Below the pieces are notes generated by a model. It made no database searches and was not told where the DNA came from. It saw only the letters and a program-made list of their open reading frames with translations. This document shows, piece by piece, positions 1 through 41,015 of a stretch of 41,015 nt of DNA. A program made the translations under genes and the position numbers. Where the stretch lies: assembly GCA_024280485.1 (NCBI GenBank), contig JAJRQB010000150.1, positions 1 to 41,015 of the forward strand, in the 5' to 3' direction. Position 1 is the first letter of the stretch. Every line of letters begins with the position of its first letter. The DNA is from Deltaproteobacteria bacterium. Lineage in GTDB: Bacteria; Desulfobacterota; Desulfuromonadia; Desulfuromonadales; Geopsychrobacteraceae.

Positions 1-281
1 ATGATGTCGGCGCCTGTTTCCGTTGAAATCATGACGACGGGAATGTCTTTAATCGAATCATCTTCGGATTTTGCTTTGAGAAATTCGAGGCCATTCATAT
101 TTGGCATATTGATATCGCTCAAGACAACATCGACAGTATTATTGGTGAGAACATCGAGAGCTTCCTGTCCATCCGCGGCTTCTAGAATTTCAGAAAAATC
201 GATTCCTGCCTGGCGCAGAGCACGTGCAACGATTTTGCGCATTGTGTTGGAATCATCGACAATAAGTACTGTTTTTCCCAT
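1..281 (-). CDS. CheY-like response regulator (3' end outside window)
   Basis: Single-domain receiver protein, the last gene of the first chemotaxis operon seen here. The acidic pair is D9/D10, the phospho-acceptor D56 lies in LSDINMP, and T87 closes beta-4 (VVMIST). The conserved lysine and the C-terminus lie beyond position 1. Length so far is 93 codons of an expected ~120. An AAGGAG ribosome binding site six bases before the ATG fixes the start. Its place after a CheX-like phosphatase gene suggests it is the CheY phosphorylated by the CheA encoded at 5142-7421, acting in the cytoplasm on a motor or another target. The role as the cluster's main output regulator is inferred from position only. 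The second receiver at 824-1198 is an equal candidate. Confidence 0.9.
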   Translation of the reverse strand, partial: MGKTVLIVDDSNTMRKIVARALRQAGIDFSEILEAADGQEALDVLTNNTVDVVLSDINMPNMNGLEFLKAKSEDDSIKDIPVVMISTETGADI

Positions 282-322
282 GGTAATCTCCTTGTAACTC
301 AGAAGTTAAACTGCGAATAAAT

Positions 323-799
323 TCAGTTACTTTCAGATATAAAGCCTACACCATTGGCCACAAGTAATAGTGGAGAGCCTTCAATCTGAAGGTTCCAGAC
401 AAGAGACTCTTCTTCGTTTTCAGGGATTGGTCCTTCACCATACACAGGTAGCCCCAGTTGATAAGACTGGTCGTCTGGTAGCAGCTTGGTCATAAAGAGG
501 CCTGCAAGAGTATTCAATATCTCGGAGATAATGTCCTGACGTTGGATCTCTTCGACATCAGCGATGTCAATGCTGAACATGTCGGCGGTCATGGTTGTGA
601 GTAGATTTTTGGGTAACGCAAGTTGAAGTTCTCCCTGCAGGGGGTTGTGAATAAGGATACTGACCCAATCCCCATCTGTTGGGATTTCAATGCCGATCTC
701 CTCTGATTGTTCAGCAACTTCAACAAAGGCCATATTTTCGAAAGTTTCACGAACGGCCTCGAACATGGCTTTGTAGATAGGGGTATCCTGATGTGGCAT
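323..799 (-). CDS. cheX: CheX-like CheY-phosphate phosphatase
   Basis: Predicted CheX/CheC-family phosphatase that dephosphorylates CheY-P. The family signature D/S-x3-E-x2-N is present as DIISEILN (D89, E93, N96 from the chosen start), with E and N the catalytic pair in this family. At 158 aa it matches the ~155-residue CheX fold. The TTG 18 bases upstream could extend the frame, but GGGAG sits six bases before the ATG at 799, so that ATG is preferred. The gene lies between two CheY-type genes and downstream of cheD and an HDOD gene. In the CheC/CheX systems known from Thermotoga and Bacillus such phosphatases end the CheY signal. No membrane segment or second ExxN motif was seen. Confidence 0.8.
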   Translation of the reverse strand: MPHQDTPIYKAMFEAVRETFENMAFVEVAEQSEEIGIEIPTDGDWVSILIHNPLQGELQLALPKNLLTTMTADMFSIDIADVEEIQRQDIISEILNTLAGLFMTKLLPDDQSYQLGLPVYGEGPIPENEEESLVWNLQIEGSPLLLVANGVGFISESN

Positions 800-823
800 A
801 AGCTTCTCCCGTTTCAATCTCGT

Positions 824-1198
824 TCAATCATCAAGAAACATGGCCAAAGCGTCCATCAGCATCGGCGGTGAGACCGGTTTGTTGATGACTTTAAGGGCTC
901 CGAGTTTAAGAAGTTCCTGCTCTTTGGCCGGATTGCCGGCACTGGTGATAATCACGACCGGCATATCCATCAGTTTTGGACTGGATTTGACCCACTTGAG
1001 CAGAGTCTCACCATCCATGACCGGCATATTCAAGTCACTCAGCAGTAGATCGGTCGGGGCGGCCTTAGCTGCAGTCAAGGCTTCTTTCCCATGCTCAGCT
1101 TCAACAATTTCGGCGTCACCAAGCCCGATGATGTCTAGGCAGCGCTTTATGAACATGCGAGCAGTAGCTGAATCATCTGCTATGACTATTCGTTTCAT
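824..1198 (-). CDS. Single-domain response regulator (CheY-like)
   Basis: A 124-residue stand-alone receiver. D8 and D9 form the metal-binding acidic pair, D55 (LLSDLNMP) is the phospho-acceptor, T85 lies in IITSAG, and K107 in NKPVS is the conserved lysine. No output domain follows. The GGGAG ribosome binding site lies in the last codons of the upstream HDOD gene, whose stop is only a few bases away, so the two are probably translationally coupled. It is one of two receivers in this operon, which may divide signalling and phosphate-sink roles. That division is an inference; the sequence does not show which receiver touches the motor. Confidence 0.9.
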   Translation of the reverse strand: MKRIVIADDSATARMFIKRCLDIIGLGDAEIVEAEHGKEALTAAKAAPTDLLLSDLNMPVMDGETLLKWVKSSPKLMDMPVVIITSAGNPAKEQELLKLGALKVINKPVSPPMLMDALAMFLDD

Positions 1199-1201
1199 TT
1201 T

Positions 1202-2074
1202 CTATTCTCCCGCTTCAGAGAAAGAGCGCTCAAGCTTCTCATAATCTTCATTTACGACCAGCATGATATTTGCCAATGCATTCGGGTGAAGGTCAACATA
1301 TTGGGTGTAGTTAGTGTCGAGCATATACTGCATGCTATCGGCTCCCGTTCCACAACCTCCCATCATGGCAATATTGTCACCGAGATGAACGGCATACACC
1401 AGCTCTCTAAACTCTTCAGAGGCCTCTGCAGGAGTGTGATGAAAGCGAATGACTTCAGCAATCGGCTCCGGTAATTTCCAAACGAGAGCAAGCTCATAAC
1501 CCGCCCGTGGATGATCGAAGCCGATCAATTCCTCTTCGGCGGCAAGATAGTCGCTAAACTCATTATTCTCGATTTTTTGTAGGACATCGCTTGCTGTTCC
1601 CTGAAGGTAGTCAGAAATCAGCGCCTTCCCAATGTCGTGTAATAATCCTGCGGTAAAGGCCAGATCCGGATTGATTGTTGAGTTGCTTTGCGTCACAACT
1701 TCTCGTGAAGCGATGGCAGTGCGCAGGTCGTGCCGCCAGAGCGCGCCATGTTCGCCTTCGTAGCCCTTAAGTTCCTTGTCAAAAAGTTGGGCCGCACAAT
1801 CACCGATTGCGATACCGACAACTAAACGTTCCCCAAGATATGAGATGGCGCGATCGAGAGATGTAATTTCATTGATCAGGCCGAAAGCGGCAGAGTTAAC
1901 AACCTTTAGCACCCTTGCTGTCAGAGTGGCGTCTGTCTTGACGACATTGACGATCTGCATAAGGTCATGATCAGGATCTGTGGTTGCCTGCAACAGTTGA
2001 TTGGCACTGGCGGAAAGCAGAGGCACTGAGCTAATGATTTTTTGAATCTCTTCAGGGGTAATTTTTTCAGTCAT
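1202..2074 (-). CDS. HDOD domain signalling protein
   Basis: A 290-aa protein dominated by one HDOD domain. The N-terminal part carries the typical VPLLSASANQLLQ and LTARVLKVVNSAAFG segments. An HD pair (H146, D147 in LLHDIGK) and a later FHHTP segment are retained, although HDOD domains generally lack HD-type phosphohydrolase activity. The start at 2074 is chosen because GAGGAGG precedes it by six bases; an in-frame TTG at 2089 lies inside that site. It overlaps no coding sequence beyond the cheD stop. HDOD proteins act as non-enzymatic signalling or scaffold proteins in other bacteria. Being wedged between cheD and two receiver genes suggests it takes part in this chemosensory pathway, but its partner is unknown. 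Confidence 0.88.
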   Translation of the reverse strand: MTEKITPEEIQKIISSVPLLSASANQLLQATTDPDHDLMQIVNVVKTDATLTARVLKVVNSAAFGLINEITSLDRAISYLGERLVVGIAIGDCAAQLFDKELKGYEGEHGALWRHDLRTAIASREVVTQSNSTINPDLAFTAGLLHDIGKALISDYLQGTASDVLQKIENNEFSDYLAAEEELIGFDHPRAGYELALVWKLPEPIAEVIRFHHTPAEASEEFRELVYAVHLGDNIAMMGGCGTGADSMQYMLDTNYTQYVDLHPNALANIMLVVNEDYEKLERSFSEAGE

Positions 2075-2085
2075 CTCATGCCTCC

Positions 2086-2574
2086 TCAAAGTTTCCAGTT
2101 AGGACGGCCGGGAGAACTGAGGATAATCTCTCCGGTGTCAACAGATACTGAAACGGTACGGCTGAAGTTGCCGCCCAAATCTTCAGCGACAGCCCCCATC
2201 CCGTACTTCCATAGAATCTTTTTTATCGACAGTGCGTTTCGTTTGCCGATCTGGAAGGTGTCGTTGGTGTCCATGACGTTGGCCCCTCCACAGAGTTTGA
2301 CCACCATCCCTTTGCCCTTGGGGTTGCAACCGAACTTGGCCATTTGTGCAAGCAGGGCAGGAATACCGGTGTCGGCAAAATAACCCGGCTTTTCAGCCGA
2401 TTTCGCTTTGTTGATTGAAGATTCTGGCAGCGCCACATGCACCATACCGATGGTCCTGGTTTTGGGATCGAGAAAGACAACAGACACGCAGGAACCCAAG
2501 GCGAAGGTTTTTACCTCTTCACCTGACTGGTTCGAAGCTCCATAGTCTCCGACTCCGAGGATGATCTGCCCCAT
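2086..2574 (-). CDS. cheD: Chemoreceptor glutamine deamidase CheD
   Basis: CheD deamidates specific receptor glutamines and in many species binds CheC/CheX-type phosphatases. The active-site pattern is intact: T23, C29 (LGSCV) and H46 (MVHVALPES), with the same 6- and 17-residue spacings as the Thr/Cys/His triad of Thermotoga CheD. Length is 162 aa, usual for the family. The start follows the cheB stop by three bases, and the next gene (HDOD) begins 12 bases after the cheD stop, so the whole stretch is one transcription unit. Together with the CheX-like gene downstream it indicates a Thermotoga/Bacillus-style adaptation branch. Confidence 0.96.
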   Translation of the reverse strand: MGQIILGVGDYGASNQSGEEVKTFALGSCVSVVFLDPKTRTIGMVHVALPESSINKAKSAEKPGYFADTGIPALLAQMAKFGCNPKGKGMVVKLCGGANVMDTNDTFQIGKRNALSIKKILWKYGMGAVAEDLGGNFSRTVSVSVDTGEIILSSPGRPNWKL

Positions 2575-2577
2575 AAT

Positions 2578-3630
2578 CTATTTCTCCGCCAGCAGATTGA
2601 GCAGGGTCTGAGCAATCATATCGAGCGGAACAAGTCTTTCCGCTCCACCTTTATCAAAAGCAACCTTAGGCATGCCGAAGACGACAGAGCTTGCTTCGTC
2701 TTGAGCAATGCAGCGTGCACCAGCATTCTTCATCGCCAGCATGCCATCTGAACCGTCTCCTCCCATGCCGGTCAACATACCACCGACAGCGTTGGCACCT
2801 ACGTGCTCAGCGACAGAATTCATCATGACATCGACTGAAGGACAATGACCGCTGACCTTGTCAGTTCCCGCGCACTTCACATGGTAAAGGCCACCTGAGC
2901 GCACGACCTTCATCTGCATGCCGCCGGGCGCGACAAGGATCAGGCCGTTGTGAACCCGGTCGCCATCTGTAGCTTCTTTAACTTCCATGGCACAAAGAGT
3001 ATTGAGCCGATCAGAAAACATCTTGGTAAAACCACCCGGCATATGCTGAACAATAACGACACCGGGAGTGGTCGCTGGAAACTGGGTTATCACTTTGCGA
3101 ATGGCTTCAGTACCACCTGTCGAAGCACCGATTGTGATGATCTTATCTGTCGACTCGGCCAGTGCTTTATTACCGGACAATGTTTGCGGATTCACACTAA
3201 CCCGTTTCCCTTTCCAGTGAGAAACATTGGCCGTTGAGGCAATCTTGACCTTGATCTGGAGCTCTCCGATCATTGCGTTGAGACCTGAAGCCACGTTGCT
3301 GGTCGGTTTGGCTACAAAATCGACAGCTCCAGCTTCCAGCGCGTCAATGGTGATCTGTTTGCCGCGTTGAGTTAGCGAACTGACCATTACTATTGGAATT
3401 GGAAACTGGGGCATCAGTTTGCGCAGAAAGGCTACACCATCCATTTTTGGCATCTCGACGTCGAGGGTTAAAACATCGGGACGGAGTTGCACTATTTTGT
3501 CGCGTGCCTGATAAGGGTCTGACGCAGTCCCTACGACTTCGATGTTGGGATCAAGGTTTAGTCCCTGGCTGAGAATATTGCGAACCAGGGCCGAATCGTC
3601 AACGATCAGAACGCGAATAGGACGAGCCAT
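2578..3630 (-). CDS. cheB: Chemotaxis protein-glutamate methylesterase CheB
   Basis: Two-domain CheB: N-terminal receiver (about 1-120, phospho-acceptor D57 in LTLDVEMP, lysine in VAKPTS) joined to a methylesterase/deamidase domain (about 160-350). The catalytic triad is visible as S170 (GASTGG), H196 (VQHMPGG) and D292 (MGGDGSDG). It removes methyl groups from receptor glutamates added by CheR. The ATG at 3630 overlaps the cheR stop as TGATG, so translation is probably coupled; an in-frame GTG one codon earlier is less likely because it sits too close to the GGGAAG site. The length of 350 aa is normal. Confidence 0.97.
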   Translation of the reverse strand: MARPIRVLIVDDSALVRNILSQGLNLDPNIEVVGTASDPYQARDKIVQLRPDVLTLDVEMPKMDGVAFLRKLMPQFPIPIVMVSSLTQRGKQITIDALEAGAVDFVAKPTSNVASGLNAMIGELQIKVKIASTANVSHWKGKRVSVNPQTLSGNKALAESTDKIITIGASTGGTEAIRKVITQFPATTPGVVIVQHMPGGFTKMFSDRLNTLCAMEVKEATDGDRVHNGLILVAPGGMQMKVVRSGGLYHVKCAGTDKVSGHCPSVDVMMNSVAEHVGANAVGGMLTGMGGDGSDGMLAMKNAGARCIAQDEASSVVFGMPKVAFDKGGAERLVPLDMIAQTLLNLLAEK

Positions 3631-4490
3631 CACGCACTTCCCTTCTGGTAGAGGGCAGGCTGGATGTAGTTAAAAATTGATTGCGAGCGCCCCAGCGTTT
3701 CAGAGTGACCGATAAATAGATAACCTCCGGGTTCGGTATGCTTGTGAAAGCGTGCAACCAAAGCGTCTCTGGTTGGCTGGTCAAAATAGATCATGACGTT
3801 GCGACAGAAAATAATCTGAAACTGATTTTTAAAAGGGAAACTGCTGTTCATCAAGTTGAAACGCCGATAGGTCGCTTCCCGTTTAACATCCTCACGCACT
3901 GCCAACTTTCCTTTGGCTGCAGATGTGAAATATTTATTCCGCAAGTTGGCTGGCAGCTGATCAACTCGATCTTGATCATAAACTCCTGCACGTGCCGCAG
4001 AGAGAGCACGATCAGAAATGTCGGTTGCGAGAATTCCCGCGTCCCAGTTTTTGTAATCAGCACCTAAATATTCCATCATCAGCATTACAAGGGTATAGGG
4101 TTCTTCTCCGGTTGAACTGCCCGCACACCAGATGCGTAAATCTTTTCGGTTTTGCTGTTTGAGGCGTTCAATTACCGTTGGCAGTGCGGTTTCCAGAAAA
4201 TAGGTGAAATGATCCTTCTCACGATTGAAGTAGGTATGGTTGGTCGAGATCAGATCGATGAGTTCGCTTAATCCTTGCTCCGATTTGTCTCCGGTCAGAA
4301 AATCAATATACTGTTGAAACGTTGAAAAACCACGGGTCCGCATCAATTTCTGCAGCCGCCCAACCAGCAAAGAGCGCTTCTGCTCGGTCAGATTGATTCC
4401 GAAACGCTGATGAATCAGATCGCGTAACGCGCTGAATTCGCCATCACTGATCGCCATCATCCCGCTACTGATTTGCTGTGGTTGAGTCAT
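3630..4490 (-). CDS. cheR: Chemotaxis protein methyltransferase CheR
   Basis: SAM-dependent methyltransferase that methylates receptor glutamates. Visible are the helical N-terminal domain (LIHQRFGINL, KRSLLVGRL), the SAM-binding loop CAGSSTGEEPY (122-132), the ATDIS acidic strand and the FCRNVMIYF segment. The usual NETxFFR motif appears as NHTYFNR, a mild divergence. Two upstream in-frame ATGs exist at 4526 and 4496. The ATG at 4490 is preferred because an AAAGAG-type site lies six bases before it, but this is not certain. No TPR tail is present. Neither receptor sequenced in this window ends in an NWETF-type CheR tether, so recruitment is probably direct. Confidence 0.94.
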   Translation of the reverse strand: MTQPQQISSGMMAISDGEFSALRDLIHQRFGINLTEQKRSLLVGRLQKLMRTRGFSTFQQYIDFLTGDKSEQGLSELIDLISTNHTYFNREKDHFTYFLETALPTVIERLKQQNRKDLRIWCAGSSTGEEPYTLVMLMMEYLGADYKNWDAGILATDISDRALSAARAGVYDQDRVDQLPANLRNKYFTSAAKGKLAVREDVKREATYRRFNLMNSSFPFKNQFQIIFCRNVMIYFDQPTRDALVARFHKHTEPGGYLFIGHSETLGRSQSIFNYIQPALYQKGSA

Positions 4491-4591
4491 TGTCATCTCT
4501 TTAAGGTTCAATACTTCCAAATTCATTATCGCCGAGAGTGATGTTTCACCCTGCGTCCTCCCCCTCAGTGTGTCCGAACAAATCGCCCAGG

Positions 4592-5116
4592 TTATTCCTG
4601 ATCTTCTGTCATATCCCCAATCAGTTTTTGCATCTCCTCATTAAAGAGTAGTTCCTGAACATTGAGCAGTATCTTGACCTCTTCATCAATCTTTCCCATA
4701 CCCTGAATGCAGAGGTTGCCAGTACTGTTACCAGTACGAGGTGGCGGCTCGACATTTTTTTCCGGGATACTGGCGACTTCGCTAACCTCGTCGACAACCA
4801 GACCAACTTCAGTGCCGTCAATATTGACGACAATGATGCAGGTTCTATCGTCATAATCTCGCGCCTCAAGCTTAAAACGGGCGCGGACGTCCATGACCGG
4901 AATGACCTTGCCGCGAAGATTGATAACGCCGCGGATAAATGTCGGCATGTCAGGGACTTCCGTAATTTGTTGAATCCCAATAATTTCCGTTACAAAACGA
5001 ATTTCTATCCCGTAGTCTTCACCCGCCAGGTGAAATGTTAGATATTTATCCTTTTGAGTGTCTTCATTTTCGAACTCTTCGACTACCGTTTTGACAGAAT
5101 TACTGTTTCCGCTCAT
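4592..5116 (-). CDS. cheW: Chemotaxis coupling protein CheW
   Basis: CheW couples receptors to CheA in the cytoplasmic array. The domain runs from about residue 25 to 165, with YLTFHLAGEDYGIEI, the receptor/CheA contact region VPDMPTFIRGVINLRGKVIP and the VGLVVDEVSEV strand. The reading frame is open much further upstream, into the end of cheA. The start at 5116 is chosen because GGAGG lies five bases before it and because the domain starts shortly after. This gives 174 aa with a short acidic N-terminal extension. The gene follows cheA with a 25-base gap and precedes cheR by ~100 bases that hold no gene. Confidence 0.96.
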   Translation of the reverse strand: MSGNSNSVKTVVEEFENEDTQKDKYLTFHLAGEDYGIEIRFVTEIIGIQQITEVPDMPTFIRGVINLRGKVIPVMDVRARFKLEARDYDDRTCIIVVNIDGTEVGLVVDEVSEVASIPEKNVEPPPRTGNSTGNLCIQGMGKIDEEVKILLNVQELLFNEEMQKLIGDMTEDQE

Positions 5117-5141
5117 TTTCTCCTCCATCGATTTTTTATGC

Positions 5142-7421
5142 TTAAGCTGCAGTGACTTGTTTAGAATTTTTGCCTTCAATCGACTCGCGCAGGCCGCCAA
5201 TGTCGAGAATCAAGCAGACCCCGCCATCACCTAAGATGGTGCAGCCCGATACCCCAGATACGTTACCGATGAAATCGGAAAGGCCCTTTATTACTGTTTG
5301 TTGCTGGCCAACGATTTCATCGACACAGAGGCAGAAACGATCTTCCTGATGCTCCAGCACAATCAGAATTCCATCAGTCAGCTCTGTAGAGTCAGGTTCT
5401 TTTTCAAGGACTTCGTGAAGTCTGATGATATGGAAGAAGTCCTCGCGCACCCGTACAAGTTCATCACCTTCGGGGGTTCGCGTAATCTGTTCCTTTTCTG
5501 GACGGAAGGCTTCAAGGATTGATAGCGTTGGCAGGATCGCCATCGTCTCTCCAACCCGGACCAGCATTCCGTCGATTATTGCGAGTGTCAGGGGGATGCG
5601 CAGGTCGATGCGTGACCCCTCCCCAGGAGTGCTGCTGACGTTGATCTTCCCTTTGATTTTTTCCAGATTTTTCTTCACTACGTCCATACCGACCCCGCGA
5701 CCGGAGATGTCGGTAACTTGAGCCGCAGTAGAGAACCCTGGCAAGAAGATCATGTTGTAGATCTCCTTGTCGGACAGGTCAGAGCCGTCGCCTTCGATCA
5801 GCCCCTTGCTGATAGCTTTTTCGAGGATTCTTTCGCGGTTCAGACCACGACCGTTATCCTTCACTGTGACCCAGACCTCACCCTCTTCATGACGTGCTGA
5901 AAGTGTAACGGTCCCTTTCTCATCTTTGCCAGCGGCGATTCTTTCCTCAGGTGGTTCCAGTCCGTGATCCAGACTGTTGCGCAGCAAATGGACGAGTGGA
6001 TCTGTGATCGTTTCAATAACGGTCTTGTCGATTTCGGTCTCTTCGCCCAACAGAACCAGATCCACTTTTTTGCCGGCTTTGGCAGAGATGTCGTGCACCA
6101 GGCGGATCATGCGTCGAAACAGACCTGCGACAGGTATCATCCGGATGGTCATAGCCATCTCCTGAAGTTCGCGCACGAGTTTCGACATATGCTGTCCGGC
6201 TTTGTTGAAGTTCTCGAGTTCCATCCCCTTAAGGTCTGGGTTGTTGATCAACATGTTTTCAGCAATAACCATCTCACCGATCAAATTGATCAGACTATCA
6301 AGCTTCCCGAGATCGACTCGGATGTCTTGTTTGTTTGCACGGGCGGCAGCTTTTTTAGCAGGGAGGGTAATCTGCTTTTTCTGCTCTTCTTGCGCGGCCT
6401 TCTGTTTAAGCGCTGCAGTTGAAACTTGCTCCGGTGTAGCTTTCCCCTGCTCAATCAGGATTTCTCCAACTGGTTTGCTTTGGGTTTGGAGTGCAGCTTC
6501 AACATGTGCAGGATGAATCCCTGCTTCCACCAGAATTTCACCAATCCTTTGAGGCAGAAGCCTTTGGAGTTGATCCAGGTGCTCCTCTATTTCAGGGATT
6601 GTTCCTTCACGACCTTCACTTAGCTCAGCGACAGCATTTTGGAGGAGATCAAGTGCTGCCAGTAGTGTATCTGCAGGGTTTTCAACTGCCAGAGGGCTAC
6701 CCGATTTGACTCGGTCGAGAACGGTCTCCATTTGATGTGCGAGCTTTTCCATTTCAGAAAAACCGAAGAAGCCGCAGTTACCCTTAAAACTGTGCATATT
6801 GCGAAAGAGATCAGCCAGGGCTTCAGGGTCATTGCTGTTGTCCCCCCAGGCCAACAGCCCTTGCTCAGCATTCTGGAGGAGTTCGACTCCTTCAGTAACA
6901 AAGCTCTGCCGCATTTCATCGTTAATTTCAATTTGCGGCAGCTCCGCAGAGGCTCCGAGATCGACCGTTTGGTCGATCTCGGGCGGGTCATCCTGCGTGC
7001 CATCATCGGCGTTTTTGGCAAGTTCAATCGCCTGGTGAAGTTGTTCTGCCATCACGTCAGCAGGGGCAACCATCTCTTCATCGGTATAGTTACTCTCAAC
7101 CATTTCCAGCGCTTCCTTCGCAAAATCGCAGGCCGCGCAGAGCAGGTTGACATGGTTTGGAATAAGAGTGATTTCGCCGTTGCGGATTAGGTCCAGAAGG
7201 TTTTCAGCGGCATGAGCGACACGCGTCAGGTGATCAAACTCAAGGAATCCGGCACTCCCTTTCATCGAATGGAAGAGACGAAAAATTGCATTAATCGTTT
7301 CAGGATCAGTATTCTGGCCCAGTTCAATGATCTGCGGCTCCAGCTGCTCGATCATGTCTCGGCTTTCGGTTATGAACTCCTGAATTATCTCAATTTGGTC
7401 GTCATCAATGTCGATTGTCAT
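5142..7421 (-). CDS. cheA: Chemotaxis histidine kinase CheA with two HPt domains
   Basis: The 759-residue kinase that phosphorylates CheY and CheB. Order of domains: HPt1 (about 5-110, H51 in HSMKGSAGF), HPt2 (about 165-275, H210 in HSFKGNCGF), a linker with two copies of an IGEIL-type motif (292-340) resembling the N-terminal repeats of type II secretion/pilus ATPases, P3 dimerisation (366-430), HATPase (N box RNSLDHG 481-487, DNGRG 522-526, GRGVGMD 574-580), and a CheW-like domain (about 615-750). No CheY-binding P2 domain is recognised. Both phospho-histidines appear intact. It is the first gene of the minus-strand operon, with AGGACGG just before its ATG. Why two HPts are kept is not evident from sequence. 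Confidence 0.97.
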   Translation of the reverse strand: MTIDIDDDQIEIIQEFITESRDMIEQLEPQIIELGQNTDPETINAIFRLFHSMKGSAGFLEFDHLTRVAHAAENLLDLIRNGEITLIPNHVNLLCAACDFAKEALEMVESNYTDEEMVAPADVMAEQLHQAIELAKNADDGTQDDPPEIDQTVDLGASAELPQIEINDEMRQSFVTEGVELLQNAEQGLLAWGDNSNDPEALADLFRNMHSFKGNCGFFGFSEMEKLAHQMETVLDRVKSGSPLAVENPADTLLAALDLLQNAVAELSEGREGTIPEIEEHLDQLQRLLPQRIGEILVEAGIHPAHVEAALQTQSKPVGEILIEQGKATPEQVSTAALKQKAAQEEQKKQITLPAKKAAARANKQDIRVDLGKLDSLINLIGEMVIAENMLINNPDLKGMELENFNKAGQHMSKLVRELQEMAMTIRMIPVAGLFRRMIRLVHDISAKAGKKVDLVLLGEETEIDKTVIETITDPLVHLLRNSLDHGLEPPEERIAAGKDEKGTVTLSARHEEGEVWVTVKDNGRGLNRERILEKAISKGLIEGDGSDLSDKEIYNMIFLPGFSTAAQVTDISGRGVGMDVVKKNLEKIKGKINVSSTPGEGSRIDLRIPLTLAIIDGMLVRVGETMAILPTLSILEAFRPEKEQITRTPEGDELVRVREDFFHIIRLHEVLEKEPDSTELTDGILIVLEHQEDRFCLCVDEIVGQQQTVIKGLSDFIGNVSGVSGCTILGDGGVCLILDIGGLRESIEGKNSKQVTAA

Positions 7422-7815
7422 ATATACCGTCCTGAATAAGTTTCAAAAATTCGATGATTAAAATTGCAAAGCTGAGCTTATTGCTTAGAACAGTCTTTTC
7501 TTAAATTCGGGCGCACAAAGGCGTTTATCCGTTTTGAAACTGCCGGGAATTTGCCGACTTCGATACTTCGTTAGCCTGCAATAGTTAATTCATTCACATC
7601 GGTTACAAATAGTATCAGGTCCTCTTGATAATGCAAGTAGCTTCATGAGAATATTTTATTGTTTGTGGAGTTGTTGATTTACTCTCAAATTGAATGCTTC
7701 TGACAGGAGCTGGGAGAGGCTTATCATTGCAGGGAACTGCACAAGATTAGATAGGGAAATCAGTGTGTTTCTGCTATAGTTCGCATCAAAATTCAGACAT
7801 CCATGAAAGTATCAG
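7422..7815. other. Intergenic region between divergent cheA and pcnB
   Basis: These 394 bases separate two divergently transcribed genes and must hold promoters for both. The region is clearly richer in A and T than its flanks. A TATAGT hexamer at 7775-7780 could be the -10 of pcnB, but no good -35 is spaced correctly. On the minus strand an ACGGATAA-like hexamer resembles a sigma-28 -10 without a partner -35. No sigma-54 GG-N10-GC match with correct spacing was found. No open frame of convincing coding character is present. Confidence 0.5.
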
Positions 7816-9096
7816 ATGCCGAAGTCACAAAACAAATCTGCAGCTTCAGAAAATTCTTTGTCGTCGGTCGTACTGCCACGAGCCGAGCATTCGATCTCGC
7901 GGAACCAGATTGATGAGCATGCGCTGAAGGTGCTCTATCGCCTCAACCGACAGGGACACCTGGCTTATCTGGTCGGGGGGAGTGTTCGCGACCTGCTGCT
8001 TGGGCGGACGCCTAAGGATTTTGATGTCGGTACCGATGCGACTCCTAATCAGGTCAAGTCACTTTTTAAAAATTGTTTCCTGATCGGTCGGCGTTTCCGT
8101 CTGGCACATATTCGGTTTCGCGGCAACCTGCTGGTTGAGGTCGCGACCTTTCGCCGCAACCCAGCTGAAGATGAGATGCCAGAGAATGAAGATGATCATT
8201 TTCACTTTGTGCAGAATGTTTTTGGCAGCGAACGGGAAGATGCCTACCGCCGCGACTTTACGATCAACGCCCTTTTTTATAATATCGATGATTTTTCGGT
8301 CATTGATCATGTCGGCGGTTTAAAGGATCTCGAAGAGCGGATCTTGCGCATGATCGGCGATCCCCTGATTCGCTTTGAAGAAGATCCGGTGCGGATGTTG
8401 CGGGCGTTGGAATTTTCTGCGCGCCTCGATTTCGCAATCGATGATGAGATCATCTCTGCGATCGACCAGCGCCGGCATCTGCTCTCAGGCGCCTCAAGTG
8501 CGCGCTTGCGTGAAGAAATTATGGAACTGTTCCGTCATCAGGTGGCCGGGCAGGTCTGTGAAATGGCTCTACGTTACGGCTTGCTCGATCAGCTCTTTGC
8601 CGAGATCCCCTTTCTGCCGCAAACATTCGAATTATTGAAACTGATAGATCAACGCACTGCAGAGGGTAAGCCGATCCGTGAGAGTCTCGCCCTTGCTGGC
8701 CTGGTTCTTCCGGCATTTTTTGAACGCTGTCCGGCTGAGCGCAGCCTGCATATCAACGACGCTCTGACGGTGGCTGATAAGTTGTTGCGTCCTCATTGTC
8801 TGCACTACAGTATTGCTCAGGGGATTCGGTGCGAGGCGCGTGATCTGTTGCTCGGTTGTTTTCGTCTGGCACGGGGTCGTGGCTTGAAAGGTGAGTCCCG
8901 TTTTTTGCGGCACCCCTTTACCCCCATGATATTTGAATTTTTTGCCCTCTGGTGCCAGATCGATCACAGCTTGAATGATACCTATGCTCTCTGGCAGGGC
9001 GCGCTCGATTCTGAGTCGAACCCGGACACCGGGGAACGTAAAAGTCCGCGTCGCAGACGGCGTCGTCCGCGCCGTAAAGCTGCCATGCAGGTATAA
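7816..9096 (+). CDS. pcnB: Poly(A) polymerase PcnB (class II nucleotidyltransferase)
   Basis: A polynucleotide adenylyltransferase that adds 3' poly(A) tails to RNA and so promotes decay. The class II nucleotidyltransferase signature is complete: LVGGSVRDLLLG (52-63), then D68 and D70 in KDFDVGTDA as metal ligands. The GRRFRLAHI segment (91-99) is the pattern that separates bacterial poly(A) polymerases from CCA-adding enzymes. A very basic tail (RRRRRRPRRK) is like the RNA-binding tail of E. coli PAP I. Length is 426 aa. It starts a plus-strand group with miaA 15 bases downstream. A CCA-adding role is less likely but not excluded by sequence alone. Confidence 0.92.
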   Translation: MPKSQNKSAASENSLSSVVLPRAEHSISRNQIDEHALKVLYRLNRQGHLAYLVGGSVRDLLLGRTPKDFDVGTDATPNQVKSLFKNCFLIGRRFRLAHIRFRGNLLVEVATFRRNPAEDEMPENEDDHFHFVQNVFGSEREDAYRRDFTINALFYNIDDFSVIDHVGGLKDLEERILRMIGDPLIRFEEDPVRMLRALEFSARLDFAIDDEIISAIDQRRHLLSGASSARLREEIMELFRHQVAGQVCEMALRYGLLDQLFAEIPFLPQTFELLKLIDQRTAEGKPIRESLALAGLVLPAFFERCPAERSLHINDALTVADKLLRPHCLHYSIAQGIRCEARDLLLGCFRLARGRGLKGESRFLRHPFTPMIFEFFALWCQIDHSLNDTYALWQGALDSESNPDTGERKSPRRRRRRPRRKAAMQV

Positions 9097-9111
9097 TCCG
9101 GATCTGGTTTT

Positions 9112-10029
9112 ATGTTCACTAATCATCAAACATTTGATTTAATGGTGATTCTCGGTGCGACTGCCGGTGGCAAGACAGCGCTCGCAGTTCAGGCTGCGCG
9201 TCGCATGAATGCCGAAATTATCTCTGCTGATTCTCGTCAGGTTTATCGTGGCATGGATCTAGGCACCGGCAAAGATCTGGTTGAATATGGCGACATCCCC
9301 TACCATCTGATCGATATTTCCGAACCCGGCACTGAATACAACGTCTTCAACTTTCAGCGCGACTGTTTTGCCGCTATTGCTCGAGTTTCTGCGCGTGGCA
9401 ATCTACCGCTTATTTGTGGTGGCACCGGAATGTATCTTGATTCAGTTCTGCGTGGTTACAGACTCGTCGAAGTCCCTGAAAACCCTCAGCTGAGAGCAGA
9501 ATTGGCGCTGCTGTCTGATGAGCAGTTACAGACCCGTTTGACGGACTTGAAACCCCTTCAACACAATCGCACTGACCTTGATGATCGAGATCGCCTCATC
9601 CGTGCACTTGAAATCGCAACAGGTGAATTAACCTCTGACGCGCCCCTTCTCCCTGAAATTAGGCCCCTTGTTTTTGGATTGCGCTGGCCACGTGAAATCT
9701 TGCGACAGCGGATCGCTCTGCGCCTGCAGCAACGTTTCGATGAAGGGATGATCGATGAAGTGCAGCGATTGTATGATGAGGGTGTCCCTTGGGAAAAACT
9801 GGAGTTCTACGGTCTGGAATATCGTCTGATAGCTCAGCATCTGCAGGGCCATCTGAACCATAAAGATATGACCATGAAACTTCGAAACGCAATCTGTCTG
9901 TTTGCCAAGCGTCAGGAGAATTTCTTTCGCCGGATGGAGAAGCAGGGGGTGGATATCCTTTGGCTGGACGGCCAGGGGGATGCCTTTGGCGAGCTGTGTC
10001 GGCTGCTGAATGCCGCGCTGAAGGACTGA
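9112..10029 (+). CDS. miaA: tRNA dimethylallyltransferase, MiaA family
   Basis: MiaA transfers an isoprenyl group to N6 of A37 in tRNAs reading UNN codons. The P-loop is GATAGGKT (15-22), a variant of the usual GPTASGKT. The ISADSRQVYRGMDLGT segment, CGGTGMYLDS, the LIRALEI helix and the FAKRQENFFRRM tRNA-binding motif all follow in order. The segment after MDLGT (GKDLVEYGDIPYH) differs from the common AKP form, so this could be the second, divergent MiaA paralogue found in some Desulfuromonadales. Length is 305 aa. No strong ribosome binding site precedes the ATG. It lies between pcnB and a glycosyltransferase gene, suggesting cotranscription. Confidence 0.9.
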   Translation: MFTNHQTFDLMVILGATAGGKTALAVQAARRMNAEIISADSRQVYRGMDLGTGKDLVEYGDIPYHLIDISEPGTEYNVFNFQRDCFAAIARVSARGNLPLICGGTGMYLDSVLRGYRLVEVPENPQLRAELALLSDEQLQTRLTDLKPLQHNRTDLDDRDRLIRALEIATGELTSDAPLLPEIRPLVFGLRWPREILRQRIALRLQQRFDEGMIDEVQRLYDEGVPWEKLEFYGLEYRLIAQHLQGHLNHKDMTMKLRNAICLFAKRQENFFRRMEKQGVDILWLDGQGDAFGELCRLLNAALKD

Positions 10030-10033
10030 GGCG

Positions 10034-11287
10034 ATGCGCGCCCGAAAAAACGCAAAATATCTGCGCACCCGCGCCAGCACCTCCCCCTGGCAGCTTGAAT
10101 CCTGCGCCCGCGCCGATTTCAAGGCCACCATTGTTATCCCTGCCCTTGCCGAACACAACAGTCTGTTTAAGACCCTTGCGACGTTGAGCCAAAATCCGCC
10201 CGCACTGCTGGCGCAGACTCTGATTGTCATCGTGGTGAATAATCGGGTCGCCGCGTCCCTGGCACAGAAGTCTGACAATCAACAGCTCCTGAGCTGGTTG
10301 CGCGCCAGGCCCTGCCCGCAACTGAATCTCAGCTGGGTCGATGCCGGCAGTGCCGGGCTTGAACTCGCGGCCAAGGATGGGGTCGGACTGGCACGAAAAA
10401 TCGGTTTCGATCTGGCTCTGACGCGGCTCGACTGGTCTGGAGAGCCGCTGCTGGTCTCGCTGGATGCCGATGCCTTGGTCGATCCGGATTATCTGGGTGC
10501 AATCTTTAGCCACTTTGCTGCTGATGAAGCGGCCGGGGCCTATCTGCCGTTCCGTCATCAGTCCGCGGAGACTCAGGGCCAGGAAGCCGCGATCCGTAGT
10601 TACGAACTCTACCTGCGCAGTTATCTCTTCGGCCTGCAGTGGGTGGGGTCTCCCTATGCCTTTATCAGCATCGGCAGCGCGCTGGCCTGTCGCGCCGGTA
10701 GTTATGTGGACATCGGCGGGATGAAGCGCCGGCAGGCGGGGGAGGATTTCTATTTTTTGCAGCAGCTGGTTAAGCAGGGCAAGGTCGGTCCTCTCGGTGG
10801 CACGGTGGTCCGCCCCTCGGCGCGCTTCTCGAGCCGGGTGCCATTCGGTACCGGCCGCGCAGTGCAGTCCGAGGTCGAAACCGGCGCGCGGCTCTACCGC
10901 TTCGTGTCGGCGGACTCCTTCCGTATTCTCAAGGTCTGGCAGGAGTTCGTAGCGGAAAACCTGCAGGCTTCCGCAGCAGAACTTGTACGACAGGCAGTGG
11001 AAATCTCCCCACTGTTGGGGGCGTTTTTGGCTGAGCTTGATTTTAGTATGACCTGGGAGAAGCTGCAGGCAAATTTCAGTTCGGCGCAGTTATTGGCGGC
11101 CTGGCACAACTGGTTCGATGGCTTGCGTACGCGCCAGCTGTTGAGCCGCCTGGAAGAGCTTTTCCCGGCGCGCGACCCTGAATTGTTAGTAGCGGAGCTG
11201 CTCACCCTGGGGGGGCAGCCAGGACATGAAACCTGTACTGCGCAGTTACAACTGCTTGAACGTCTGCAGGCGGTACCTGCGGGATGA
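10034..11287 (+). CDS. Glycosyltransferase, family 2-like (GT-A fold)
   Basis: A 417-residue soluble protein with GT-A features: an N-terminal ATIVIPALAE strand with a following VVNN segment, a DAD motif (144-146 in SLDADALVDP) that would bind the nucleotide-sugar metal, and GEDFYFLQQL (E237, D238) as the probable catalytic-base region. No transmembrane helix is apparent. The C-terminal ~120 residues are helical and match no family I recognise. It begins four bases after the miaA stop and its codons are visibly G/C-rich compared with neighbours. Donor and acceptor cannot be deduced. No other envelope or polysaccharide genes are nearby to suggest a pathway. Confidence 0.78.
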   Translation: MRARKNAKYLRTRASTSPWQLESCARADFKATIVIPALAEHNSLFKTLATLSQNPPALLAQTLIVIVVNNRVAASLAQKSDNQQLLSWLRARPCPQLNLSWVDAGSAGLELAAKDGVGLARKIGFDLALTRLDWSGEPLLVSLDADALVDPDYLGAIFSHFAADEAAGAYLPFRHQSAETQGQEAAIRSYELYLRSYLFGLQWVGSPYAFISIGSALACRAGSYVDIGGMKRRQAGEDFYFLQQLVKQGKVGPLGGTVVRPSARFSSRVPFGTGRAVQSEVETGARLYRFVSADSFRILKVWQEFVAENLQASAAELVRQAVEISPLLGAFLAELDFSMTWEKLQANFSSAQLLAAWHNWFDGLRTRQLLSRLEELFPARDPELLVAELLTLGGQPGHETCTAQLQLLERLQAVPAG

Positions 11288-11303
11288 GGAAGGAACTGTG
11301 AGG

Positions 11304-11757
11304 ATGAGTCGACCTCTGCATGCGTTAATCGTCAGTGTTCTGGTGCGTGATGCGGACCAGCGGGTGCTGCTGATCAAGCATCCGCAGCACCCGCTGGGAA
11401 CTGCCACAGGGGCATGTTGAGCATGGTGAAGATCTCTTTGCTGCCGCTGGCAGGGAAGTGCTTGAAGAGTCTGGTTACGAGATCGAGATCGAGCGCTTGA
11501 TCGCGATCTTTTCCAAGCTTGAGCCCGAACCTTCGTCCGCAATTTTCGGCTTCTTGGCACGGCTGACAGGTGGTGAGGCTAGAACCAGTGACGAGAGCCT
11601 GGAAGCCGGCTGGTTCGCTGAGAGATTGGCTCGCGAGATGCCCGAACATTCGGTCAATTGTGAACGTCTGCGGCGGATGTTGCAGCAGAAGTCCGGCGTC
11701 GGATATTTCAGCTACCGCATGTCGCCCTTTGAGTTCATTCAGCAAAATGATTTCTGA
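11304..11757 (+). pseudogene. Nudix hydrolase gene with a frameshift before the Nudix box
   Basis: The frame from ATG 11304 encodes a typical Nudix start (LIVSVLVRDADQRVLLIKHP) and then stops at 11418-11420. Shifting frame near 11393-11396 continues the family sequence without a break: WELPQGH, then a perfect Nudix box GX5EX7REUXEEXGU (encoded from about 11412), to a stop at 11755-11757. Together they would make a protein of about 150 aa, normal for the family, which hydrolyses nucleoside diphosphates linked to another group. Because both halves look unmutated, the lesion is either very recent or a sequencing error. If real, the product is inactive since the catalytic box is not translated. 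Substrate unknown. Confidence 0.85.
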
Positions 11758-12082
11758 ATAAGCAGGCTGTCGGGTGAGCTTCCCTTTCGCTTGAACCGGT
11801 CTGCTGCTGCCTGATTCCGTCAGCAATGGCGGCAGCATTCACTGCGCGAGTTATCACCTGGTGGTCTCAGACAGAGAGAGATCACACGTTGTCCTGTCCC
11901 CTTCGCTTCCTTCCCGTAATTTCCCCGCTTCACGCAATCTAGCGGTTCGAGATGACGCCCACGCTGTAAATTCTTTTAGGCTGCGTATAAAGAACTCTTC
12001 TATCCGCGCGCACTAACGCCAGACAAAAAATGTTAGTGCTGCCAATTATCTTTTGTTAATGTGATATGGTTACTTATTGATA
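11758..12082. other. Intergenic region upstream of the second signalling block
   Basis: These 325 bases contain no credible gene. An inverted repeat GCTGCTGCC (11803-11811) and GGCGGCAGC (11828-11836) could form a nine-pair stem with one wobble, but no T-run follows, so it is a weak terminator candidate for the pcnB-Nudix group. The last ~80 bases turn A/T-rich and contain the inverted repeat listed separately at 12010-12039. The promoter for the downstream operon is presumably here, but no convincing -35/-10 pair could be picked. Confidence 0.45.
12010..12039. promoter_or_regulatory. Inverted repeat, possible operator
   Basis: GCACTAAC at 12010-12017 and its exact complement GTTAGTGC at 12032-12039 are separated by 14 bases, including a run of A. 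It lies 43 bases before the first gene of the HDOD/kinase block. The eight-base perfect arms and one-and-a-half-turn spacing suit a dimeric repressor or activator site. A weak hairpin in RNA is the alternative. No known regulator motif was recognised. Confidence 0.35.
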
Positions 12083-12451
12083 ATGGAAATAAGTCGAAAC
12101 AGGGAGAGCGGCGTTTTGGGAAAATTGCATATTGATCAAGTAACTTCAGGGATGGTTCTGGCCGGTGAGGTGACCGGGCGGAATGGCCGCCTACTTTTGG
12201 CAGCAGGGGTAGAGCTGACTGCTGGCCACCTCACCATTCTGCAGACCTGGGGAATTCGGGAGGTCGATATTGAGGGAGTCGGAGAAGAGGGCGGGGTGGG
12301 TATCGCCTCGCTTCCGTTAGAGATCACCCCTGAGCAACGGGATCAGGCTATGGCGGAGCTGTTGCCATTCTTCAGACATGCAGATCTCGAACAGCCGGCG
12401 ATGAACGAACTCCTGCGCATGGCTGCAATCAGGCAGGTGCGACATGGCTGA
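12083..12451 (+). CDS. Small hypothetical protein, partner of downstream HDOD protein
   Basis: A 122-residue cytoplasmic protein without transmembrane segments. The central part (KLHIDQVTSGMVLAGEVTGRNGRLLLAAGVELTAGHLTIL, about 14-53) looks like the small beta-rich domain that often stands in front of HD-GYP or HDOD proteins in deltaproteobacteria (MxLAxDVxDxxGRLLLxxGxxLT pattern). The ATG at 12083 is used; an in-frame TTG about 30 bases downstream, preceded by GGGAGAG, is a possible alternative start. Its end overlaps the next gene by eight bases, so the two products are probably made together. It may be an accessory domain of the HDOD protein encoded as a separate chain; this is an inference. 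Confidence 0.65.
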   Translation: MEISRNRESGVLGKLHIDQVTSGMVLAGEVTGRNGRLLLAAGVELTAGHLTILQTWGIREVDIEGVGEEGGVGIASLPLEITPEQRDQAMAELLPFFRHADLEQPAMNELLRMAAIRQVRHG

Positions 12452-13310
12452 GTTGACCCCTCCATTCACCGTGGGACGGATCTTGGACCGTACCCGAACG
12501 GTCTGTTCACCACCGTTTATCTACAGCCGGCTCAATGAAGCAATCAGCCATCCCCAGACCTCGATCAAGGAGATCGCGCAGATCATCAACGAGGATCAAG
12601 GACTGACCGTGCGGCTGCTGAAGCTGGCCAACAGCCCGTTATTCGGTTACTTCTCCAAGGTTGATACGATCAGTCGGGCCGTGACCATTGTCGGGACTCA
12701 GCAGTTACGTGACCTGGCTCTGGCAGCTTCAGTTATGGGTGTGTTTAAAGGCATCCCGCAAGAGCTGATGAACATGTCGGCGTTTTGGCGCCACAGTGTC
12801 GCCTGCGGGATTTTCTCGCGCAATCTGGCGGTCTATTTGCGCGAGTCGAATGTCGAACGCTTCTTCGTTGCCGGAATTCTCCATGACCTGGGACAGCTGG
12901 TAATGTGCACCACGATCCCCGAGACGGTCGCCAGGCTTCTCGAGTTGAGTCGCAGCAAGCAGGAACTTCACCATCTGACCGAGCGGCAGGAACTCGGCTT
13001 TGATCATGCCGAGCTGGGTGGAGCCTTACTGAATGCCTGGAAGCTGCCGATCAATATTGCTGAGCCGGTGGCTGCGCACCATTCCCCTGATGCTGCCAGA
13101 AAATTCCCCTTGGAAGCGGCAGTTGTTCATCTGGCCGATATCTTTTGTCAGGCGATGAAATTCGGCTTCAGCGGCGAGTTGTACGTCTCGCCGTTGCACG
13201 CAAAAGCCTGGGAGAGGTTAGGGATTCCGGTCAATATGCTGGAGACCATCGTCCAGCAGTCCGAGCCACAGATTGAAGAGGTCTTCTCGATCCTGGCGGA
13301 GGATCAATGA
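12444..13310 (+). CDS. HDOD domain signalling protein
   Basis: A 288-aa HDOD protein. Segments typical of the fold are [25 protein letters not shown] near the N-terminus, [10 protein letters not shown] in the middle, and ILHDLGQL with H147/D148 retained. [19 protein letters not shown] helix and an AHHSP segment follow. Enzymatic activity is not expected for the family. The start overlaps the preceding small gene, and its stop overlaps the start of the hybrid kinase gene, so the three are likely one translational unit. This suggests the HDOD protein works upstream or downstream of that kinase. No receiver or GGDEF domain is attached. Confidence 0.88.
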
Positions 13311-15883
13311 TGAGCTTGGCTCCTGAACTCTCCGCTGATTTTTTGCTGCAGCGCGTCGAATATCTGGAAGAGTGCAATCGGCGCTACACGGCGATATTCG
13401 ACATGCTCGCCTCCAGTGGTGAATTTCAGGCAGAGCTGAGTAAGGCCAACGATGCCGCAACCATTTTCTACGCGACCCAGTACCAGGTCCAGCGGCTTCT
13501 CGACTGTGCGGCCGTCGGCTGTATGGAGGTTTTGGAAGACGGAAGTTTTCAGCTTGTGACCTGGCAGCCGGAAACCTGCCGTACGGAGTTGCAGTCTGAG
13601 ATCGAGGCAAAGATCAAAGACGGTACCTTCGCCTGGGCCCTGAACCGGAACCAGACGATCTGTGTCCCGCTTGAACGGCAGCGGACCATGATCCTGCAGG
13701 TGATCGAAACCAGTGCCAGGACCCGCGGGATGTTCGTCGCCATTCTTCCCGGTGAGGCTGCGCTGATCGATGCCGGAGCGCTCAGCGCTCTCTCTATCGT
13801 TCTGCAGATCTGCGCCTATGCTTTGGAAAATATCACCCTTTATGCTCTGTTGCGCGATCAGATGACAACTCTGGAAGAGCGGGTTCTTCAGCGGACCAGT
13901 GAGGTGGTGACGGCGCGCGATGAGGCAGAAGCAGCCAACCAGGCAAAGAGTGAATTTCTGGCCAACATGAGCCATGAAATCCGCACCCCGATGAACGGCA
14001 TTATCGGGATGAGTGGTCTGCTGCTGGATACCGATATGTCGGCCGAGCAACGCCGCTTTGCCGAGATGGTCCAGATGAGCGCCGACGGACTGCTGACCCT
14101 GATCAACGATATCCTCGATTTTTCAAAAATAGAGGCCGGAAAGCTGGAAGTGGAGCGCCTCGATTTCGATCTTTGGACCTTGCTCGAAGATTCTGCCGCC
14201 CTGCTTGCGTTACGCGCCAACGAAAAGAACCTTGAATTTGTTTGTGCCGCCGCTCCTGATGTGCCGGCCCTGCTGCGCGGCGATCCAGGCCGTCTGCGTC
14301 AAGTCCTGTTCAATCTGGCGGGGAATGCAATCAAGTTTACCGAAGCCGGTGAGGTCTCAATCCGGGTTGAGTTGGAATCGCGTGCCGAGCACTCGGTTCT
14401 GCTCCGTTTTCGCATTCGGGATACCGGAATCGGCATTCCGACTGACAAACAGACACTGCTTTTCAATAAATTCGCTCAAGTCGATTCCTCGATGTCGCGT
14501 AAGTTTGGCGGCACCGGGTTGGGTTTGGCGATCTCCAAGCGTCTGGTCGAGATGATGCACGGCAAGGTGGGCGTCACCAGCGCGGAGGGGCAGGGGGCAG
14601 AATTCTGGTTTACCGCCAGCTTTGATACGCAGCCAGCAGTCAGCGCCGAAAGCGCGCAAGCTCTCGTGCTTGCCGGGCTGCGGGTTCTGCTGGTGGACGA
14701 TAACGCCACCAGCCGCGAGGTGCTGGGCCAGTGGTGCGGCATGGCCGGAATCGAGGTGAGAGAGGTGGAAAACGGCATTGAAGCGCTTGAGGCGCTGTAT
14801 CAGGCGCGCGATGCCGGAACGCCTTTCGATTTGGCCCTCATCGACCGGGATATGCCCGGCATGAGCGGTGAGGTTCTGGGGCAGATGGTTCAGGCTGATG
14901 AAACCTTGGGCTCCACCCGCTCTCTGCTGTTGAGCTCTTCGGGGCAGGGGCGGACGAAAGAGCAATTGGCGAAGAGCGGTTTTGCCGGATGTTTGGGCAA
15001 GCCGGTGCGACCCTCGGAGCTGTTCCCCGGTCTGGTCGCAGTGCTGCAAGGAGAGGCTGTGCCGGACAGTGTACAATCTCAGGCTGGGCATGTGCGCATT
15101 AAGTGCGCCTATCCGGAGGCCCGGATTCTGCTGGCCGAGGACAATCTTACCAATCAGCAGGTTGCCATGGGGATTCTAGGCAAATTCGGTGTGCAGGTCG
15201 ATGTGGTCGACAACGGCATCGCGGCGCTAAAAGCCTTGGCCGATTCCCCTTACGATCTGGTGCTGATGGATGTACAGATGCCCGAGATGGACGGTATCGA
15301 GGCGACGCGGCAGATTCGTGCGCCCGCTACCCGAGTGCTGAATGACCAGATCCCGGTGATTGCCATGACAGCCCATGCGATGGCCAGCGACAAGGAGCGT
15401 TGTCTCGCGGCCGGTATGAACGATTACATTACGAAACCGGTAAACCCCGGAGTGCTCTGTGAAGTGGTGAATCTCTGGCTGGCGCAAGCGCAGGAGGGAG
15501 TGAACCCTGAATTTTCCCCCTCTGCGGCGCTTGATGCCGAAGTCTCGGCAGCGGTTTTTAACCGCACCGCTTTTTTGGCGCGCATGATGGACGATGCCGA
15601 ACTGGTCAATTTGATTACCGCCGAGTTCTTGAAGGATATGCCGACTCAGATCGGCACGCTGCGCTTACTGCTCGAACAGGGTGATGCGGTGGCGGCCGGG
15701 GAACAGGCGCATAAAATCAAGGGGGCGGCGGCTAATGTCGGGGGGGAGATTTTGTGGGAGCTTGCCCGCAAGATGGAATTTGCCGGAATGGCGACAGATC
15801 TTCAGACCCTTAAAGATTACCTGCCACAACTTGAGGCACAGTTTACGCGCCTGCAGACCGTTATGCTGTCAGTGAACATCTAA
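13307..15883 (+). CDS. Hybrid sensor histidine kinase (HisKA-HATPase-REC-REC-HPt)
   Basis: An 858-residue BarA-like phosphorelay kinase without membrane segments. Order: a ~180-residue N-terminal region that may be GAF-like, a coiled-coil linker (184-215), HisKA with H223 ([11 protein letters not shown]), HATPase (N340 box, DTGIGIP, GGTGLGL), REC1 (about 457-580, D513 in LIDRDMP, K565), REC2 (about 605-725, D655 in LMDVQMP, K710) and a C-terminal HPt with H802 ([10 protein letters not shown]). All phospho-acceptors look intact. Two ATGs lie side by side at 13307 and 13310 after a GGAGG; the second has better spacing. It overlaps the HDOD gene and is followed by a free receiver, a natural recipient for phosphate from the HPt. 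Confidence 0.93.
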
Positions 15884-15906
15884 CGCACGAGATAGGGAGT
15901 GAGCAA

Positions 15907-16302
15907 ATGAAAACACTGATTGTCGATGATGAATTCACCAGCCGTTTGTTGATCCAGCAGATTTTGCAGGAGTTCGGCGAGATCCATATCGCGGTCAATG
16001 GCCATGAAGCGGTGGAGGCCGTGACCCTGGCTATTGATAACGGCGCGCCTTACGATCTGATCTATCTGGATATCGTGATGCCGGTGATGAATGGTGGGGA
16101 AGCCCTCAAGCAGATCCGCCAGCTTGAAAGCGCAGCCGGGCTCATCCCGCCGCACAGTGCGAGGATCATCATCGGCACCGGATTAAGCGATGGCAAGACA
16201 ATCATGGCGGCCTTCCGCGAGCAATGCGATGCTTATCTGGTCAAGCCGATTGAGCGTGCCAAACTGCTCAAATATCTGCATGATTTCAACCTGATTGACT
16301 AG
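15907..16302 (+). CDS. Single-domain response regulator
   Basis: A 131-residue receiver with acidic residues D7/D8, phospho-acceptor D55 (YLDIVMPVMNG), T91 in the beta-4 region and K113 in LVKPIE. No output domain is attached. GGGAG precedes the ATG with suitable spacing. It begins 23 bases after the hybrid kinase stop, so the HPt domain of that kinase is the likely phosphodonor. It is closer to the short receivers found with hybrid kinases than to flagellar CheY, since the loop after beta-4 is longer (LESAAGLIPPHSARIII insert). Confidence 0.9.
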   Translation: MKTLIVDDEFTSRLLIQQILQEFGEIHIAVNGHEAVEAVTLAIDNGAPYDLIYLDIVMPVMNGGEALKQIRQLESAAGLIPPHSARIIIGTGLSDGKTIMAAFREQCDAYLVKPIERAKLLKYLHDFNLID

Positions 16303-16329
16303 GAGCCTGCAGGGAAAAGTCTGATTTAT

Positions 16330-17499
16330 ATGAGCTACTATCTAAGTTTCCGCACAGAGCACTCACCGATGGGGGTGGATATGGATGAAATGACCTCAGA
16401 CACTGTTAGCGTACTCTATGTTGAGGATGATTCGAGCACCAGGCTGCAGGTGGCGCACTTGCTCAAGCAGCATGGCTATCGCTGTTACGTTGCCGAAAAC
16501 GGCCAGCAGGGGCTTGAGCTCTACCGGCAACACGCCCCGGATATTGTGTTGACCGATATCCGAATGCCGGTCATGGGTGGCCTGGAGATGGCCCGGAAAA
16601 TCCGTGCAGACAATCCCGATGTACAGCTCATCGTCCTCACCGCTTTTGACGAAAGAGAAAATATGCTGGCCGCCATCGATATCGGTGTCAGTCAGTTTGT
16701 GGTCAAGCCGGTGGTCTCGGCCAAGCTGATCGAGGCCATTTTGCACAGCGTTAAGCTGCTGAACTGGAAAGCTCATTATCAAGAGGCCAAACATCTGGAA
16801 GCGGTCAGCATCCTGGCGGGAGGAATGGCGCATGACTTCAATAACCTGCTGCAGGTGATATTGGGGTATATCGTGCTGGCTAAAAAGAATGTGGAACCCG
16901 GCAGCAAGGCGATAAAATATCTTGATATGATCGAGCCAAGCTCAGCTCAGGCGATAAGGCTCGGGCAGCAGTTGTTGACCCTGACCAAGTTGGGATTCGA
17001 GGGCAGGAATGCTACGCGCCTGACGCCTCTGATCGAGTCAACGCTTAAAGCAGTACTTAATGACTCACAAATTATCTGCGAAATTGATATTCCACCCGAT
17101 CTTCCCTGCGTGACCTGTGATGCCGGGCAGATTCAGCAGGTTATTGACCATCTGGCGGTAAACGCTTGCGAGGCTATGCCGCAGGGCGGGACGCTGTTGG
17201 TCAATGCCGAGGTCTGGAAAACCACCGAACATCCGGAGTTGCAGCTTCCCGCGGGCGATTATCTGTATTTCACTTTTCGTGATACCGGCAGCGGGATTGC
17301 TCCTGAAAATCTGCGCAGGATTTTTGAGCCTTATTTCTCCACCAAAAAGATGAGCAGTCAAAAAGGTGAAGGGCTGGGCCTGACGGTTTGTCATTCGATC
17401 ATCCACCAGCACGGTGGAATGCTGACCGCCAGATCAAAACCGGGGAAAGGGGCAACATTTCATCTCTGGTTGCCTGTGGCTGCGGAGACTGTTGCGTGA
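16330..17499 (+). CDS. Receiver-histidine kinase protein (REC-HisKA-HATPase)
   Basis: A 389-residue cytoplasmic protein with an N-terminal receiver (about 24-140; D33/D34, D76 in LTDIRMPVMGG, K126 in VVKPV) directly followed by a kinase core: H168 in GGMAHDFNNLLQ, a nitrogen-regulation type HisKA motif, then an HATPase with DTGSGI and GEGLGL. This layout suggests a kinase whose activity is set by phosphorylation of its own receiver. The ATG at 16330 has no clear ribosome binding site; in-frame ATGs at 16369, 16381 and 16390 are alternatives, the latter two near a GGTGG. It follows the receiver gene by 27 bases and its cognate regulator is not obvious. Confidence 0.88.
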   Translation: MSYYLSFRTEHSPMGVDMDEMTSDTVSVLYVEDDSSTRLQVAHLLKQHGYRCYVAENGQQGLELYRQHAPDIVLTDIRMPVMGGLEMARKIRADNPDVQLIVLTAFDERENMLAAIDIGVSQFVVKPVVSAKLIEAILHSVKLLNWKAHYQEAKHLEAVSILAGGMAHDFNNLLQVILGYIVLAKKNVEPGSKAIKYLDMIEPSSAQAIRLGQQLLTLTKLGFEGRNATRLTPLIESTLKAVLNDSQIICEIDIPPDLPCVTCDAGQIQQVIDHLAVNACEAMPQGGTLLVNAEVWKTTEHPELQLPAGDYLYFTFRDTGSGIAPENLRRIFEPYFSTKKMSSQKGEGLGLTVCHSIIHQHGGMLTARSKPGKGATFHLWLPVAAETVA

Positions 17500-17781
17500 A
17501 AGAGATCAGGAGCTGAGGAGCAAGGAGAGACACCCTCCGGTCAGGTGTTATTGAGCAATGCCACGTTTAAGTAGGGGCAACTCTGCACCGATAAATTTTT
17601 CATTGACGGGCGTGTTGAAAATTAACAAACGCTCCTTGATATACTCTAATCGTTGGCTATACTTTCGGTCTCCCTGACAGTTCCTGGGGGGACTTTATCG
17701 GTTTTACAGCAAAACATTGTCTCTGCAGGACGGGGTAAACAGCACATTTCGTTCCAGGCGGGGCTAAAGAAGAGGGTAATT
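17500..17781. other. Intergenic region before the second cheA
   Basis: These 282 bases hold the probable promoter of the second chemosensory operon. Two candidates are visible: a sigma-28-like pair TTAAGTAG (17567-17574) and ACCGATAA (17587-17594), spaced 12 instead of 11, and a sigma-70-like TTGAAA (17615-17620) with TATACT (17640-17645), spaced 19. Neither is convincing alone. The cheA frame stays open upstream to a TTG at 17653, but no ribosome binding site supports that start. Confidence 0.4.
17567..17594 (+). promoter_or_regulatory. Possible sigma-28 (FliA-type) promoter
   Basis: TTAAGTAG and ACCGATAA resemble the consensus TAAAGTTT-N11-GCCGATAA with three and one mismatches. The spacer is 12. 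It lies 188 bases before the cheA ATG. Chemotaxis genes are often FliA-dependent, which is the main reason to mention it. The match is weak enough to be chance. Confidence 0.25.
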
Positions 17782-20688
17782 ATGGACGACTCTGACCTCG
17801 AAATTCTTCAGGATCTGATCGTTGAATCGAACGAGCATCTTTCCGGGATCGAGCCCGACCTGCTCGCTCTGGAAAAAGGTGGCGAGCAGATTGATCAGGA
17901 ACTGATCAACCGTGTTTTTCGTGCCATCCACAGTATAAAGGGAGGCTTTTCGTTCCTGGGTTTGGAGCGGATCACTGAATTGAGCCACGCCATGGAGAGT
18001 GTGTTGATGCGCTTGCGAGATGGTGAACTGGAACTCAATCCCGTGATTTCAGATGATCTGCTCAAGGGGACCGACCTGTTGCAACAGATGATCAATGATG
18101 TAGATGGTTCCGAGCAGGTCGATATTTCTGTTGAACGGTCGCAACTCTCGCGGCATCTGCAGGCAGAACAAACGGATACCACAGGCTCGGTCGGCAAAGT
18201 AGTCGCAGAGAATGCGGAATCGCAGAAGGTAACGCCAGAACCGTCAACTCAAACCGGTGCCCCACAGAGCGAAAAACAAACCGAAGTCGTCGAATCGATC
18301 CGGGTGCGGGTCGACCTGCTCAATCGATTGATGAACCTAGCTGGAGAGCTGGTCCTAAGTCGCAATCAGATTAAGCAGGCCCTTACCGCCAGGGTTGTCG
18401 ATTCCGCTGCCGGTAACGCCGATATAAAAAGGTTCTATGCCCAGTTACGTCAAGCTCAGGATACACTGCTCAGCGCCCTGAACAGTCCGGGAAGTCAGGA
18501 AACAGGGGCCAATGACCTGAGTGCGCTGCGTTCCATTGTCACTAACCAGTTCGAGCGGATCGAGGATTCCTTCCACCAGGCCCTCAACTTCCCGCTGGTC
18601 GAAACACCGGGCCTTTCCTCTATCATGCAGAACGTTGACCTGGTCACTAGTGAACTGCAGGGCAATATCATGAATACTCGCATGCAACCGGTTGGAGCGG
18701 TATTCGCCAAATTCCCCCGCATTATCCGTGATCTTTCACGTAAAATGGGCAAACAGATTGAACTCTCCCTTGAGGGGCAGGAAGTCGAACTCGACAAATC
18801 GATTATCGAGGCTCTTGCCGATCCCCTAACCCACCTGATTCGTAACTGCGCCGACCACGCGATAGAAATGCCGGATGAGCGTAAAGCGGCCGGTAAGCCA
18901 GCCGTTGGACGGGTCCTGCTCCGTGCATACCACGAAAGTGGTCAGGTCAATATCGAAATAAGTGATGACGGTCACGGCATGGATCCGCAAAAGATCAAGG
19001 GGAAGGCGGTGGAAAAAGGGGTTCTGAGTACGGAAGCTGCGGAACGCATGAGCGACAAGGAAGCGTTGGCTCTGATTTTCGCTCCAGGATTCTCCACTGC
19101 CGAACAGGTCAGTGACATCTCCGGCCGTGGGGTGGGTATGGATGTGGTCAGGACCAACATTACCAATCTCGGTGGCACCGTAGATCTCGATTCGTCCTTA
19201 GGGCAGGGCAGCTGTATAAATCTGCGGCTACCGTTGACTCTGGCGATAATCCCCTCTCTGCTGGTTCGCACTGAAGGTCGCCGCTTTGCAGTTCCTCAGG
19301 TCAACCTTGTGGAGATGGTCAGGGTCCGTGCCCGGGATGCGGGCAGGCTTATCCAGACCATTCAGGGGAAGCCCACTCTGCGTCTGCGCGAGACCCTGTT
19401 GCCGCTTGTTCGTCTGAGTGACGTTTTAGGAATCCCGAATACCTATCCTGAGAATTCCGACACTCTGGCACCGGAGCGGCGGCAGCTGCTCGGTGACAGG
19501 CGTAATCAATCTTCAGTGCAGGCAAATTTATCAGAAGAGGGGAACGAACAGTCGGTGCAGCGGCAAAGCCTGCAGGGACGCCGCCGGTCCGTCACTTCGG
19601 CTCATCACGTTCTGGTGCTTAAGGCGGGCAATCATCGCTATGGCCTGATCGTCGATCAACTTCTCGATAATGAAGAGATCGTCGTGAAGCCGCTCTCCAG
19701 CTATCTGCAGGGCTGCAAATGTTATGCAGGGGCCACCATCATGGGTGACGGCAAGGTAGCAATGATCCTTGACGCCAAAGGGATTGCCGATGAAGCCGGA
19801 CTCTGGTTCGGCGAGTTGGAGCAGGATAATGCTGCGGCTGCGGCTGACCAACAACGGCAGGCGCTGATTGAAAAACAACCGATCCTTATGTTTCGTAATG
19901 GCACATCGGAGCAGTTCGCCATCAACCTGGCCATGGTCGCCCGGGTGGAGAAAATCGAGGCCAGTCAGACCGAAAAGATCGGCGACCGTGAATATGTCAA
20001 ATATGCGGACCACTCCCTGCGCATTCTGCGCTTGCAGGATTACCTGCCGGTAGAACGGCCCGCTGAGAAACCAGACAGCTTCTTCATCATCGTTCCCAAG
20101 CTGGTCAAACACCCCATGGGAATTGTTGCTTCGCGCATCGAAGATATTATCCAGACCGATGCCGATATCGACCGGAATAATTTAAGCGGTCCCGGTATCC
20201 TCGGCAGCGGCATAGTCGATGGCGTCATGGCGGTCTTTGTTGATATCTACAGTCTCTTTTCCGCCGCAGAACCGGATATTTATCAGCCACAACCAAAGAG
20301 CAGCAGACTCACCGATTGCAAAGTACTACTCGCTGAGGACACGGCCTTTTTCCGCACCGTTGAAGAGGAGTACCTGCGCGAGTTCGGTTGCCAGGTCGAT
20401 GTCGCCTGTGATGGTCGTGAGGCCTGGGAACTGTTGCAACAGAATGATTACGAACTGCTGGTGACAGATATTCAGATGCCGTATATGGATGGGCTGGAAC
20501 TGACCCGCCGGGTGAGGAGTTCTGAAAAACACAGCAAGATACCGGTGATGGCTGTGACGAGTCTCCATTCCGACGCAGACAAGGAAGCCGCTATAGACGC
20601 AGGGGTTGATTACTACGAACTGAAACTTGACCGGGAACGGCTGCGGAGCACCATGGAGCAGGCCCTGGGAACGCGGGAGGCGCGCTAA
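17782..20688 (+). CDS. cheA: CheA-type hybrid kinase with two CheW-like domains and a receiver
   Basis: A 968-residue CheA hybrid. Order: HPt (about 1-115, H50 in HSIKGGFSF), an acidic linker, P3 dimerisation with an enlarged insertion (172-300), HATPase (N box RNCADHA 354-360, DDGHGM 395-400, GRGVGMD 448-454), a first CheW-like domain (about 487-670) interrupted by a charged, Gln/Arg-rich insertion (565-605), a second CheW-like domain (about 698-828), and a C-terminal receiver (846-960, D896 in VTDIQMP; lysine present in YELKLD but not followed by Pro). GAGGG five bases before the ATG at 17782 supports this start over an upstream TTG. The cheW start overlaps its stop by one base. Confidence 0.94.
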   Translation: MDDSDLEILQDLIVESNEHLSGIEPDLLALEKGGEQIDQELINRVFRAIHSIKGGFSFLGLERITELSHAMESVLMRLRDGELELNPVISDDLLKGTDLLQQMINDVDGSEQVDISVERSQLSRHLQAEQTDTTGSVGKVVAENAESQKVTPEPSTQTGAPQSEKQTEVVESIRVRVDLLNRLMNLAGELVLSRNQIKQALTARVVDSAAGNADIKRFYAQLRQAQDTLLSALNSPGSQETGANDLSALRSIVTNQFERIEDSFHQALNFPLVETPGLSSIMQNVDLVTSELQGNIMNTRMQPVGAVFAKFPRIIRDLSRKMGKQIELSLEGQEVELDKSIIEALADPLTHLIRNCADHAIEMPDERKAAGKPAVGRVLLRAYHESGQVNIEISDDGHGMDPQKIKGKAVEKGVLSTEAAERMSDKEALALIFAPGFSTAEQVSDISGRGVGMDVVRTNITNLGGTVDLDSSLGQGSCINLRLPLTLAIIPSLLVRTEGRRFAVPQVNLVEMVRVRARDAGRLIQTIQGKPTLRLRETLLPLVRLSDVLGIPNTYPENSDTLAPERRQLLGDRRNQSSVQANLSEEGNEQSVQRQSLQGRRRSVTSAHHVLVLKAGNHRYGLIVDQLLDNEEIVVKPLSSYLQGCKCYAGATIMGDGKVAMILDAKGIADEAGLWFGELEQDNAAAAADQQRQALIEKQPILMFRNGTSEQFAINLAMVARVEKIEASQTEKIGDREYVKYADHSLRILRLQDYLPVERPAEKPDSFFIIVPKLVKHPMGIVASRIEDIIQTDADIDRNNLSGPGILGSGIVDGVMAVFVDIYSLFSAAEPDIYQPQPKSSRLTDCKVLLAEDTAFFRTVEEEYLREFGCQVDVACDGREAWELLQQNDYELLVTDIQMPYMDGLELTRRVRSSEKHSKIPVMAVTSLHSDADKEAAIDAGVDYYELKLDRERLRSTMEQALGTREAR

Positions 20689-21194
20689 TGGAACGTCAAT
20701 TTACGACGCTGACTCTCGGCGATGCTGTTTTCGGCATCGATATTTTGATGATGCGCGAAATAAATCGGAACCTCGACCTGACACCTGTTGAACAGGCTCC
20801 CGACTACGTGCGCGGATTACTAAACCTGCGTGGGCAGATCGTCACGATTCTCGATCTGGGAGCCCGTCTCGGTTTCGGTGCCTGCACCATTACTCCCCGT
20901 TCACGTTGCCTGGTGCTTAAAACAAGCAGTGAGTTGGCGGTGCACCACAAGGCTGGCCTGCTTGATGATGACACCAGTGACGACATGGTGGCTGTGCTGG
21001 TCGATAGCATTGGCGACATGGTGGATATTGATGACCAGGAAATCGAGCCGCCACCACCGAATATCTGCGGGATCGACCGCAAGTACCTCAGTGGAGTGAT
21101 CAAGCTTGAGAACACACTGATTGGGACCTTGAAACTGAGAGAAGTTCTCGGCGCTTCCCAGCAATTTGGCGGTGAAGACTGGCAAGGTTCCTGA
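20688..21194 (+). CDS. cheW: CheW-family coupling protein
   Basis: A 168-aa CheW domain protein: TLTLGDAVFGIDILMMREI at the N-terminus, VEQAPDYVRGLLNLRGQIVTILDLGARL as the core contact region, VAVLVDSIGDMVDID, and a C-terminal LIGTLKLREVL strand. Its ATG overlaps the cheA stop (TAATG), so translation is coupled and the protein is the probable dedicated partner of the preceding CheA. It is clearly different from the CheW of the first operon, with a longer loop (about 75-100), which could keep the two arrays apart; that separation is inferred. Confidence 0.94.
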   Translation: MERQFTTLTLGDAVFGIDILMMREINRNLDLTPVEQAPDYVRGLLNLRGQIVTILDLGARLGFGACTITPRSRCLVLKTSSELAVHHKAGLLDDDTSDDMVAVLVDSIGDMVDIDDQEIEPPPPNICGIDRKYLSGVIKLENTLIGTLKLREVLGASQQFGGEDWQGS

Positions 21195-21299
21195 TGCGGT
21201 CATCGAAGCAGGTAGCAGAGGCGTGTTGATGAAAACGGATTTGAGACAAGTTGAGTTACGGAGTGATCTCAGATTGAAAATGAGAGGGCAAGGGGATTT

Positions 21300-22982
21300 A
21301 TGTTCGATAATATGAACCTCGGGAAAAGGATTTCGCTGGGATTTGCATGCCCGCTCTTCTTTTTGATGTGTATCGTCCTGGGAACTTTTTATACAACCAG
21401 TAAAATCGAGGATAACGTCAAGCTGGCGCGTGACGAAAGTCTCCACTACGGGCTGCTCGCCCAGGAGATCAAGCTAAACGTGGTCCAGATACAGCAATGG
21501 CTGACCGACATCGCGGCCACCCGCGCGGCCAAGGGCTACGACGATGGCTTTGTCGAAGCCGAAGCCCACGCGGAAGAGTTTCTCGCGGATATGGGCGAAT
21601 TCAAGGTCCTGTTTCAGAAAAGACAAGACCAGGATGGCTTGCAGAACATCGCGAACATAATGGCGGTCTTCGATGCTTACTACACTGAAGGCAAGAAGAT
21701 GGCCAATGCCTATATCGAAGGTGGTCCTGATGCTGGCAACGAGATGATGGGACCCTTCGATAGTGCGTCTGCAGCTCTGCAAGACCGGCTCGAGACATTT
21801 ATTGAGAAACAAACCAACGAACTCACAACTGCTTTGAACTCGATCGTGATGTCTGTTGACTATCTTCATATTGGAGTCTTGATAGGGGGTTGTGGCGTCG
21901 TAGCGGTCTGCCTCATCTTTGCATTCCTTATCACGCGTTCGATAACCAGTCCCATCCGTCGCACGGCCGACATGCTCAAGGATATTTCAATGGGAGAGGG
22001 CGACCTGACCAAACGACTCGACGTGAAGGGAAAAGACGAGGTGGCCCAGATGGCTCGGTATTTCAACCGATTTATTGAGAGACTCGAGGCCATCATCACT
22101 GATATCGCCGTGGGTTCGTCCACCTTGGCCTCGACAAGTGAGGAACTCTCGATCACTTCTGGGCAGATGTCCAGTGGTTCCGAGACCATGAGCAGTCAGA
22201 CAAGCGCTATCGCGACCGCTACCGAGGAGATGTCAGCGAATATCAACAGTGTTTCAAATTCAGCCGGGGAGATGGCGGCCTCGGTCAATACCGTGGCCAC
22301 CGCGATCGAAGAGATGAGCAGCTCCCTGAGCGAAGTGGCCAGCAACTGCGAGCAGGCCGCGCGGATATCCGACGACGCCAACAGCCAGGCCCGCCATACC
22401 AGCGAAGCGATGGAACGGCTTAATAGTTCGGCAATGGAGATCGGCAAGGTCCTCGACACCATCAGCGATATTGCCGACCAGACCAATCTGCTGGCGCTCA
22501 ATGCCACTATTGAGGCCGCCAGTGCCGGCGAGGCGGGCAAAGGCTTTGCCGTGGTCGCCAACGAGGTCAAGGAGTTGGCCAAACAGACCGCTCAGGCTAC
22601 TGAAGAGATCAGTCGTCAGATCGAAGAGATGCAGACCAACACCGACGGCTCGGTAACCGCCATCAAAGGGATCAGCGAGATCATCTCTGAAATGAACGAC
22701 ATTACAACCACCATCGCCAGCGCAGTTGAGGAGCAGTCGGCAACGATCAATGAGATCGCCTGCAGTATGGTCGGTGCCTCACAGTCCGCCGAAAATATCA
22801 ACGGCAGCATCGAAGATGCTGCCAAGGGCGCGGATGGGATTTCTGTTGAGGTTCAGGGGATCAACAAGGCGGCCCGGGAAAGCGCTTCGGGTGCGACCCA
22901 GACCAGCACTGCGGCTAATGAACTGGCACAGCTCGCCACCGAACTGCAACAGACGGTTGGTCAGTTCAAGGTCAGCGAATAA
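21300..22982 (+). CDS. Methyl-accepting chemotaxis protein, small helical sensor domain
   Basis: A 560-residue transmembrane receptor. TM1 spans about 11-31 and TM2 about 189-212. The ~155-residue periplasmic part is helical ([24 protein letters not shown]) and probably a four-helix bundle; no ligand can be named. HAMP follows at 212-265, then a long MA signalling domain with the hairpin tip region [24 protein letters not shown]. There is no C-terminal CheR-binding pentapeptide (it ends FKVSE). AAGGGG lies six bases before the ATG. It follows cheW by 105 bases that hold no gene and is a likely input for the adjacent CheA/CheW. Confidence 0.95.
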
Positions 22983-23116
22983 ACAGACCAATTGGCGGGA
23001 TAGGGTCGCTGCGACGATATCGCGAACTGCTCGGTGCCTTGAAACTGAAGACGCTGTTTGAAGTGCCAGATCAAAGAACTGAGCAGTCTGGCCGGACAGC
23101 TCAGGACCGATTGAGT
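22983..23116 (+). pseudogene. Possible remnant of a cheW 3' end
   Basis: Between the two receptor genes one frame stays open to a TAA in this stretch and reads ELLGALKLKTLFEV in its middle. This resembles the C-terminal strand LIGTLKLREVL of the CheW encoded at 20688-21194, with the Leu-Gly-x-Leu-Lys-Leu core kept. There is no start codon or ribosome binding site, and the similarity covers only about a dozen residues. It may be debris from a duplicated cheW lost between the two receptors, or chance. Confidence 0.25.
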
Positions 23117-23171
23117 TATGCATTGAACTATTAAACATAGCAAGAATCAAACTCGAGAAAGGAGAATCAAG

Positions 23172-25265
23172 ATGTTGTCATTGTTTCGGAACCTGGGGGT
23201 GGGAACGAAGATCGGAACGGGGTTCGCATTGGTCGGGCTCATTTTCCTGGGCAGTGTGATGTCGACACTCTGGCAGGTCCAGCGCACCGCCGATATAACC
23301 ACGCAGATGGTCGACCTGCGCGCCCCTACCGTTCAGTCAAGCATGGAGATGCTTAACGGGATAAATGAATCATTAGCGGCACTGCGCGGTTGGATGCTTC
23401 TCGGTAAGGATAAATTCAGGGAGGAGCGTGCCGCAGCCTGGGAGAATCATATCGGGCCTGACCTGGCCGCACTGAAGACCTTTGCGGTTAACTGGACCGA
23501 TCCCAAGAATATTGAACGTCTTAAAATTATCGAGGCAAAACTCGCCGATTTTAAAACCTATCAGCAAGAGATAGAGGAGATCGCCCACAAAGTCGATAAT
23601 GAACCGGCAAAGAAAATCCTGTTTGGACAGGCTGCGCCCAAGGCCAAGATCATGGCAACGAATATCACCAGAATGATCGACCTGGAGGCCAAGCTGCCAG
23701 CGACCGCCGAACGCAAGGCTTTGCTGGGGATGATGGCGGACGTACGAGGAACACTCGGTTTGGGGCTGGGGGCGATCCGTGCTTACCTGCTCTCCGGTGA
23801 TGAAAGTTTCGAGCAGCAGTTCGAGACCCTTTGGGCCAAGAACACCAGGCGTTTCGGTGATCTTTCCAATCAGCTCGATCTTCTAACGCCTGGGCAGCGT
23901 CAGGCCTACGATCTATTTGCCGAGGCCCGCCAGCAGTTTGACCCGCTACCGCAAGAGATGTTTGCAATTCGCGGCGGTGACGAGTGGAATCTGGCCAGCT
24001 ACTGGCTTGGAACAAAGGCGGCACCGCTGGCAAGTGTCATCTTGGAGAACCTTGATGCGATGGTCGTAAGCCAGCAACAACTCATGGCAAATGACTCAAT
24101 CGAGAGCAAGGATCAGGTTGCGAGCCTCAGGACACTGCAGTGGATCATGCTGGTTGTTGGCATTGGTTTATGCGCGATTCTTGGCACCCTCTTCACCCGA
24201 ATGATCGTGAATCCGTTGATGGGCTGCGTCAATTTTGCCCAGGAGATTGCGGGCGGTAATCTGGCGCAGCAGATGGAGGTGAAATCGACGGATCAGGTCG
24301 GTCGCCTCGTCGAATCGCTCAATAAAATTGCACAGCAACTCGGTGACACCCTGCTAGGCGTGGCGGGCAATTCCCGAGTTCTGGCCAGTGCCGCTGAAGA
24401 AATGTCGAGTACCTCTTCCGAGATGGCGGATGGCGCCGAAGGGATAAGTCAGCGAACCAATACCATCGCAGCTGCTGGCGAAGAGTTGTCGGTCAATATC
24501 GGCAACGTGTCTGAATCGACAGGCGACATGGCTACCTCGATCTCTACCGTTGCCGCTGCAATAGAAGAGATGAGTAGCTCCTTAAATGAGGTGGCTGGTA
24601 ACTGCGAATCGGCATCACGTATTTCCGGCGATGCCGACAGTCAGGCTAGACATACCAGCGAGGCGATGGAGCGTCTCAACAACTCGTCGATGGAGATCGG
24701 TAAGGTTCTTGATACTATCAGCGATATCGCCGACCAGACCAATTTACTTGCGCTCAACGCAACGATTGAGGCGGCTAGTGCCGGGGAGGCGGGGAAGGGG
24801 TTCGCCGTGGTCGCTAACGAGGTCAAGGAATTGGCCAAACAGACTGCGCAAGCAACCGAGGAGATCGGTCGCCAGATAGAAGAGATGCAGACCAACACCA
24901 ACAGTTCGGTGAGTGCTATTGAGAAAATCAGTACTATTATCGGTGAGATGAACACGATCACTAACACCATTGCCACCGCAGTGGAAGAACAGTCGGCCAC
25001 CGTCAATGAAATTGCTCAAAACATGGTTGGTGTCTCGCAAGGGGCGGATACGATCACGCGCAGTATTGATGAAGTCTCTTTGGGAGCCAGTGAGATATCG
25101 AGTGAGATCCAGGGAGTCAACCAGACCATCAGTGATACTGTGGTCGGCGCCAACCAGACCAATGATGCCGCGACGGAACTGGCCAAGATGGCTGTTGAAC
25201 TGCAGGAGACTCTCTCCCTGTTTACTTTGATCGAGCAGTCGGTATCAATGGACTCCGCCAGCTAA
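23172..25265 (+). CDS. Methyl-accepting chemotaxis protein with HBM-like sensor domain
   Basis: A 697-residue transmembrane receptor. TM1 is at about 14-34 and TM2 at about 322-345, enclosing ~285 periplasmic residues. This region shows two related helical segments ([13 protein letters not shown] and [14 protein letters not shown]), the layout of helical bimodular (HBM) sensors, which in known members bind small organic acids. HAMP (about 345-398) and the MA signalling domain follow. The tip region is almost the same as in the preceding receptor. No CheR-tether pentapeptide ends the protein (ends SMDSAS). AAAGGAG precedes the ATG. Ligand identity is not deducible. Confidence 0.94.
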
Positions 25266-25315
25266 CAGCCGGTAAGGAGACGGAGTTTGACCCTGCAACT
25301 TAATGGATGTCTTGA

Positions 25316-26428
25316 ATGATCAATGTTCTGATTGTCGATGATACCGTAGCCTACCGGAAAATCCTCTCCCAGGTGGTGGAGGGACTGCCCGACGCGCGGG
25401 TTGCTGCGACCGCGCCGACTGGCGAACTGGCCCTGGCCAAACTGGTCAAGGGGGAATTCAACCTGGTGCTGCTCGATGTTGAGATGCCAGGTATGGGTGG
25501 CATCGAAGCTCTGAAGCGGATCAGGCAGGATTTTCCTGGCACCGAGGTGGTAATGGTCAGTTCCGCCAGCGAAGAGAGTTCGTCCACCACCATCAAGGCA
25601 CTGAACCTGGGCGCTCTCGAATTTATACGTAAACCCGCGGGGAGTACGAGTGAAGAAAACCGCCGCCTGTTGATTCGAGAGCTGCGGCCGATATTCCGTC
25701 TGGTGGCGACGCGTAAGATATTGCAGTCAGCGGATCAAACGAGACCTGCTGTGCCCGCTGAAAAGAGGGTGCTGGGAGCAGCGACCAGGCAAAAGCCTTC
25801 GTCCACTACGTCGGCACTCGGTTCGTTGAAAAAAATGGGACCCTTTGATCTGTTGTTGATCGGAATTTCGACCGGTGGTCCCAACGCCCTTACAGCGTTG
25901 ATTCCCGCCCTGCCGAAAGACTTTCCTTTGCCGGTGCTGCTGGTACAGCACATGCCGGCTCTGTTCACAGCCGCCTTGGCTAAAGACCTCAATAAAAAAT
26001 CTCACTTGCAGGTCAGAGAGGCCGCGGCCGGTGATCCGGTATGTTCCGGGCAGGTGTTGATTGCGCCAGGCAGCCAGCATATGCTGGTGAAAAAGGCTCG
26101 TGACGGATGGACGGTGGAACTGTCTGATGCTCCGCCTGAGAACAGCTGTCGACCGGCGGTCGATGTCCTGTTCCGCTCGGTGGCTGAAAATATGCGTCAG
26201 TCCCGAGTTCTGGCGCTGATCATGACCGGTATGGGGGCCGATGGTCTGAATGGTGTGCAGGCCCTCAAACGCAACACTTGCTACTGTCTGACCCAGGCCG
26301 AAGCGAGCTGTGTGGTCTACGGCATGCCCCAGGCGATTGATGCGGCGGGACTCTCTGATGAATCGATTGAACTGGCAGATCTGCCACAGCGTTTAGTCCG
26401 ACTGGCGAGAAAGGAAGGGGATCGATGA
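25316..26428 (+). CDS. cheB: Chemotaxis protein-glutamate methylesterase CheB
   Basis: A 370-residue CheB of the second chemosensory operon. Receiver: D8/D9, D54 (LLDVEMPGMGG), K106 (RKPAG). The linker (about 130-172) is long and rich in Ser, Thr, Lys. Methylesterase domain: S185 (GISTGG), H212 (VQHMPA) and D309 (MGADG) form the catalytic triad. It differs from the first CheB in the linker and around the active site (HMPALF rather than HMPGGF). The start has only a weak GGATG upstream. Its last codons overlap the next receiver gene by four bases (ATGA). Confidence 0.95.
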   Translation: MINVLIVDDTVAYRKILSQVVEGLPDARVAATAPTGELALAKLVKGEFNLVLLDVEMPGMGGIEALKRIRQDFPGTEVVMVSSASEESSSTTIKALNLGALEFIRKPAGSTSEENRRLLIRELRPIFRLVATRKILQSADQTRPAVPAEKRVLGAATRQKPSSTTSALGSLKKMGPFDLLLIGISTGGPNALTALIPALPKDFPLPVLLVQHMPALFTAALAKDLNKKSHLQVREAAAGDPVCSGQVLIAPGSQHMLVKKARDGWTVELSDAPPENSCRPAVDVLFRSVAENMRQSRVLALIMTGMGADGLNGVQALKRNTCYCLTQAEASCVVYGMPQAIDAAGLSDESIELADLPQRLVRLARKEGDR

Positions 26429-26994
26429 GAATTCTGTGTGTCGATGACGATCAGGTCGCGCGTAAAATATATGAAAAGGGGCTGGCTCAGGAGATGCCCG
26501 AGGATCGTATCTTGGTGTTTGAAAATGCAGAAATAGCAAAACAGGTTCTGAGCGATGAGAAGGTTGATGTCGTCATCACCGATATGGTCATGCCCGGCGA
26601 ATCGGGACTTGAATTGCTCCGCTTTGTCCGCGAGGAATCGACATCGACCGAAGTTATCCTGGTAACCGGTCATGCCTCGATCGATACGTCCGTCGAGGCG
26701 ATGCGCCTGGGCGCCCGCGACTATATAGAAAAACCGATCGACATTTCACTGCTTCGCGAAAAGCTGGAGAATATTCGTGAGTATCAGCGACGGGTCAGTG
26801 AGACGGAAGATTATCGCCTGGCCAAGGAGGCTGTTGAGCAGCATGCTGCGGAGGGGATAGCTCTGCTTGAGGGGCGTGTCGAACAGATGCGTCAGTTGAT
26901 ACTCGAGGCCAGAAGGATAACCGAAACGGATCAGTCTGGTACCGCGGAGCAGCGCTTGGAAAAACTGAAAGAGATACTTCAGCGCCTATCCTGA
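26425..26994 (+). CDS. Response regulator with coiled-coil tail
   Basis: A 189-aa protein with an N-terminal receiver (D7-D9, D53 in ITDMVMPGESG, T81 in LVTGHA, K103 in IEKPID) and about 70 further residues predicted to be helical and coiled-coil (EQHAAEGIALLEGRVEQM). The receiver resembles NtrC-type receivers (GHASIDTSVEAMRLGARDYIEKP) more than flagellar CheY. No DNA-binding or enzymatic domain follows. It is translationally coupled to cheB and lies before cheR, so it is the free receiver of this operon and may be its output. The tail could mediate dimerisation or docking; this is inferred. Confidence 0.88.
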   Translation: MRILCVDDDQVARKIYEKGLAQEMPEDRILVFENAEIAKQVLSDEKVDVVITDMVMPGESGLELLRFVREESTSTEVILVTGHASIDTSVEAMRLGARDYIEKPIDISLLREKLENIREYQRRVSETEDYRLAKEAVEQHAAEGIALLEGRVEQMRQLILEARRITETDQSGTAEQRLEKLKEILQRLS

Positions 26995-27009
26995 AAGGTG
27001 GTTCGGTTC

Positions 27010-27855
27010 ATGGGTCTCAAGTTACAACCACAAGAATTTCCGGTGCTCCGGGATTTTATCGCCGAAATCTCTGGTAATCTGCTGGCCGACGGCAAGGAGT
27101 ATCTGATCGAAAGTCGTCTGGGAGATCTCGCGCTGGAATCTGGCTGCCATTCCTTTACCGAGCTCTACCATAAGGCCAGAGGAGGTGGCGGGAAGGAGCT
27201 GCGCAACAGGATTGTCGACGGGATTACGATTAATGAAACCCTCTGGTTTCGTGATCAGCACCCCTTCACCATTCTGCGTGAAAAGTTGTTGCCCGAATTG
27301 GCCCGACAGGTCCGCGAAGGGCAGCGCAGCAAGATCCGCATCTGGTCGGCCGCATCATCGACCGGTCAGGAAGCCTACTCGACAGCGATGTTGATTTGCG
27401 AGTTTGCCCGGACGACCCCTCAGTTGCGACCCGAGATGTTTGAAATTGTCGGAACAGACATCTGCGATACGGCCCTTGCCGTGGCGAAGAAGGGAAGTTA
27501 TGACCGGGTTGTCATCAATCGTGGCCTGCCGCCAGATTTACGCAAGCGCTATTTTCAGGAAGATGATCGTCAATGGCGCATTGGAGATGAGATAAAAAAG
27601 ATGGTCAGTTTCCGCAACTTCAATTTGATGGACAGTTTTTCCACTTTGGGACGCTTTGATGTCATTTTTTGTCGTTACGTGGCGATTTACTTTTCCAGAG
27701 AAGGGAAGGTTCAGCTCTATAACAAAATTGCCAAAAAGCTGAATCCCGGCGGAGTTCTCTTTCTTGGCGCGTCAGAGTTCCTGAGCGTCTATAGCGACGA
27801 TTTTTCTCAGTCCCAGCACCAGAAGGGTGTTTACTATCAACTGGCCTCGGAGTAA
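27010..27855 (+). CDS. cheR: Chemotaxis protein methyltransferase CheR
   Basis: A 281-residue CheR-family SAM-dependent methyltransferase. Visible are the N-terminal helical domain, NETLWFRDQHPF (usual NETxFFR), the SAM loop SAASSTGQEAYS, GTDICDTAL, and FCRYVAIYF, where the usual CRNVxIYF asparagine is replaced by tyrosine. The ATG at 27010 has AGGTGG eight bases upstream; the GTG at 26998 lies in that site and is less likely. It is the last gene of the block, followed by a terminator. Together with cheB 25316-26428 it gives this pathway its own adaptation enzymes. Confidence 0.92.
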   Translation: MGLKLQPQEFPVLRDFIAEISGNLLADGKEYLIESRLGDLALESGCHSFTELYHKARGGGGKELRNRIVDGITINETLWFRDQHPFTILREKLLPELARQVREGQRSKIRIWSAASSTGQEAYSTAMLICEFARTTPQLRPEMFEIVGTDICDTALAVAKKGSYDRVVINRGLPPDLRKRYFQEDDRQWRIGDEIKKMVSFRNFNLMDSFSTLGRFDVIFCRYVAIYFSREGKVQLYNKIAKKLNPGGVLFLGASEFLSVYSDDFSQSQHQKGVYYQLASE

Positions 27856-27932
27856 GGCGTAAAGAGCCACAAGCGAGGCACTGGAATCTGTCCCCGTCGC
27901 GACTGATTCCGCGCCTGCGGTGACAGGAGAAT

Positions 27933-27956
27933 AAGCCCCTGGGGGGCTTTTATTTT
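27933..27956 (+). terminator. Rho-independent terminator of the second chemosensory operon
   Basis: AAGCCCC (27933-27939), loop TGG and GGGGCTT (27943-27949) form a seven-pair stem followed directly by TTATTTT. It lies 78 bases after the cheR stop and abuts the end of the convergent glutamate synthase gene. The T-run is on the plus strand only. Confidence 0.85.
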
Positions 27957-30268
27957 CAGACAACCTGTTCCATCGCCCATACACCACAAGGGCAGATCCC
28001 CGCACAGATACTGCACCCGATACAATCATGGTCTTCTGAAATATATTCAAAGGTGCCGTCCTCTTTGTCGACGCGACGAATGGCCCCTTCAGGGCACGCT
28101 TCAAGGCACATGGTGCAATCGCGGCAAGTCCCACAGCTGATGCAGCGCAGGGTCTCTTCCTTGCCGTCTGTCACGTTAAATTTCCCCCGGTTGCGCGGTT
28201 TGAACAGTTCTTTACTCAGGCAAGCCTGATTTATCATTTCAGGTTTGATGATCGGCTTTAGTTCCTTGCCGCTCAGCATATCGTTAATATAGGTGATCGC
28301 TTCCTGTCCCTGGCCTATTGCGTGAGTCAGCAACCCGGGGTGAGTGGCATCGCCAATGGCGAAGATCCCCGGAGCCTTGGTTGACTGACCACAGGCATCA
28401 ATATCCATCATGCCGCGTTCGGTCAACCATTCACGTGGAACGTAGGAGAGATCAGGACGTTCACCGATCGAGATAATAACATCATCGGCCTCGATCAATT
28501 CACCATCCTTAGTCACCAGCCCTTCGGCAGTAATCTTTTCGGTAAAGACCGGCCAGCGGACTTCGCCGCCGAGATCTTTGACGTGATCGATCTCCTTCTT
28601 GAAGGCGGCCGGACGCTGGACGTCGATGGAGATGACTTTTTCAGCGCCCATGGCGTAGGCCCCCAGGCAGACGTCCATCCCCGCGTTACCGGCACCGATG
28701 ACGACGACCCGTTTGCCGATTTTCGGTTTCTTGCCAGCGTTGACCTCTTTGAGAAAATCGAGACCCTTGATCAGGCGCTCATGGCCGGGGAAGGGGATGA
28801 CAACAGCATTGTGCGAACCCGAGGCAATCACCACAGCATCGTGGTCTTTATGGATCTGCTCGAAAAGTTCGGCATCGACCGGGGTATTGTTCTTAACGTC
28901 GATACCCAGATCTTTGATCCGCTTGATCTCACTTTGAAGTGAATTTTCAGGCAAGCGGTCCGTAGGAATGACCTGACGCAGCTTTCCGCCAACTTCAGTA
29001 TCCGCCTCAAAAACCGTGACAGAATGGCCTGAAAGGCGTGCCTGCCAGGCCGCAGAGAGACCACCAGGACCACCACCTATCACCGCAATCTTCCTGCCGG
29101 TCGCCGCGGCTGTTTCTGGAGCAGAAATGTCACGTGACAGTCGACCAAGCGAGGCCATGCTGACCGATTTGTCGACAAACTGACGGCTGCAGGCATCCAT
29201 GCAAGGGTTGGGGCAGACTTCACCACAAACGCTGGCTGGAAAGGGTGAATACTTCAGGACCAGTTGCAGGGCTTCTTCATGCTTGCCCTGACGCAACAGG
29301 TTGATGCGATCCTGGGTCGGAATATTTGACGGACAAGCTACCTGGCAAGGCGCGCCAAATTTTTTATCCTGCCAGTGAGGAACTTTGAGTCGTCCGCTCC
29401 CGGTATTGACCAGTCCAGCGACATCCAGGTAGTCATCATCGATAAGATCGCCGAAAATGCCACCCTCGACCCACTTTTGGGTGCGAAACTCGTGCATGGT
29501 GATACGCGAATGGACGCGGCGCTCAGCGTTGCTCTTGGCGACAATCTTCTTCCAGGCCGAAAATTTGGTCAGTTCTTCAAGCAACTCGTTGCGTTCTACC
29601 TTGCCGAGAAAGGTCGGCATTCCCGCTGTGAGAAACTCACGGTCAGCGTCATCGAGATCGAGCATCCAGACATCTTCGGAAAGTCCTTTGACCGGACCGC
29701 GCACATAGATTGTGCCGCCGACCATGCCAGCACAGGTGCGGTTGCCGAGAATCGAGTTCACATTTTCGCAGCCGACGCCACAGATGACCGCGATACCGCC
29801 ACCCATAAATTCGAAGCAGAAGGAACCGGTGCGTTTGAGGACCCAGAATTCAGGAGCAGGGTAGGCCGGATCATGTTTCATTAGCGACCCGGAGCGGGTG
29901 CCGACCCGACCTGCGACGTAGATCTTGCCGCTGGCCGCACAATGAGCTGTGGTGTCACCGCCATCGCCGAGAATAGTCAGTTCAGCGCCAGCGTTCAACC
30001 ATCCTGCATCGGCAGGAGCCGAACCTTCGACAATGATCTCGGTCCCTTCGAGGCCAAAGGAGCCGACTCGCTGACCGGGGTTTTTGACCCGGAACTTAAG
30101 TGGAGAGCCGTCTTCGGTCCAGAGTGGACCACCGATGTTGTGGTGGCCGCTGGCAAGAATTTCAAATTCGGTTTTGCCAGCGTCGAGAGCGCCATAAATC
30201 TGTTGCAGCAGCAGCTGGGTTGAAATCCGCTGGTTATTTTCATCAAAGCCAATAATTTTAGCTGACAT
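27956..30268 (-). CDS. Glutamate synthase-related fusion: GXGXG domain + GltD-like oxidoreductase + ferredoxin
   Basis: A 770-residue fusion. Residues 1-250 form a GXGXG beta-helix domain as at the GltB C-terminus (repeats such as GTIYVRGPV). Then comes a GltD-like flavoprotein: [4Fe-4S] cysteines C308, C312, C348, C352, C356, C360, an FAD site IGGGPGG (397-403) and an NADPH site IGAGNAG (524-530). The end is a ferredoxin-like region with two Cys clusters (about 706-762). In glutamate synthase this part supplies electrons from NAD(P)H to the FMN subunit, or takes them from ferredoxin. It is the third gene of the split GOGAT operon. A GGAG nine bases before the ATG supports the start. The direction of electron flow cannot be read from sequence. 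Confidence 0.9.
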   Translation of the reverse strand: MSAKIIGFDENNQRISTQLLLQQIYGALDAGKTEFEILASGHHNIGGPLWTEDGSPLKFRVKNPGQRVGSFGLEGTEIIVEGSAPADAGWLNAGAELTILGDGGDTTAHCAASGKIYVAGRVGTRSGSLMKHDPAYPAPEFWVLKRTGSFCFEFMGGGIAVICGVGCENVNSILGNRTCAGMVGGTIYVRGPVKGLSEDVWMLDLDDADREFLTAGMPTFLGKVERNELLEELTKFSAWKKIVAKSNAERRVHSRITMHEFRTQKWVEGGIFGDLIDDDYLDVAGLVNTGSGRLKVPHWQDKKFGAPCQVACPSNIPTQDRINLLRQGKHEEALQLVLKYSPFPASVCGEVCPNPCMDACSRQFVDKSVSMASLGRLSRDISAPETAAATGRKIAVIGGGPGGLSAAWQARLSGHSVTVFEADTEVGGKLRQVIPTDRLPENSLQSEIKRIKDLGIDVKNNTPVDAELFEQIHKDHDAVVIASGSHNAVVIPFPGHERLIKGLDFLKEVNAGKKPKIGKRVVVIGAGNAGMDVCLGAYAMGAEKVISIDVQRPAAFKKEIDHVKDLGGEVRWPVFTEKITAEGLVTKDGELIEADDVIISIGERPDLSYVPREWLTERGMMDIDACGQSTKAPGIFAIGDATHPGLLTHAIGQGQEAITYINDMLSGKELKPIIKPEMINQACLSKELFKPRNRGKFNVTDGKEETLRCISCGTCRDCTMCLEACPEGAIRRVDKEDGTFEYISEDHDCIGCSICAGICPCGVWAMEQVV

Positions 30269-30280
30269 ATTCTTAATCTC

Positions 30281-30353
30281 CGTGAGGAGTAAGGAGTGAG
30301 GAGTAAGATGTGGGTTTTTCTCGCCTCACACTTCTCGCTTCACGCCTCACGCG
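30281..30353. repeat. Degenerate GTGAGGAGTAA/CTCGCTTCACGC repeat
   Basis: The gap between the two large glutamate synthase genes is filled by tandem near-copies of GTGAGGAGTAAG (30282-30307) and, after a T-run, by a pyrimidine-rich complement-like stretch (CTCGCCTCAC and GCTTCACGCCTCACGCG, 30319-30352). The two halves can pair imperfectly, giving a foldback of about 70 bases. Such short purine/pyrimidine repeats appear as intergenic repeats in related genomes. It could affect message stability between the two genes. Confidence 0.55.
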
Positions 30354-30356
30354 TTC

Positions 30357-32000
30357 TTAACAGACGTACTGAATCTGTAGTTTGTCGGCAACGGCATGGT
30401 CGGTGGCGATCAGTGCGTCGGCCCGACCGACTGGCAGCGAACTGTTGCCGATGGGGGCCATCAGTTTCTTGAGCTCGGTATTCATCGCCAGGAAGTAATT
30501 GACAATGTTTTGCGCAACCTTTTCCGGGTCGAGGCGTTTGACCAGTGGCGGTTCCTGAGTGGTGATGCCGACCGGGCAGAGGCCGGTATTGCAGGCGTTG
30601 CAGCGACCTTGATCGTTGCCGACACAGCCTGCCATCTGCAGAATCAATTTGCCGGTGAAGACACCGTTGGCGCCGAGACAGATCATCTTGAACGCATCGG
30701 CAGCGAGGTCGCCGGTTTTGCCGAGTCCGCCAGCGGCCCAGAGTGGGATCTGGCCCTGGCGACCCTGAGCGGTAGCGGCCAGATAGCAGTCGCGAAGTTT
30801 GGAAACAATCGGATGGCCGGTATGGTCGAGGCTGACCTCATGGGCGGCTCCGGTCCCACCATCGATACCGTCGAGAAACAGACCCCCGACGATGTTGTAG
30901 GGGTCACGCACCAGGTTATTGTAGACGCTGACACTGGTCGCCGATGCGGCAACCTTGATCGCCACCGGCACGCGGAATTTGAAGGCAGCATTGAAGGAGA
31001 GGAACATCTTCTGCACACTCTCTTCGATCGAGTAGAGGCCCTGGTGGTTCGGCGGTGACAATAGGTCGGTCTTGGGCACACCGCGAATTGCCTGAATGTG
31101 CTCGGCAACCTTATTCGCCATCAGTAGTCCGCCGTCACCCGGCTTGGCACCCTGGCCAATCTTGATCAGGATGCCAGCAGGATCTTCGATCATGTGCGGC
31201 ATCGCCTTGGCAATCCGGTTCCAGCCGAAGTGCCCCGACCCAATCTGCAGGATCATATATTTGAGGTATCTCGATTTCAGTAAGCGAACAGGCACGCCTC
31301 CCTCGCCGGAACACATCCGGACAGGTAGCCCACACTCTTCGTTGAGGTAGGCGACCGCCATGGCGACCGCTTCCCACATCCGCCAGGAGAGGGCGCCGAT
31401 CGACATATCCCCGATGATGACTGGATAGATCCAGTTCACTGGAGGGGTGGTCCCTGTCGTCTGCAAGAGACCGTCGGGGCCGATCCCCATCGGTAGCTTC
31501 TCTGGCGGCAGAATCCGCCCGAAGGGTGCCAGTATGTCGAAGGTGTGGCGCTGGGCGTCAAGACTCGGGTCGGTCATCTGCGAAATGCGGCCGACACGCA
31601 GTTTGTCGAGGGTTCGAACCGCAGATTCCAGATTTTTACGTCCGCCCCGTTTGATCGAATCGCCGCCGAGGCAGCGGGTAATGATCGGGTGACGTGAGTC
31701 GGGATTGCGTAGCGGAGCGATGGCATCGTTGGGACAGATCTTTTCGCAGATTCCGCAGCCACGACAGTAATTTTTAACCGATTTGACCTGTCGAATCACC
31801 GGAACTGCTGAGAACCGCGCTTTGGGCTCGGGAAGTTCGCTTTCGGAGAAGACCATGCGCCGTTTTTCGATCTTGGCTTCGATCGCGCGGAAAGAGCAGG
31901 CCGAGACACAGGAACCGCAAAGGGTACAGCGATGGGCGTCATAGCTGATCTTCCAGGGCAGATCATTAGAGGTGACGTCCTGTACTTTCATTGTTTCCAT
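30357..32000 (-). CDS. gltB: Glutamate synthase FMN-binding subunit with N-terminal ferredoxin domain
   Basis: A 547-residue synthase subunit that makes glutamate from 2-oxoglutarate and ammonia using FMN electrons. The N-terminus carries two [4Fe-4S] motifs (C25, C28, C31, C35 and C79, C82, C85, C89). The FMN barrel follows (about 150-520), with the family signature GQGAKPGDGG (282-291), DGIDGGTGA (377-385) and the [3Fe-4S] cysteines C459, C467, C470, C475. This is the archaeal-type split arrangement, not the ~1500-residue GltB. GGAGG seven bases before the ATG fixes the start, and the gene overlaps the preceding amidotransferase gene by 13 bases. Confidence 0.92.
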   Translation of the reverse strand: METMKVQDVTSNDLPWKISYDAHRCTLCGSCVSACSFRAIEAKIEKRRMVFSESELPEPKARFSAVPVIRQVKSVKNYCRGCGICEKICPNDAIAPLRNPDSRHPIITRCLGGDSIKRGGRKNLESAVRTLDKLRVGRISQMTDPSLDAQRHTFDILAPFGRILPPEKLPMGIGPDGLLQTTGTTPPVNWIYPVIIGDMSIGALSWRMWEAVAMAVAYLNEECGLPVRMCSGEGGVPVRLLKSRYLKYMILQIGSGHFGWNRIAKAMPHMIEDPAGILIKIGQGAKPGDGGLLMANKVAEHIQAIRGVPKTDLLSPPNHQGLYSIEESVQKMFLSFNAAFKFRVPVAIKVAASATSVSVYNNLVRDPYNIVGGLFLDGIDGGTGAAHEVSLDHTGHPIVSKLRDCYLAATAQGRQGQIPLWAAGGLGKTGDLAADAFKMICLGANGVFTGKLILQMAGCVGNDQGRCNACNTGLCPVGITTQEPPLVKRLDPEKVAQNIVNYFLAMNTELKKLMAPIGNSSLPVGRADALIATDHAVADKLQIQYVC

Positions 32001-33094
32001 CGCTGAACCTCCAGTTTTTCATCGATCGTCACGATCTCGCGCTCGTGGGGGTAGATGTCTGTTGCCCAATCTCGATCCGGGAGAATCTCATTAATGCCGC
32101 AGACTTCAGAAGAGAAGACGACAGTATCCTCGGTTCGCCCGATCACTATCGGACGTAATTTTTTAGCGTCACAACAGGTGAACAGGGTGTTGTCTGGTAG
32201 TACACCGATGATGGTATTGGGACCATTGATCTCGAGGTGGCCTAAAGACTGACGGATCGCTTTGAGCTGCTGAGCGTCTTCCCGTTTCTCAATGTCATCA
32301 AATGGCAGTGGGGTCACGACATGCTTGAAATAGCGTAACGGCCAGTTAAGCTCGCGATGGATATAGTGCAGGGTGTAGAGAAAGCACTGCGAGTCAGATT
32401 CGAAACCGATATAGCCACGATGCAGCTTGCGTTGAAACTCGACATTCTTGAGGTAGAAGGTGTTTTCGCCATTGGCCAGAGCCGTGTACCCCTGTAGGTG
32501 AAAGGGGTGAGCTGCATAGCGGACAATGTCGTAGTTGGTGTTCTGCCGGCACTGGGTGGTAATGACTTTAGCGGTTAGCTTGGTGTCAGGCTCCCAAAGG
32601 CGAAAGTAGGTACCGATGTCGCGTGGGTTGCCGATCTCTTTCAGTGTGACAACGTCAGGCCAGAAGGAGTAAGCGAACCCCTCTTCATTCGGCTCAAGGG
32701 CCGCACGCAACTTCAGACGCATGTCGAGCAGCAGGTCCTCTTTCACCTTCTGCTCGGCATTGCGGAAAGATTTAGGGTAGTCAAAGGTTTCGAAGACGTA
32801 ATTCGGCATCGCATTGATGTCGAGACCCGGACGATCATCGGTTTCAGGAACCCATTGCATGACCCGCTGAAAGCCTGCCTGATGCAGAATATCCTCAGCC
32901 AGTCTGACCCCTTGGTCGGTCGCGGCCATCGACAGGGTCGGGAGATGTTTGTAGTTTTCAAAAATGCCTCCGAGATCATGCATGACCATGGCAAATCCGG
33001 AATTGTCATGGCCTTTTTGCTGCGACTGCATCAATTGCAGCGCTTGACTCGGGTGCACGTAGTTGAGGCTTTTAATAGCTCCGATGCGACACAT
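31988..33094 (-). CDS. Glutamine amidotransferase class II subunit of split glutamate synthase
   Basis: A 368-residue N-terminal nucleophile amidotransferase that releases ammonia from glutamine. The frame is open upstream to 33196, but the start at 33094 is chosen because it places Cys at position 2 (MCRIGAIKS), where the catalytic nucleophile must be freed by Met removal. An AAGGAG lies 11 bases upstream. HDNSGFAM, ANGEN (207-211) and GFESDSQ fill the usual substrate and oxyanion positions. It is the first gene of the operon, and its end overlaps the FMN subunit gene. Ammonia is expected to pass to that subunit. A sigma-54-type promoter lies ~70 bases upstream. Confidence 0.9.
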   Translation of the reverse strand: MCRIGAIKSLNYVHPSQALQLMQSQQKGHDNSGFAMVMHDLGGIFENYKHLPTLSMAATDQGVRLAEDILHQAGFQRVMQWVPETDDRPGLDINAMPNYVFETFDYPKSFRNAEQKVKEDLLLDMRLKLRAALEPNEEGFAYSFWPDVVTLKEIGNPRDIGTYFRLWEPDTKLTAKVITTQCRQNTNYDIVRYAAHPFHLQGYTALANGENTFYLKNVEFQRKLHRGYIGFESDSQCFLYTLHYIHRELNWPLRYFKHVVTPLPFDDIEKREDAQQLKAIRQSLGHLEINGPNTIIGVLPDNTLFTCCDAKKLRPIVIGRTEDTVVFSSEVCGINEILPDRDWATDIYPHEREIVTIDEKLEVQRWKQ

Positions 33095-33420
33095 TTTAGT
33101 TAGGACTCCTTCGTGGATTAAATACCCCTGTGCAATAGCTGGCAAAGGGAGGCGCGGGTTGTAGAGCAGGTTTTGTGCCATTCCGCTAGCCGACATGATT
33201 GAGTGTGGTGTTTACGCTCTAAGTTGCTGAAGATATGTAGTAAAGCCGAGGTTTCTGTGGAATTTTTGTTGAGCTTTAGGGGTGTGGCTTATGAGGGGAA
33301 CTGAGGCATTGAGCTTTTATACGAAGTAGTTGAGTTGTTTTGCTACACAGTATGCTCGCTGCGCTGTCGCGACTGAAGACTGTTGCACTGACATTTTCAG
33401 ATTCTGAGCATGGTTTTCGC
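33095..33420. other. Intergenic region upstream of the glutamate synthase operon
   Basis: About 330 bases of leader and control DNA between the amidotransferase gene and the terminator of the aminotransferase gene. The sigma-54 motif at 33165-33180 is the only strong signal. Upstream (33200-33420, read on the minus strand) there is room for enhancer sites, but no clear NtrC-type TGCACC-N5-GGTGCA palindrome was seen. No open reading frame with coding character is present. Confidence 0.5.
33165..33180 (-). promoter_or_regulatory. Sigma-54 promoter of the glutamate synthase operon
   Basis: On the minus strand the bases read TGGCACAAAACCTGCT. Against the consensus TGGCACG-N4-TTGCW only two non-invariant positions differ, and the GG and GC dinucleotides are exactly ten bases apart. 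Transcription would begin near 33154 and leave a leader of about 60 bases before the amidotransferase ATG. Nitrogen control of glutamate synthase by RpoN is well known, which supports the call. Confidence 0.7.
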
Positions 33421-33457
33421 AAAAAAAAGCCCGCAACCAATTTTTTTGGTGCGGGCT
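33421..33457 (-). terminator. Rho-independent terminator of the aminotransferase gene
   Basis: AGCCCGCAACC (33428-33438) pairs with GGTGCGGGCT (33448-33457), with one bulged A, and on the minus strand the stem is followed by a run of seven or more T. It lies 28 bases after the ilvE stop. A weaker T-run on the other side is not enough to call it bidirectional. Confidence 0.88.
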
Positions 33458-33484
33458 GGTGAAGTTTTTTAAATAGGGATCCGT

Positions 33485-34549
33485 TTAAAGCTCAACCACC
33501 CAGTCGTGTTTGTCGGTTTGGCGGCCATATTGAATATCGGTCAGTTCCTTGTACAACTTCATCGTCAGCTCCCCCGGTTCGCCGTTGCCAAGCTGAACAC
33601 ATTTGTCCTTGTAGCAGAAGGAGCCAACCGGTGAGATAACGACAGCAGTGCCAGTGCCGAAAGCTTCTTTGAGGCGACCATTACCGGCACCTTCCATCAC
33701 TTCATCAACCGACAGTGCGCGCTCTTCGATCTTGTAGCCCATATCCTTCAGTAGATGCAGTACCGAGCGGCGGGTGATTCCATCCAGAACTGTCCCTTTG
33801 AGTGGTGAAGTGACGATCTTGTCATCGTAGAGGAAAATCATATTCATACTGCCGACCTCTTCGACATACTTCTTCTCGCGGGCATCGAGCCACAAGACCT
33901 GATCGTAGCCGTTTTCGGCAGCTTCTTTTGCTGCCATCAGGCTGGCGGCATAGTTCCCGCCAGTTTTTGCTTCACCGGTTCCGCCGTGGGCAGCACGCAC
34001 ATAGTGATCGGAGATCCAGATTTTGACCGGAGCAATCCCACCTTTGTAGTAGGCACCAACCGGAGAAAGGATGATATAACAGAGGTATTGATCTGCCGGG
34101 CGCACGCCGAGAAATGCCTCAGTGGCGATCATGGTCGGACGGATATAGAGACTGGTCCCCTCACTCTTCGGAACCCAGTCAGATTCGAGACGGATTAACT
34201 CAAGCAATGAGTCGAGAAAGAACTTTTCATCGACCTCAGGCATACACATCCTTGTCGCACTCCGATTGAAGCGCGAGATGTTATCCTGAGGGCGGAAGAG
34301 AGCAATTGAGCCGTCTGAGCGGCGGAAGGCTTTAAGCCCTTCAAAGATCTCTTGTGAGTAGTGAAGAACCGTGGCCGCCGGGTCGAGGGAGAAGGGACCA
34401 TAAGGCTGGATACGTGCCGAATGCCAGCCCTTTTTGCGGTCGAACTCCATGACGAACATGCGGTCGGTAAACTCGGTTCCGAAGGCCAGTTTTGATTCGT
34501 CATCGATCTTTGCTTTCGGAGTGCTGAGCGGAAGGATGTCACGTTTCAT
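33485..34549 (-). CDS. ilvE: Branched-chain amino acid aminotransferase
   Basis: A PLP enzyme that exchanges the amino group between glutamate and the 2-oxoacids of valine, leucine and isoleucine. It is of the larger (~350 aa) BCAT type. Key segments: EIFEGLKAFRRSDG (68-80), SLYIRPTMIAT, and GEAKTGGNYAAS with K195 as the PLP-binding lysine, followed by EEVGSMNMIF and PLKGTVLDGITR. The frame is open upstream to 34639, but the ATG at 34549 is preferred: GAGGG lies six bases before it and the family begins there. It is a single-gene unit with its own terminator. It uses glutamate, the product of the neighbouring operon. Confidence 0.95.
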   Translation of the reverse strand: MKRDILPLSTPKAKIDDESKLAFGTEFTDRMFVMEFDRKKGWHSARIQPYGPFSLDPAATVLHYSQEIFEGLKAFRRSDGSIALFRPQDNISRFNRSATRMCMPEVDEKFFLDSLLELIRLESDWVPKSEGTSLYIRPTMIATEAFLGVRPADQYLCYIILSPVGAYYKGGIAPVKIWISDHYVRAAHGGTGEAKTGGNYAASLMAAKEAAENGYDQVLWLDAREKKYVEEVGSMNMIFLYDDKIVTSPLKGTVLDGITRRSVLHLLKDMGYKIEERALSVDEVMEGAGNGRLKEAFGTGTAVVISPVGSFCYKDKCVQLGNGEPGELTMKLYKELTDIQYGRQTDKHDWVVEL

Positions 34550-34641
34550 TTTATGCCCTCGTGTACAGGAGATAGGGGAATTGTTGTTCTTAACATAAAC
34601 CGGACGGATGTCGCAAGATACAGAACCTTGTAAGATCATAA

Positions 34642-34813
34642 CTATAGCAGTCTGTCGGACTATACGGGCTGAAGCGAAAATTTGACTGGTTGAGGTCAGA
34701 TTTTGGCTGATTTAAGAGTAATAGCCGTAGCTATTGGTCGAAAAAGGAACCGAAATCTGGACCAATCAGACGAATTTGCAGCCAGTTCATGAATAGTCCT
34801 ACGGGCTGCTAGG
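34642..34813. mobile_element. Long imperfect palindrome, MITE-like element
   Basis: About 170 bases that fold back on themselves. The outer ends read CTATAGCAGTCTGTCGGACTAT and, on the other strand, CCTAGCAGCCCGTAGGACTAT (given here without further flanks). Inner arms GGTCAGATTTTGG (34695-34707 region) and the complement of CCGAAATCTGGACC (34750-34763) continue the pairing, and the centre is AATAGC-CGTA-GCTATT (34720-34735). A shortened relative lies at 37685-37752. No transposase is encoded, so a non-autonomous mobile element or a large REP-type sequence are both possible. Its right end reaches into the larA ribosome binding site. It fills most of the space between ilvE and larA. Confidence 0.7.
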
Positions 34814-34820
34814 GGGTTTT

Positions 34821-36095
34821 ATGCAGATTGAACTGAAATATGGTCATGCGACGCAGCGGGGTGAACTCCCTTTTGAGGCTGTAGAACTGCAACCTCAGAT
34901 AGCACTACCAAAGTTTAGTGCTGATGAGTTGATCAGGAAGGCACTTGATGCGCCGATCGGTGCCCCACCCATGAATGAGTCGTTCGACAAGGACGATCAA
35001 GTGGTGATTGTGACCAGTGATATCACCAGGTATACCGGCAGCGAAATCTACCTGCCGATACTGGTTGAGCAGCTTAATCGCTGTGGCATCGCTGATAGTC
35101 AAATCAGTATCCTGATCGCTCTGGGAATCCATCGGCCTCAGAGCGAAGCTGAATATCGAAAAATTCTTGGACCGCTTTACGGTCGCGTCGCGGTCTTCGA
35201 TCATGATTGCGATGATGAAGAGCAACTGGTTGAGTTGGGGGTGACCGCGGGGGGGATTCCGGTTTCGGTCAATCGCCGCCTGGTTGAAGCCGATCGTGTC
35301 ATTGTTAGCGGCACAGTTGGGTTCCATTATTTTGCCGGGTTTGGTGGTGGTCGTAAGGGCCTGGTGCCTGGTGTGGCGGCACGTAAAACCTGTATGGCAA
35401 GTCACTTTTCGGTATTCAATTCTGCTCCGCTGACAGGCAAGCATCCGCAGGCTGTTCCGGGGATTCTCGACAGTAATCCCGTTCATCACAATCTGCTTGA
35501 GGCCGCCCGTATGGTGCGCTGTGATCTGCTGCTTAATACCGTACTCTCCCCGCAAAAGGAGATTCTCGGGGTCTATGCCGGTGAGCTTGAACAGGCTCAT
35601 CTTGCCGCCTGTGCTCAGGTGCGCGAGCTTTATCAACCGACGACTGAGCTTGCTGACCTGGCGATAATCTCTAGTGGTGGCGAACCCAAAGATATGAATT
35701 TGATCCAGGCCCAAAAAGCACTCGATTACGGTTGTCGGGCGGTACGTGAGGGGGGCACAATCATTTTTCTGGCAGCTTGTCGCGATGGGTTTGGAAACGA
35801 GCACTTCTACTCCTGGTTTGATTATCAGGATCTCGATGATTTTGAAGAGGCATTGCGTGAGAATTACCAGATTAATGGCCAGACGGCTCATTCTCTGCTG
35901 AGCAAGGCGCGGCGATTTCGCGTGTTGCTGGTCAGTAGTTTTGATGCTGTGATCAGCGAACGAATGGGGATGGAGAAAGCCGCTGATCTTCAGCAGGCGA
36001 TCGAAATGTCACTGAGTGAGTTGCCTACTCAACCGAAAACCGTAGTTATCCCTGATGGCGGACTGGTGCTGCCGAAAATAGGTGGTAATCTTTAG
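34821..36095 (+). CDS. larA: LarA-family nickel-pincer racemase (probable lactate racemase)
   Basis: A 424-residue LarA-family protein, which interconverts D- and L-lactate (or a related 2-hydroxyacid) with a nickel-pincer nucleotide cofactor. Residues matching the Lactobacillus enzyme are present with the same spacings: D67 and R70 (DITR), H104 (GIHRP), H169 (GFHYF), K179 (GGGRKG, the cofactor-linked lysine) and H195 (ASHF, nickel ligand). The cofactor genes larB, larC and larE are not in the window and must be elsewhere. AGGGGG precedes the ATG and overlaps the repeat element. Downstream GlcD/GlcF-like genes fit a pathway that oxidises one lactate enantiomer. Other hydroxyacids remain possible. 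Confidence 0.87.
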   Translation: MQIELKYGHATQRGELPFEAVELQPQIALPKFSADELIRKALDAPIGAPPMNESFDKDDQVVIVTSDITRYTGSEIYLPILVEQLNRCGIADSQISILIALGIHRPQSEAEYRKILGPLYGRVAVFDHDCDDEEQLVELGVTAGGIPVSVNRRLVEADRVIVSGTVGFHYFAGFGGGRKGLVPGVAARKTCMASHFSVFNSAPLTGKHPQAVPGILDSNPVHHNLLEAARMVRCDLLLNTVLSPQKEILGVYAGELEQAHLAACAQVRELYQPTTELADLAIISSGGEPKDMNLIQAQKALDYGCRAVREGGTIIFLAACRDGFGNEHFYSWFDYQDLDDFEEALRENYQINGQTAHSLLSKARRFRVLLVSSFDAVISERMGMEKAADLQQAIEMSLSELPTQPKTVVIPDGGLVLPKIGGNL

Positions 36096-36140
36096 CACTG
36101 TTAAGAAGATGCTAATTTTGCTATGGGGAGAGAGTGCGGG

Positions 36141-37688
36141 ATGAATAAAGAAGAAGTGCTGCAGCAGGTGATTGATACGGGTTCACTGCCGACATTGTCG
36201 ACAGTGGCCTCCAAATTGATCAGCCTGACCGCTAAAGAGGATACAACGATATTTGACATCACCAAACTGATTTCACAGGATATTTCGTTGTCGGCCAAGG
36301 TGCTTAAGGTTGTTAATTCCTCTTTCTATAATTTCCCGAACGAGGTTGGTACTATTCAGCAGGCGGTCGCGATTCTCGGGACCAATGCGGTTCGTTCTCT
36401 GGTGCTCTCTTTTTCTTTTTTGAACATGGAGCGCGGTGTTGAACCTGATGGTTTCAGCTATGAGGAGTTCTGGGAACACTCTTTGGCCGCAGCTGTCTCC
36501 GCCAAGCTGTTGATGAGTAAAATCTGTGATGATGATACTGAAGAGGTCTTTACCGTCAGTTTACTGGCCAACCTTGGCAAGCTGATTCTGGCCTCTGCTT
36601 TTACAGATCGTTATAGTGACATCTTCAGTAAGGCAGCGCAGGGGGATAAAAGCCTGCATCAGCTTGAGGAAGAGTTGATCGGAGCCGATCATGCTTATAT
36701 CGGGTGTGAGGCGGCGCATCTCTGGCATTTTCCAGAAAGCCTGACCGTGCCCATCCTTAACCACCATAATCCTGAAAGTTATCAGGGCGATGATCCGGTT
36801 ATGAAACGAAATATTGAGATCGTCTACCTTGCAAGTCTGCTCGCCAATATCCTCTATTCGGGCAGGCCGATCGACTATCACCGCCCTTTTCGCGAACAGG
36901 CGAAGCAGCGTTTTTCTCTGGATGATGAAACGATCGATGATTTGTTGCAACGGGTTCATGTTGAGGTCGCTCAAGCCGCGGAGTTTTTCGGCATCAAAAT
37001 TGGGGGGACCTTGTCGATACCCGAACTCCTTCAGGAAGCAAATATTGAGCTCAGTCAACTCAATATGTCATATGAGCAGATCAACCGTGAGCTGGTTAAG
37101 GCCAAGGTCAAGCTTGAAAAATTGACTACCGAACTTGAAGAAAAAAATACCTACCTCGAAAGCATCGCCAATCTGGATGGTTTAACCGAGGTTTATAATC
37201 ATCGGTATTTTCAGATATTTCTTGAGAAAGAGCTCAATCGCTCACTACGGCGCGATCTGGAGATGAGTCTGATTTTGTGTGATATTGATAATTTCAAAAA
37301 ATTTAATGATTTTCATGGTCACCAAGTTGGAGATTTTGTTTTACGTGAAGTCTGCCGTGTCTGTAGTGAGCAGATTCGTGAATATGATCTTATTGCACGT
37401 TACGGCGGTGAAGAATTTGTTTTTGTACTCCCTGAAACGGGAGCTGATAACGCAATGATTGTTGCCGAAAAGTTGCGAGTGGCGGTTGCGACCGGAGAAT
37501 TCTTTTTTGAAAAGATGAGTTATCGGGTGACGATGAGTCTTGGTGTTGCCACTCTTCCTCCCGGAGGAAAAATAAAGCGCAGCGGATTGATTGAGGCCGC
37601 GGACAAGGCTCTTTACCAAGCGAAAAAGAAAGGCAAAAACTGCGTCGAGCTATACCAGGAGAAGAGCGGCTGGTTCAAGAGGCGCTAG
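36141..37688 (+). CDS. HDOD-GGDEF protein, probable diguanylate cyclase
   Basis: A 515-residue cytoplasmic protein. The HDOD domain fills about 10-290; where other HDODs keep HD this one reads LLANLGKLIL, so the metal pair is lost. A coiled coil (about 300-345) leads to a GGDEF domain (about 345-510) with an intact GGEEF active site (422-426) and an inhibitory RxxD site (R413-D416) exactly five residues before it. It should make cyclic di-GMP with product inhibition. The ATG at 36141 is preferred over 36123 because GGGGAGAG lies between them. The stop codon lies inside a repeat element. It follows larA by 45 bases, suggesting joint expression. Confidence 0.92.
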   Translation: MNKEEVLQQVIDTGSLPTLSTVASKLISLTAKEDTTIFDITKLISQDISLSAKVLKVVNSSFYNFPNEVGTIQQAVAILGTNAVRSLVLSFSFLNMERGVEPDGFSYEEFWEHSLAAAVSAKLLMSKICDDDTEEVFTVSLLANLGKLILASAFTDRYSDIFSKAAQGDKSLHQLEEELIGADHAYIGCEAAHLWHFPESLTVPILNHHNPESYQGDDPVMKRNIEIVYLASLLANILYSGRPIDYHRPFREQAKQRFSLDDETIDDLLQRVHVEVAQAAEFFGIKIGGTLSIPELLQEANIELSQLNMSYEQINRELVKAKVKLEKLTTELEEKNTYLESIANLDGLTEVYNHRYFQIFLEKELNRSLRRDLEMSLILCDIDNFKKFNDFHGHQVGDFVLREVCRVCSEQIREYDLIARYGGEEFVFVLPETGADNAMIVAEKLRVAVATGEFFFEKMSYRVTMSLGVATLPPGGKIKRSGLIEAADKALYQAKKKGKNCVELYQEKSGWFKRR

Positions 37689-37752
37689 GAAGCTGTCGGA
37701 CTATCCATGAGCTGGCTGCAAATCCGGCCCGCATAGTCCGACAGACTCCTAG
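37685..37752. repeat. Short palindromic element related to 34642-34813
   Basis: Left end CTAGGAAGCTGTCGGACTAT and right end, read on the other strand, CTAGGAGTCTGTCGGACTAT differ at two of 20 positions and enclose 28 bases. The interior (CCATGAGCTGGCTGCAAATC) matches one arm of the longer element upstream of larA, so this is an internally shortened member of the same family. The left end contains the stop codon of the GGDEF gene. As RNA it would form a strong hairpin but lacks a T-run. Confidence 0.75.
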
Positions 37753-37763
37753 AGTGGGCTGCT

Positions 37764-37796
37764 GGACATTTGTCCTTCTCCTGTTCAATAATGAAC
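37764..37796. promoter_or_regulatory. Two small palindromes upstream of the glcD-like gene
   Basis: GGACATTTGTCC (37764-37775) is a perfect palindrome, and GTTCA-ATAA-TGAAC (37783-37796) has perfect five-base arms. They are 7 bases apart and 80-110 bases before the ATG, a usual place for operators. No regulator family can be named from the sequences, and no good promoter hexamers were found next to them. Confidence 0.35.
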
Positions 37797-37810
37797 TTGT
37801 TACCAATTTC

Positions 37811-37850
37811 GGGGTGCAGGTGCCTCACGCGAGGTGTTGCGCCCTTTTCA
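37811..37850 (+). terminator. Hairpin with T-run just before the glcD-like gene
   Basis: GGGTGCA (37812-37818) pairs with TGCGCCC (37838-37844), with an inner CCTC/GAGG stem and loop ACGC, and is followed by TTTTCATTT. It resembles a rho-independent terminator. It ends the larA-GGDEF unit or, because it lies only ~28 bases before the next ATG, it could act as an attenuator in the leader of the glcD-like gene. Confidence 0.5.
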
Positions 37851-37877
37851 TTTAGCTTTTGAGTCCAGGGAATTAAG

Positions 37878-39260
37878 ATGATCGAAGCCCGAATCATTCG
37901 GATTTTAAGTGATATTGTCGGTAAAGAGAATGTCACCACACAAAAAGCCGATCTGCTCTGTTACAGCTACGATGCCACTCAATTAAAATTTCTGCCCGAT
38001 GTGGTGGTACATCCCCTGACGGCAGAAGAAATTTCGTTGATGATGAAGATGGCCAATGCCGAGAAAATTCCGGTTTTTCCGCGTGGCGCTGGAAGCGGAT
38101 TTACCGGGGGCAGTTTGCCGGTCACTGGCGGGATAGTTCTCGCCACCGAACGGATGAACCGGATAATTGAAATCGACAGTGAAAATCTGGTGGCAACCGT
38201 TGAGCCGGGGGTGGTGACTGGGCAGTTTCAGCAGGCCGTAGAGAAGCTCGGGCTCTTCTATCCGCCCGACCCGGCTTCGCTTAAGTTTTCTACGCTTGGC
38301 GGAAATGTCGCTGAATGCGCTGGCGGGCCGCGCTGTGTGAAGTACGGTGTGACCAAAGATTTTATTATCGGGCTCCAGATTGTTACGCCACAGGGAGATA
38401 TCATTACGACCGGTGGACCGACGATGAAGGGTGTGGTCGGCTATGATCTGACCAAGTTGATCTGTGGCAGTGAGGGCACCCTCGGTATTATCACGCGCAT
38501 CATTATTAAATTACTGCCGCTCCCTGAAGCCAAGCAGACCATGCTGGTGATGTTCGACTCGATTGATGGTGCGGCGCAGTCAGTCTCAGCGATCATCGGC
38601 AATAAAATTATTCCGGCGACCCTTGAATTCATGGATGGCCGTACGATCGACTGTGTGCGTCAAGCGACCGATTTTCAGGTTCCTGAAGCAGCACGAGCGT
38701 TGTTGATCATCGAGGTCGACGGTGATCGTGAATTTCTTGAGAAGCAGGTCCAGAAAATCACTGATATTATCCAACCTCTCGGCGTTGTGGAGACGCGCGT
38801 CGCCACAACGGCGGCCGAAAGTGAAGCACTGTGGCAGATTCGACGTTCGGTTTCGGCGTCGTTGCGCAAGGTCAACCCGGACAAATTCAATGAGGATATC
38901 TGCGTGCCCCGTTCGAAGGTACCGGAGATGATCCGTAAGGTTGATGCCATCAGCGAAAAATATGGTATTCCGATTGTTAACTTCGGCCACGCCGGTGATG
39001 GCAATATTCATGTCAACGTAATGATCGACAAAAAAGTGCCAGGCGAAGCTGAAAAAGCTGAAAAGGCGATCGAAGAGGTATTCAAGGGTGCCTTAGCACT
39101 GGGTGGGACTATGAGTGGCGAGCATGGCGTTGGCATTGCCAAGGCTCCTTACATCCCGCTTGAGATCACTGAGAAAGCATCTGACTACATGAAGGCGATC
39201 AAAAAAGCTCTCGATCCGAACAATATTTTGAACCCCGGGAAGATATTTTTGGATCAGTAA
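37878..39260 (+). CDS. glcD: FAD-linked 2-hydroxyacid dehydrogenase, GlcD/D-lactate dehydrogenase type
   Basis: A 460-residue flavoprotein of the GlcD/Dld family, which oxidises D-lactate, glycolate or a similar 2-hydroxyacid. The FAD-binding segment PRGAGSGFTGG (68-78), the GGNVAECAGGPRCVKYG loop and the KLICGSEGTLGIITR strand belong to the N-terminal FAD domain. The C-terminal catalytic domain has NFGHAGDGNIHVNV and GEHGVGIAK, with histidines for metal or substrate. AGGGA lies six bases before the ATG. It pairs with the Fe-S gene downstream, the usual electron acceptor. A racemase of the LarA family upstream points to lactate as substrate, though glycolate or 2-hydroxyglutarate remain possible. 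Confidence 0.9.
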   Translation: MIEARIIRILSDIVGKENVTTQKADLLCYSYDATQLKFLPDVVVHPLTAEEISLMMKMANAEKIPVFPRGAGSGFTGGSLPVTGGIVLATERMNRIIEIDSENLVATVEPGVVTGQFQQAVEKLGLFYPPDPASLKFSTLGGNVAECAGGPRCVKYGVTKDFIIGLQIVTPQGDIITTGGPTMKGVVGYDLTKLICGSEGTLGIITRIIIKLLPLPEAKQTMLVMFDSIDGAAQSVSAIIGNKIIPATLEFMDGRTIDCVRQATDFQVPEAARALLIIEVDGDREFLEKQVQKITDIIQPLGVVETRVATTAAESEALWQIRRSVSASLRKVNPDKFNEDICVPRSKVPEMIRKVDAISEKYGIPIVNFGHAGDGNIHVNVMIDKKVPGEAEKAEKAIEEVFKGALALGGTMSGEHGVGIAKAPYIPLEITEKASDYMKAIKKALDPNNILNPGKIFLDQ

Positions 39261-39293
39261 AAACTAGGGACCTGTCTCGCGCTCGTTCGCGTT

Positions 39294-39412
39294 GCTCGCT
39301 AAAGACGCAGAGGCGCAGAGAAAACCAAAAACGGTTTATAGCTTTTGGCCAAAACTAAAGCTCATGTTTTGATCTTGTTCTCCTCTGCGTCTTTGCGTCT
39401 CTGCGCGAGGCC
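39294..39412. repeat. Palindromic AGACGCAGAG-family repeat, copy 1
   Basis: The left arm (39294-39322) contains AAAGACGCAGAGGCGCAGAG. The right arm (39381-39412), read on the other strand, contains CTCGCGCAGAGACGCAAAG and GACGCAGAGGAG. The arms are about 60 bases apart and pair imperfectly. A second copy lies at 40706-40829. It occupies most of the gap between the glcD-like and glcF-like genes. Confidence 0.7.
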
Positions 39413-39437
39413 GCTTTTGACTTAAGAAGTTGATGGT

Positions 39438-40697
39438 ATGGCGAAATTAAAAGACTTAGAAGATTACCGCGAAGAGATTGAACAGTGCGTTAAATGTGGT
39501 GCCTGCAGAGCCCACTGTCCGGTGTTTGATGCCGAGCGACGCGAAGGCCGGGTTGCGCGTGGCAAGATTGCGCTTTCTCAGGCTGTGCTAGAGGGTGAAA
39601 TCGATTTCGAAGCCAAGGTGATGGAAGACCTCAGCCAGTGTCTGCTCTGCGGGAGTTGCTGCGCCGGGTGCCCTAACAAGGTGCCGACCGAAGAGATTGT
39701 GGCCGCTGCGCGCCGCCGGATCGCTGAGGAGAAGGGGTTATCGACCTTCGGTAAGGGAGTTGCAGCAGTGATCGGTCGCCCGAAGTTGATGAATGCTCTG
39801 GCTAAGACAGGCGGGAAACTGTCGAGCTTGCTATTTAAGAAATTACCTGACAACAGCGGCCTGCGTTTACGTTTTCCGGTGCCCTACCTTGAATCGGGAC
39901 GAACCCTGCCACCATTTACCGATAAGCCTTTTCGCGAGAACTGCCCTGATCGGATCGAGGGTGATCCGGGCAAGCCGACGGTCGCTTTCTTTACCGGTTG
40001 CGGAATCAATTACATGTACCCGGCAGTCGGCGAAGCGTTCCTGAAGGCGTTAAAATTTCTTGGTATCACTGTCGTGATCCCTAAGGACCAGGTCTGCTGT
40101 GGCTTACCTGCAGTCTCCGCTGGAGCGGGTAAAACGGTTGAAGCTTTGGCTGACCAGAACTATGCCGCACTGACCCGTGAGCCGGTCGATTATATCCTGA
40201 CCGCATGTGCCTCCTGTAACGCCGGACTGGTTAAGGTCTATGGGGATATGGAGGGAGAGTGCTCCGCTCTGGGGCCACAGACGCGGGATATTTTTGTTTT
40301 TTTGCTCGAGCAGGGGTTGGCCGAAAAGTTGGCGGAACTTCCGCGTGCAGCAAAAAGAAAAATTGTAACCTATCACGATCCTTGTCATCTACGGACTCAA
40401 GGGATTACGAAAGAACCGCGTGATGTGCTCAAGGCGCTGCCCCAGGTCGAGTATGTCGAAATGGAAAATGCCGGGAGCTGCTGTGGACTGGGCGGAACCT
40501 ATTCAGTTTATCACTATGAAAACAGCAAGATAATTGGTGCCAAAAAGGCGGGGAATATCGAATCTTCAGGCGCGGAGTTGGTCGCCACTGACTGCCCGGG
40601 GTGTATCATGCAGCTGCAGGATTCAATAAATCATGCCGCTGGCAACCAACGCGCGGTGCATATTCTTGAATTGTTGAATGAGGCCCTGCCAGATTAG
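39438..40697 (+). CDS. glcF: Fe-S oxidoreductase, GlcF-like, with two CCG domains
   Basis: A 419-residue protein that passes electrons from the flavoprotein to the quinone pool or another carrier. The N-terminus holds two [4Fe-4S] motifs (C17, C20, C23, C27 and C68, C71, C74, C78). Two cysteine-rich CCG domains follow, seen as FFTGCGINY with VCCGLPA, and YHDPCHL with GSCCGLGGTY, as in GlcF, HdrB and LutA. No transmembrane helix is apparent, so contact with the membrane would be peripheral. The ribosome binding site is weak. The gene is separated from the glcD-like gene by 177 bases that contain a repeat. Paired function with that flavoprotein is inferred from family and order. Confidence 0.9.
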   Translation: MAKLKDLEDYREEIEQCVKCGACRAHCPVFDAERREGRVARGKIALSQAVLEGEIDFEAKVMEDLSQCLLCGSCCAGCPNKVPTEEIVAAARRRIAEEKGLSTFGKGVAAVIGRPKLMNALAKTGGKLSSLLFKKLPDNSGLRLRFPVPYLESGRTLPPFTDKPFRENCPDRIEGDPGKPTVAFFTGCGINYMYPAVGEAFLKALKFLGITVVIPKDQVCCGLPAVSAGAGKTVEALADQNYAALTREPVDYILTACASCNAGLVKVYGDMEGECSALGPQTRDIFVFLLEQGLAEKLAELPRAAKRKIVTYHDPCHLRTQGITKEPRDVLKALPQVEYVEMENAGSCCGLGGTYSVYHYENSKIIGAKKAGNIESSGAELVATDCPGCIMQLQDSINHAAGNQRAVHILELLNEALPD

Positions 40698-40705
40698 GTC
40701 AAGGT

Positions 40706-40829
40706 CGGCCTCGCGCAGAGACGCGAAGACGCAGAGAAAAGCACAAACTACACCTGGGTTTGACCCAACCCTAAAAACAGAGCACCTTGTCGTTGACTCA
40801 GCTCTTCTCTGCGGCTCTGCGCGAGATAG
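40706..40829. repeat. Palindromic AGACGCAGAG-family repeat, copy 2
   Basis: The left arm (40708-40738) begins GCCTCGCGCAGAGACGCGAAG and ends GACGCAGAGAA. The right arm (40803-40829), read on the other strand, gives TCTCGCGCAGAGCCGCAGAG. The ends match those of copy 1 (CTCTGCGCGAGxxxGCTTTT on the right). The two copies flank the glcF-like gene in the same orientation. The ~65-base middle differs between copies. Confidence 0.72.
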
Positions 40830-40900
40830 CTTTTATTGTTCCATCACGCTAGTAAAAACTATGGACTTTAGTCTAAGTCTTTCAGATGCTACTCATATTT

Positions 40901-40970
40901 CGTCATTCCCGCGAAGGCGGGAATCCAGTGGTTTTAAGAGGCGTGGATCCCCGCTTTCGCGAGGATGACG
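40901..40970. repeat. Palindromic CGTCATTCCCGCGAA-type repeat
   Basis: Two 27-base arms, 40901-40927 (starting CGTCATTCCCGCGAAGGCGG) and 40944-40970 (its near complement, ending CTTTCGCGAGGATGACG), differ at only four positions and are 16 bases apart. This sequence type is a widespread intergenic palindromic repeat in proteobacterial and related genomes. No gene is attached. Confidence 0.8.
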
Positions 40971-40990
40971 ATCTTTGACCTTGATTTTAA

Positions 40991-41005
40991 GGGACTTTCA
41001 GTCCC
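40991..41005. other. Small perfect hairpin at the window end
   Basis: GGGACT-TTC-AGTCCC is a perfect six-pair stem with a three-base loop, followed by GATTCAAACC where the window ends. With only one copy visible its nature cannot be decided. It is too small to call a terminator because no T-run follows. Confidence 0.35.
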
Positions 41006-41015
41006 GATTCAAACC

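Follow-up and report, generated by a model that had tools for sequence, protein, structure and literature searches.

The two related palindromes that bracket larA and an HDOD-GGDEF gene in the window (the whole 41,015-nt stretch of DNA analysed here) are separate insertions of one element and not the ends of a moved block. This element is a MITE, gene-less, inserted at CTAG-like targets and carrying ends that match those of IS1182-family insertion sequences. Taken together, our data make it very probable that it is a dispersed MITE, moved by IS1182 and keeping both its length and its hairpin, and that the larA locus holds two independent copies.

The larA locus and the spread of the element

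The locus contains the following features.

34645..34812, + strand: full-length MITE copy (homology model bits; empty site in the related genome G023)
34645..34663, + strand: left terminal inverted repeat of the long copy, TAGCAGTCTGTCGGACTAT
34793..34811, - strand: right terminal inverted repeat of the long copy, imperfect
34821..36095, + strand: larA, context gene (Lar_N PF09861 and LarA_C PF21113)
36144..37688, + strand: HDOD-GGDEF gene, context gene (PF08668, PF00990)
37685..37752, - strand: short element, an internally deleted derivative of the long one, at the TAG stop codon of the GGDEF gene

The original prediction of a full palindrome before larA, a shortened 68-bp relative at the end of the HDOD-GGDEF gene, and ends and an arm common to both was confirmed, with the start of the long copy moved from 34642 to 34645. 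The long palindrome (168 bp, imperfect; TA-to-TA unit 34645-34811, 167 bp) has the same orientation as larA, ends 8 bp upstream of the larA ATG and scored 142.5 bits on the plus and 56.8 bits on the minus strand against the element model R1; it probably sits in the putative 5' UTR, immediately upstream of the Shine-Dalgarno sequence. Folded as single-stranded DNA, positions 34640-34815 reached -35.3 kcal/mol, where shuffles gave -16.6 ± 3.0 (z -6.2). The short element (68 bp, with 90% complementarity between its 20-bp end arms; z -3.8 against shuffles for the fold of 37680-37760) shares with the long one an arm (34771-34812 and 37685-37726, 81% complementary) and the ends (34641-34669 and 37727-37755, 90% complementary). 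It is made up of the 3' arm of the long element (profile positions 125-168 on the minus strand) and, after it, as read from the sequence, some 25 nt of the 5' arm; it scored 49.3 bits on the minus strand versus 38.3 bits on the plus strand. When the host genome was searched with it, the sole match across the deletion was the short element itself, the other matches covering one arm each; it would be an in-place deletion product that is no longer mobile.

The interval between the elements is occupied by larA and the HDOD-GGDEF gene, and domain matches bore out the identities proposed for both. A FAD-linked oxidase and an Fe-S protein are encoded downstream of the GGDEF gene, and a divergent class IV aminotransferase upstream of larA. 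Rfam covariance models gave two matches in positions 34500-37900, far under the gathering score and outside the elements, and none at the gathering score on seven element loci.

The element is dispersed in the host genome, with about 40 near-full-length and mostly intergenic copies. BLAST gave 40 matches. With a profile derived from 23 copies, 41 places in the fetched stretches scored over 90 bits, L111 among them being a partial copy. Leaving out the partial copy, the TA-to-TA length (n = 40) was 167 bp in 30 copies, 166 in five, 168 in three, and 165 and 169 in one each, i.e., 165-167 bp in 36/40; 39 copies were intergenic and one intragenic by a crude gene caller. The element thus has the short size, multiple copies (40, of 165-169 bp, too short for a transposase gene) and terminal inverted repeats of a MITE. 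BLAST matches (E ≤ 0.001) were present in 25 of the 44 family genomes and in 4/10 genera. In a closed genome of the same genus (G017), 16 matches exceeded 80 bits, 15 of them 165-167 bp and one 179 bp long; a short match and a weak 177-bp match came next. As to replication strand, 11 copies in this genome were lagging and 5 leading, counted by eye, a difference that we judged not significant.

Scanning a genome collection for the end TAGSAGNCTGTCGGACTWNNCG returned at least 118 stretches, with 120 exact ends among the matches listed. Each exact end was paired with the nearest inverted end (≤4 mismatches, 40-4000 bp), a procedure that favours short pairs; among the matches listed this gave 72 pairs, 42 of them 165-167 bp and four 1598-1714 bp long, and left 48 ends unpaired, many of which lie close to where a contig stops. 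Clustering (single linkage at 62%) was applied to the interiors of the 63 listed pairs of 40-320 bp. One cluster held 39 of the 63, 37 of which were 165-167 bp long, with hosts labelled as Desulfuromonadales (Desulfuromonas, Geopsychrobacter, Desulfuromusa, Geothermobacter and others, with one record, L197, labelled Chloroflexi) and Gammaproteobacteria (Halomonas, Billgrantia, Pseudomonas, Neptunomonas, Thiohalomonas, an Osedax symbiont and others). Gamma-type interiors were 53-65% identical to the window copy, compared with 49 ± 4% and a maximum of 58% for shuffles, so that the lowest of these identities are not significant alone; three intermediates (L133, L230 and L231) link the two sides, and the alignment has common blocks. 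Judged by these comparisons, the 165-167 bp element in Desulfuromonadales and Gammaproteobacteria is the same. Different interiors with the same ends were also seen: 167 bp in Methylobacter (four, one genome), 208-210 bp in Betaproteobacteria (six) and 14 singletons, the 208-210 bp and 144 bp pairs belonging to other interior clusters.

A covariance model of the element had matches in 17 of 18 genomes (2-147 each, both strands counted), 17 of the 18 having been chosen for a scan-found element and the eighteenth, Methylobacter, being the miss. Viral contigs scanned with a stricter end pattern gave no match, nor did phages with a gamma-type query; among plasmids, the gamma-type query matched two Pseudomonas records (79% and 75% identity) and the window copy none. 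This IS1182-linked repeat family could be annotated in many genomes.

Hairpin, strand preference and length

We aligned 44 copies, 26 of Desulfuromonadales type (including 11 of the 40 host copies) and 18 of gamma type, using 33 of the 37 named family members. In the predicted hairpin, both partners have changed in 31 of the 50 pairs, and 93.9% of cells are able to pair. Covariation was 0.441, against 0.181 ± 0.008 for shuffles and at most 0.155 when slid, a value flattered by the prediction of the structure from the same alignment. As RNA, the forward strand folded better than the reverse in 44/44 rows (means -84.6 versus -66.0) and likewise in 40/40 host copies; with DNA parameters it did so in 26/26 Desulfuromonadales-type and 16/18 gamma-type rows, and since the preference appears with both parameter sets, RNA and single-stranded DNA are indistinguishable here. 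Interiors without ends had z below -2 in 26/26 and 14/18 rows on the forward strand and in 19/26 and 11/18 on the reverse. On the strand given by the scan, which for most gamma types is the reverse one, DNA parameters gave z below -2 in 6/20 gamma-type versus 16/17 named Desulfuromonadales-type interiors. Because the rows share ancestry, p values carry little weight, and the two clades amount to a few independent cases at most.

MITEs are usually viewed as deletion leftovers of local insertion sequences. The present one varies in length by no more than a base or two and preserves its hairpin through paired changes, despite the low interior identity between gamma types and the window copy. We tentatively propose that it forms a MITE lineage of Desulfuromonadales and Gammaproteobacteria with a strand-specific hairpin (RNA or single-stranded DNA), a fixed length of 165-167 bp and compensatory changes, in which fold and length would be needed for IS1182 mobilisation, i.e., a structured selfish element rather than a decayed transposon remnant. 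Hairpin and length would be kept since elements that have them would mobilise better via the IS1182 transposase. The role of the MITE interior, beyond the ends, in transposition thereby becomes directly testable.

A somewhat less probable explanation is that template switching between the arms, a known mutational process of arm-to-arm correction, keeps the palindrome complementary without selection. The unbiased orientation of the element to neighbour genes within 300 bp (54 sense versus 58 antisense, three groups summed) would agree with it. Template switching could yield paired changes but would favour no strand, leaving the better forward fold in all 44 rows unexplained. The excess of G.T over A.C in strand-neutral pairing (no G.U credit) also speaks against it, the counts being 171:71 and 76:35 in the two groups against composition-expected ratios of 1.36 and 1.21, as do a wobble pair (U.G or G.U) at columns 77-94 kept in 37/44 rows and the conservation of length itself.

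A regulatory function of the element for its host, exerted as an RNA hairpin in the leaders and 3' ends of mRNAs, appears improbable. The better fold of one strand would suit such a role, as would the stop codons no more than 6 bp away from an element end in 13/40 (host copies), 6/20 and 6/17 copies of the three groups, counts taken without a chance expectation; an action on transcripts has been proposed for the hairpins of YPAL, ERIC and Correia elements. Against it stand the even orientation to genes, the many empty sites in the close relative G023 (see below) and the mutations of resident copies. Among the 40 host copies, private mutations did not favour the hairpin (G.U:A.C 7:13) while shared ones favoured it (17:6; Fisher p = 0.015), a difference that in strand-neutral pairs came to 9:14 versus 20:13 (p = 0.17). 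Were single copies kept by the host, private mutations would be expected to spare the hairpin too; as they do not, these counts weakly suggest that selection acts on the spreading lineage and not on resident copies.

Candidate mobiliser and insertion targets

The element ends follow the pattern TAG-S-AG-N-CTGTCGGACT. All four listed pairs of 1598-1714 bp enclose an IS1182-type transposase: three passed NF033551, the NCBI IS1182 model, with 322-368 bits (cut-off 270), and the fourth (L207) had a tblastn match across 233 residues. An IS1182-type transposase was present in 6 of the 118 listed stretches, always beside the end; tblastn found none in end pairs of 3443 and 3495 bp. A 1599-bp pair in L179, which holds other genes, was a chance pairing that dropped out once the nearest end was taken.

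Profile searches of the family with IS1182 proteins gave matches in 9/44 genomes. Eight of the individual hits fell in the host's own genus, and five of these (two in G024, two in G019 and one in G023) adjoin an end with one mismatch to the MITE end; the other three, all in G020, are parts of a more remote transposase and lack such ends, and the remaining loci of the family search had no such end within 3 mismatches. The copies with matching ends in this genus, spread over 3 of its 8 other genomes, are fragmentary, broken or truncated at a contig end. The MITE shares its ends with autonomous IS1182 elements; the likeness is confined to these ends (about 17 bp), and by reading the interior is not a remnant of the insertion sequence. 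The absence of a transposase, as originally predicted, extended to the whole host genome in profile searches for IS630 (PF13358), PF13340 and IS1182, the last with 0 matches in a draft of 178 contigs from which repeats may have been lost. We infer that IS1182 transposase is the actual mover: an IS1182-family transposase would recognise the element ends, move the element in trans and insert it at CTAG-like targets.

TA at both ends and CTAG targets would also fit an IS630- or IS5-type transposase, CTAG preference being known for IS630 and TA/CTAG targets for IS630 and some IS5 groups. Such a mover is very unlikely, since the matching ends are carried by IS1182 elements. We discarded both partners: PF13358 matched in three of the nine genus genomes (G019, G020 and G021) without matching ends, and PF13340, the model used for the IS5/IS427 type, matched in none of the nine.

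The left ends of the 41 host copies read CTAG in 27 cases and the right ends CTAG in 20 and CTAA in 7, with CTA on the left and TAG on the right in 14/41; the left junction of the window copy reads CTATAG instead of the expected CTAG. We sought the joined flanks of 23 of the 41 copies in G023 and located 20 sites (three were not located): 12 were empty, seven were occupied in both genomes (one judged by end sequence alone) and one (L082) was ambiguous. The element is therefore polymorphic in its insertions, with 12/20 located sites empty in addition to that of the window copy. The empty sites read CTAG in five cases, CTAA in two and other sequences in five. Within the end tetranucleotide the inner bases were kept in 77/82 and the outer in 62/82 (hand count), as would be expected of a 2-bp duplication with CTAG as the preferred target. 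Empty sites were found, and the TA or CTAG at both ends of many copies may mark a target duplication of either 2 (TA) or 4 (CTAG) bases. Targets of 4 bp have been reported for the IS1182 elements ISPse1 (PMC3281130) and ISPsy36 (GGCC; PMC8027508).

The class itself is already known. Its nearest precedent is a pair of Methanosarcina acetivorans MITEs, likewise non-autonomous and with IS1182 as putative partner, of 160 and 169 bp, in 14 and 7 copies, with terminal repeats of 26 and 25 bp and a 4-bp duplication in one; these have an archaeal host, are likened here by description and not by sequence, and the portions consulted report no conserved hairpin or spread to another phylum (PMC3852290). 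YPAL/RU-2 of Yersinia (about 168 bp) is also reported to be hairpin-forming, mobile and intergenic but lacks TA ends and has duplications of 3-26 bp (PMC2759123, PMC2229807); a comparison with one YPAL sequence gave no similarity (best local score 22 versus 21.5 ± 2.1 for shuffles). ERIC (RU-1) and Correia/NEMIS share the miniature size, TA ends, long RNA hairpin and mostly intergenic location, but have other lengths (127 bp and 107/155 bp) and are set apart by description (PMC2229807, PMC2759123). The Chunjie MITE of Geobacter uraniireducens, likewise set apart by description, is multi-copy (1 + 37 copies) but 235 bp at full length and variable in size (PMC10969869). We met no description of the present element in the open-access literature searched, nor of its cross-phylum identity, near-fixed length and strand-specific covariation.

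Ages of the two insertions and gene order

Among the 8 other genomes of the genus, G023 has the most similar LarA (92%), and its sequence in the region of the locus is about 93% identical. At the position of the long element its larA leader reads AACTAGGGGG, an empty site; the long element was also missing from the aligned larA leaders of G017, G019, G021, G022 and G024, and in G020 the position is taken by a different, small hairpin. G023 does carry the short element, in a version longer by 8 bp; G024 and G019, which both read GCTAGAGG at the site, lack it, as do G020, G021 and G022, where alignment is poor at that point. The short insertion thus predates the G023 split, and on this comparison the long one is therefore younger than that split or was lost from G023.

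The order aminotransferase, larA, GGDEF gene and FAD oxidase is found throughout the family, also without elements, and the loci with and without elements keep the same order. A count by eye from the coordinates put larA next to the GGDEF gene in 25 genomes other than the host; in six of them (G005, G016, G018, G024, G034 and G039) one of the two genes is a fragment, split or truncated at the end of a contig. In nine (G005, G007, G010, G018, G025, G028, G031, G039 and G042) they are adjacent where BLAST found no element. The pair is not universal: G017 has larA with no close GGDEF relative beside it, and in G003, G014, G027 and G043 the GGDEF gene stands without a neighbouring larA.

The proposal that both elements are ends of a mobile cassette that brought larA and the GGDEF gene here, for which their exact flanking of the two genes, their relatedness and the patchy presence of the pair could speak, is refuted by the G023 locus, with identical order and the short element alone, and by the nine element-free adjacencies, besides the genome-wide dispersal of the elements and the unequal ages of the insertions, so that this idea, to which we give next to no credence, can go. 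As for the other suggestion, that the elements independently targeted the same operon borders, the differing ages support independent insertion, while border targeting is unnecessary because the target is CTAG-like and lies for the most part between genes or at a TAG stop codon. Among 50 larA-locus stretches searched with the profile, only the host locus and that of G023 had the element, the latter as the short copy.

Other elements with the MITE ends

Among the matches listed, we observed two further kinds of element sharing the ends of the MITE, the gene-less palindromic element of 165-167 bp found before larA in the window. Four stretches of Methylobacter (L136, L199, L201 and L218) carry 167-bp elements with the same ends, whose interiors fell into a cluster separate from that of the MITE when interiors were clustered by similarity, and whose folding was no better than that of shuffled sequences. 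Since these elements keep the 167-bp length with another interior and no fold above shuffles, length by itself may matter. A second family, of 208-210 bp, was present in Betaproteobacteria (L154, L165, L200, L222, L235 and L236), with an inverted copy of the end sequence nested near its left end.

Placement of MITE copies

Stop codons were also sites of gamma-type copies, those with a Gammaproteobacteria-type interior (6 of 17 among the matches listed, placed with a crude gene caller):
L134, L179, L216, L233 (Halomonas); L127, L138: gamma-type copies at stop codons

In the closed genome of G017, six of the 16 full-length MITE copies lay inside about 0.27 Mb (G017:C1, 3.24-3.51 Mb).

The larA region in relatives and a possible further repeat

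The larA leader of G020, a genome of the same genus, contains a small hairpin with MITE-like ends (L061, contig C349, about 1210-1260), positioned close to where the window copy stands before larA. This hairpin, which was not among the matches of the profile search for the MITE in stretches with larA loci, is perhaps an independent, heavily deleted insertion. In G024, of the same genus, larA was reduced to short fragments and the GGDEF gene was intact (L058, contig C62, larA region). Finally, a spurious-looking ORF at 40678-40968 of the window has a repeat-like end, FPRRRESSGFKRRGSPLSRG, and is perhaps another dispersed repeat.
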